DNA of 64,000 nucleotides. Origin: Cucumis sativus. Taxonomy: Eukaryota > Streptophyta > Magnoliopsida > Cucurbitales > Cucurbitaceae. The stretch's first letter is position 1. The number at the start of each line of letters is the position of its first letter. The position numbers and the translations under genes are program-made. The DNA lies in the NCBI RefSeq assembly GCF_000004075.3, contig NC_026656.2, positions 13,764,001 to 13,828,000 on the forward strand, written 5' to 3'. Of this stretch, positions 1 through 64,000 are shown in pieces. The notes under the pieces were generated by a model. The model was not told the origin of the DNA. It was given only the letters and a program-made list of their open reading frames with translations, and made no database searches.

Positions 1-1
1 G

Positions 2-940
2 GCGGTCAAATCCTCTGTTTCTTCTCTATCCTCTGTTTCATCACTCAAGAACGAGAAGCAAATTCTTGATCGAATTGGGGTTTGCCCACAGATTATCACT
101 TGTTATGGCGATGGATTCAGTGTTGAAAAAGATGGGGATAAGTGTTATAATTTGTTCTTGGAGTATGCTAATGGCGGAAGTCTTGCGGATGCTTTGAGAA
201 TCCATGGCGGTGGGTTGTCGGAATTTGACGTTCGAAGGTATACGAGAGCCATTCTTTGTGGACTACAGCATGTTCATGGCAATGGGTTTGTTCATTGCGA
301 CTTAAAGCTTTCGAATGTGTTGATTTTCGGGAATGGTGAAGTTAAGATCGCGGATTTTGGGCTTGCTAAATCGGCTGGAAAATTTGCGGCAGTGGAAACA
401 GAGGAGAGATTTGAGTGGAGAGGGACTCCGATGTATATGTCGCCGGAGATTGTAAACGACGGTGAGTATGAGTCGCCGTGTGATATTTGGGCGTTGGGTT
501 GCGCCGTCGTCGAGATGGTGGTTGGAAAGCCGGCGTGGAGGGTTGGACCGGAAACGGATATGTTTGGCTTGATGATGAGGATTGGAGTCGGAGATGAAGT
601 ACCGGAGGTACCAGAGAATTTATCGGCGGAGGGGAAAGATTTTATCCGGCGGTGTTTTGTAAAGGATCCAAGTAAGAGATGGACGGCGGAGATACTTTTG
701 AATCACCCATTCGTCGCCGGTGCCGGTGACACTGTTACATTGAAGGAAGTAGAATTGGCGACGGAATCACCAACGGGGCCTTTCGATTTCCCGGAATTCG
801 TTTGTTCCGGGCAAGGTTCGGATGAGTGGAGTTTTTGTTCTTCCAGTTCGTCGCCAGAGGTGTTGAGTAGGGTCCGGCAGCTGATGACGGGGAAGCCTTT
901 GGATTGGTCTGTCATGGATAGTTGGGTGACAGTTAGGTGA
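2..940 (+). CDS. MEKK-type MAP kinase kinase kinase, 5'-truncated by window edge
   Basis: This is the kinase domain and C-terminal tail of a serine/threonine MAPKKK that would phosphorylate MAPKKs in the cytosol or nucleus. The frame is open from base 2, and the first residues AVKSS are the beta-3 strand with the ATP-binding lysine (third residue shown), so the glycine loop and start codon lie upstream. Other kinase landmarks are the catalytic loop HCDLKLSN (fragment residues 98-105), DFG (118-120) and the activation-segment end GTPMYMSPEI. The 312 residues seen run without an intron to a TGA, as in the short intronless plant MAPKKK13-21 group, which is about 340-370 aa; roughly 25-35 residues are missing. 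HRD is HCD, as in many plant members. The Ser/Glu-rich tail after about residue 240 is non-catalytic. I infer a MAPKKK17-21-like protein (stress/ABA-type signalling); the exact paralogue is uncertain. Confidence 0.9.
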   Translation, partial: AVKSSVSSLSSVSSLKNEKQILDRIGVCPQIITCYGDGFSVEKDGDKCYNLFLEYANGGSLADALRIHGGGLSEFDVRRYTRAILCGLQHVHGNGFVHCDLKLSNVLIFGNGEVKIADFGLAKSAGKFAAVETEERFEWRGTPMYMSPEIVNDGEYESPCDIWALGCAVVEMVVGKPAWRVGPETDMFGLMMRIGVGDEVPEVPENLSAEGKDFIRRCFVKDPSKRWTAEILLNHPFVAGAGDTVTLKEVELATESPTGPFDFPEFVCSGQGSDEWSFCSSSSSPEVLSRVRQLMTGKPLDWSVMDSWVTVR

Positions 941-1647
941 TGGAGTTTTGGGGAGTAAAATTAGTTAATTAATTTGTTCAGAGAGGAAAGTATATAAATA
1001 TATATATATATATTAATTTTGGTATGAGAAGCTGATAATGTTTTATTCCAAAGCTTCAGATTGTGAGACAGTTTTTGTAATTTTGTATATAATTATTAGT
1101 ATAATGATAAATCATAGAGCAGATTGAGGTTGGGATTTTGTATAAAATTTTGCATTTTTTTTATAATTATTTTTTCCTAATCTCATCACACTTTGCTAAT
1201 AAAATATAACAATTACTTTCTTGGTTCAAGTCTTTACTTATTTGAGAGAAAAAGTTCAACTTAATATAAATGAGCAAAATAGTTGAGGTCGACTTAATTT
1301 AAAATAATTTTAAAAATATTTTTGCTAAAATAAAAGTAACATAAATGTATTGTTAATTTGGTATCAATTTAGTTATTATACTAAAAATAAAATAAAAGTG
1401 AAACTTAAAAGAATAAAAAATAAAAAATTCAAAATGCATTTTAAGGAGAGAGAAAATATTAAAAGAATGAAAGATTTAAATAATAAAAGTTAGTAATATC
1501 GATATTTTTAGAAAATGGTATTTTAAAGGACATTAGACTCATTTTCCGCCGAAACACACAACTTCTTCCCGCCATCGCCGATACCCAAATTCATACCAAA
1601 CAAATCCAAGCTAACACCACCGCCGTCCAGCTTCAATCTCTTCAGCT
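941..1647. other. Intergenic: kinase 3' flank and polymerase promoter
   Basis: AT-rich, with a short (TA)n run near 990-1014 and poly-A/T tracts. No ORF resembles a gene. The last 150 bases become GC-richer and form the promoter/5' UTR of the polymerase gene. Confidence 0.7.
1541..1573 (+). promoter_or_regulatory. Two E2F-like elements upstream of the polymerase alpha gene
   Basis: ATTTTCCGCC (1541-1550) and CTTCCCGCC (1565-1573) lie 75-107 bases before the start codon. They resemble the plant E2F site TTTCCCGC with one difference each. Replication genes in plants are commonly E2F-controlled at the G1/S transition, so the position fits. Neither is an exact consensus match. Confidence 0.4.
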
Positions 1648-13020
<11,373 letters not shown>

Positions 13021-16000
13021 GTTTGCACATATAACCGAGGTAGGCATGCTGAATATCCATTCATTTTACCTTCATTGTTTTCTCTTTACATTGTATGTAA
13101 ATATTTGTCAAATGGATAGTTGCTTTGTTTTTCCTTTTTTCGTGAATCTAAATACTCGTAAGAAATCTACCAAACCCATCTCAAACATAGTCTTCAACAT
13201 TGAAAAGTAATCTTGATTTTAGATAGCAAATCTCTATCGTAATCATAATTTCAATAACCATATTCAGTTCCAGTGATACAAACGCTCCCCCTAATTTCAA
13301 CAAGATAAGTTTAGAAAAAATTTATGGCAATGCACATTGTTAATCTTCATAATCAATCTGCCATGCAAATGCCAAATAGAACGAAAATTTAGAGTGGAAA
13401 AATATTTACCTTGTTGGCTCTTAGGTTCTCTGTTGAGTTTCTATTTCATATCTTTACCTTAAATATTACACTTTTGCATTAAAGTTTGTGTTTAATTTTC
13501 AGATGATTAATTTTTTTTTATAGAAGAGTATGTCTGTTGTGCTAAGATCACTTTGCTAATTTAATCTTTATGTTTTCAAATGTTTTATTTTTATCTTGAG
13601 GTACTATTTGGTCTTTTTCAAGTTTCAAAATATACATTTTTTAAATACTTATTTAATGATTATTCAAATTTTCATTAACTTTTGGAAGTATTTTAAATGA
13701 TATAATTGTTAAAAAGATTGACAAATATAACAAAATGTTACTATTTAACAATAATAGATTTTTATCAATATTGATAAGTAAGAATGTATTAGTGTTTATT
13801 GGTGCAAGACTGAATTTTTTCTTCATTTGTAAATAGTTAGGTTCAAATGAAAATTAAACTTACTACTTTATGATGAAAATGAAAACGTCATATAATAAAA
13901 TTTAGAAACTAAGCGAGAATGGAACTTATACAATGTACTACTGAAAAAAATGGTAGAAATCATACTCTTCCTTTTCCAATAAAAAAAAATACAAATCATC
14001 AGACACAAATTTATTTCTTCTTAAAACAAGGAAGCAAAAATCAGAGCTTAATAAAAACATTGCCAAATTTAAAAACTTTTTAGTGTACAGAATGCAAACT
14101 ATTTCACCAAAGTTGGCTGTAATTATTTACTATCTGTATAATCGATCGAGATATTAGAGCTTCGATTCCACCACTTTGCATAGTGTTGAATTAATAAAAG
14201 TTAAACTAAGCTATAATGAAGATTCATCAAAATTTGCAAAAGTTATCTATTCCAAACGAGCGAAAAGAAATGTGTTAAATTAAACTTAACAAATGGTTGT
14301 TTGATCTCGTTGTTATATCGCTTTCTTGTTTGTAAATTTCCACATTTGTTTCCCACAATGTTAATAATGCAATGATACATAAAAAATCCATAGGAAAAAT
14401 CAAGAAAAACAAAATTTTAAAAAGAAAAAGAAAGATGTTGAATAGTATTGTCATTGTTGGTAATATAAATAAAAGAAAAAAGATACCATTTGAAGTTATC
14501 ACTTCAAAGAAACAAAATAATCCAGTTGGTTGGGCCAAATGAAATTTCATATTAAACTAAAAGCATACCCATGTGGGATGGGGACAATTTGCCCTTTAGG
14601 TTTGGTTGCTTTTGGGAGATGTTCATTTCCATTTGTGGCTAACATTCTCCCTAACAAAATTCATGGACCCAACAAAATATACACACTTCACATTAATTAT
14701 TGCTATTATAATATAACTAAACAAATCCAAATATTTACAAAATATCGTTGAATCGTAAAAGACTACCATAGTTTATCTTGGTCTATCATAAATAGATTGA
14801 TTTTTTTAGAAATTTTGTTATTGAATGAATTGATGAATCCAAATTATGTAATTTGATAGGACAATTATTTTCGGACAAGAGCATGCCCTAGTTGTGCCCT
14901 TAGAACATAGACCCTAGAGGAGGACGAGGAGAAAGATGTAAAGTTGAAATAACCTTTTAACTTACTATTATTGAAACAGTTCTCTAACTTTTATCTGTTT
15001 GAAATTTAGTTTATTAGGTTAAAGGAAAAGTTATTCCAAAGTAACACGAGCAACCCAAAAATATTTATGTTTAATGTATATTACTTTTACGATTTTAAAT
15101 ATACACTTGAGCTCTAAGTCAAATATCAAAGGTTAAATCGAGATTGTTAGTGCCAAAATCTAGATAGGAAAGAATCTATCCTTCACCTTGTTGATTTTAT
15201 GGAATTAATCTATATTTCATTAATTACTTAATAGAGATACAAGCCTATATATAACCATAGAGAAATACACTTAAGGAAATAATATCAAATAATATCTCCA
15301 GAATAATATCTCCTAAGAATAATATCTCCTAAGAATAATATCTCCTAAGAATAATCTAATTATATTAATACACCTAACAATTTATATCAAAATATATTTA
15401 GAGGGAGAAAAATAATAAGAAAGCTTTGATGTTTAAGTTGGGAGCTTTAGAATTTGAGAGTGAGATTAACTTACCCTTCTTAAAACTATAATGACGTATT
15501 TGTAAAAAAGGTCGACCTAGGTTATACTAAGAACGTACGTTGAATTTTCATGTTTTAAAATTTAAATTGATAAAATTAAAAGTTAATTAAGATTAGTAAT
15601 TGATAGGATGAAAAACAATTATTTTTTTATAAAAGAACAAAAATGCTAATTTTAGTCTTTTTGCTCCAAAATTAGATTCATACACTTTTGAAATGGAAGT
15701 ATATGAATCTAATTTATACTGATTCATATAATGATATTTTATGAAATGAAAGTATAATAAAATGACATTTTTATACTAATTCAATTTAAACATTTGAAAC
15801 TATTATAATTGAAATCAAACCAAGAGTGATTAACGAAAAATATTCTTTTAAGCAATAAAACTTCAAAATATCTATATATATATATAATGGATCCTGATAA
15901 ATTAGTCAAGATAGACTATTATTTATATCTATCATGATATAAATAAACACATAGAATATTCTATCTTCCTCTATTACCATCGTAAATGATAGACTATGAT

Positions 16001-17828
16001 ATCTAATATATTTTTTCATTCATTACTCTAAAAAAAATAATATGATAACATTAACCGTTGATTGAATAACAATTTACTTTGAAAAAATAGAAGTTGGGTA
16101 GCAATCGGTTAAAGTTGAAGAACATGTAAGCCAAAAATTAGGTGAATAGTGGTTGGAAATAATAATAATGATAAGAAGAATAATGGACCATTTGATTAAT
16201 ATGGTCTATACATTTGAAAGCAAATGATAACTAAGCATAAACGAGACAATTAGAAAATCAATTATCACTCATTATCATTATTATTATTTAAACCTAAATA
16301 ACACTGTGCATCTTTCAAACTTCATCGTTAAAATTTTGTCCGATTAGTATTATATAAAACCTACTACTTACATATATCAAACTACCTTTGAAAACGAGAA
16401 AGAAGCATTCGAGATATTTTCAAAATGAAAGTAAAATACATGGACCGTAGATAAAATTCAAAATTTTGTTATAAATATTTTGGAATGGATAGAAAGAGGC
16501 CGACAACAATCCAAAAACAGACTCACTTACTTTTTTTAATATACATAATTTAAGAAAAGAATAATGATTTGAGTTTGAAGTATATGAATAGAATTGAAAG
16601 AAGTGATGATCATAAATACAACCTTTCTTATCAAATTGCATGAAGAGGTCCCCTCATTTATTGAAGTTGAAGAGCAAACTCCCATCACCTTCATACTCAG
16701 TCCCACACCTTCCACCATATCCCTACTTTTTCTTTATACTTTTCTCTCTAAACCCTTCTCTTCTTATTCTATTTCACATCCAATTATTCACATCCAATCA
16801 ATATATGTTTCAACATTTTATTCATTATTTCCACTTTAAATACACCATATGATGATATAACACAACACCCATATGATATAACACGACGCACAAGTACGGT
16901 TGTTTGTTTCTCGATTGGATTGGATCGATTATGCATTTAAAGTAAAGATAATTTCTTTTTCAGTCATGTTAGCTAGTTATGTTAAAGTTGAAAAATTAGT
17001 ACCTTTGATAATTGACGTAATTCGATTGTTGATTGACTTGAATTAATTGTTCAAGAATTAAAAATGAAGTACTACTTTTAAAGATATGACTTTTTTGATG
17101 GTTTCACATCACTAGAAATACTATTTCTTTTTCCTAATTGAATTCAAGAATAGTTCGATTAAAATATAAGATGGGTTAGTGGGCGATGAAGGAGTAGTTC
17201 TTGGTTTGAATTTCTCTCCATCCATTCTTACATTGTTTTTCAACTGTATATAACAAATTACACGAGACCATGAAACTTCAGATGCGACAGAATTGTATGA
17301 AAAATAAAGTCGAATAATATGTTGGGTTTTTTGTTTGTTGTTTAGAACATTAAAAAGGTAAGATTACAAGTTTGGTAACATTGTATTTTGAGATAAGACA
17401 CAACCTTTGTAGAAAAATTAAGATGTTAACATTTGTGGATGGGAATTTTTGCAACTTCCCATGTTGGTATTTTGCTCTGTTTGCCTCCACCCAACATCTT
17501 CCAATCTCATCTCTTAAATCAGAATTTTCCCCAAGCCCACACCACATGCTCTTAACCCCATCCCTTTTCTCATAGCTCCCAACTTTACCCTTCTTCTTTT
17601 TCTCTCTTTATTGTCTCAAATGCCTTCACTTTCCTTCCCCTTCTCCCATGCCCATTTCTGTCTTTTCACTGTGCAAATCTTGCTCATTATACTATACTAC
17701 TCTTTGATCATTTGAGAGGCCTGCAACATTTTGATATATATGTTGATGTTATTACAAGTAAATGAAGATTTATCATTTGTTTTGTATTGTTTTATGATTA
17801 TGAATTTTATGTTTCTTCAATCTCTCCC
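13021..17828. other. Intergenic, 4.8 kb
   Basis: AT-rich spacer after the polymerase gene. It holds a probable solo LTR (15145-15379) and weak copies of the GATAGA/TCTATC repeat near 14760-14830 and 15890-16000. A pyrimidine-rich stretch at 17570-17700 probably belongs to the promoter/5' leader of the next gene. No other gene could be supported on either strand. Confidence 0.6.
15145..15379. mobile_element. Probable solo LTR, Ty1-copia-like
   Basis: A 235-bp segment begins TGTTAG and ends CTAACA, the perfect short inverted ends typical of copia LTRs. It contains a TATATAA box (about 15248) and three perfect 16-bp tandem copies of AATAATATCTCCTAAG (15302-15349). I could not find a matching 5-bp target duplication (GAGAT left, ATTTA right), so the call rests on the ends and internal layout. 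Confidence 0.4.
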
Positions 17829-20096
17829 ATGGCTGATCCTGAACCAGAAAAAGCTCAACTCTCTTCTTCTCTTAACATGTCAGCTAAGAAAGAACTTCTT
17901 TCCACTGCCATGAAAAGAACAAGTGAATGGTATGTTTCTCTTCTTCTTCTTCTTCTTCATTAAAGCTTAGCTTCAGTGGAAGTCTTGTAGTTCCTCTTAT
18001 GATTGTTTTTTTTTTCTTTTCTTCTTTAGGATCTTTTCCCAGGAAATTCCAAGCGATGTCACAGTTCATGTTGGAGAAGCATCTTTCTCCTTACATAAGG
18101 TATACAGTTCAAGATGTTCTTATAATTAAGTTGTGGGAAATGAATTTGATGAAATGTAATTCAAATTAGTACTTTTTTTTCTCTTCTTGTTTGGATGAAT
18201 TTTCAGTTCCCACTTGTTTCAAAATGTGGACACATAAGAAAACTAGTATCAGAATCAACTGATGCTGATCTTGCAACTGTTGAGCTCCCAAACTGTCCCG
18301 GTGGGGCAGAGGCGTTTGAGTTAGCTGCCATGTTTTGTTACGGGATAAACTTTGAGATCGGCACCGAGAACATTGCGATGCTCCGTTGTGCCGCAGAGTA
18401 TCTCGAGATGACGGAGGAATATGCAGTCGGAAACCTTGTGGGGAGAACTGAGGCTTATATAAATGAAGTTGCACTCAAAAGCCTTGCAGGGGCAGTGTCT
18501 GTTTTGCATATGTCACAAAGCCTTCTTCCAACAGCTGAGAAGGTTAAATTAGTGAGTCGTTGCATTGATGCTATTGCATTTGTTGCTTGTAAAGACAGCC
18601 ATTTTAGTATGTTGGGAAGAGCTTCTGATATTGGTCATCATAATAAAGGGTTGCCTTCTAAGCCTATTGTTGATTGGTGGGCTGAGGATTTAACTGTTCT
18701 AAGAATTGATATCTTTCAAAGAGTTCTTGTTGCAATGATGTCAAGAGGCTACAAACATTACTCTCTTGGTCCGGTTCTAATGCTCTATGCACAGAAATCG
18801 CTTCGTGGCTTGGTGAGATTTTGTTATGAATACGAGTGGATTAATAAGGATGCCTTCTATTCTTTCCTTTTTTTTGCTCTTTCTTGTGTTTTTGTCTAAA
18901 CAAAATTTGTGCAGCAGGAGGTGTTTGGGAAGGGGAGGAAGAAAATTGAGCCACAACAAGAGCATGAGAAGAGAGTAGTATTGGAAACAATTGTGAGTCT
19001 TTTGCCGAGGGAGAAGAACGCATTGTCAGTTAGCTTTCTTTCCATGCTTCTCCGTGCAGCGATTTATCTTGAGACAACAGTTGCTTGTCGATTAGATTTG
19101 GAGAAGAGATTGGCTGCACAATTAGGACAGGCTGTTTTGGATGATCTTTTGATTCCTTCATATGCCTTCACTGGAGATACATTGTTTGACGTTGACACCG
19201 TGCAGCGGATCATGGTGAATTATCTTGAATTAGAAGTCGATGGGAATCAATTCGGGTACACTGTAAATGAAGAACACGTTTCATCGTCGTCATCAGGCGA
19301 CTTTGAAAGAGTGGGAAAATTAATGGAGAATTATCTAGCTGAAATTGCCTCGGACCGCAATGTATCTGTCTCGAAATTCATTAATCTTGCTGAACTAATT
19401 CCTGAACAATCAAGAGCTACAGAAGATGGAATGTATAGGGCCATAGACATCTACTTGAAGGTGAAAAAAACTCTCTCATACTCCAACTTTCCATTTGAAA
19501 TTAAACAAAATGAGTATATCCTTTCCTGAATCAGATTGTATGACTATTAATAGGCTCATCCATCATTGAGTGATATGGAAAGGAAGAAAGTGTGCAGTTT
19601 AATGGACTGCCAGAAGCTATCAAGAGAGGCCTGTGCACACGCCGCACAGAACGATCGTCTTCCAGTTCAAACGGTGGTGCAGGTGCTATATTACGAGCAG
19701 CAACGGCTCCGGGACGTTATGAATGGCAGTCCCACCGGAGTCGAGGTGCCTGCTGTTCCTGCTAAATTAAACATATACTCAGCTGAAACAGCAGCAGCAG
19801 CTGCACACCCAGTTTCAGATGAGCTCTCAATTTTAAGAAGAGAGAATCAAGATCTAAAGTTAGAGCTTGTGAAAATGAAAATGAAAATGAGAGAGTTTGA
19901 GAAACCATCCATAAGCAGTCCACAAACAAACACTCAGCTGCAGCCTAATGCTGAGAAGCCTCCACTGCCCAAGAAATCATTCATAAACTCAGTGTCCAAG
20001 AGGCTTGGTAGGCTCTATCCCTTTGTCCGTGCCGATGGAGTCACATCGAAAGGCCGAGTAAGACCAGCCAAGGATCGGCGACATTCGATATCCTAA
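17829..20096 (+). CDS. BTB/POZ-NPH3 domain protein (NPH3/RPT2-like)
   Basis: Probable substrate adaptor of a CUL3 ubiquitin ligase of the NPH3/RPT2 family, at the plasma membrane or cytosol. Exons 17829-17929, 18030-18099, 18207-18812, 18918-19460 and 19554-20096 total 1863 nt, 620 aa. The BTB domain (about 34-130) includes SDVTVHVGEASFSLHK and FCYGINF. The NPH3 domain (about 210-500) has DWWAEDL, LLRAAIYLE, RLDLEKR and LLIPSY. A helical coiled coil lies near 545-575, followed by a basic tail ending RRHSIS. The start gives MADPEPEK; an in-frame ATG at 17877 opens MSAKKELL, where similarity to the family begins, and is a reasonable alternative. Exon 4 has a NAGNAG acceptor (18915 or 18918). 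The nearest Arabidopsis relative I recall is At5g67385, so a role in phototropin or CUL3-dependent immune signalling is inference. Confidence 0.93.
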
Positions 20097-21704
20097 GGCA
20101 GCCTTGGATGTATACAGCATTTTGAAGAGTCTGGTTTTCTCTCTCTTTTTTTTTTTTTTTTTTTTTTTGGTTTGACTCTTGTTTATTTGTTTTGCTTCCA
20201 AGGATTTGCAAACTTTCAAAAACCTCTGCCATCTTGTTCTTTTGTAATCTATCTTAATCTTATGTTGTAAATAATATTGACATTTCTCAGTGTTTGTAAT
20301 AAGTTCAATAGTTGAGAAACAGAATAAAAGAAATCTTACTTTCTTCATTGGCAGAGATATGAAAAAGTAAACCAATCCAATTGGGAGATTTGGGAATGCC
20401 TTCCATTTGTTATCTATTGCTCTAAACGGTCGACGTAAATCTATGTTGTATGATTTTGACTCTGAAGTTTGGTGCAACTTTTCATCTTAATCTAATATTC
20501 TCTCTTATAAAAACAGTAAATCTGTGTGTTGATTTTCTATTGTTTTACGTTTTTTGTATTTTGTTTGTCTTTACTTGTCGATATCATAACAAAAGAAAAG
20601 AGGGAGTGTTAGTGGGGTATGCATCTGAATAATTGAAATCTCTTTCTGCAGAAAGCTTTTTGAATTAAAAAGGCAAAGAAAACAGCCAACTCAACACCCA
20701 ACAAAAACAACACAGCAGAAACAAGCAGGTTTTGGTCTGTTTTCTGAGGCAATTCTCCATGGACCCTAAAAAAAGAATATGTTTCAAACTCAACTTTTCT
20801 TTTTTGAGTTCTGTAACATGTTTATACCTTAATCAAAGCCCATTTATACATTTCCCCTCCTTTTTATGAAATAGGAATCTTCTGTTCTTGCATTGGCAAA
20901 CACCTACTGAAATATTACCTCCTTCTAGCTCAGTTGAGGAATGAATAGTTTAATTTGGCCAATTTTATACGAAATAAATACTTCCTTTTGTTTATAATAA
21001 ACTCACCACTTAATTTTGAGACTTGAAAAAGAAGCTGAAGTGCTTGTAAACAAATAACCATTCACATCCATTTTCGAGAACTTTGATCGAATGACCTGTA
21101 AAAGTCTTTCCTTTTCCTTTTCAGTTCAACGTTCGCAGATGATAGAATTGAACGACTAGAGTTTGAGATGATATCAAATTACCCAAAAAAGTTTCTTTTT
21201 TAGTTCAATGATTGTAGAGAGGAAAGGATCGAACGATTAACTTTCGAGATGATATCAAATGATCACCAGCAAACTTTTTTCTTTTCAAGTCCAATGATTG
21301 TGTAAGGATCAAATGACTAACATTTGAAATGATGTCAAACGACCCGTAAAGGTTTTTCTCTTTTAAGTTCAACGATTGCAAAGGAAACGATCAAACGATT
21401 AGCATTTGATATGATATCGAATGACCCTTAAAAGTGTTTCTTTTTAAGTTCAACAATGGCAGAAGGGAGAACAAAGCAATCAACATTAGAGACAGTAACT
21501 AAACCAAAATTGATTGAAAAGAAAGAGACTCTTTAACAACGTGTGATGCGAAAAGACCTAGTGATAATTATATTAACTTGGTTATAAACTTGTACATGGA
21601 GAAAACTCTAAATCAGCCATTGATAAGAGAATTAAAACTAAGGTGAAGAACCAAAAAGAACCCCGATGAAGAACATAAGAAGAAAAAAAAAAAGAAAGTA
21701 AAAA
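20097..21704. other. Intergenic between converging 3' ends
   Basis: 3' flank of the NPH3-like gene (T-rich run at 20142-20168) and of the minus-strand gene that follows. It contains a diverged repeat array of about 81 bp period at 21070-21500. No gene is supported here. Confidence 0.6.
21070..21500 (+). repeat. Diverged ~81-bp tandem array, five units
   Basis: The phrase AGTTCAACG/AGTTCAATG recurs at 21123, 21202, 21288, 21366 and 21447 (spacings 79, 86, 78, 81). Each is followed by ATTG-type sequence, a GAACGA/CAAACGA block and GATGATATCAAAT or close variants. Units are diverged with small indels, so the array is old. Confidence 0.65.
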
Positions 21705-22321
21705 TCAAGTGAGATTAAGGCTTACAGTTTGATAAAGCCATGGATTAGGATGGTGATGAGAAACCTTGATATCATCTTGAACATCAAGAAATCCCAAGAA
21801 ACCCATTTGAGATCCATTAACAAATTCACCATTATCTCTGTAAAACTGTTTAATTTTCTGAACAGATCCATTGGTTGAAGAAGAAGAAGCAGAAAAACTC
21901 ATCCCAGAATCTGAATTTCCTTCACCAAATTTCTTCATTCTTCTTGTTCTTGTTCTTGTTCTTCCACCGGTTTGATTATTATAATTTGAAGGCCCCAATG
22001 TTAATTCAATATCACTTTCTTCAATAAAATCACCTTCTTCTTCCCCTTCTTCCTCCTCCTCCTCCTCTGTTTTTCCTCTGTTTTTTTCTCTTATGTTCTT
22101 CATCAAAACCTTCTGAATTCTATATAATCTATGCAGTTCATAAACCTATAAACAAGACCCATTGTTCATCTCTAAAAAAAATTCAAGAAAAGAAAAAAGA
22201 ACAAAAAAAGAACAAAAAGGGAAAAAAAATCACTTACTTGATGACGAAAAGTTTGTTCATGATTTAACATGGCCATCTTCATATTGTGTTTAGAGTAAGA
22301 TTGCTCCAGCAGGTTAGCCAT
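21705..22321 (-). CDS. Small plant-specific protein, unknown function, ELTLG motif
   Basis: Two exons on the minus strand: 22321-22238 and 22145-21705, 525 nt, 174 aa, joined by a 92-bp GT-AG intron. The N-terminal 50 residues (MANLLEQSYSKHN... then VYELHRLYRIQKVLMKN) form a basic amphipathic stretch that I recognise as a shared block of an uncharacterised plant family. It is followed by an acidic run (EEEEEEEGEEEGD), the hydrophobic motif IELTLGPS, which resembles an LxLxL-type EAR repression motif, and a conserved-looking C-terminus ending LYQTVSLNLT. The ATG at 22321 is the first in frame; the frame stays open upstream to about 22402 but without an ATG. A transcriptional-repressor-related role is possible from the EAR-like motif only. 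A long 5' UTR reaching toward 23270 is possible. Confidence 0.75.
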
Positions 22322-25300
22322 TTGAGAGATGTTATGGAAATTTCTTCTTTCTTCTTCTTGGGAATGGTCAGAATTTTGTTGCTGCTTTCTTGGTTCCGAC
22401 AATGTTGGAGCTTTGGATCATCCAATCAATCTAACAATTAGATCTTCAGATTTTTGCCTAACAAAAACATATAATTTAACTCTAAATTAGTGGGGATTCT
22501 CCCTTTTATAAACTAAAAATACTTGGCTAGATCTCGAGTTGCACTCGTCTTTGTACACTTCAATCATATGTTTTCATGTGGCGATCAAACACTATCTCTT
22601 CTTTTTCATGTTATTATTAGTATTTCTTTTCGTCCACAACAACGTAGCAATTTTTGGTACCAAAATATCATAGAATTGGGAAAATCAGAAGAAGAAAACA
22701 AACAAATGTTTCTATTATTTAATTTTCAGTGATCTAGAAAAGAATAGTAATTTACTTGATTTTTTAAAAGTTGTACTATATATTAAACATATAGTGGCAT
22801 GGTTAAAGTGGTATGAATATGTGCATGCATTACTTTAGTGGACTTATGCTACCTCCCTAAACATCAAAACAATAATATAAAACAAATTAGTAAATTGTTG
22901 AAATATTTTTTAAATTGGTTAAAGGCTTTTTGAAAAAATAGCCATATAATGTGACCAAACCATTGATAACATAATGATGCAAAGCATGAGATGAACCAAA
23001 ATTCTTGTGAGAGCTTCCACATCAAAGTAACAATGGAAAACGAAGTAGAGACTAAAACATAGAGAAGAAAACTACCTCAGTCCTCACGTGTATTCCAAAT
23101 ACAAACTTCTTTTATCATAACATGATGAATATATGAGAAAAACAGCACATTGTATGGAAAAGAAGCAAAGAAGATTAAATGACAGAGAGAGGGGGAAAGA
23201 ACCTGAAAGAAAATGAGAAACTGATCAGGTTCTTCTTCTTCTTCTTCTTCTTCAAATGGCTTTACAAGCTGCACCATTCACACAAAGAGGGATGTTATAT
23301 ATATATATATATATAGAAGGTGACAAGAGATTGGATAATATAATAAAAAAGAATATGATTTAGAATAATATATGAACAAAAGAATAAAGAAATGGGGAAA
23401 TGTGGGTTTAGGATGTTTGGTCTGGGGAATATATGAAGCATGCCAATAAAGAGTCAGAAGAAAGAAAGAAACACATTACCAAATAACTATTTTCAATGAC
23501 ACCCACGGCTACACCCACTCCCATACAACTCAAACCCACCACCTTTCTTTTTTTTAATATAAATAAATAACTATGTATTCCGACCTATACCTATTCTATA
23601 ATCTAACCCTACTCGGTGTTCAATCACAAGTCGTCACGTGAAACATTTTGTCTTAAGATTATAGATTCTTATACTTTCATATGTTTAAATTTTTAGTCTC
23701 TACCAGTGTGCACTTACAAATCTTTGTTCTACATATTACTAAGAATGAAAATGTTTTCTGTTTTTTTCCTTTTTTTTTGTTGTTGTTGAATTACAAGTTT
23801 AAATGCTTATGTAAGTTAGAAATTTTGGAGCAAAAAAAGAAAAAAAAATTAAAACTAAATTGTGATCAATAAAATCTTTGATTAACTTTTGAACATATTA
23901 TAATTGTTGTTGTGTTTTAAACTAAGGTGCACTGAATTTTGCAATAGTATATATGTGTGTGTATGTTTGAGACTAAAAAGTAAAGACAAATGAATTAATT
24001 AGTGTTTACCTAAATTTAAGCTTTGATCTCACATGGTGTCTTGATCATATTATTGTTTATTATTATTGGATGTTAATAGGGTTGTGATGTCCCTTCACAT
24101 TACAACTCTTTTTCTGAATTTTTCTTCCATCCACTTTAATTTGTTGTTCTAAACTTAAGCATATTTGAGTAAATAAAGTGTTTGCTTTGTCTTTTCTTAA
24201 AATTGTCTCACCTTCTACCTACTAAATCATATATATATATTTGTCAAATTAATTATGTAGTTTTTCTTTTTTTAAGATTCAAATTTTCAATTGTATAAGA
24301 AGTTATGACTTTCCAATATATATATATATATCTATGTTTGTAAGCGAAGGCATGATTTTAATCCCTTAACTCACAAAATTGATTGTTACTGCCTCAATTT
24401 TATAACCCTTTTGCTTACCAAACAACCATTTCATATGATATTTTGGACTTGCGAAGGCTTTGAACCTTTTATGTGCATAAATTAACAAAAGTGATGTGTT
24501 AGTATTGCATCCTAAGTTTTAGTCAAATTGCATCCAATTGTTCAAACTTATATCGTTAGTTTGATTAATTGGGAAAAACTCTTCGAAAGACAATCTCTTG
24601 ACTGGATAGTGGACCATGTCGGGAGTTATTAAAAACTCTCGACATGTGTTGTACATTTGAGAGATATTATATTACAAACTTTCAAAGAGTGTTATTTTGT
24701 ACATTGTCGGGAGATACTTACTTTCAACCGTGTATCTTAAACATAGATATTATTACAATCAAGTTTTTGTTAGCACTTCATTGTTTTGGATTTTTTTTTT
24801 CAAATTAAAATAGATGATATATGATGTATTTATATGATTTACAAAATAATGATATGATGTTTTTTAATATAGTAAAATAAACTAAAATATTTATAATTAT
24901 AATAAAATTTTACTTTCTATTACCTCTAATATAATAATAGAATATAATTTTTGTTACCTTTTCTAAATATTTCCAAAACCATCTTATCATTTGAAACAAA
25001 ATTTTGTTATTATGTGAATCAAATATAATATGTCTACAAATTAATTAATTACAAAATTTATATTTAACTTGAAAATCACACTAAATTTTATATTAAATCA
25101 AATTGTCATACACGAGTAATTCAATATAAAAAAAATTTAACAAATTTCTTTTTCAAGAGTTACCATTATTCATGGTAAGGAATTCAGTTCTTACAAACAA
25201 ATGCACAATACTCAAATACGTGTACAAAGTTGACAACGTTCAACTTAGTTTCGGATTTGTCTCAAAACTTTTAATTCCAAAAAGAATTTGATACTTTTAA

Positions 25301-28300
25301 TATATAAAAGATGCACTTATAATGGAATAAATTGTTTTTGATAAGTTCTTATTTTACCATTCAAATTGAAGAAAGAAAAAAACAAATTAAAAAAAAAACG
25401 TTAAAAGTTTTATTTATTATATTTTTTGAAGTGAGAAAGTGGTTATGAAGTCCTAAGTAATAGCTTTTTAAAGTGATTTAATTTGATGATGACGTACCAC
25501 ATTTGTGTACCTCTTGGATTACCTCAAGAGCTCAAAATCAAATCAATTAGGATTTTACAAAGAAAAAAAAACTTATATTTAACCTATTTGTTGGAGTGTA
25601 TATTTCTTCCGATAGCAAATAATATAATAACAAAATTACTAAAAGTATATCTAATAGATGATAGTAGTCTATTACTGTCTATCAACATATCTATCGGTGA
25701 TATTTTGCTATATTTGTAAATATTTTGATGTATTTGAAAACTTTATTTTTAAAATGATAATAATTAAGTGTAAAACAACGTTTGTAAAAAGTTGCAGATA
25801 TAATAAAATTCATCAGTGATAGACTCTATCAGTAATAGATTTTATGCATAATAGACTCCTATTATAGCAATATAGTTTATCACCTATTGGCTCAAGTTGG
25901 ATCTAAATTTTGTTATATCTACATTTTCTTTTTAAATTTTGCTACATGTATCCTTCATTGTTATATTTGGAATTGCATCTAATGTTTATTAAATAGTTTA
26001 ATAGAATTAATAAATTTATAATTTATTAAATTTTACTATTTCTTAATCACTACTAAAATATGTTTTAAAATTCTCGTTCATAATTATTTAAAATTAATTA
26101 ATAAACATAATGGTGGAGCTAGTGTGAGTGATCACATAAAAATGAAAGAGTAAAAGTGTAAAAATTGAAACAAAATTGAAATATGAACTACATGGAATAA
26201 AACTCAAAACTTAACAATCAAAATGCAACATTTGAACTTAAGGATCAAATTAGAAACCGAACTTAAAACATAGAACCCTTTTTCTTTTTCAAATTTGATT
26301 ATATTTTTCTTTCTCGTCAAATTTCAAATTTCAAATTTTAAACTTTTAACCTTTTAATTTTAATTTTGTATATATATAATAGATTGTTGTGGAATTATTT
26401 TTGGTTTGATACATACATATTTTTTTTAGCACTAAAATTGAACTATTTAGACAAATTAAACACATATTATTGGGAATATAAATAAAATAGATTGAAAGTT
26501 TTGGCAAATGATTGATTAAAAAAGGGGACAAATGAGAGTGTGGGGGAAGTTGTGTGTTGAATTATTGGGAAAACTAAAACCCCTTCAAATTGGAATTTTA
26601 ATATTATTAATTAATCTATAATTAAAAATATTCCATAGAGAATGAAATTATGTCAGACTCTAGGTGGGTCCCAGTGTGCACTTACAAATCAGATCCTTGT
26701 TTGTTGGCCTAATAAATTTATTTAACATATTTCAAACTCAATTTTCCAAAACCAACAAAAAAAAAAAAAAATAATACCTTAAAAGTCCATTTTTCAATTC
26801 TCATATATCAACTTAAACCTAACAAAAAGTTACATATTAATCCTAACTCATCAGGAATGCCATGATTTAAGCTTATTAACCAACTAAGAGACACCACCAG
26901 TTCAATTCCTGTAATCAATTTCAAATGTTGTAGGTCATAAAATGGAAAATAGGAATTATGATATTTGCTATAAAAGAAAGGAAATAATGATTGTAATTAT
27001 AAAGATCACATGGGAAAGAGATGAGAGTGTGAGAATATAATAATGAAAGAAAGGAAAAGAAAAGGTTAGAAGAGAAATGTATGGTTAATAGGTGAGGTGG
27101 CGGAGGAGGGAATCTCTCTCGTTTAAACAGCACGCCTTGCCGGCGAACGGACGAGCAACCGTATGGGGCGGTGGGCCCTTTGCTTTTCCCTCTTCTATTT
27201 TTTTTTAATTTAAATATATATATATATACACGTTTCATTTTATTATTGAAAAATGTCATCATACTATTTTCTAAATATTTAAAATATGTATATATAAACA
27301 ATTATGAAGTATTTATTATTGTCTCAAAATTATGATAAAAATGATTGAATAATAGAATACACTTTAAAATTGGATGCTTTCAATACCCTCTTGATCTATA
27401 CTAAATTCGTCACGATGTATGCTTTTTGTAACTACTCTTTTACAAAATCAAGACAGATTTTAAAAGCTTATAGCTATCCTTATTACTATTTTAAACAATT
27501 TGGTCGTTAAGTTTATAAACACGTTAGTTAAGAATTCAAGTAATTTACTAAACGAGATTTAAACTTTCAACTTTATATCAACCATATCATTAAACCATCA
27601 ACATAACTTTTTGTCAAATAGACTCATTGAAGAACTATGAACTTATCAAACACAATTCATATCACAAACATGCGAAACACAAAGTTAAAAGTTGGGGAAA
27701 CGTGAGTTTGAATAATAGAGAAATGGATTGATTAAAATGGTTGAAGTATTTTATAAGTATAAAAGAGGAGTGTAATTGGACAAAAAAGAGGAATGTTGTA
27801 CACATAGAGACACAGCAACACAGTTTCACATGAAAATTTGTATTCCCAATTAGCCACAAGTTTCTGCATTTTCCCTCAAATTTCACCCACGCCCACAACA
27901 CATCACAACACTACACTACACTACACACTTACTTATATCTCTCTCTCTCTCTCTATGCCTATTATTATATCTCCACTTCCTAATTATTTAACTAACTTTG
28001 ATATATTCTTGTGTTGCAAATTTACCTAACCTTCAAACACTAATTACCTCCACTAAATCATTAACTTTTAACTTTTCCCTCTCATACACTACCTTTTTCA
28101 TTACGTCTTTCATGAAAATGTTATCAACTTTATCTAAAAACTCACTTCTTCTCACATTTAAACTCATATTAAACCAAGTTAAATCAGCCAATAACAACAA
28201 ATTCAAACAAATTCACCGTTACGTAATTAACCCTTAAATTGATTAACTTGATTGTATAAAAGTAAATTTACGTAAACTTACATCAAAACTCTAGAGTTGA

Positions 28301-29174
28301 AAGAAATTAAATAAACCACTCAATCTCAATACTCAAAATTATCAATTATTACATTACAAGTATCAACATCCCGACCTAAATCTTATAGAAAGTTGTGTTC
28401 TTCCTTTCTCTATGTTAGAAAATCTTCCTAATTAAATCTTTTGTTCAACCATTAAGTAAAATGGATATTTCATAGTCAAATATTTGATAGAGTCATCTCT
28501 TTACGCTAATTATCAATACCATTTTTAAAAGTTTAACTAAAATATAAATTCAACTTAAAAGTTTTGAGTTTAGTTTCTATATGTTCCATAATGTTTCACT
28601 TTTGAAAGTTTTGAATATGTTACAAGTTTAATTTTGTTACGTGACTTTGAAAATTCTTCTCGAAGTTTTAACTTAGGTGAATACTAAAATCGACCAAACT
28701 AGACCAAATGACAAAACCGTTAGTTCGATTTGTTTTAAAATGAGAAGAACTTAAAATTAACCAAATTGAATCGAAGCAATATTATTATTGTAAAATTGAA
28801 AATTGAGTCAAGACAAACCGGAACCCAACCAAACCAAACCGAAATCCTAAACCATAGACGAAAGGGTCGAACAAAGGCGCATGAAAGGGTCAAGTCGCTG
28901 CGGCGAGGCTGAAGAAAGACGCAGGCAGCCGCGTGCAAAGGGGCAGCATCCACACGCTGAACAAACAAACCCAAAACCCCAATTCGCAGCCACAAAAATC
29001 AAAGAACAAAACCCAAATCCTCCAATCCAAAAGCAATTGGGGATTATCCGATGAAAGGCTCAAAACAATCCACGCATCGACAAATCTTTTTCCAAAACCC
29101 CAAATTCTCCAACGGGTCGCTCCCATTTTTCTTCTCCGATAACCTCACTGTAATTGGAGAACACTCTCAAGTAG
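22322..29174. other. Intergenic, 6.9 kb
   Basis: AT-rich. Contents are a (TA)n run at 23295-23315 just upstream of a GAA-rich minus-strand open stretch (23277-23200), which may be promoter/5' UTR of the gene ending at 22321. Also present are a short hairpin at 24615-24646, two GATAGA-type repeat copies (25620-25735, 25800-25945) and an isolated GC-rich block at 27085-27190. A run of (TC)n lies at 27940-27956. The last 300 bases are less AT-rich and form the promoter/leader of CGLD27. No further gene is supported. Confidence 0.55.
25620..25945. repeat. Two copies of a dispersed GATAGA/TCTATC repeat
   Basis: At 25620-25735 and 25800-25945, alternating TCTATC/GATAGA blocks (for example AGTAGTCTATTACTGTCTATC, and GATAGACTCTATCAGTAATAGA split across lines) sit between TTTGCTATATTTGTAAAT-like flanks. 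Similar copies occur at 34640-34790 and 45060-45185, so this is an interspersed family, probably a decayed inverted-repeat element. Boundaries are uncertain. Confidence 0.5.
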
Positions 29175-32100
29175 ATGCTTCGCCTTAATCTCTACTGCAC
29201 TAGTTGCTGCTCTCTGATTCGCGATAATAAAAATGTAACGACCTCTTTTCGATTTCAATTAAGGCCAAATCGGAGGCTGAATCCACGGGTTTTGGCCAAA
29301 GCCTTGAAGGATGATCAGACTGACGGCGGCGGTGGCAGATTTTCCGGCCAGAAATGGGACCCTGGCTTGGAAATTGAAGTCCCCTTTGAACAACGCCCGG
29401 TATCGAATACCCTTTCTATAATTTATTCATCATTCAATTTTATGCTTTTTCTCTTGCATATATTCAATATTCTTTTACAAATTTTGGAGATATTAAACAT
29501 TGTTTTAAACTCCTAAACATTTCTCTTGATAAAAAATTGGAGTAGGGGAAGAGTGAGCTAAGAAGCATGTATATGAGACACGGATACAGTACAAGCCATT
29601 TTTTTAAATTTAGACACTAAGGGGACGTTTATTTTGATGTATTTCACACGTAAAATTTATTAGTATTATCATACATATTTTTTCAGCCTACCCAACAAGT
29701 ATTCTATATATATATATCTAACATACTTGTTGATCTAATAAGCGATTGATACATGTCCATCAACAAAAGATTCGACAAGTGTCAAGACTAGTCGAAGTTG
29801 AAATGTCACTCCTTGTTAGAGAGTGAACAACTAAAAGTAGACTAGGTTATCTTTGGTAATTAAGTTAATAATATTCAAATCTTGATAAAGTAGTTTCATT
29901 TTTATATAATGGGTAGTTGCAAGTCTAGGCTAATTGGAAATAAATACTACAAATATAACAGTTAAAGCAATCGATTAGCGACTTGTTTATTGTGATCTAG
30001 CATAAGCATGACTATCCATTCTGTTATCAATTAAAATAATGGACATTATTAAAGCATATAAGTGATGAATGGCTTTTAAAAAGAGTACTATATTTTAACA
30101 TTTATAGTTTTTTAATAGCAAACTGCATATATACTATTATAGTTTAGCGACATCTATCTGCTCTTTTTTATTCTTAAAATCAGGCTAAGATCTAGGAAAT
30201 TGTTTGTAAAAGTTGAAATCCTCAAAATGAAAAAAAGTGGATTCAAAACTACAAGACAAGATGTCTCACAATCATGATGAAGAAAATTTGTTTAATGTAT
30301 AATTGGCAGAATGCGGTAGTGTTACATTTGCATGAGACTAATCTTTAAAAATATAGTTTTCATCTAATTCCAATAATTGTAGTAGGAAAAAATAGACTTT
30401 TGCTCTCTAAGGTTTGATTTAAGTTGCATAGGGTTATTGAGTTTTTGAACTCAACAATTTTACCCCTGAGGTTTGCTTTCGGTAGCACCTTCAGTCCCTC
30501 TATCAGGGTTTCCGTTAATTTCTAACAAAAAAGATGATGTGTATTTTTTATTTAAAAAATATTTTTTTTTATTTTTTAATGATTAAAATCAAAGAAAACA
30601 TGTTGATATATTTTCTTTTCCTCTTTTCTCCATCTTCTTCTTTTCTTCCTTCCTCTCGTGGTCTGTTGTCTGCAAACCTATTGTTGAGTTTGAGAGCTCA
30701 CCGACCCAAATGCAACCTAAACCAAACTTCAAGGATAAAAAATGTAATTTTCAAATGAAAAAAGTTGAATTACAATATACAATTTTGATCCATGGATTTT
30801 AAGTATAGTTATAAATTTGGTCTCAATAGCTTTGAATTTTCAATTTCAAAGTAATCGTTTTACTTTTGATTTAGTTTCAATTTGATCCCATAGTGATAAA
30901 ATTTCCAATTTGGTCTTATGTAAATTTAGTTAAGTCTCATAAGTCATCCCTAAATTGTGTGTTGCCTAGTTGAAAAATCCGCCTATTTCCTTCCCTCTTT
31001 ACTCTTTCCTAAATCTAAGTCTTAATATAACCCAAATTTGTCATGTAAAAAAATTTAGGTTAATGTTATAATGACAAGGACAATTGTAAAGTTTTACTGA
31101 ACTAGAACAACTAAATTGAAAATTATAAATCATAGACATCAAATAGAAACTTTGGCCAAATCATACAAATCAATTTGAAAGTAAGTCTAAATCTTGGAAC
31201 ATTTAAAATCTAAGGAACCAAATGCAATCCTATTGAATTATGATGCACAATATGTGTGGGAGTGCAGGTGAATGAATACTCATCTCTAAAAGACTCGACA
31301 TTATATTCATGGGGGGAGCTTGGAGCAGCGCCTTTCTTCCTTCGCCTTGGAGGGCTTTGGCTAGGAAGCTTCATAGTGTTAGGAATCCCTGTTGCGGCCG
31401 CAAGCTTCAATCCTTCGCGGGTACCTTACAAACTAATAGTACTGAATTTGAAAAAAGCTCGTAATTTAGCGACCCAGCTTTAATTTCTGTGCTTACACTT
31501 TTGTTTGTTTAAGGAACCTTTGCGATTTGTGCTTGCTGCTGGAATTGGAACTCTTCTCCTCGTTTCCTTGATTGTCTTGAGAATATATCTGGCAAGTTTC
31601 TTCAATATCCATTATTATAGTTCTGGTTTAGGTTAAGTCATATGAATTGAACTGGCAATGGCAGTGGAAGTTAAGGGTATTATGTACAAAAGATTAAGGG
31701 TGTGTTTAGCTTTGATTTTTAAGTGTTTTACTTGAAAAATAAGTCATTTAGCTAATTTTGACATATTGAGCTGACTCAAAATGTCTTTTTAAAAAATGCT
31801 GCAAATATGCCTGGCCTATCTGCATTGGCTTTGAGATTTAGTGGTAGTTTAACAAAATGTTAGAATGAAAGATTGTAAGTTCGAGCTTTTTGCAATTCAT
31901 TTCCTTATCCCTTTATACTGTAATCCATTTGTTGGGGTAGGGGCTTCTCTTAATTTTCAAGCTTAAGTAAAGGAAAGAATTAAACGTATGATAGCTTAGT
32001 AGCTTAAACTTTGAAAAGGTTTGAGAAGTATTAGTAGTTTTAAGCATAGATGATGGTATTGTGGTTTCAGGGTTGGAGTTATGTGGGAGATAGGCTGTTG

Positions 32101-33162
32101 TCAGCAGTAATACCTTACGAAGAGAGTGGTTGGTATGATGGCCAAATGTGGGTCAAACCACCCGAGGTAAATTCTTACCATACTTTTATTTTCTTCTCTC
32201 AACTTATCATCATGTTTAAACCCGTTTGAATAGCTGTAATCTTACTTTTTGAGGGAATTGATAGGTATGTTAATTGAGATATTATAAGGATATATTAACA
32301 ATTAGTTAGAGAGTTTGTTAGGTTTGCTGATTTTAAATAGAGTGAGTATCGAGTAGAGAAAGGCGAAGGTAGACAATTAATTCTTTGGAGTGTGAATTAG
32401 GGCTTGAGAGTACTCTCAAGATTGAGAGGTTGACGAGGGTCCACATACCGCGAACACTTGATTTATCTTTCGTTATCGTTTGTCTTTCAATATATATGAT
32501 GTCATCAGAATATACAAAATCTGTATGTATAATTAACCATAGTTTTGTTGGTAATGATAATTTAATCTTCTCAAGTTCTCATGTTGGTTGTAGGTTCTGG
32601 CTCGAGATAGATTGTTAGGATCTTACAAGGTATTTATCCATTACCAACTTAATACATCTTAGAGAAAACTTATTCTAATACAAAATACTATTTATTTATC
32701 TAAAACTTCAAGGAAAAAACAAAAACTGCAGGTTAAACCAGTGATCAACATGCTCAAACAAACTTTAGTTGGAACAGGGATTGTTCTTGTCTCAGGTGTA
32801 TTATTTTTCATATTTGCTACACCAGTAGAGGATTTTCTTCAAACCACATTTTCGTCAAACCAAAGCTTACCATCCAGCATTAATCCAGATTCAAACATCA
32901 ACAAAAAATACAATTTAAGGTAAATGGCATGACAATATCGATTGAGAGGGGTTCTTTCCATATGTTTTTCTTTGTAATTTAGAGTTTATATGTCTTTAGA
33001 AAAGACCAGTTGCTTCGGTTACCAGTTGAGGTCCTGGCCGACGATGAGCTTGCTGCGGCAGCGGCCGAGGCAGCCGACGGAAGACCGGTTTACTGTAGGG
33101 ATCGGTTTTACCGAGCATTAGCTGGGGGACAATACTGCAAATGGGAGGACTTGATCAAGTAA
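29175..33162 (+). CDS. CGLD27: CGLD27, plastid DUF1230/Ycf36-type membrane protein
   Basis: Nuclear gene for a plastid membrane protein conserved in the green lineage and diatoms, homologous to algal plastid Ycf36; in Arabidopsis it is linked to photoprotection under iron limitation. Exons 29175-29399, 31268-31420, 31514-31591, 32071-32166, 32594-32629, 32732-32919 and 33000-33162 total 939 nt, 312 aa. The Arg/Ser/Asn-rich first 45 residues look like a transit peptide. The DUF1230 core runs from FEQRPVNEYSSLKDS through LYSWGELG, GWSYVGDRLL, YEESGWYDGQMWVKP and LARDRLLGSYKVKP. Three hydrophobic segments are visible (in exon 2, in exon 3, and TLVGTGIVLVSGVLFFIFAT in exon 6). The C-terminus is Ala-rich then CKWEDLIK. 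Intron 3 has a GC donor (TG|GCAAGT at 31592). Intron 1 is 1.9 kb and repeat-rich. Confidence 0.93.
29400..31267. other. CGLD27 intron 1 (1.87 kb)
   Basis: AT-rich intron. The stretch near 30400-30530, with phrases such as TTTACCCCTGAGGTTTGC and CAGGGTTTCCGTTAATTTC, resembles dispersed plant non-coding repeats, but I cannot define termini. Nothing coding is supported. Confidence 0.5.
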
Positions 33163-36100
33163 ATACAAAGCTGGGGAAGTAATGTTGACAAAAACAACTT
33201 TGGTTTCTGTTCCAAGTAAGATCACAATCCTCCTGAAGTGTTCCATTCTACATAGTTTGCCAATTAATTGTAAGTCCTATTTTTCATTAGAATGTTCATA
33301 AGTTTTGGTTGTTATATAAGTTGATGGAAAGAGAAGTACTATTGAAGAAGTGAGCTTTGGTTTACCGTAAGCTGAATAGAATAGAAGGTTGATATACATA
33401 CAATACATAAAGTGCATTTTCTTTTAAAATTTTTCATATCATATAGATAAACATCATAACTTTGGTAAATTTAAGTATTACATTGAGTGAGAATGAGTAA
33501 CAAAGGACGATGGATTGTTTTGGTAAATTTGTAAGCAGTTGACGTTATCAAAAGGTGATGATTCATTAAAATTTCAAACATGCCCAAATTCTTACAAAAA
33601 CTCTAATATCACTCAACTTTTAAAAAATTCTCCATTTCACATTATTTATTTATCAATATTTTCTTTTGAGATATTTTCACACATCAAATTAAGTCTCAAG
33701 TTTCAAGTTTACATTAAATTTTGAATTATTTTCAACTATTTGTATTGTTCACAGTACCATTTGTAATATATATATATATATATGTCTCACCAATCCATGA
33801 TGTCAAACACTAACAAGAACAGATATTTATAGAACAAAAAGGATTTGAGGTAATATAGTTTTGTTATATTTTATAATTATTTTTACTAATTTTGTAGTTC
33901 ACAATCATTTGAAAATTTAGTAAAAGAAAATTTATAATTTAAACAAACCATATATGGGAATTTAAGTATGTGTCCTATTCTATGGATGGTTTTCTTCCCT
34001 AATTTATTGGAAAACATTAGGACTCAACTTTTCCACACAAATTCTATCTTATCATAATAAATGTCAAATCAATGAGATATTTGTCATCTCTTGAACCTTT
34101 TGTTTTTAGGATAATAATTGTTTTAAGGAAGATTGTGTTGTCATTTATAGATAAACCGTGATAAACTACTACTTGTATCTTTCAATGCATAGGTAGAAAT
34201 CTATTTGCTATATTTATAAATTTTTTGTTAATTTTGCTAGATTTGAGTTGATACAACCCTGTAATTAATGGGGTGTTTGGGGACATGACTAAGTTATTAT
34301 AGTTTGATTAGAATAATTTATGTCTAGAGTGTAGATAATTTTAGTTTGAATTATAAGTGTGTTTGGTGTGTAGACTATTTTAGTTTGGTAAGAAAATAGT
34401 AAACACCGTAGGAAAGAATTAAAAAAATAACAAATGTCAAATAATAAAAATTGTAGCAAATAATAAATACTATAGAAAATTTGGAGTTTTGAAATAGTGT
34501 TTACAGTAACTAATTAGAAACTTTTAAATAACATTTACTATAGCAAGAGGTGGTTGTTATAGTCTTAGATAATCTTTGCCATAAACTATCCTTAAGTATT
34601 GATTAATTAATATTTTTAAAGAAGTTTAAATGTAGAAAAATCTATCAATATATGATTCTATCACCAATAGACTTCTAGTAGTGATAAATTTCTATCAACG
34701 ATCTAGCCTATCATTGTATTACTACTATACTCCAAAAACTAGATTTAAATTTTGCTACATCTACAATTTTTTTTTTTTACATTTTGCTATATCATTTCGT
34801 TCGTAATAGAAAAAGAAAAGATAGCATAGAGATCGATAAATGCAACATGAGTTGCACCTTAACATTACCTCAAACTTAGATAACAACAAACTTATTAAAC
34901 TCTAAAATTTTGTGAAAAGATGATCAATAGATAGTAATGCAAACAATATCTAAGCACAATAAATCATGAGTTTCCATCAATTCAATCTAATTTGAATCTC
35001 TAATTACTTTCATTGTAATGCAAACAATATCTAAGCACAATAAGATCTAATAACAAAATAAAAAATAAAAATCCCAATTTATTTTTAACATTCGTTTGAT
35101 GATTAGTCCCACCAAAAGAATGAAAGTTGAGCCATTGAAAACAACCTTCTTGGTTGTCCAATTAGAAGCCATATGACCTTTACACAAACCCAACCCTCTA
35201 TATAATAATATATATACACTTCCTTTTTCAGCATTCAATGATCAATTGAACCACAACCACATAACAAAGTTTATAATGAAAAGCAAAGTGTGCAACCAAT
35301 CCTTTTCTCTTTTGCCATAACTATACAAACCCTTTAATCATGTTAGAGAGCACCAAAAAACTGAAATTGCTTTTCCTTACCTTCATGCTCCACTCTTCTC
35401 TTCATCCCCTTTTCATCTAAACCCTACCTCTATCCTCGAAATCTTGTTTCAAATAATTGAATTTTGGCAATTGACTCGTTAAAAGTCTATTCAAACACCT
35501 TATGTTTCGCTTATGATCGACTTAAAGTCGAAATATGACCACTGATATATGGCTCAACACCTAACCTAAGCTCATATACAAACTTGTGTCCAATAAATCA
35601 AACCTAAAAGTTGGCCACAAAACCAATTCATTCAATTCAAGTCTAAATAGTGACTTAGGAATACAAAGATATGATTAAGCATTTTTCATTTAATTAATTT
35701 TTAATTGTGTCCAAAAATAAAAAACATTGCTCCAAAATATTATTTAATATATAAATCACCACTAAACCCTACAAGAATTAGTATTATTATCATCATCTCT
35801 TAGTTTATCAAAGTCTAAATCATTCACTAAAAGTAAAACTATATTTAAAAAGAAAATCTAAAAACCATACAAATTCTTTTTTGAACATTTGATCAAAATA
35901 TATATATATATATATATATATCTTTTTATCAATAATGCTAAAATAATCCATATAGGCTTTGATATGACCCTTCATGTAACCTTTAGGCAAACTTATTCAT
36001 AGATTCTCTCTCTCTCTCACTCTCTCATCATACTTTAGTTTTCCTTTATCTTTCTCTCTCTCACACACCCAATATCCTCTTTTTTCTCATTCACACAAAC

Positions 36101-36182
36101 ACATATATAAATCTCAACCCCTTCCTCTGTTTTTTTCCAAAGAGAAAAGAAAAGATCAGAGTGAAAGTTTGCAAGTGAGGTA
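33163..36182. other. Intergenic, 3.0 kb
   Basis: AT-rich. Holds a GATAGA-type repeat (34640-34790), a perfect 29-bp direct repeat (34934-34962 and 35015-35043) and a (TA)n tract at 35899-35921. The CT-rich leader of the next gene is at 36007-36070. No gene is supported. Confidence 0.55.
34640..34790. repeat. Dispersed GATAGA/TCTATC repeat copy
   Basis: TCTATC blocks alternate with CTAGTAGTGATA and CAATAGAC phrases and end in ATTTTGCTACATCTACA and ATTTTGCTATATC. Same family as 25620-25945. Limits are approximate. Confidence 0.45.
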
Positions 36183-37970
36183 ATGAAGATAATAGGAAGA
36201 AGAAGCTGCCATGGAGATGAAAGATGTGAAGAAGAAGATAAAGAAGAGACCCAAATTGATGATGATGATGATGAAGAAGAAGAAGAAGAAGAAGAAGCAT
36301 TGTCTCTGTGTGATCTTCCTGTGAAAGAAAAGCAGCAGCCAACGAGATCGGTATCGACCACGGTCGTCGAAACTGATCAAGACTTTGATTTCAACCACTG
36401 GCGGCCGCCACCGTCTCCTATGTTGACAGCGGATGACTTGTTCTTTCAAGGACATATGCTCCCTCTACGTCTCTCATTCAGCTCTGAAAATTCCCAGAAT
36501 AATAATGGAAATTTATGGTGTAGATCGGAGTCTATGGATGGTAATAATATGTTGAGGTTTAGAAATGAAAGCACTAGTAGCAGTAGCAGTAGAAGCCATT
36601 ATTCAAGGTACGTACTTTAACCTTTCATCAAACTCATCAAATTATTTATATTAATACACTCTTTTATGGCCAACTTGTGAAAATTATTGCCTTAAATTAG
36701 GCCGGTAAATTGCAATTATTACCTCCAACTTTCATGAAAAAAAAAAAAAAAAAAGAGTATTCACCTAATTGTTGAAATTGAACCGTTGCATAGAATTGAA
36801 AGTTTAAAGGTGTTTGTAATTTGGTATTTGTTAATAAAAATTGTTAGTAAGTAATTAGAATTTGGTTATGTTAGAGTTTAATTTGTTAAACTTTCTAAAT
36901 AATCAATATGCATGTCTTTTAGAAAAAAAAAATATTTTGACAAATAATACTAAAATTTTAACAAATTTAATTAGATAAATTTGAATGATGTATTAGAGGT
37001 TAAATTCTAACTTTTTTATAATAGGATCGTTTTAATGGAAGTTTTTATTGTTAATGTTACTTTTCATAGATTTTTATCATGCATTCATTAATCGATCATT
37101 TCTTCAAACTTTTGTTTTTATCTCTAATTAAACGGTTAGAAACGACGATATTTCAAAATATTGCAAAAAAGAAAAAAAAGACCTTTAATGAAGTAGACGG
37201 CCATCTAAGTGATCAATCGTAAATTTATAGTTTTTTTTCTTTTCAAAAAGTTAATTTTTTTCTTATTTGTAGTTCACGAAGATAGACTACGATTGATGTA
37301 GAAAAACTTGTAGATAGTCCAAACGTGGAGATTTGAAATTTTTTATATCAAATTAAAGAATAATACAAATGGATGTTATGTGAAGAAGTAACAAATTTAG
37401 AAAAATTGTAGCAATTTTTGTTTAGAAAAAATATTGATGTGAACTTGTTTATGTTGTTGCAGGTCATCAAGTCTAAGTAACAATTCCATTTCCATTCCAA
37501 CAAACTCAAAGCCAAGACCTTCAAACAACAACGTTTTCCACTCTCACCCAAGTCCAACCCCCCAAATCAGATCCTTCTCAACATCCAGCCACCGGAGCCG
37601 GAGTTCCTCTCGATGGGAGTTTTTCCGACTCGGACTTCTCCGAACGCCAGGAATGGAGCTTCACGATCTCAAAACTCGCACCACTACCACAACGACGACA
37701 ACGACAACGACATCGACGGCGCATAAAACAACCGCATCAATTCTGGGTGTGGTGAGCTGCAAAAGATCAGTTGAGACAGTACCAACGACGACAGGATCGA
37801 AGAATAGAATAAGAAGGGAAAACGTTTTGGAAAACAATAAAAAGAATAACGATGATAATAAAGTTGAAATTAGGGAAAAGGAAAAGGAAAAGGAAAGAAG
37901 AGTGTCACATCGTCGAACATTTGAATGGCTAAAGCAGCTCTCGCATGCAACCTTTGGAGAAGAACAATGA
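36183..37970 (+). CDS. Acidic/basic protein resembling membrane-associated kinase regulator / DUF1645
   Basis: Exons 36183-36607 and 37463-37970 (855-bp intron) give 933 nt, 310 aa. The N-terminus is strongly acidic with an eight-residue Glu run (GAA repeat at 36271-36300). The diagnostic part is DFDFNHWRPPPSPM followed by LTADDLFFQGHMLPLRLS, the FxF...ADxLFxxGxxLPL signature that I associate with DUF1645 and MAKR/BKI1-like proteins. Serine-rich linkers and SRWEFFRLGLLRTPGMELHDLK follow. After a Thr-rich run (ACGACA repeats) comes SILGVVSCKRS, then a basic tail with RRTFEWLKQL. There is no signal peptide or membrane segment; basic-plus-acidic tracts suit peripheral membrane or nuclear location. 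Regulating receptor kinases is inference from family resemblance; the exact family is not certain. Confidence 0.8.
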
Positions 37971-39346
37971 TAATAAATTGAGCCGTTACGTTTAATTTTG
38001 ACTTAACTAACAATTTTCCTCTCCCTCATGCATGCCTTTCTCTGCTACTTTAATCATTTAAATTCCCACTTACTAATTTCGCTTTTCTCTTCCTTTTTAA
38101 TTCATTGAGACTAATTGATCGATGTAGATTTGAGCTAAGTTCAACATTTTTCTTTTATTAAAGTACGGTTTGACATACACAACATTTTATGGTTAATTAA
38201 GTTGTATTATAGAGGAGATATGTCGTCCGAAAAGATAATTTGATGGTATCTTACCTACGGTAGAGAGACTTCTTAAGACTTAGTAATATCGTGTTACTAT
38301 AGAGAGCGATATATCAAGTCATTCCAACTATCTATCACCAACGTTATTTCATGACTAAAATCTAACAAGGATAAAAGAAAACCCACAAAAGAGTTTGAAA
38401 TCAATAATAATGAATGGAAACGACATACACAGATGTAATGGTTTATGTTTAAAATAGATTTTACTTATGGTGGGGGGATGATGATTAGGTTGACTTGGGA
38501 ATTAGAAAATGATTGAGACTTTGAGTTTGTGGTGAGAGAGGAAAAGGAAAAGTATATACAATATTATGGGAAATTTTAGAAAAAGAGGAAAGTATGAGTT
38601 AAGTGGTGAGGTGGGATTTCATGATGAAGAAGGTGTGACATTTAATTTTCTTTCGTTGGTATTATTGTTTTGCTATGAAAGTGGGATTTTTATTCAAAAT
38701 AATCGTGAACTCTCACGAGGCCTAAACTACAAGTTATTATTATTTTCACACCGACAAAAAGTAAAAGCTGATATGATCGATGAACAAAAGAAAATACAGA
38801 AAGGTAGAATTTTTGTTCAAAGTTAAATGCCACAAAAACTCACCTTTTTTCATCAATATATATGGACAAACAGACAACAATTTACAGTATATGTCTCTCT
38901 TTGGACCATCAAATTTCTTTTCACAAACTTCTCTCTTTTTTCAATTTACCCATCTAATTAAACATCTCTTTTACTAACTCTACCATATTTATGTTCTTCA
39001 TTTCAACTAATTTAGATAATAAGAGATTTAAATGTGTTAGGAAAGACAGATGTTATTAAATTCAACCTAAAAAAGAGAAAGTTGTATTACTGTAAAGTTG
39101 GGTAGTTTCTATTGCTTTTATTTTTTCTTTCTGTTTCCTTTAATTTATTGTTTATGTAATATTCTTTGTATATTATTGTGAACCTGTGAGTTAGAAAAAA
39201 TTATGACTTGTGAAAGAAAGTGTGAGAGCATCTATATTTTAAGCTTTAGTTACCCTAAAGATGAATGGATTTGTCGTGAAGAGTGACAACTAATGAAAGG
39301 TGTATGAAAATAATAGTTAGGAGAGATGTAAGCTCAAATGTATATG

Positions 39347-39376
39347 ATATATATATGTGTGTGTGTGTGTGTGTGT
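39347..39376. repeat. Compound (TA)n(GT)n microsatellite
   Basis: TATATA passes directly into about ten GT units ending at 39376. Likely length-polymorphic. Confidence 0.85.
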
Positions 39377-40899
39377 AGAGAGGTATATGTTTGGCCAAAA
39401 GAGCACTTTAGAGGCTATTTTGGTTGGAAGTAGGTTTAGTGGGTGAAGAATTATTTGGAGGTGTTCATATGATCAAAGAAAGGAAGAGAATATATAGGGA
39501 CATGGGGAGCAATATGAACATATATGTAAAGATGGACATTTAGATCACTAAATGGAATCAAATCTAGTTATGATGTTGATTTGTTTGTCTGCTACCAGTA
39601 ATTATGGGAATGAATTTTCTTCTAAACAAGATAAAAAATGATGGAAGAATTATTAATAAACGTTAACATGTTTTTAGTTCTTAATTTACATTTAATGAAT
39701 GCATGGTTTAATTAAATTAGTATTTAGATTGATTAACAAGAAGCTGATCTTTTAAGTATATATTATCTATTTCAGCATTGAAAATCGAGAGTGTTCTCCT
39801 GTTCATATTATCTAAACCAACTACGTTAAAACCTTTTTATTTATATATATTTATAATGTTGGAATGTCTTGAATTTGTTATCTGACGCTAGAAACAGAAC
39901 ACACAATTAAAGTACGCACAGATTGCTCTCACTTGTTTACTACAACCCTAAAGTTTAGAGAAGTGCTTTATACAAACTTTTTAACCCTAATGGCACCTTC
40001 TCGTATTTTGAAGACCCTTTTAAATCTTCAAATGAAATATACGTGGAGTGTGATGAATATATATATATATATATATAAAAGTTAAGATGGTCCACAGGGG
40101 CAGTTGAAGGATAAAAAAGAAGAAGAAAGAATCCAAAATATTCCAAATTCAAAATGCAAATAGACAAAATTGGAGAAAACAGGTTTGAATAGGTAGAAAG
40201 ATTCCCAATAATGTGTAGAAGAATACTTCAAATTTTGTACTCAAAATAATGAGTCAAGTTGATGATGAAACATAGAGACTTTTATCCATTGGGTTTGGCC
40301 CAAAATGAGAACAATTGGACCATTGCTCACAATCTCTCTCTCAACTAAACCATGGGGTTATATTGTAAATAGATAGAATGTGATTTTTTTTCCATATTTG
40401 TTTTTTTCTTTTTCTTCGTTTTGTTATATTTGAAAATAAATTTTCTTGATAGGTATAGAGTTTCTTGATGGACAAAGACCAACAAAAGATCGTGGGCAAG
40501 ATTCATCAACAAAAATGATATTTTGATGGCAATTAATAGTTTTGGATTTATGATAAGATTATGGAAAGACCAACGAAGAAAAATGATATCTTGATGAGTA
40601 TTGTCCATAAAAAAAATCCCAAGAACCACGAAATTCAAGCTTTCATTAACGGGTTCAAATCAAAACACGATATTCATCAATAATATTCTTAATTTTTTTT
40701 TTTCTTTAACGAAGGAATGAAAAAAGATGAGTTGGAAGAAAATAATTAAAACTCGGAAGTAATATAATTAAACGGTTATTAGGTATGGTTGAATTAAAGA
40801 AGAAAAGAATAAGTAATGGTTAAAGTGGTTGGAGGGGTAGCAACTCATTAATGACTTGGCCACGTGGTTGCCGTCTGGTGGTTGGATGAAATGTGACTC

Positions 40900-40950
40900 T
40901 CCATCTCCATCTCCATCCCCATCTCTTTCTCTATCTCTATCTCTTTCCCT
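40900..40950. repeat. CCATCT / CTCTAT hexamer-type minisatellite
   Basis: Repeated CCATCT units pass into TCTTTCTCTATCTC-type units, all pyrimidine-rich on the plus strand. Short imperfect array. Confidence 0.75.
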
Positions 40951-41398
40951 ATTTATTAAAAGGTCGGTATCCTAATTCCTACATTTCACTACTCACCTCT
41001 CCTTTCTTTCTTTACTAAATCTCTACCCTTAATATCCATTTAAATATCTTCTCCTTCTTGTACTCCCTATTTTCTAAACCTAATTTCATTATATATTTCC
41101 ATTTCTTTACTCTACCTTCTCCCCTACTTTTATTTTATTGTTTAGTCTTAGTCGGTAACTGTACTTGTAATCGTAATACTGGTCGAGATAGCTAATGATA
41201 ATGGTAAAATTTGTACATGAAGTCATTCAAGAGTGTTGGAGAGAAAAAAATATGTTGTGTTTGTTGATTTTAGATTTAGTTGTGTACATATCTCATATGA
41301 TTAGTGGACTTACGAAAATAACAACAAATATAATTAAATGAAGCCAATTTCTTTGTTAGTTAACGTAGATGATTAAAAACAACAAATATGGTTGTAAC

Positions 41399-41775
41399 TG
41401 TAACGCTCTGAGTTTAGGAGGGAGACATGAATGAACTAATATCACATCTAAATAAGAGAGATCCTAATGACATGAAAGTATGGTTAAAAAAGGCTTGAAA
41501 ATAATTTTAAAAAATTACTATCTATACTAACAAGGTGCATCTTTCTTTACGGTTGCTTGATCATAGGAACCCCAAAGTTAAGCGTGCTTAGCTCGAAACA
41601 ATTATATGTTAGGTGACCTTCTGTGAATTTTTCTAGGATGCATATAAGTGATGATAAAACATTCTAAAAGAATTCATGTTGGTTTGTGGGGACGACTTTC
41701 ATTTTAATAAGTCGTTAAGACAAGTAAGAATGATGTTGGTAGGTCTGTTAGGGATCCTAGGCGTGGGGTGTTACG
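41399..41775 (+). mobile_element. Cassandra-type TRIM solo LTR carrying 5S rRNA sequence
   Basis: A 377-bp unit opens TGTAACGCTCTGAG and closes GGGGTGTTACG, near-inverted ends. It is flanked by GTAAC (41394-41398) and GTAAT (41776-41780), a 5-bp target duplication with one change. Inside, 41533-41640 resembles plant 5S rRNA: GATCATA, CCCAAAGTTAAGCGTGCTTAG (internal control box A region) and TAGGTGACCTTCTGTGAA (box C region), in the right order and roughly right spacing. An LTR with embedded 5S promoter defines the Cassandra TRIM group. No second LTR is seen nearby, so it is a solo LTR. Confidence 0.75.
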
Positions 41776-43398
41776 GTAATTCAATCATATAGTGAATATC
41801 AATCGTCCTTCGTTACAACAAGGGATGAATTTCATTTTTCATCGTTGAAGCAAGCATAGAAAATGAAAGAATGAGATTTGTTTGATGATGTTTACAATAA
41901 AGAAACAAGTTGTAAGCATATAATTAGGAACAATATATTTTTTTTATTGCATAATATATACTAACAATCTTAATACCAATAATATCTTCTACTGATTTCA
42001 TTTTCTTTCATTTGATCACTTTGTTTTACTCTTTCAATCTTTTGTAATATTCGTTTTTGTTTCCATTAGGTAATCAAATCTTACTCAATCATAATAAAAA
42101 TCAATTACAATTCATCACCACTACCATAAAATTGATTTGTTTCCAAGTTGTTAAATGGAGTATTAAACATGATTAGAAATTCATTAGCATTGTTTATTTT
42201 CATATTAATTTGTAATGAAATTGCTATAAAGAGTTTTTATATTTGTAGTTAATTTAATACAAAATAAAGACAAAAACGCCAACTCTAATATTCTAAATAG
42301 GGTCTAACAAAAATCACGAACAAAAGAAAATTACTTAACTTTTTAAAATATGGATATGGATCTTGAGTAGTGATTTTGGATCTGGATCTAGATATCACTT
42401 TTCTCTAACGAGAGATTACAGGATGTAATTACGAATTAAGAACTGGGGACCATGGTCGTTTTTTTTTTTTTTTTTTTTTTGCAAAGTGTGATACACAAAA
42501 TCAATCGTATCAAGATAGTTCCGACATATTTTTATTCCCATTGATTGATTAAACTTTCATGAGTTTAAACACATGACTTTATGTCTTTTTTCTTAGAAAA
42601 AAAAAAGAGTAAAAGTCTTTGGTACAAATAAGAATCAAACGAGGAAATAATATTAATGGTCGAGTATTCTACTATTTCTAATGTTTGTGTTGGAAATATT
42701 CATGTTCCTATAGGTACTCGACCCTAATCGGGGCAAATATTTCTTATTTAAGGGAAGTGAGGAGAGGGTCTCGTAAGAGATGAGGATGCATTTGAGGACC
42801 CAACTACATTACGATTCTTTTTAATTTATTGTTACGACAGTTTGTTACAAATAGATATAGTAAAAAGAATAAGAATATTTACTAAATATCATCCGATTTG
42901 AAATTTTGGTGAAGATGAAAAATGGAATGTGTTATTATTGGATTGTTGATGGTTATATTATTCTACCTCACAACCACACTCATAGTGATTTATGAGTTCA
43001 TGATGTGCTATTTAGTTGGTTCTTCCTGCCTTGGTTTCATTACCCATTTCTATTGAGAATATATTCACCCAATCAGTTTGGTTTTCAGTACTAAAGGTTT
43101 CTTTCTTTTTTCTTTTTGAGTTCTATAATAACAATAAAAAAAATTAAGAAAGAGTTAAAAACATCCCAATTAATTTGGTTGAATATATTAATAAAATATT
43201 GATTTTGATAGATATTTTTTAGAAAAAAAGTATAGAAACAAATAGTCAAAAACGAATATTAGGATAGTAACATCTTAAAGCTTCATGGACTCAAAAAATT
43301 TAATATTTTTTAGTACAACAATTATGAAAACGAGGATTAAACATTTCACATCTTAAAAGGAAGGTTACACCAATTATAATATATGTATTATAGGTTAG

Positions 43399-43951
43399 GA
43401 GTGTTCAAGAAATAGTTGAAAACCAAACTGATTGACAAACCAAACAACAACCGAATTGAAATCGAAAGCATGCGGTTCAATTCAGTTTGTGTTAAATTGA
43501 AACCGCTTCTTATGCGGTTTGATTCGATTAATTAGACATTAAATCGATTCTAAAACCGAACTGAACAACCTTATTTTAATATAACTTACTTTAGAGTAGA
43601 CAGTATTGGAAGTGAAACTTGAATGACATAGAGAGATGAAGACCATCCTTGGACATGCAAACCCTTATTTTCATTCTAAAAGTCGGAAAATCATGTTTTT
43701 AATTCTTATATTGGTTTAAAATTTTGCATATTATAGACAGGTATTATACAAATTAATTTAATCTATGTTTATATTTTTGTACGATTTTTATTCATGCATA
43801 AGTGGCTCAGTTTCGATTTAGTTTTATTTATGCATAAGCTACTCAGTTTCGATTTGATTTACACAGATAAGCAGTTTAGTTCGATTTTAAATGAATTTTT
43901 TTTCACTGTCATTTTAATTTCAAGCTGAACTAAACCGAACCATGAACACTC
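43399..43951. mobile_element. MITE-like element, AACCGA-rich, with inverted ends
   Basis: Begins GAGTGTTCAAG and ends CATGAACACTC (inverted with one or two mismatches). The subterminal parts are rich in AACCGAAC/GGTTCGATT-type blocks, including an internal GAAACCGCTTC...TGCGGTTTGATTC inverted pair. This layout resembles the hAT-like MITEs with GGTGTTCATGGTTCGG ends that are common in plants. Target duplication is unclear (only TTAG is shared), so the class is inferred. Confidence 0.5.
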
Positions 43952-44283
43952 TTAGTCAACGGAGGCTCGTCTCCTCAATTTTATGCTTACAGTACCACTA
44001 TCATTAGCTAGTGAAGTTAGTCTTCTGCAGACCCCTTGCTTTTATATATATATATATATTTGATTAGATTATTGGATGGTAAATTAAGAATTATAAAAAG
44101 AGAATAAAAGTATATAAGGATTGATAAAGTAGAACGGGGAGCAGTGGATAGAAACCCGGACACAACGATATTATCTGTGTAATATAAATATGTGTGACTA
44201 TGGAGATGCCTCGTCGTCCACCGGAATAAATAACAACCCATCAAGAAAACGCAAACGCAACAGTTTTTCTTCAAAATCAAAGC

Positions 44284-46460
44284 ATGGGAATCGCGGAGGA
44301 TGCTCAGAATGTGAAGGTAATAGGGGCCGGACAGCAGATTGTGGTTCTAGGGCATGGATTCGGAACAGATCAATCGGTGTGGAAACACCTAATTCCACAT
44401 CTACTTGATGATTACAAGGTAATTTTGTACGATAACATGGGTGCCGGAACTACTAATCCTGATTATTTCGATTTCGAGCGGTACAGAACTCTTGAAGGCT
44501 TTGCTTATGATCTTCTCGCCATTTTGGAAGAACTTCATGTTGATTCCTGTGTGTTTCTTGGTCACTCTGTTTCCGCCATGATCGGCGCCCTTGCTTCCAT
44601 TACTCGCCCTGATCTCTTCCAGAAGATTATTATGCTCTCACCTTCCCCAAGGTACTTTCATTCCCCCCCTCCCCCCTGCCTCCCTACTGCCGGTATGGAA
44701 TTTTTTGGTTTAATTATTGTTTTTTTATATAAATTTTTTGTGGTTAAGATGATGTGTAAACGTAGGAATAAATCATGACGTATGCGTTTTTTTAATTTTT
44801 AATTCATTATTGATAATTAAATTTAATTTATTTGCCTTCCAACTAAAATTTATTATTAATGTAATTTTTTGTATTCCATTATTATTTTGTTAAATCCATA
44901 TAGTTGCAATTGCAAATGTCACTTTTTTTTAATTCAATTAGGTTTGATAATTATTTGCGTTTTTTTTTTCATTTTTTAAATTAAGCTTAAACTATATTTT
45001 CATCGGTTTCTTTTTAAACGGAAGAAATGGACGAATCATTCACACTAAAATAAATTAAAATATTTACAAGCTATAGCAAAATTTTAGTTTCTATCATTGA
45101 TAGCCTTCAATCACTGTAGCATATCAATGACTATCAGTGATAACTATAGCTTATTTTTATCAAATTTGTTATTTTTAAAAATTTTCCTATTTTTATTATT
45201 TATTCCTAAATTTTTTAAATTTTATTTTGTTTTTTTTTTTTAATTTGGTAAGAATTCAAATGTTTGAATTTGAATTACAAAATTAAAATATAGCATACAT
45301 CAATATGTGTTTAACTCGACTTATATTATCAACTTCAAAATCAAATGTTCAAATCTTTTACCTTTATAAAAAAAATATATGTATGTTTGAAAGCTATTTA
45401 TGATTTTACGTATTCTTTGTTCGGAGTTTGAAAGCTATTTATGATTTTACATAATGGGAGGTAACTTATTTTAATGTGAATAAAATAAGAAAAAGACACA
45501 AGTTTGAGAGGACTGTGTTTGAGATTTTAATAAAAACAAAGAGGGTGTAAGGTAATCTTTATGGAAATAATTATCTAATAGTTTTACCTTTTAGTATAGA
45601 AAAAGAATTTTGAAATGATAGTAAAATCTTTGACATTTGTAGAAATAATTTTTTTATTTTTGTTTGTATGTGGTGGAAAGTTGTAAAGTTTGACCAACAT
45701 TTCAATAATTCTTTAGAAAAGAATGTGTTTTCTTTTCAAAAAGTGCAAATAACTTTTTATAAAGCTTTATTATTATAAATCACGACTAAATTAGGGAAGA
45801 AAATGTTTCAATTGGCTTTTTTAAAACCAGAGTTTGGGACTTACTATGATACGAAAATTTGAGGCCATGAATTTGTTGTTATAATTTGTGATTATTATTG
45901 TCTCATTTTATAATATGAAGTTCGTGTATGGTGTGCAAACTTTTTTTTAAATAGTAACTCATTCGACCGAAATTTTAAAATTCAATTCCTTTATAAATAC
46001 TTATATTTTTCACAGGTATTTAAACGATGAAAACTACTTTGGAGGCTTTGAGCAAGAAGATCTAGAGCAGTTATTCCAAGCAATGCAGTCAAATTACAAG
46101 GCTTGGTGCTCTGGTTTTGCCCCGCTAGCTGTTGGTGGCGACATGGACTCTGTTGCAGTTCAAGAGTTTAGTCGAACTCTATTCAACATGCGTCCAGACA
46201 TAGCGTTGAGTGTGGCGCAGACCATCTTTCAAAGTGACATGAGAAACATACTTAGCTTCGTTACCGTCCCTTGTCACATCATCCAAAGTATGAAGGACAT
46301 GGCGGTTCCAGTGGTCGTTTCAGAGTACCTCCACCGCAACCTCGGTGGCAACTCAATTGTTGAAGTCATGGAGTCAGACGGGCACTTGCCACAACTAAGC
46401 TCCCCTAATACCGTGATTCCGGTGCTTCTTAAGCATATTAAGTACGACATTGCAACCTAG
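44284..46460 (+). CDS. KAI2: KAI2 karrikin / KL receptor (alpha/beta-hydrolase)
   Basis: Receptor-hydrolase of the karrikin and KAI2-ligand pathway. After binding, it works with the F-box protein MAX2 to target SMXL/SMAX1 repressors, in cytosol and nucleus, and controls germination, seedling light responses and mycorrhiza. Exons 44284-44651 and 46016-46460 give 813 nt, 270 aa, exactly the usual length; the single intron splits the codon for Arg123 and is 1364 bp. The catalytic triad is intact: S95 in GHSVS, D217 in MKDMAVP, H246 in SDGHLPQL. Pocket residues visible include F26, V96, Y124, F134, L139, F157, F174, F194 and A219, matching KAI2 rather than D14. Position 190 is Ala and 218 is Met, where I recall Gly and Leu in Arabidopsis. 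Confidence 0.97.
45060..45185. repeat. Dispersed GATAGA/TCTATC repeat copy in KAI2 intron
   Basis: TCTATCATTGATAG, then CACTGTAGC, ATCAATGACTATCAGTGATAAC and TTGTTATTTTT flanks, beginning with ATAGCAAAATTTTAG. Same family as the copies at 25620-25945 and 34640-34790. A nearby 25-bp phrase GTTTGAAAGCTATTTATG... is also duplicated at 45385 and 45427. Confidence 0.45.
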
Positions 46461-47756
46461 TTTTGTTGTTACGAGTGTGTATATATATTATGTTTTTATT
46501 TTCTTTCATCCATGATTTGTTAGGAATGGATGTTTGGGAAACTTTACTCCATGTCGCTTCCTTCTTATGCCAATAACGTAATTGTGTTCGGGACTTCTCA
46601 TTTTAGTTTTTGAAATTTGAGCCTATTTGATTTTCTATCCATTGTTTCATCGATAACATTGTTACAAATGCAATAATAAATTTAGAGGTAGAAAGAAAAT
46701 TTCTATACACTTGAATTTTAAGTTGAAGTAATTACCAAATAAATGTCTTAAATACCATTAATGTAAAAAAATTAAATGGCTCCATAACCCCTCTTTTGTC
46801 CACGAATGAATTGTTTTTTCTTAAAAAATCATCTCAACAGAGTAAAATGCATACTTTATTCAAGTTCAACTCTTGTCGTCCATTGCAAATAGATTTTATT
46901 ATATTTATACTTCTTTAAAGTGTTAATATACATTTAATTATTATTATTCTCTAAAAGTTCCACAATTTGCAATTACCTATCTATTATAAATTGTTTTAGA
47001 GTTTATATTTTATTTTTTTTAAGAAAATTAAAAAATTTGGAAGAACAATTTTCTAGGAGTTTGATGCAACAAAAACATAAGAAGTTGAAGATGATAAAGC
47101 ATACAGAGGAAAAAAAAAAACCATAACACAGAATCCATGTCCAGTGTTGTATATATCAAATCAAGATAGCAATAATAGACATAAATTTTGAAAAACAAAA
47201 ACAAAAAGCGAAATGGTTATTGAATATTTTGAAAGAAAAAAAATGTATGTTTCATTCTTAAAATTTCTCTAAATTTTAAAATATTATATTTTCGTCGTTT
47301 ATTTTAATTCAAAATCTAAGCCTATATATATTAATAGAGTGATTTCAAAATAATTAGAATCACTTTTGGTATAAAATCATTTTAGAAAATACTTTAAATC
47401 ATGCAAAATCATATCATCTTGAAGTGTGTGAGTAAAAATAAAATTGATTTAGAACCATCCATGTACAAGTCACGGGAAAATGCAATAACTAATTTAAAAT
47501 CACACTCGGAAGGGCGAGTAGCATAAACAATAGATAGAAACTAAACTGAAAAAACGAGATATGAAAATGGTAATAAACACTTTTTACCATTAAATTAAAA
47601 TGAAAACCAAAATTACCAAAACCTCTTTTAAGGCCAAAGTCACAAAGTCTCTTCAAAGTTGATATTATAAAGTATTATTGAAAGAAAGAAGATGAACATA
47701 ACAAGAAGAAGAAGAAGAAGAAGAACAAACACTAAACGCCATTATCCCTAAAAAAT
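46461..47756. other. Intergenic between KAI2 and the X8 gene (converging 3' ends)
   Basis: AT-rich 1.3 kb with an A-run at 47109-47120 and (GAA)n at 47703-47725. No gene, RNA gene or clear element seen. Confidence 0.6.
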
Positions 47757-49125
47757 TTAGCTTAGAACAAACCGGCAGTGATTAAAACCTGCAAAAAAGA
47801 AAACAAATCAACACAACAAAACCCAATTCAACATTGATTCATACTCAAAAGAAAAATTCATAAAATCAGACAAATTCTTACTTGGATCTGAGCTTATAAT
47901 CATGGCAGTTCCTCCAAAGCTACAAGTTCCTCCACTTCTCTTGTTCTTCTGCCAGTAGCTATTGAAAGCGTACGACGCATGTGCCACCAAACTATCCGGA
48001 TGAAAGCAGCTACCCTCTGCCGATATCTCCCGGCAGTCGGCGCCGCCGTCCCCACATGCGTAATCCATCGCCTGCTGAAGAATCTCCGCCGGAACGTTTG
48101 GTTTCGCCACGCACCACAGTTTTTGCACACCACCTGTTTGTGGAAATGGCGCACCGGCGTTTTGGTTTGGATTACATGGAGGTAGAGTAAATCCCATCGG
48201 CGGGCTTGCTGGTACCACGAACGGAGGCGATTCTGGAGCGGAGGCGAAGCTCCAATGTGGCGGAGATGCGATTTGGGACTCTGGTGGAAGTGGGGGTGTG
48301 GCGAGATCTGATGGCAGTGGTGGCTCTGATGTAAAGAAAGGTTCGTATTCTTTGAGTTCCATGAATGAAGAGAGCTTTCTATTAGTGGGGTTTCTTTGTT
48401 TTGAGACGCTGGTTAATAAATTCACCTTTTTTAGCTTTAGAAATCCAAATTTGTTCGTGTGGGTGGAGATGAAACTCTCTGTTTCGTGTAGAGAAATTAC
48501 ATTTTCAGGTAGTTTGAGACTCAATGTAGAGTTAGTACTTTGGATGAACTCAATCACAAGCTTAACCATATTCTGAATGGATTCCTCTTGAGAGTGGAAA
48601 CAATCTTTTGGGAAGAGAGTAGAAACTTTGATTTGATTCTCCAAACCCCATCTAGTGAGGGAGTAAAACAAATTCTTCATAGACAGCAACACAATGTGTA
48701 AATTGTTAGTATCTAGATTCTTGTTGCTGCATAAAGAACTATTTCCCACAACAATGGTGGTGATTTTAGTGGAAGGGTAGTGAGCTAGAACAAAGGTTCT
48801 AAGCCAACTTTCCGCCATTAAAACACTGCTTGAAACTTCTGGAAGTTCAACATCAGTAACAGAAACAGCAACAGGGAGTTCAGAAGCAGACATTGCTGGA
48901 AAAACCCCTGAAGAAGCTATCTCATCCAGCTTCACAAATTGAATGGATTCTTGACCTGCAGCTGCCATGGCAGAACATTAATAAACCCACAAGACAGGAA
49001 GTAAAAAAATGTAAAGAGAGAGAGAGAGGGAGAAGCTTACTAGTAAGACCCAGAAGGAGGAAGAAGAAGAAGAAGAAGAAGAAGAGGAGGAAGAAGGGAG
49101 AGAAAAACTTCATCTTCTTCACCAT
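47757..49125 (-). CDS. Secreted X8 (CBM43) protein with degenerate GH17-like region
   Basis: Cell-wall/apoplastic protein. Three exons on the minus strand: 49125-49041 (signal peptide), 48955-47882 and 47788-47757, 1191 nt, 396 aa. The signal peptide is unusually Phe-rich (eight in a row, from a GAA/TTC repeat). Residues about 30-200 resemble the start of a GH17 beta-1,3-glucanase (VAVSVTDVELPEVSSSVL, AESWLRT, VVGN), but VGNE is VGNS at 101 and most of the barrel is missing, so it should not hydrolyse glucan. A Pro/Ser-rich linker (about 235-295) leads to the X8 domain at 308-394, with LWCVAKP, the usual cysteines and a closing FNHCRF. X8 binds beta-1,3-glucan (callose). The protein stops two residues after X8, so no GPI signal is seen. 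The nearest Arabidopsis gene I recall is At5g67460. Confidence 0.88.
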
Positions 49126-51587
49126 TTTCTTCTCCGAAAAATGGAAAACAAAAAAAAAAAGAAAAAGAAAAGAAAAAGAAAAAGAAAGAAAGAAAAGGAA
49201 ATTTGGGGAACTATGGAGAGGTTGTTGTTTAAGCAGTCCTGGCCATGTCCTCCATTGAAGGGTGTGGGAAAGCTTTATATATAGTGAGAGTAAAGAGAAA
49301 GCTTAATGAGAAAACCACTCGTCACTTCCAAATTACATGAAATGGCAAAATATATCCGTTGCTTGGGAATGGAGTTCTAAGGTGCCTCCTTGGAATTGGA
49401 ATCCTAATTGGTGAAGTATTTTTAGAACTTTTACTTTTCAATGCAAATATTAAATTAGCTGAATTATAATGATGAAAGAATGTTATTTTCCTTCTTCCTT
49501 AAATGGGAATATTTGCAAAAACAAGAAATTCAAAGAAAAGCAACCTTAACTAATTGGTTTGTGTATATTGTAATTGGTAGATTGGTTTTGGCATTTAGTA
49601 ATAACAGGATTCAAAATTACTCTATTCTTTCTGTTTGGAAATGAAAGCAATTGAGGGAAGTTTAAGATCATTTGTTTCGATTCATTCCATTATATATCAT
49701 CCAGAATCTTATTGCTTAAATGTTATTTTGGCTTTTCAAAATGATGAAAATCATAAGTTACTCACTTGTTGGGTGATGATCAAGCCTTGCTGTTATGAGA
49801 TTGTAAGGCTGTTGATTTTCTTCATTGGATTTCTCACTTTGTTGATAATGAGCAAAATTCTTTTATTTTTGGCTAAGTTTCTTGAATTTCAAAGAATTTT
49901 CTACAAATTAGACTTTGCTTCCATCATGGGAATTTTACCTTTTGCTTTCATGGATCATTGTTTTTGATTTATTATTCGAAGTGTTTTGTTTTTTTTAAAA
50001 AATAATTAGAGGAAAATTTTACCAAAAGTAATTTTAAAAAGTTTTAATGAAATAATGTAATTAGTTTTTTTATATAAAAAAAAATAAGAGTTTAAAAATA
50101 TTATTTCTACCATTTTTTTTAATTTGAATCGCAAATCTCTTAATCGCTAACGGATGAGTTATGATCACTTTTGTTGCTAATAAAGTGATCAATCTTACTA
50201 ACAGTTTATGATCATACGATAATAGTAAAGATATTTGTTTTAAAATTTCGTAAGTAAGAACTTCTGAACTTTTTTTTTGTTAGGTTAAGAGTACATCTTG
50301 AAAATTAGGGATGTTTTATATAATACCAAAATAAAATTTGTGACTCGAAGTTGTATTTATACATAAAAAAACAAAGAAATTTAAAAGATACACTATTTTC
50401 ACCTTTGAAATTTAATAGGTATTGTTTATTATTTACATGATCATTTGTTATTTGGTTTATCACGAGTACACGATATCATTAGTGATACTCGAAACTGTTT
50501 TATATTTATGATTGTTTGATGCTCGTGTATTATGATGTCTATCATTCATTTATCATATCAAAAAAATTATAATTTTTTTTGTTTTTATCGACTTATTAGC
50601 AACATGTTTGAATTTGATTTTTTAATTAGTTCTTTAAAGTTTGGAATAGTAAAATAGAGTTGACTATCAAACTATTAGTATATATATATAATGAATATGA
50701 TGTTTTTTTTTTTAATACTCAGATCCCAATTTCATAAGCTTAAATCAATTATAAAGTTTTAGAATAATGAAATATGTCATTTTAGAACTTTTAAGAATTA
50801 TTTCTTTTATTAAAAAAAAAAAAGTGTTAGATTTTTTTTCTTTAGAATAAAAAAGAAGCATTTAATAACAATAATAATAATTTACACCATATTTTTTTAT
50901 ATAAAAAATCTAATTGCAATTAGAATGTTATGGATATTAATTTGCATTGAATTGAAAGTTGGGTGATAGAGTAAACAAGTTTTGATTTGATATGGAAAGT
51001 GTAAGATCTCCCAAAATGTCATTTCCCTGTAACGTTAGAGTAAAATCAACCGTAACAAAGATTGGGATAGAATCTTAAGGTTGAGGTGTATCAAAGACTT
51101 ATCAATTGTAGCAATCCAAGAAGAAGCATTAGGTCTGCTGTTTTTGAGACTGAGGAGGGTTAGCAAAAGGGTCTATGTAAGGGGGAAGAGAAAGGTTGAT
51201 AGGGTGGGAGAGAGATGTAGTGTTTCCTTCAATGAGTAGGTTAGAGGGTATGAAGGTAAAAGTAGAGAAGGAGAGAAAGAAAGGGCATTGGGAGGAGGGA
51301 GGAGGGAGGAGAGAGGAGAGAATAGGATGGGAAGTGTGAAGGCTGCACAACTTCTGATCACTCTTTATGTTCCCTATCTCTCTCTTCATACTCCATACCA
51401 TCTTCCCCTTTTTGCCCCTATCAATATACATAAAGAGGAAAGGAAGACAGAGGAGATTTAGTTTGTTAATTAAAACCATAAAAAGAGGGGTTTGGTGGTG
51501 TGAATAGAGAGAGAATTGTAAGCACACAGTTGACTTACATTGACCCTTTTTTATTATCCTTTTGAGCAGAATTGGTAAGTTAAGTGG
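49126..51587. other. Intergenic upstream of X8 gene and MULE
   Basis: The A/G-rich 5' leader of the X8 gene (49140-49200) is followed by AT-rich DNA and a purine-rich block at 51160-51330 with a G-quadruplex-type motif (51283-51306). An open frame at 49641-49967 has no recognisable domain and is not annotated. Confidence 0.55.
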
Positions 51588-51596
51588 ATGTTTATG
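51588..51596. repeat. Left 9-bp target-site duplication of MULE
   Basis: ATGTTTATG directly precedes the element; the same nine bases follow it at 55129-55137. A perfect 9-bp duplication is the Mutator-superfamily hallmark. Confidence 0.9.
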
Positions 51597-51712
51597 GGGA
51601 AATTACCAAAAATAAGCCAAAAATGGAGGAATAAAAGATTTATGAGATTGATTTTTAAAAAGTTGATTTCTAGGACAAATTATGTGTGAATTGTCTAAAT
51701 TACCCTTAATTC
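51597..51712 (+). repeat. Left terminal inverted repeat of MULE
   Basis: Starts GGGAAATTACC and ends near AAATTACCC. It aligns to the inverse of 55014-55128 with scattered substitutions and small gaps. Confidence 0.85.
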
Positions 51713-51758
51713 ATTTTACCTTCCATTCCTTCTCCTCAACGCAGAAACAAAACGCAAA

Positions 51759-51789
<31 letters not shown>

Positions 51790-52990
51790 TTCGCTTTCTT
51801 CTCCTTCTACTTCGGTGCATATCATCGCTTCTCGGATGTCGTTCGTCGCTCCTCCGGTGTGAACTAAAAGATCTGAACAAAGAGCCAAAGCTACACTTGT
51901 TACTTCTCTAAGGAAAAAACTAAACCCCCTAATCTTCTTCCTCCAAACTTTCCTCTGATTTTCGACTCAAATATTCAGCAATTTGGTGGGTAACTATTCT
52001 TTGTTTATTTCTGTTTTTCTTCCTTTTTAATACGTGAATTAGGGTTGAATCAAAAGATCGCTTACTGAGTCGAATCTTTGATGATGGCACACAGAGATCA
52101 CGATGAATTAGTACATGATAGAAAAACATGTTTAAGATTTTGCCGAAATTTTAAATAGAGACCTAGGTAAGGATGGATTAGCTTAGGTGAAATTTTGTGA
52201 TCATTTTATGATCGTTATAATGGTTACAATTTTACTTGTTTCCAATTCAGTCTCCTATTTTTTGAACTGAGTAAGAGGGAGTGGATGAATATTCAATGGT
52301 AGCATTAGAAATGTATTTGTTTCGAAAGCCCATATGATTTTTTTCCTTTTGGGTAGATTCTGTTTTGCAATCTGAACGGACTTTATATATAGGGTTGGTG
52401 CTTCATTGTGATTTCTTTTTTTTTCAGTTGCTGCTAAGATAATTTTGGTGGAAGAAAAGAGACGGATCAATGCCAAAGGGTTTGAAGAGTAAATATCAAT
52501 CTACTTCTCATTAGGTTTTGAAGGAAAAAGAAAAGAATTGTGTTAATGACCTTGAAGGGATATTCACTAATCTTCAAAATGCAAGGAGAGTCGTACTACT
52601 GACATTGCACGTGTCTCTGTTTTACTTTCGACTTCAACTCCGGCGGACGCTTCTCCACTTCCATCCATTTCGATTTCAGGTTTGTTTTCACCGGACCTCT
52701 CCATTTCTTATCCACTCCTCTACGTTGGCAGTGTCGTATCCATCATTTCCTTTGCAATGTACTGTAATAATAGAAAAACCATACCTTGGAGTTTAGAACT
52801 TGAATTCGAACATATATTTGGTATCCCATATAAACTCTGCAAAGCTACCAGTACAATAGAATATCATAAGCTGCATTGTTGAAAGACCATTTCCTTTGCA
52901 ATTTGTTGAAAGACATTATCATAAGCTGCATTGTTGTTCTCTACTTTGTTAATGTTTTTAGTGATGTAGTTCCAATAGAATACAATCTTT

Positions 52991-53868
52991 AGAATGCATG
53001 TTTAGCTAGTCTAGGTAGTCTACTAGGTGTTAAGGCTTTAGGGTTAGCAATTTTATTAGACTTAGCAACTTTGCCTTGAAGTTTTCCAGCATCTCGCACC
53101 TATCAGCACCTATCTCTCACCTTCCAAAATTTTGAGTAGAAGTCCCAAGATGAGAGTGTTAACCTTCCTAAACCGTTTAGAATGCATGTTTAGCTACTCT
53201 ACTAGGTGTTAAGGCTTTAGGGTTAGCAATTTTATTAGACTTAGCAACTTTGCCTTGAAGTTTTCCAGCATCTCGCACCTATCAGCACCTATCTCTCACC
53301 TTCCAAAATTTTGAGTAGAAGTCCCAAGATGAGAGTGTTAACCTTCCTAAACCGTTTAGAATGCATGTTTAGCTACTCTACTAGGTGTTAAGGCTTTAGG
53401 GTTAGCAATTTTATTAGACTTAGCAACTTTGCCTTGAAGTTTTCCAGCATCTCGCACTTATCAGCACCTATCTCTCACCTTCCAAAATTTTGAGTAGAAG
53501 TCCCAAGATGAGAGTGTTAACCTTCCTAAACCGTTTAGAATGCATGTTTAGCTACTCTACTAGGTGTTAAGGCTTTAGGGTTAGCAATTTTATTAGACTT
53601 AACAACTTTGCCTTGAAGTTTTCCAGCATCTCGCACCTATCAGCACCTATCTCTCACCTTCCAAAATTTTGAGTAGAAGTCCCAAGATGAGAGTGTTAAC
53701 CTTCCTAAACCGTTTAGAATGCATGTTTAGCTACTCTACTAGGTGTTAAGGCTTTAGGGTTAGCAATTTTATTAGACTTAGCAACTTTGCCTTGAAGTTT
53801 TCCAGCATCTCGCACCTATCAGCACCTATCTCTCACCTTCCAAAATTTTGAGTAGAAGTCCCAAGATG
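52991..53868 (+). repeat. 179-bp tandem array, five copies, one telo-box per copy
   Basis: Units start AGAATGCATGTTTAGCT at 52991, 53179, 53358, 53537 and 53716. Periods are 188, 179, 179 and 179; the first copy has a small insertion and the last lacks the final ~25 bases. Copies are almost identical (single changes such as CGCACTTATC in one copy), so expansion was recent. Each contains CTTTAGGGTTAG, which includes the telo-box AACCCTAAA on the other strand. The array lies just upstream of the ULP1 reading frame. Confidence 0.9.
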
Positions 53869-53940
53869 CTAGTGCATCCATGTTTAGTAAGTCTCTTATG
53901 CAATTATATTTAATTAGTTTTTTTTTATGCAGGTTTCAGT

Positions 53941-54497
53941 ATGGCTTCGACATCAACTAACGGTCCCATGTACAAGATTGACCCTGCTCATCATTTTCAG
54001 TCTATAGTAAGTAGTTTATCACATTTAGTAAGCAGGTTGACTATGTTGTCGGATCAAAACAAGACTGTCAAGATCCTTGGGTGAATGTTGATTACATTTA
54101 CTCTCCATTCAATATCCATGGCAATCATTGGATTCTATTATGCTTGGACTTGGTACGTTGTCAAGTTAAGGTATGGGATTCGCTTCCGTCGCTGACGAGT
54201 GCCGAAGATATGAGAAGCATATTAGAGCCAATTCAAGAGATGGTGCCAAATTTGCTCGATGCTACTGGATTCTTTGTTAGGAGAGGCGGATCATCAACAC
54301 ACAAGGAACCTTGGCCACTTGTCATTGTCGACTCCATTCCACTTCAACGCAACAATAGTGATTGTGGTGTATTTACAATTAAGTATTTCGAATATGAAGC
54401 TTCTGGTTTAGATGTAGCTACATTATGTCAAGAAAACATGTCATATTTTAGAAAACAATTGGCATTTCAATTATGGACCAACAATCCCATGTATTGA
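53941..54497 (+). pseudogene. ULP1-type SUMO-protease (C48) domain, N-terminally broken
   Basis: The coding core 54036-54497 encodes a C48 cysteine-protease domain of the Ulp1/SENP family, which cleaves SUMO precursors or SUMO conjugates. All catalytic positions are present: His in NIHGNHWILL, Asp in VWDSL, the oxyanion Gln in PLQRN and Cys in NSDCGVF. The domain ends at a TGA after NNPMY. Upstream the frame is closed by TAG at 54012-54014. An ATG at 53941 opens 22 codons in the right phase with a good donor (GTAAGT at 54007), but the 29-bp gap to the next AG is too short for a plant intron. It therefore reads as a truncated gene or one whose real first exons lie elsewhere in the element. Full ULP1 genes are several hundred residues. 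Confidence 0.75.
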
Positions 54498-55013
54498 CTT
54501 TTAGTTCCAACTTTTGAAGGAATTGTATATGTTCCAAACTATGTACATAAATAGTTTTATATAATGGAATGAATACCATTTTTGTTTTTTGGTATGCAAT
54601 TTTTATTTCATTATCTTGGAAAATTGTAAAGTGTGCAGAACTTTTATATAATGTACAACAATGCAGGTGAGAGCAACATTTTCATGCTCTTAGAATTAGG
54701 AAGGCCAATTTATCCCACAATGTATGAAAATGGAGAGAGATGAGAGAAAAATGAAATATTCTTTTTGGAAGTGAGAAAATGGAGAAAATGGTTTTCAAAG
54801 GCCGGTGGGAGACCATGGGAAGAGCTTCAGAAAGAAATTTCAAGAAAACGAATTAAAGAATGGAAAAGGAAGAAAAAGGAAATTTCGTGAAAATGAGGGA
54901 AAATGGAACACTAGAGGGAGGGATGAGAGAAAAATGAAACATTTTTAGAAAGTGAAAAAACGGAGGGAGAAGGAGAAGAGAGGATTCATAAATTGATTTT
55001 AGGATATTTTTTA

Positions 55014-55128
55014 ACTTGAGGGTAATATAGACTTTTTCCAACTAATTTGTCCTAAAAGTCATCTTTTTTAAAATTCATCTCAAAACTCTTTACATCCTTC
55101 CAAATTATCCTATTTTTGATAATTCCCC
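55014..55128 (-). repeat. Right terminal inverted repeat of MULE
   Basis: The complement begins GGGGAATTATCAAAAATAGG and matches the left repeat. It is directly followed by the second ATGTTTATG target copy (55129-55137). Confidence 0.85.
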
Positions 55129-55340
55129 ATGTTTATGGTAGAGAGAAGTAATAATGTATATGAAAAGGTGAAGGGTGAAGGGTGTTGAGACAAAATTAGT
55201 TAGTGGATGGAGATGGGAAAAGGGGAGAAAAGGTAGGATGGGATGAAGAGAAAAAAGTGGGGAAAGACAGAAGAAGTTGAGAAATGATGATGAAAAAAGG
55301 GGTAATATTGCAGCTTTATACGGAACCCACTAAACAAAAA

Positions 55341-55425
55341 CCCTTTGGCTTTGCCTTTGGCATTGGCTTTGCCTTTGGCTTTGGCTTTGGCGCTTGGGGG
55401 CTTGGGGTCTTGGGGCTTTGGGGAG
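55341..55425 (+). repeat. TTTGGC / CTTGGGG minisatellite
   Basis: Repeats of TTTGCC/TTTGGC hexamers pass into GGGGCTTGGGG units. It reads as an artificial Gly/Phe-rich frame, which I do not regard as coding. Confidence 0.7.
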
Positions 55426-57299
55426 ACGATCGATCACACTCATACGGAAGGCACCACCCCATTCCCATAGGACCCACCTATACACACACTTTTCAATCTT
55501 TTTTATTTTTTTCTATGCTAAATTACTTTTATTTTAAAATGTCTATCTCAAATATACTTTTACCATTAATTTTTAATGAAAACCGTTAAAGTTTGGGTTT
55601 AGATTTTTATGGGTTGGATGTGAATAAAAGGGACTATACAAATCACATATAAAAAAAATGATCCTAATATAAATAATAGACATGCATATTTATTTAATAA
55701 TTCAAATTTATGTTTAGATCTTTTTCACATATATCTATTGAAGTTGGAATTTCTATAATGTTTTATTTAAAAATAAAATTTTAGTTTATTGAAGATGAAG
55801 CCACGTGGGCAAATGTTGCATAGAAGTCCTTTTCGACTTGGTTTACAATCCACCTTGGAATATTATGGGACCATTCAAACGTTTGTTTTACGATTGTGAT
55901 AGACAAAATGTAAATGAAATTGAATTGAAATTCTCGAATAGGGTTTTAATGTCTTTGATCGATGAGCTCAACCATGTGGTTTTTCACTCAAGATTAAGTT
56001 TGGGGTAAGAATGAGTTGTTGCAAATTTGATCTCATCTCTTATTATAAGAATTTTCTCTAATAGTTTAGACTTTAATACATCTATCAATATCGATATTTT
56101 AAATCTTGACTAAAACATAAATTCTACAAAATCTCATAAAGTTTCAAAATAAAAATTTCTCCTTCAAATATACTAAAACTATTAGTCAAACAAAAAATAT
56201 CTATTAATATGTGTTGTCGAATACATTTTTTATTTGACAATTAACGGTAGGATAATTACAACAATAATTAAGGGTTTTAACTTAGAATTTAGGTTTTTAT
56301 TTTGGTTCGTGAGAATATTGGTGTAAATTTTGATGGACTATTTTTTAACTTTTTGTTTCAGTTCAGCTCTATTTATGAAATTTTTTCAATAGTTCAAAAG
56401 TATTTTTTAAACAAAACTTTCAATTCAAAATATTTTCAAACTCTTTTAAAAACTTTTAAACCCTTTTTTTAAAATTCTTAAAATTTTGAAAGTTTTTTTT
56501 AACGTTCAACGAAATTAAATTTGGAGACATTTTTTTTTAATTTAACCAATTAATTATTAATCTAACAAAATCAATTTTGTTAACTTCTTAATCATTTAAA
56601 TGAATATATTATAATAATATCTTTTCTTAGGGAATATTTTTTATAGTTCGGTTGATATTTTATAATTTAAGCTTTTAATTATTCCGAAATTGCCCTTCTT
56701 CTTCACCTTTGTTCTCTTTTATTTGTTTCTTTTACGTTTCTCTTCTTCCTTTGCTTCTCTTCTCATATTCTGTCTTTCATTTTCTTTTTTTAATGCCCTA
56801 ATCATTCTACTATTTGTACTTCATATACAATATATTACAATTGGAGGAAGTTTTGATCTTTTCGTTCTTGTGTGAATCACTCATATTTATAAATTTATTG
56901 AAATTAAGGCTACGATTTGTTCTTCCTCATATATTGTATTATTCTTCTTTTGTGAATCACTCATATTTATAAATTTATTAAAATTAAGGCTACGATTTAT
57001 TCTTCCTCATTTCTTTTATATTGTATTAATCTTGATTTTAGGATATCAATGATACATTAATTGTAATATGAAACATGATAATTGTTGATCAAAGTAATTT
57101 AACTTCGTCTGTGATTGTTCTCAACTTCCTTCGATGTGTATTTTGGAGTTGATTCTGATTTCAAATTATTTTTTTTTATTGTTTTAGGTTGGTTTTATTT
57201 TAGTTTTAGTTTCTAACAATTTTGGTTTTATTATATGCATTAGTTTGTTGGTATATTTATTACGTGATTTTCATTTTTGCAAAACTTTTACCGTTCATT

Positions 57300-57960
57300 G
57301 TAGCTATAGTTAAATATATAATAAATTGTGTATCAATTGTATAAACTAGTGCATTATTAAGTATATAAATGATATAACTCAATGTGTCCTTATGAAGTAT
57401 ATCAACTATATATTAGTAAATTATATCAACATATCGGTAAAGTGAATCATTATCAAGTATATCAATTAAGTTTACAAGTGTATATCAATAGTGTATCAAG
57501 TATATTGACAGAACTTCAAGTATACCAAATGTATCTAAGCAATCTAGTGTATCAATGAAGAATTATTAATTGTATATGCAAGTTTGTAATTTCCCATTTT
57601 CAGATCAAATACTTGAAGTAACATTTCAAGTGCATTGACAATATATGAAAGTATCGACAATTATATATAACAATAATCAACATTGCAAATACATCAACAA
57701 TATCTTACAACTTACAACATTCAATCAATAAATTATTTTGGAATAAAAGTACATGTGGTACATTTCAAAAGTATCAGGTGTGTCTAAGTGTTCATCAACA
57801 ACATATCAAATGTACATCATCAAGTGTATCAGGAGTATTAAGGTGTTTCATGTGTATTGAAAGCTATAATGTGTATCAAAGTTATGTATTTGATAAGCGC
57901 ACTTGTGACATTTTACATGGTAAAAGACGACATGGCAAAAAGTTTTGTGCAAAAGTTTGA
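57300..57960. repeat. Degenerate AGTGTATCAA-type repeat field
   Basis: Short phrases GTATATCAA, AGTGTATCAA, AAGTATATCA and ATATCAACAA recur dozens of times with irregular spacing over about 650 bp. Probably an old satellite or minisatellite-like sequence; no coding potential. Confidence 0.55.
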
Positions 57961-59252
57961 AGACTATTTTGTATTAAAATATTTTATTTGGTGCTATTAT
58001 GTAATTAAAATATACTCTTTCAATTAGAAGATATTATCTTATTTCATTTGAATACTCAAATCCTGTTTACCATGTATTTCGGGATCCTTGGTGTTTTTGC
58101 CTGTGTGTAGAATTGGCAGTTGAACTAACAAAAACCTTTGTGAAGTAATCAAAGGAACATGCAAGTATTTTAGATTGTTGTGAATTTATTGGTTGTTAGT
58201 TGTGTCGGTGTTGAAGAACAGTCTTTATATCTGTTGGATGAAGAAATAAGGAGCCTTAATCCGCTATTTGACGAGAAACGTGATTAAGGGAGAGAGCATT
58301 ATACAACATTAATATGCTGATCAATGAGAAACATGATTAAGGGAGAGATTTTCATTCACCTAAATCATCCTTGAGATAGATTAGTGATAGATTTGCTTGT
58401 AGTGGAGATCACTCAAACTCTAGAGTGAATAATAGGTGTTTTAATTTTTGTACTTAAAATCATAATATTATGATTATGATTCATAAAAAAAAAAAACAAA
58501 ATCTCTAAACTGACTCAGGTTAAAGATCCCCAGACGTAGATGTGCATCTTCTGTCTGAGAGATCTTCTCAACCACGTTGTTTACTCGATGTTAAATGGGT
58601 CAATTTTGGTCAAATCGATTTCTCCAAACCTTTTAATTAAACTAACCAAATTAAATTAATTAATATTTTAAATATATATTTGGCATGTGAACCCGATCCT
58701 CATCGTTACCTCGGTCCTTTTTAGGCTGGTTGGCCAACCAGCCATTGATTTTGAAGGGCTTAAAATTGACTACAGTTGGTTTTCAATACGAGTGGCTCAC
58801 CCTAGGAAGGATAAGTGGGGAAAAGAAGAAAAAGAGAAAAACATGCCATTATTGGCAGTTGGTTTCCAACAAGGAGTGTTGACATGAGGAAGAACATGAG
58901 GGAAGACGAATTTTTAAAAAGATCTCTTTTGTTTATTTATTGCTTTTAGTAAAACACAAAGTATAATTCCAAGAAAAGCATGCTTGTTCATATCTTTTCC
59001 AAGGGTGTTAATACAGTCCTCAATACCAACAATTCCTTCCTTTTTTTCATCAAATATATATCAGATATTATGTCGATCCATATATGTTTCATGTTGAACA
59101 CTTTTCTAAGGACAAGAGAGAAAGAGTTGCCTTCTCTAGAAAGAAGGCAACCATGACACAAAAACTCTTCACTACTCCTAAACACATTTACACATAATCT
59201 ACTCAATAGATGTTAAACATTAAATTAGTTGAAAAGGGTACCTCGTCATTCG

Positions 59253-62200
59253 TTATGTCAAAGGCCTAGTTGAGCGTGGATAATGATTTCCATGTTTAGG
59301 AGATTCACAATCACCTTCATGGAGACCAAACAGCCCATGCATTCCCATAAATCTTGAATTATACCGTTGAAACATTGATGTTTCATCGTGTACTCTTGGC
59401 AGTGAACTCAAGAACACAGGTCTAGTTTGACAAGGTTGCTTTCGAGGGTGTCTCATTGAACTCTTTTGAAACTTACGTTTCTTTTGCATCTTTTGCGGTC
59501 CTTGATGTTGCTGATGGGGTTTGTGGGTAGAAGAAGGATGTTTTCGGAATTGATGGTGTTTTGGGTGCGATTGTGGCACATCAGACTTCTCCCAATTTGG
59601 CAAAACCTTAGTTGGATTTGAGCATTGTGCTTCGGTATAGGCTTTAGATGGTTGTGGTTTTGAAGTGGTCAAACTTGTAGGTTGACCATTGCTATTGAAT
59701 TTCAATCTTCTCATCTCTTCAAGTGAAACAACTCGGGTTTCAAGCACTTGAGATGAGATTTCAGAACTGAGATTGCAATCTGCTATGCATGAGATTACCG
59801 ACTTTACAGCATCTATCTCCTTATCAATGGCTTCATCCTGTTGCAGTCAGAGTAACCTTTTAGCAAAGAAAAAAAAAACATTTCTTTTCCATGTTCCTGC
59901 TTTTGTTATCAATAGAATAGAAGGCAATGTTCATCTTTGAGGATTCCTCTAGAACAGAGAACTAACCATGGCAATGGCAGTAGGTACATCTTTTTGACCT
60001 TGATTCTTCTTGCTGGCTAACACGGTGGCATTCCTTACATCTCGCAAGTATTCATTCAGGATCTGTACGGGTCGAAAGAATTCCAACTTGAATCCACATA
60101 CAAACCTGACAGCCTTGACAACTTGCTTTGTTCCAATAAGGTTTTGTACAATGTCTGCAAAATAAAATAAAAAATTGGGAGTCACCATTAGAATGTGATA
60201 GGCACGGTAATGTTCTGAGTTTGCAGTTGGTACTTGTTACAAAAATTGTTGTAAACAAACAAAAATCCAGTTGTTTCTCAATATAATCTTTAGGGAAAAT
60301 ATCAATTTAAACTCCAAATCTTGGGATCACATGAATTTAAACCCTAAATTAATAGTTTATCAATTAAGGTAGGGTCCTCTCCACCTCTAAAAAAGCCAAA
60401 GAAATCGACCCTTCTCCCCATCAGGGTTGAGAAAGGACTCCTTAAGCAACGCTCCCACATCTATGTGGCGAGCCCCTAAAACGAGCCTTGAATCAAACTA
60501 GAAAATCCACAATGCCCAATAATAGGCTTCCAGCGTTTTTAAATGCCAAAAACGCATTAAGGTGCATTAAGGTGCAATGGCGCTCGGCTTTTTTCTTTTG
60601 TGAGGCATGCTACACATCAAAATTAAATGAAAAAGCCTTAAAGCCCTGCTTTGAGCCTTGAAGCTTTCACAAAAGGCACACAACACCTGAGCATGCCTTA
60701 TTTTGTAAGCTTATCCTTTCTAAGACGAGGCGATAGACCTGCGCCTTGAACCTAAGCGCACGATCGAGAGGGCTTTTTATAACATTGGGTCTTTCTTCGA
60801 GAAAGAATGCAATAGAAGAGACCCACAAGAAAAGACATTTTCTTCTTAAGTCGATTTTGTAAGACTTGCCCCATTAAAGAACCTCATTTTACCCCTAAAA
60901 CGAGCCTTGAATCGAACTAGAAAACCCACAATGCCCAAGTATAGGCTTCCAGCGTTTTTAAATGCCAAAAAGCGCTCGGTTTTTTTCTTTTGTGAGGCGT
61001 GCTACACATAAAAATAAAATGAAAAGCCTTAAAGCCCTGCTTTGAGCCTTGGAGCTTTTACAAAAGGCACACACCTGAGCATGCCTTATTTTGTAAGCTT
61101 CTCCTTTCTAAGACGAGGCGATAGACCTGCGCCTTGAGCCTAGGCACACGATCGAGAGGGCTTTTTATAACATCGGATCTTTCTTCGAGAAAGAACGCAA
61201 TAGAAGAGACCCACAAGAAAAGACATTTTCTTCTCAAGTCGATTTTGTAAGACTTGCCCCATTAAAGAACCTCATTTTACTAGGAATATTAATCCTCCTC
61301 CACCACAAAACGGAAAGACAAACAATCCTAGGGGAGAAGGATCGATCAACTTACGAAAGAAAGACTTGGACAAGAACCAATCCAAAGGATCAAGATTCCA
61401 AAACCTCACATCGCTTCTCCCTTCCTAAAAAAGGGGCTCTCAAGTAAGCAAATAATATCAACCACCTTCATCATTTTCAGCATTTCCCCATTGGAACGAG
61501 CACGGCAGAATCCAAAAGAGAAGGAATATAAACTCCCAAACCACACAAGAAAATCAACAACAAAATGGTTTTTGAAATCCAACACATTACACAAATGATT
61601 ACCGACGGATCCCTAAAGAAATAATTTTTGAAAACTTGATTTGGTTGTGAAATTTGACTTATAATTCACATAAACTATATATGTTTTAAAAAGGTGAAAA
61701 GCCTACCAAGAGGTTGGGAGGAAACAAGCATAAATTTACCAATAATGAGTTAAGTGATATATAATAAATTTTGCCTTCAATCACTAGCTTAAGCTTTTAG
61801 GTTGAATTGGTGGTTTAATAATGATACCAAACCAATTGGCAATATGAGGAGTAGCCCACCTATCTAATATCTTATGGAGAGTGTGAATCTCTTTGGTTTT
61901 TCCAATGTGGGACTCTCAACATTGGAATAAAACAAAGCCAACATCTTGTAAAATGAGTAGACGATTTTGAAAACAAAACATGAACTAAATATAATAAGAA
62001 ACACAGAATAGTTGCACCCTATAGGTAAAATGACATCACAGTTTTAGGAAAACAAAAACGGGATAGGATACAAAGAAGACTAATTCATGAATCATGGAAT
62101 TTTTTTCACAAAAAGATATAAAGCTCCAATGTCGATGCAAGTTGAGTATCAACATACTTGAGTGCAGGAATTAGAAATGAACATAGAACGAAACTAACCT

Positions 62201-64000
62201 TGTATCTGTTGTTTATACCCAAACATCAAACACAATTCCGATGCCTGTTCATGATGCACTATGTTCTCAAAGAGCTTCAAAATCTCATCCCCGCTGAATG
62301 AAGTTGTCAATCCATAAGACACTAGAAGTTGCAAGAAGCCAACAGCATCCATAGACCCATTTGTATCACTTCTCATGTTCTGTTTCCAGTCAATTGCAAT
62401 CTTCATTGCATCTTCTCTTTCCTTTGGACCAATACTTGGTGAGATTTGCTTTAATTGTTTTAAAAGAAGTGTGGACCACGTCAAGAAATTTTCTTTAAAG
62501 CCCAACTGTTCTTTCTTCAAATGTTGGTGAAAAGAACCTTGAATCAGATCCAGGACAAGTTTTGCTGGGTCTAATGACTGTTTAAGAATAGATAAGATTA
62601 CACTTGGTATCAACTTTGATCCAGTCAACCTCTTTTTGTTCAGAAGTACATATAATCTCTTCTCGTTTGGTTCCATGCTGAGCTGCTCGTTTTTTGAGGA
62701 AAAGACCAGCCCTTCGTTAGGTTGCTCTAGTTCAACAAGGGAAGGAGTAGGAGTTGCATTGACCTCTTAGAGAAACAATTGGTAAAGAGATTAGAAATTT
62801 AAAAACCAACCAGCATGAATTAGTATTTGATTTTAGTAACGGCATGAAAGAACTAGATAGCCTTCACAATTGGAGATACTGTGAAGACAATAGGATCAGT
62901 GACAACAAAACTTACTTGGGGTCTGAAGCATATATAACTTATAGCAAAGGTAAGGGGAGAAAAACGTAAACAGTAGAGGATAGCCACAGAGATCTAAAAG
63001 CTATGAACCCTAAAGGCCAAAACCATCCTGAATACATAAATATGAAAATACAATTTGGGTTTTGGGGGCAACCCGCACTAGACAGTCTCCCTTAGACCCT
63101 GATTCATAACCTGAGCCAGACGACCCCTTGATTCAATGCATTCCAAGGAAAGCAATATCAAGGTAGTAACTAGGATAACTATACCTCCGAAACTATTTTG
63201 CCAACAATTAATAATAAATGATAATAAAGATGGCGAGAAAAGTATATACCAGACGATTTATCTCCAATTCCAAGTGCTCGGGATAACTCAAATGCTTGTT
63301 TATATTGTGAAACAGAATTCAAAAGAATTTGTAGTTCACCCGCATTAAAATTGGAGGCCAACCGAAAATTAGCAACAAGTAGCAAGAATGCCACTACCTC
63401 CGCATGGTTCTCAACTGGCATCACCAGTTTAGCCTTCCACAGGCCTGCCAGCCTTAGAGCTTCTTCTTTCAGTGGAGGTGTGATTTTGGGTGAGAAGTTC
63501 AATAATAGTTCAGACAGAAAAATGCATCCCCTTTTCACATTATAAAAATCGATTTTTGCATCTTTAGACTCTGTATGTGTAGGGTAGAACCATCTCATTG
63601 CATCTAGAACCAACTTAGCAGGATCGGAAGATGCTTTAAGTGTAATCATCAGTTCCGCTCGCACCAAATCATGCAGTTTCAAATGCTCACATAAGAGAGC
63701 TAACAAAAGCTTTCCATCCAAGGCAGATCCAGTAGGAAAATGCAAAGTATTAGAACTGCCTGCCGGTTTGCAGCCTGATTCCTCAGTTTTTACTTGTAAG
63801 TGAAGATTGTTTGGATCATCTATCAATTTTACTTTTTCGTTACATTTTTGTATCAAAGCTCTGACTAGATTGATTTCTTTTTCTTTTGATTCAAGTTCCT
63901 CATCCGGCGCTTTGTGTTGTATTTCCTTTAATCTTAGTTCTTCACGGTCTTTTTCCAGCAATAAAATCTGCGAATCCATGTCTGCTTTTAAAGATTCAAT
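59253..64000 (-). CDS. FRIGIDA-like protein (FRL5 type), 5' end beyond window
   Basis: Member of the FRIGIDA/FRL family, nuclear scaffold proteins; FRIGIDA itself promotes FLC expression, other FRLs are less well defined. Exons on the minus strand: >64000-63250, 62765-62199, 60154-59967 and 59837-59253; phases join cleanly. The first visible exon has a charged coiled coil (LEKDREELRLKE, VRALIQKCNEKVKL) then a FRIGIDA-type helical domain (DGKLLLALLCEHLKLHDL, SDPAKLVLDAMRWFYP, FLSELLLNFSP, LWKAKL). The next exon repeats that domain (SKLIPSVILSILKQSL, DPAKLVLDLIQG, AVGFLQLLVSYGL). Only the second copy continues into DIVQNLIGTKQVVKAVRFV, the usual domain end. The tail is His/Gln/Pro/Lys-rich and ends HYPRSTRPLT. 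Intron 60155-62198 carries duplicated LINE remnants. The start codon is outside the window. Confidence 0.9.
60473..61280. repeat. 419-bp tandem duplication in FRIGIDA-like intron
   Basis: Two copies start CCCCTAAAACGAGCC at 60473 and 60892 and end CCTCATTTTAC. The second is about 30 bp shorter through small deletions. Both share AGACGAGGCGATAGACCTGC and ATCGAGAGGGCTTTTTATAAC blocks and are only slightly diverged. Confidence 0.9.
60780..61600 (-). mobile_element. LINE ORF2 C-terminal remnant (zf-RVT region)
   Basis: Read on the minus strand, 61290-61170 gives RINIPSKMRFF then RLEKKMSFLVGLFYCVLSRRK with frame breaks. This resembles the zinc-binding region after LINE reverse transcriptases (IPxKVRFFxW, RLxRRxxSLVGPFCCxLCRR, from memory). 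The stretch 61594-61406 upstream fits the preceding region with an RFWNLDP-type phrase just after it. It is broken and partly duplicated, in the same orientation as the host gene. Confidence 0.5.

Follow-up and report, generated by a model that had tools for sequence, protein, structure and literature searches.

The locus at 51588..55137 of the window, i.e. the whole 64-kb stretch of cucumber (Cucumis sativus) DNA analysed here, raises the question of what a ULP1 protease domain and a 179-bp tandem array are doing inside a Mutator-like element (MULE) that has no transposase. We conclude, with a probability of roughly 0.6, that it is a non-autonomous and recently inserted MULE of the CsMULE/CUMULE kind whose mobility is maintained by a VANC-like system. 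Its ancestors, from which it arose through internal deletion, had a MURA transposase gene and a DUF1985-ULP1 gene on the opposite strand; the terminal inverted repeats (TIRs) and the array were kept and both proteins were lost.

Both ends of the element are delimited (Table 1), with a 9-bp target-site duplication (TSD) and 113-bp TIRs, in keeping with the 8-11-bp duplications and long TIRs of MULEs; the left flank is single-copy in the genome. The perfect duplications and diverged repeats (put at ~115 bp) described in the earlier note are thus both present. The two TIRs are identical at 84/113 positions. Eight near copies match the left TIR at 99-100% identity and 20 loci match the right TIR at 98-100%, so the 26% difference between the ends was inherited and predates the insertion, as the earlier note had argued. 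It had also proposed looking for copies with different 9-bp flanks and for a MURA-bearing relative with the same terminal repeats, and both exist, the TIRs of the MURA-bearing relatives being about 75% identical to the left TIR of the window copy. Perfect 9-bp TSDs were found by script in 15 of 21 TIR-delimited loci (the window element itself and a large relative among them), and near-perfect ones in L025 (1 mismatch) and L023 (2 mismatches). The TSDs of L020, L022, L027 and L028 were not passed by the script, and that of L027 is perfect (AAATAAACT) if its altered right end is placed 2 bases further. L012/L013 and L027/L028 were counted as duplicated segments rather than as insertions, because their left flanks are identical over 700 bp.

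Table 1. Features of the window element (positions in the window)
Feature	Position	Strand	Remarks
Left target-site duplication, ATGTTTATG	51588..51596	.	Same letters as 55129-55137
Left TIR, GGGAAATTACC type	51597..51709	+	113 bp
Left sub-terminal region	51710..52605	+	Absent from MURA-bearing relatives read; common to few near copies
Noncoding region 5' of array	52606..53011	+	Common to MURA-bearing relatives
179-bp tandem array	53012..53868	+	TRF: period 179, 4.8 copies, 99% matches
Five helical motif triplets, one per array unit	53091..53835	+	Candidate anti-silencer target
DUF1985 exon start (MASTSTNGPMYKIDPAHHFQ...)	53941..54084	+	47 aa then stop
ULP1 (Peptidase_C48) relic ORF, 160 aa	54015..54497	+	Pfam E 1.2e-24
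Deletion junction, DUF1985 exon joined to ULP1 exon	54034..54036	.	~2.39 kb missing relative to L031
Right sub-terminal region	54730..55015	+	Not derived from MURA-bearing elements read
Right TIR, GGGGAATTATC type	55016..55128	-	113 bp
Right target-site duplication, ATGTTTATG	55129..55137	.	

Compared with its relatives, the window element has lost MURA, and its DUF1985-ULP1 gene is shortened by ~2.4 kb with the frame broken. On the reverse complement of L031, position 54035 corresponds to both 3672 and 6065, and the DUF1985 exon ends early because its frame is broken at this junction. On the 5' side, 52606-52746 is 96.5% identical to L029 and 52626-52746 is 97.5% identical to L031, the match carrying on from 52744 into the array; on the 3' side, the ULP1 segment matches L029, L030 and L031 over 636-695 bp at 99.0-99.5% identity. 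The left sub-terminal region has 20 matches in the genome, 14 of which (window included) cover at least 611 of 876 bases, and 54788-55014 of the right sub-terminal region also occurs in other elements. The ULP1 relic ORF matches SENP1, SENP2 and Ulp1 in the PDB; it has no Met ahead of the conserved His region, which together with the broken frame makes it unlikely that a working protease would be produced. Among the ORFs of at least 60 aa in the element, three of which were checked against Pfam, there is no transposase-like long ORF, which agrees with the earlier report of a ULP1 domain without a transposase.

Both lost proteins have counterparts among the relatives. At least 16 uninterrupted 810-aa MURA ORFs of equal score are present in the genome among the matches listed, and for 11 of the 16 listed both a ULP1 and a DUF1985 domain lie within 8 kb. 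Relatives with similar TIRs carry a MURA-type transposase, the 810-aa ORF of L030 matching PF10551 (E 2.7e-20), PF03108 (9.2e-10) and SWIM (4.9e-07). Perfect TSDs flank L029 (8282 bp, AATAATATT), a copy on C4 (6995 bp, AAGAAACTT), L031 (10767 bp, AAAAAAGAG), L032 (9357 bp, GAAATGAGA) and C4:24329830-24336639 (6810 bp, AAGAAGGAT). Each of the four large elements read has a DUF1985-ULP1 gene, or what remains of one, on the strand opposite to MURA and adjoining an array of the 179-bp type, which is 5' of the gene. Among these four, L031 alone has a DUF1985 exon that is uninterrupted and scores above the Pfam cut-off. Most of DUF1985 is missing from L030, L029 has no DUF1985 match and a stop by ULP1, and the exon of L032 contains a gap and matches below the cut-off. 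The sole significant PDB relative of the DUF1985 exon is VANC21 (phmmer E 1.2e-6; next match 0.74), and a profile built from five DUF1985 stretches of this genome finds VANC21 with an E of 1.4e-14 (next match 0.081). A DUF1985 protein homologous to VANC is therefore encoded in the relatives (L031), the window copy keeping the exon start only. Against the older relative L050, which has little array and one motif, dN/dS is 0.185 for the DUF1985 exon and 0.50 for ULP1; the latter value, and one of 1.27 for ULP1 against L016 (from 6 changes), are weak points for an anti-silencing reading.

The 179-bp array is not private to the window element. It is common to the family: the 20 non-autonomous copies examined hold 2-10 units (at least two in 20/20, these copies having been found with an array-bearing query), and four large relatives hold 2.4-11.4. 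Each unit holds a triplet, ATCTCGCA / ATCAGCA / ATCTCTCA, with steps of 11 and 10 bp. Clustering of a short motif in the tandem repeats of an element's noncoding DNA is thus seen here as in VANC-type systems. Exact ATCTCGCA occurs 6 times in the 64-kb window (0.77 expected), five of them inside the array. The arrays of L031 and L032 contain ATCTCTCA and lack exact ATCTCGCA. Steps of 11 bp are possible through slippage without selection. A chain of 4 motifs (≤1 mismatch) with 10-11-bp steps is present 5' of MURA in L029 and was reached by 0/300 Markov-resampled sequences. A single array unit gives a chain of 3 at ≤2 mismatches (1/300), and at ≤1 mismatch a chain of 2, which is not unusual (26/300). 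An 8-mer that the array unit has in common with the region 5' of MURA was also considered and is not significant alone (~5 expected). The case for the motif is based on its helical repetition, pair counts, spacing strings and a test that used the TIRs only.

Genome-wide, ATCTCGCANNNATCTCGCA occurs 240 times and its reversed form 0 times, and exact motif pairs at any gap of 0-30 number 544 versus 2 in the control. Spacings of 11, 22 or 33 bp were found in 22 of 28 distinct strings among the matches listed; L038-L047 were fetched with an 11-bp pattern and have this spacing by construction, so they were excluded as spacing evidence. In 20 elements chosen by TIR similarity alone, helically spaced motifs were found inward of the TIR in 15 and outward in none, and 100 permuted motifs gave a mean of 0.03 loci (maximum 2). 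The remaining five loci have no helical pair within 1.09 kb, and single-linkage grouping of the 20 loci at 80% identity gives 9 groups, 6 of them with the motif, so the copies are related. Motif clusters are also present in four gene-less elements with TIRs and perfect 9-bp TSDs (L039, L040, L053 and L054). On C1+C2 the motif is associated with ULP1-bearing DUF1985 loci (10/11 vs 4/21, Fisher p 1.4e-4), an association weakened by the inclusion of copies of one young family. Of the 45 motif clusters on C1+C2, 21 lie >8 kb from any listed MULE, ULP1 or DUF1985 domain, and few of these 21 are demonstrated as elements.

The window element appears to be moved around the genome by its intact relatives, probably because it has kept its ends and a repeated tag. 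MURA from intact copies would act in trans on the TIRs, and the DUF1985-ULP1 protein, as a homologue of VANC21, would bind the ATCTCGCA-type motifs, which recur about every helical turn, and, by analogy with VANC proteins, strip silencing marks. Such binding and removal of marks would leave array-bearing copies mobilisable, and the array would be a cis target, not cargo, whose unit number shifts as VANDAL targets do. The link between motif and protein is one of association, from which we infer binding and demethylation.

A plainer explanation is that the TIRs suffice, that MURA from intact copies mobilises the element, and that array and motifs are neutral baggage produced by slippage or unequal crossing-over. 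In maize, MURA acting on the TIRs is enough; tandem repeats can expand without selection, unit numbers here vary freely (2-10), and an 11-bp spacing is expected from slippage of an 11-bp repeat. However, one 8-mer is found in two noncoding regions of L029 that are not linked, and again in gene-less elements of 570-1020 bp, the motif lies inside and not outside 15/20 TIR-defined elements (common ancestry could explain part of this), and the adjoining gene is a VANC21 homologue. We therefore consider neutral baggage unlikely, if well short of negligible. It is also rather improbable that the motif clusters serve as enhancers or promoters through which a host transcription factor drives MURA and DUF1985-ULP1, the small elements having received the motifs with the gene 5' ends from which they derive. 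In L029 the motifs do lie on the 5' side of each of the two genes, oriented as that gene is read, and the small L039 and L040 carry a block resembling the one 5' of MURA, but these two hold it twice, inverted, and gene-less elements would have no obvious gain from a promoter role.

The earlier description of ULP1 as cargo corresponds to a Pack-MULE that captured a fragment of a host gene. This would fit a ULP1 fragment without a transposase, and ULP1 in MULEs is called transduplicated in the available text of PMC2528002 and PMC13317346. The fragment is, however, continuous with the gene within MURA-bearing elements and 99.0-99.5% identical to it, so that any capture would be an old event in the history of the family as a whole. 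Capture of ULP1 by the window element is thus highly improbable and we ruled it out: the ULP1 sequence is what remains of the 3' part of a DUF1985-ULP1 gene native to the family. This suggests that the ULP1 of plant MULEs can belong to an anti-silencing gene and need not be random cargo.

The family appears close to the published CsMULE, an insertion in intron 2 of cucumber CsMYB60 with a 9-bp TSD, TIRs of 117/115 bp and a length of 6994 bp, reported to lower CsMYB60 expression, perhaps via methylation (available text of PMC6305189). The likeness, drawn from that description and not from the sequence MG558001, lies in the 9-bp TSD, the TIRs (113 bp in the window copy) and MURA in the relatives, the C4 relative with TSD AAGAAACTT being 6995 bp long; the family thus resembles an insertion with a reported effect on a host gene. 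The window copy differs in having no MURA, half the size and other sub-terminal parts. The same text names a MuRA-like gene and, as far as it was available, mentions no DUF1985-ULP1 gene, array or motif, the word ULP1 appearing once among its references. No MYB was recognised among the ORFs of one side of the C4:24.33 Mb copy (L051), where CsMYB60 was sought.

Of the class suggested earlier, Kaonashi/CUMULE-like, the CUMULE half stands. CUMULE is a ULP1-bearing TIR-MULE of melon (van Leeuwen 2007, as cited in PMC5299730, PMC2528002 and PMC13317346), and by description, not by sequence, the window element is likewise a ULP1-bearing TIR-MULE of a cucurbit, although array and motif go unmentioned in the available parts of the citing papers. 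In melon and rice, ULP1 reportedly occurs in both orientations relative to mudrA (PMC2528002, in part). The KAONASHI half fails, since KI-MULEs are described as non-TIR; what is alike is the ULP1 domain opposite mudrA, seen here in L030, and the KAONASHI/KIU genes are reported, in the text available, as ULP1-carrying VANC genes (PMC2528002, PMC13317346). The Arabidopsis anti-silencing system of VANDAL VANC21 and VANC6, as far as the available text of PMC5735166 and PMC10398659 describes it, shares the element-encoded DUF1985 protein, noncoding regions with tandem arrays that gain and lose units and hold short motifs all pointing the same way, and targets that differ among related families. It differs in having degenerate TIRs, no attached ULP1, and YAGTATTAY in place of the candidate ATCTCGCA-type motif. 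Because its TIRs are long, the window element was not filed as a VANDAL.

VANC anti-silencing was worked out in Arabidopsis; cucumber is a crop with a young multi-copy family and intact-looking genes, and offers a named candidate DNA motif together with natural minimal elements that serve as deletion experiments, i.e. a direct way to test which sequences a parasite of a parasite has to retain. A literature search using terms other than the motif letters found no VANC-type system in cucumber or melon, and no description of the window copy as an individual element. Published work on eudicots may overlap with what is called new here. The chances are about even that cucumber TIR-MULEs have a running sequence-specific anti-silencing system, in which DUF1985-ULP1 would read ATCTCGCA-type motifs spaced by a helical turn, defective or gene-less classes of 3.5 kb, ~1 kb and ~0.6 kb would spread via the kept TIR and motif cluster, and private systems would coexist. 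In this reading other DUF1985 lineages of the genome would use other motifs, that of L048 being TATCANTGATA. L048 also holds one ATCTC[GT]CA.

The ULP1-bearing Mutator-like element of the window is bounded by inverted repeats of 113 bp that are identical at 84 of 113 positions, and ATGTTTATG stands on both sides of it, so that the perfect 9-bp duplications described in the earlier note are exact. A 160-aa ORF between the TIRs carries a Peptidase_C48/ULP1 domain (E 1.2e-24), its nearest relatives of solved structure being SENP1, SENP2 and SENP5, with SENP7 and Ulp1 weaker. None of the ORFs listed for the element is of transposase length, in agreement with the view that it has no transposase. 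A CTTTGG repeat (8.2 copies, 55343-55391) lies ∼200 bp to its right, and at 44230-46460 and 47808-48977 the window holds ORFs which, by eye, we take to resemble a KAI2/D14-kind alpha/beta hydrolase and an X8/CBM43-type protein.

Coordinates, lengths and target-site duplications (TSDs) of the window element's features and of related elements
Feature	Position	Length	TSD	Remarks
Window target-site duplication	51588-51596 and 55129-55137	9 bp each	ATGTTTATG	identical pair
Window tandem array	53012-53868	179 bp x 4.8		
L029, large relative		8282 bp	AATAATATT	
C4 copy, large relative	C4 636794-643788	6995 bp	AAGAAACTT	
L031, large relative		10767 bp	AAAAAAGAG	
L032, large relative		9357 bp	GAAATGAGA	
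Second C4 element	C4:24329830-24336639	6810 bp	AAGAAGGAT	
L040, minimal element		570 bp	TATTATTTA	TIRs + inverted motif blocks flanking short middle
L039, minimal element		600 bp	AAAAATAAG	TIRs + inverted motif blocks flanking short middle
L053 and L054, gene-less elements		1020 bp each	ACTAAAGAA, AAGAATTAC	perfect TSDs; three exact motifs, 22-bp steps

We searched the 226.6-Mb genome assembly, in which the window occupies 13,764,001-13,828,000 of contig C2. The element's left flank is single-copy, and at least 173 pieces matched the element itself, from the best 40 of 371 candidate places. TIRs delimited 21 loci, a number that includes the window copy as well as L029, a large relative, and by script 15 of these have perfect 9-bp duplications, 14 of them distinct, i.e. 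the other copies with different flanks that the earlier note had proposed to look for do exist. The duplications of L025 and L023 have one and two mismatches; L020, L022, L027 and L028 fail by script, that of L027 being a perfect AAATAAACT once the boundary is shifted by two bases. Since the left flanks of L012 and L013, and of L027 and L028, are identical over 700 bp, these pairs were counted as duplicated segments, being either segmental duplications or assembly duplicates. The pairs lie on C5 (8.02 and 8.77 Mb) and C4 (12.70 and 12.78 Mb), and at both C5 places a MULE domain pair is found ∼11 kb off, at nearly equal offset. In the eight nearest copies, the left-hand 1415 bp match the window at 98.7-99.6% and the right-hand 1260 bp at 98.7-99.8%. 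These eight share the left TIR at 99-100% identity, and 20 loci share the right TIR at 98-100%. The 26% by which the ends differ from each other was therefore inherited, which supports the proposal that the insertion is younger than the divergence of its ends.

A search for MURA-bearing relatives sharing the terminal repeats was also productive: the termini of L029, L031, L032 and both C4 elements are similar in kind to one another and to the window's TIRs, and the MURA of a further large relative, L030, has 810 aa with MULE (E 2.7e-20), MuDR DNA-binding and SWIM domains. Among the matches listed, at least 16 ORFs of 810 aa in the genome share one score, and 11 of the 16 listed have both a ULP1 match and an above-cut-off DUF1985 match within 8 kb. 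In L031, the strand opposite MURA carries exons for DUF1985 (E 1.1e-15) and for ULP1 (E 7e-26). This gene is defective in L029 (no DUF1985 match), L030 (most of DUF1985 gone) and L032 (a gap inside the DUF1985 exon). Directly 5' of it, the large relatives carry a 178-bp array, of 2.4 units in L030, 6.8 in L029, 8.4 in L032 and 11.4 in L031.

The window element, which lacks MURA, aligns with L031 to 54035, jumps 2.39 kb within the DUF1985-ULP1 gene and resumes at 99.4% to 54670. Translation from the start codon at 53941 now ends after 47 aa, and the ULP1 frame lacks a Met ahead of its His region. TIRs aside, the left 1 kb and last 0.4 kb match none of the large elements compared, and 54788-55014 recurs in other elements (nine places on C1 and C3, 78-95% identity), five of the nine having a motif pair no more than 2 kb away in a by-eye comparison with the motif-pair list. 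The window element is therefore a chimera of MULE pieces, and we regard this anatomy and derivation as near certain. Within its left sub-terminal region (51710-52605), 52339-52506 recurs alone at five other places (88-90%).

Against PDB sequences, the sole significant match of the L031 DUF1985 exon was VANC21 (9lnj, 9lnk; E 1.2e-6, next 0.74), and a profile from five DUF1985 stretches of the genome gave VANC21 at E 1.4e-14 (next 0.081). Two papers (PMC5735166, PMC10398659) describe VANC21 and VANC6 as element-encoded anti-silencing proteins whose targets are short motifs in noncoding tandem repeats that grow and shrink, and a review (PMC13317346) has ULP1-carrying VANC genes (KIU) acting likewise in Arabidopsis.

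A candidate motif of this sort, ATCTCGCA-type repeats at 11-bp steps, lies 5' of MURA in L029 as a chain of 4 (≤1 mismatch), which none of 300 Markov-resampled sequences attained; in L029 the motif precedes both MURA and the DUF1985-ULP1 gene, in the sense direction of each. One window array unit has three weaker copies at steps of 11 and 10 bp (chain of 3 with ≤2 mismatches, 1/300 resampled; chain of 2 with ≤1 mismatch, 26/300). Genome-wide, ATCTCGCANNNATCTCGCA occurs 240 times and the reversed pattern 0 times, and motif pairs at any gap of 0-30 number 544 vs 2 for the control. At least 24 of 45 motif-pair clusters on C1 and C2 lie within 8 kb of a MULE, ULP1 or DUF1985 domain among the domain matches listed, vs 1.9% of random places. 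Among the matches listed (∼100 of the 544 pairs, all on C1), the 28 distinct pair strings, of which any from related copies are not independent, are spaced by 11 (10), 22 (7), 33 (5), 21 (4), 25 (1) and 31 (1) bp, a pattern that slippage, too, could give.

For loci chosen by TIR (ranks 13-32 of the search, 20 of 41 rows, the 12 closer and the 9 more distant ones being left out), we set the 1.09 kb on the inner side against the 1.09 kb on the outer side. One or more helical motif pairs (≤1 mismatch) were present on the inner side in 15/20 and on the outer side in 0/20, and one or more exact motifs in 15/20 and 1/20; the reversed motif gave 0/20, and 100 permuted motifs averaged 0.03 loci (maximum 2). 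The 20 loci form 9 groups at 80% identity (single linkage), with the motif in 6. No helical pair occurs within 1.09 kb inward in L056, L059, L061, L067 or L071, and the window element is a miss by the same test, its first motif lying ∼1.5 kb inside. At least two array units are present in all 20 non-autonomous copies compared, which were retrieved with an array-bearing query.

The motif also occurs in gene-less elements. Ten loci (L038-L047) were picked by motif, and the TIR/TSD script confirmed L039 and L040 alone. Three more loci were picked in this way; L053 and L054 are gene-less elements and L055 has no 9-bp duplication of that kind. Very recent mobility is indicated for L053 and L054, because they are 100% identical and their perfect TSDs differ.

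The reading that we favour, at a probability of about 0.60, is that the array serves in anti-silencing; it is drawn from homology and association, and confidence in the overall explanation was brought down from 0.62 because three large relatives of the four compared have a defective DUF1985 part. The kinds involved are known: the window element is a CsMULE-like MULE, and its relatives carry a VANC/KIU-type gene. New, as far as our literature search goes (the EMBO J 2022 paper being outside the comparison), are the candidate motif, the helical phasing that it shows in a TIR-MULE family and the finding that gene-less elements contain it.

Relative to L050, an older relative, dN/dS was 0.185 for the DUF1985 exon of L031 (first 200 codons), 0.50 for the ULP1 of L031 and 0.42 for a section of the L030 MURA. 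These values may be raised by decay, since the ULP1 and MULE matches of L050 each contain a stop. L050 has little beyond one array unit and one motif, which suggests array growth in the young lineage. Another DUF1985 MULE, L048 (C3:21250500-21260400), with no ULP1 nearby among the matches listed, has 24 TATCANTGATA, many in tandem arrays, and one ATCTC[GT]CA, as lineages with motifs of their own would be expected to show; TATCANTGATA is a candidate for the motif targeted by a second anti-silencing lineage. At L049 (C6:25164000-25172000), a 137-bp tandem array of ∼8 copies adjoins a DUF1985 domain, and neither motif was found. Three TATCANTGATA lie in the window (45092-45142, 57044-57054; 0.17 expected for the window by shuffling), all outside the element.
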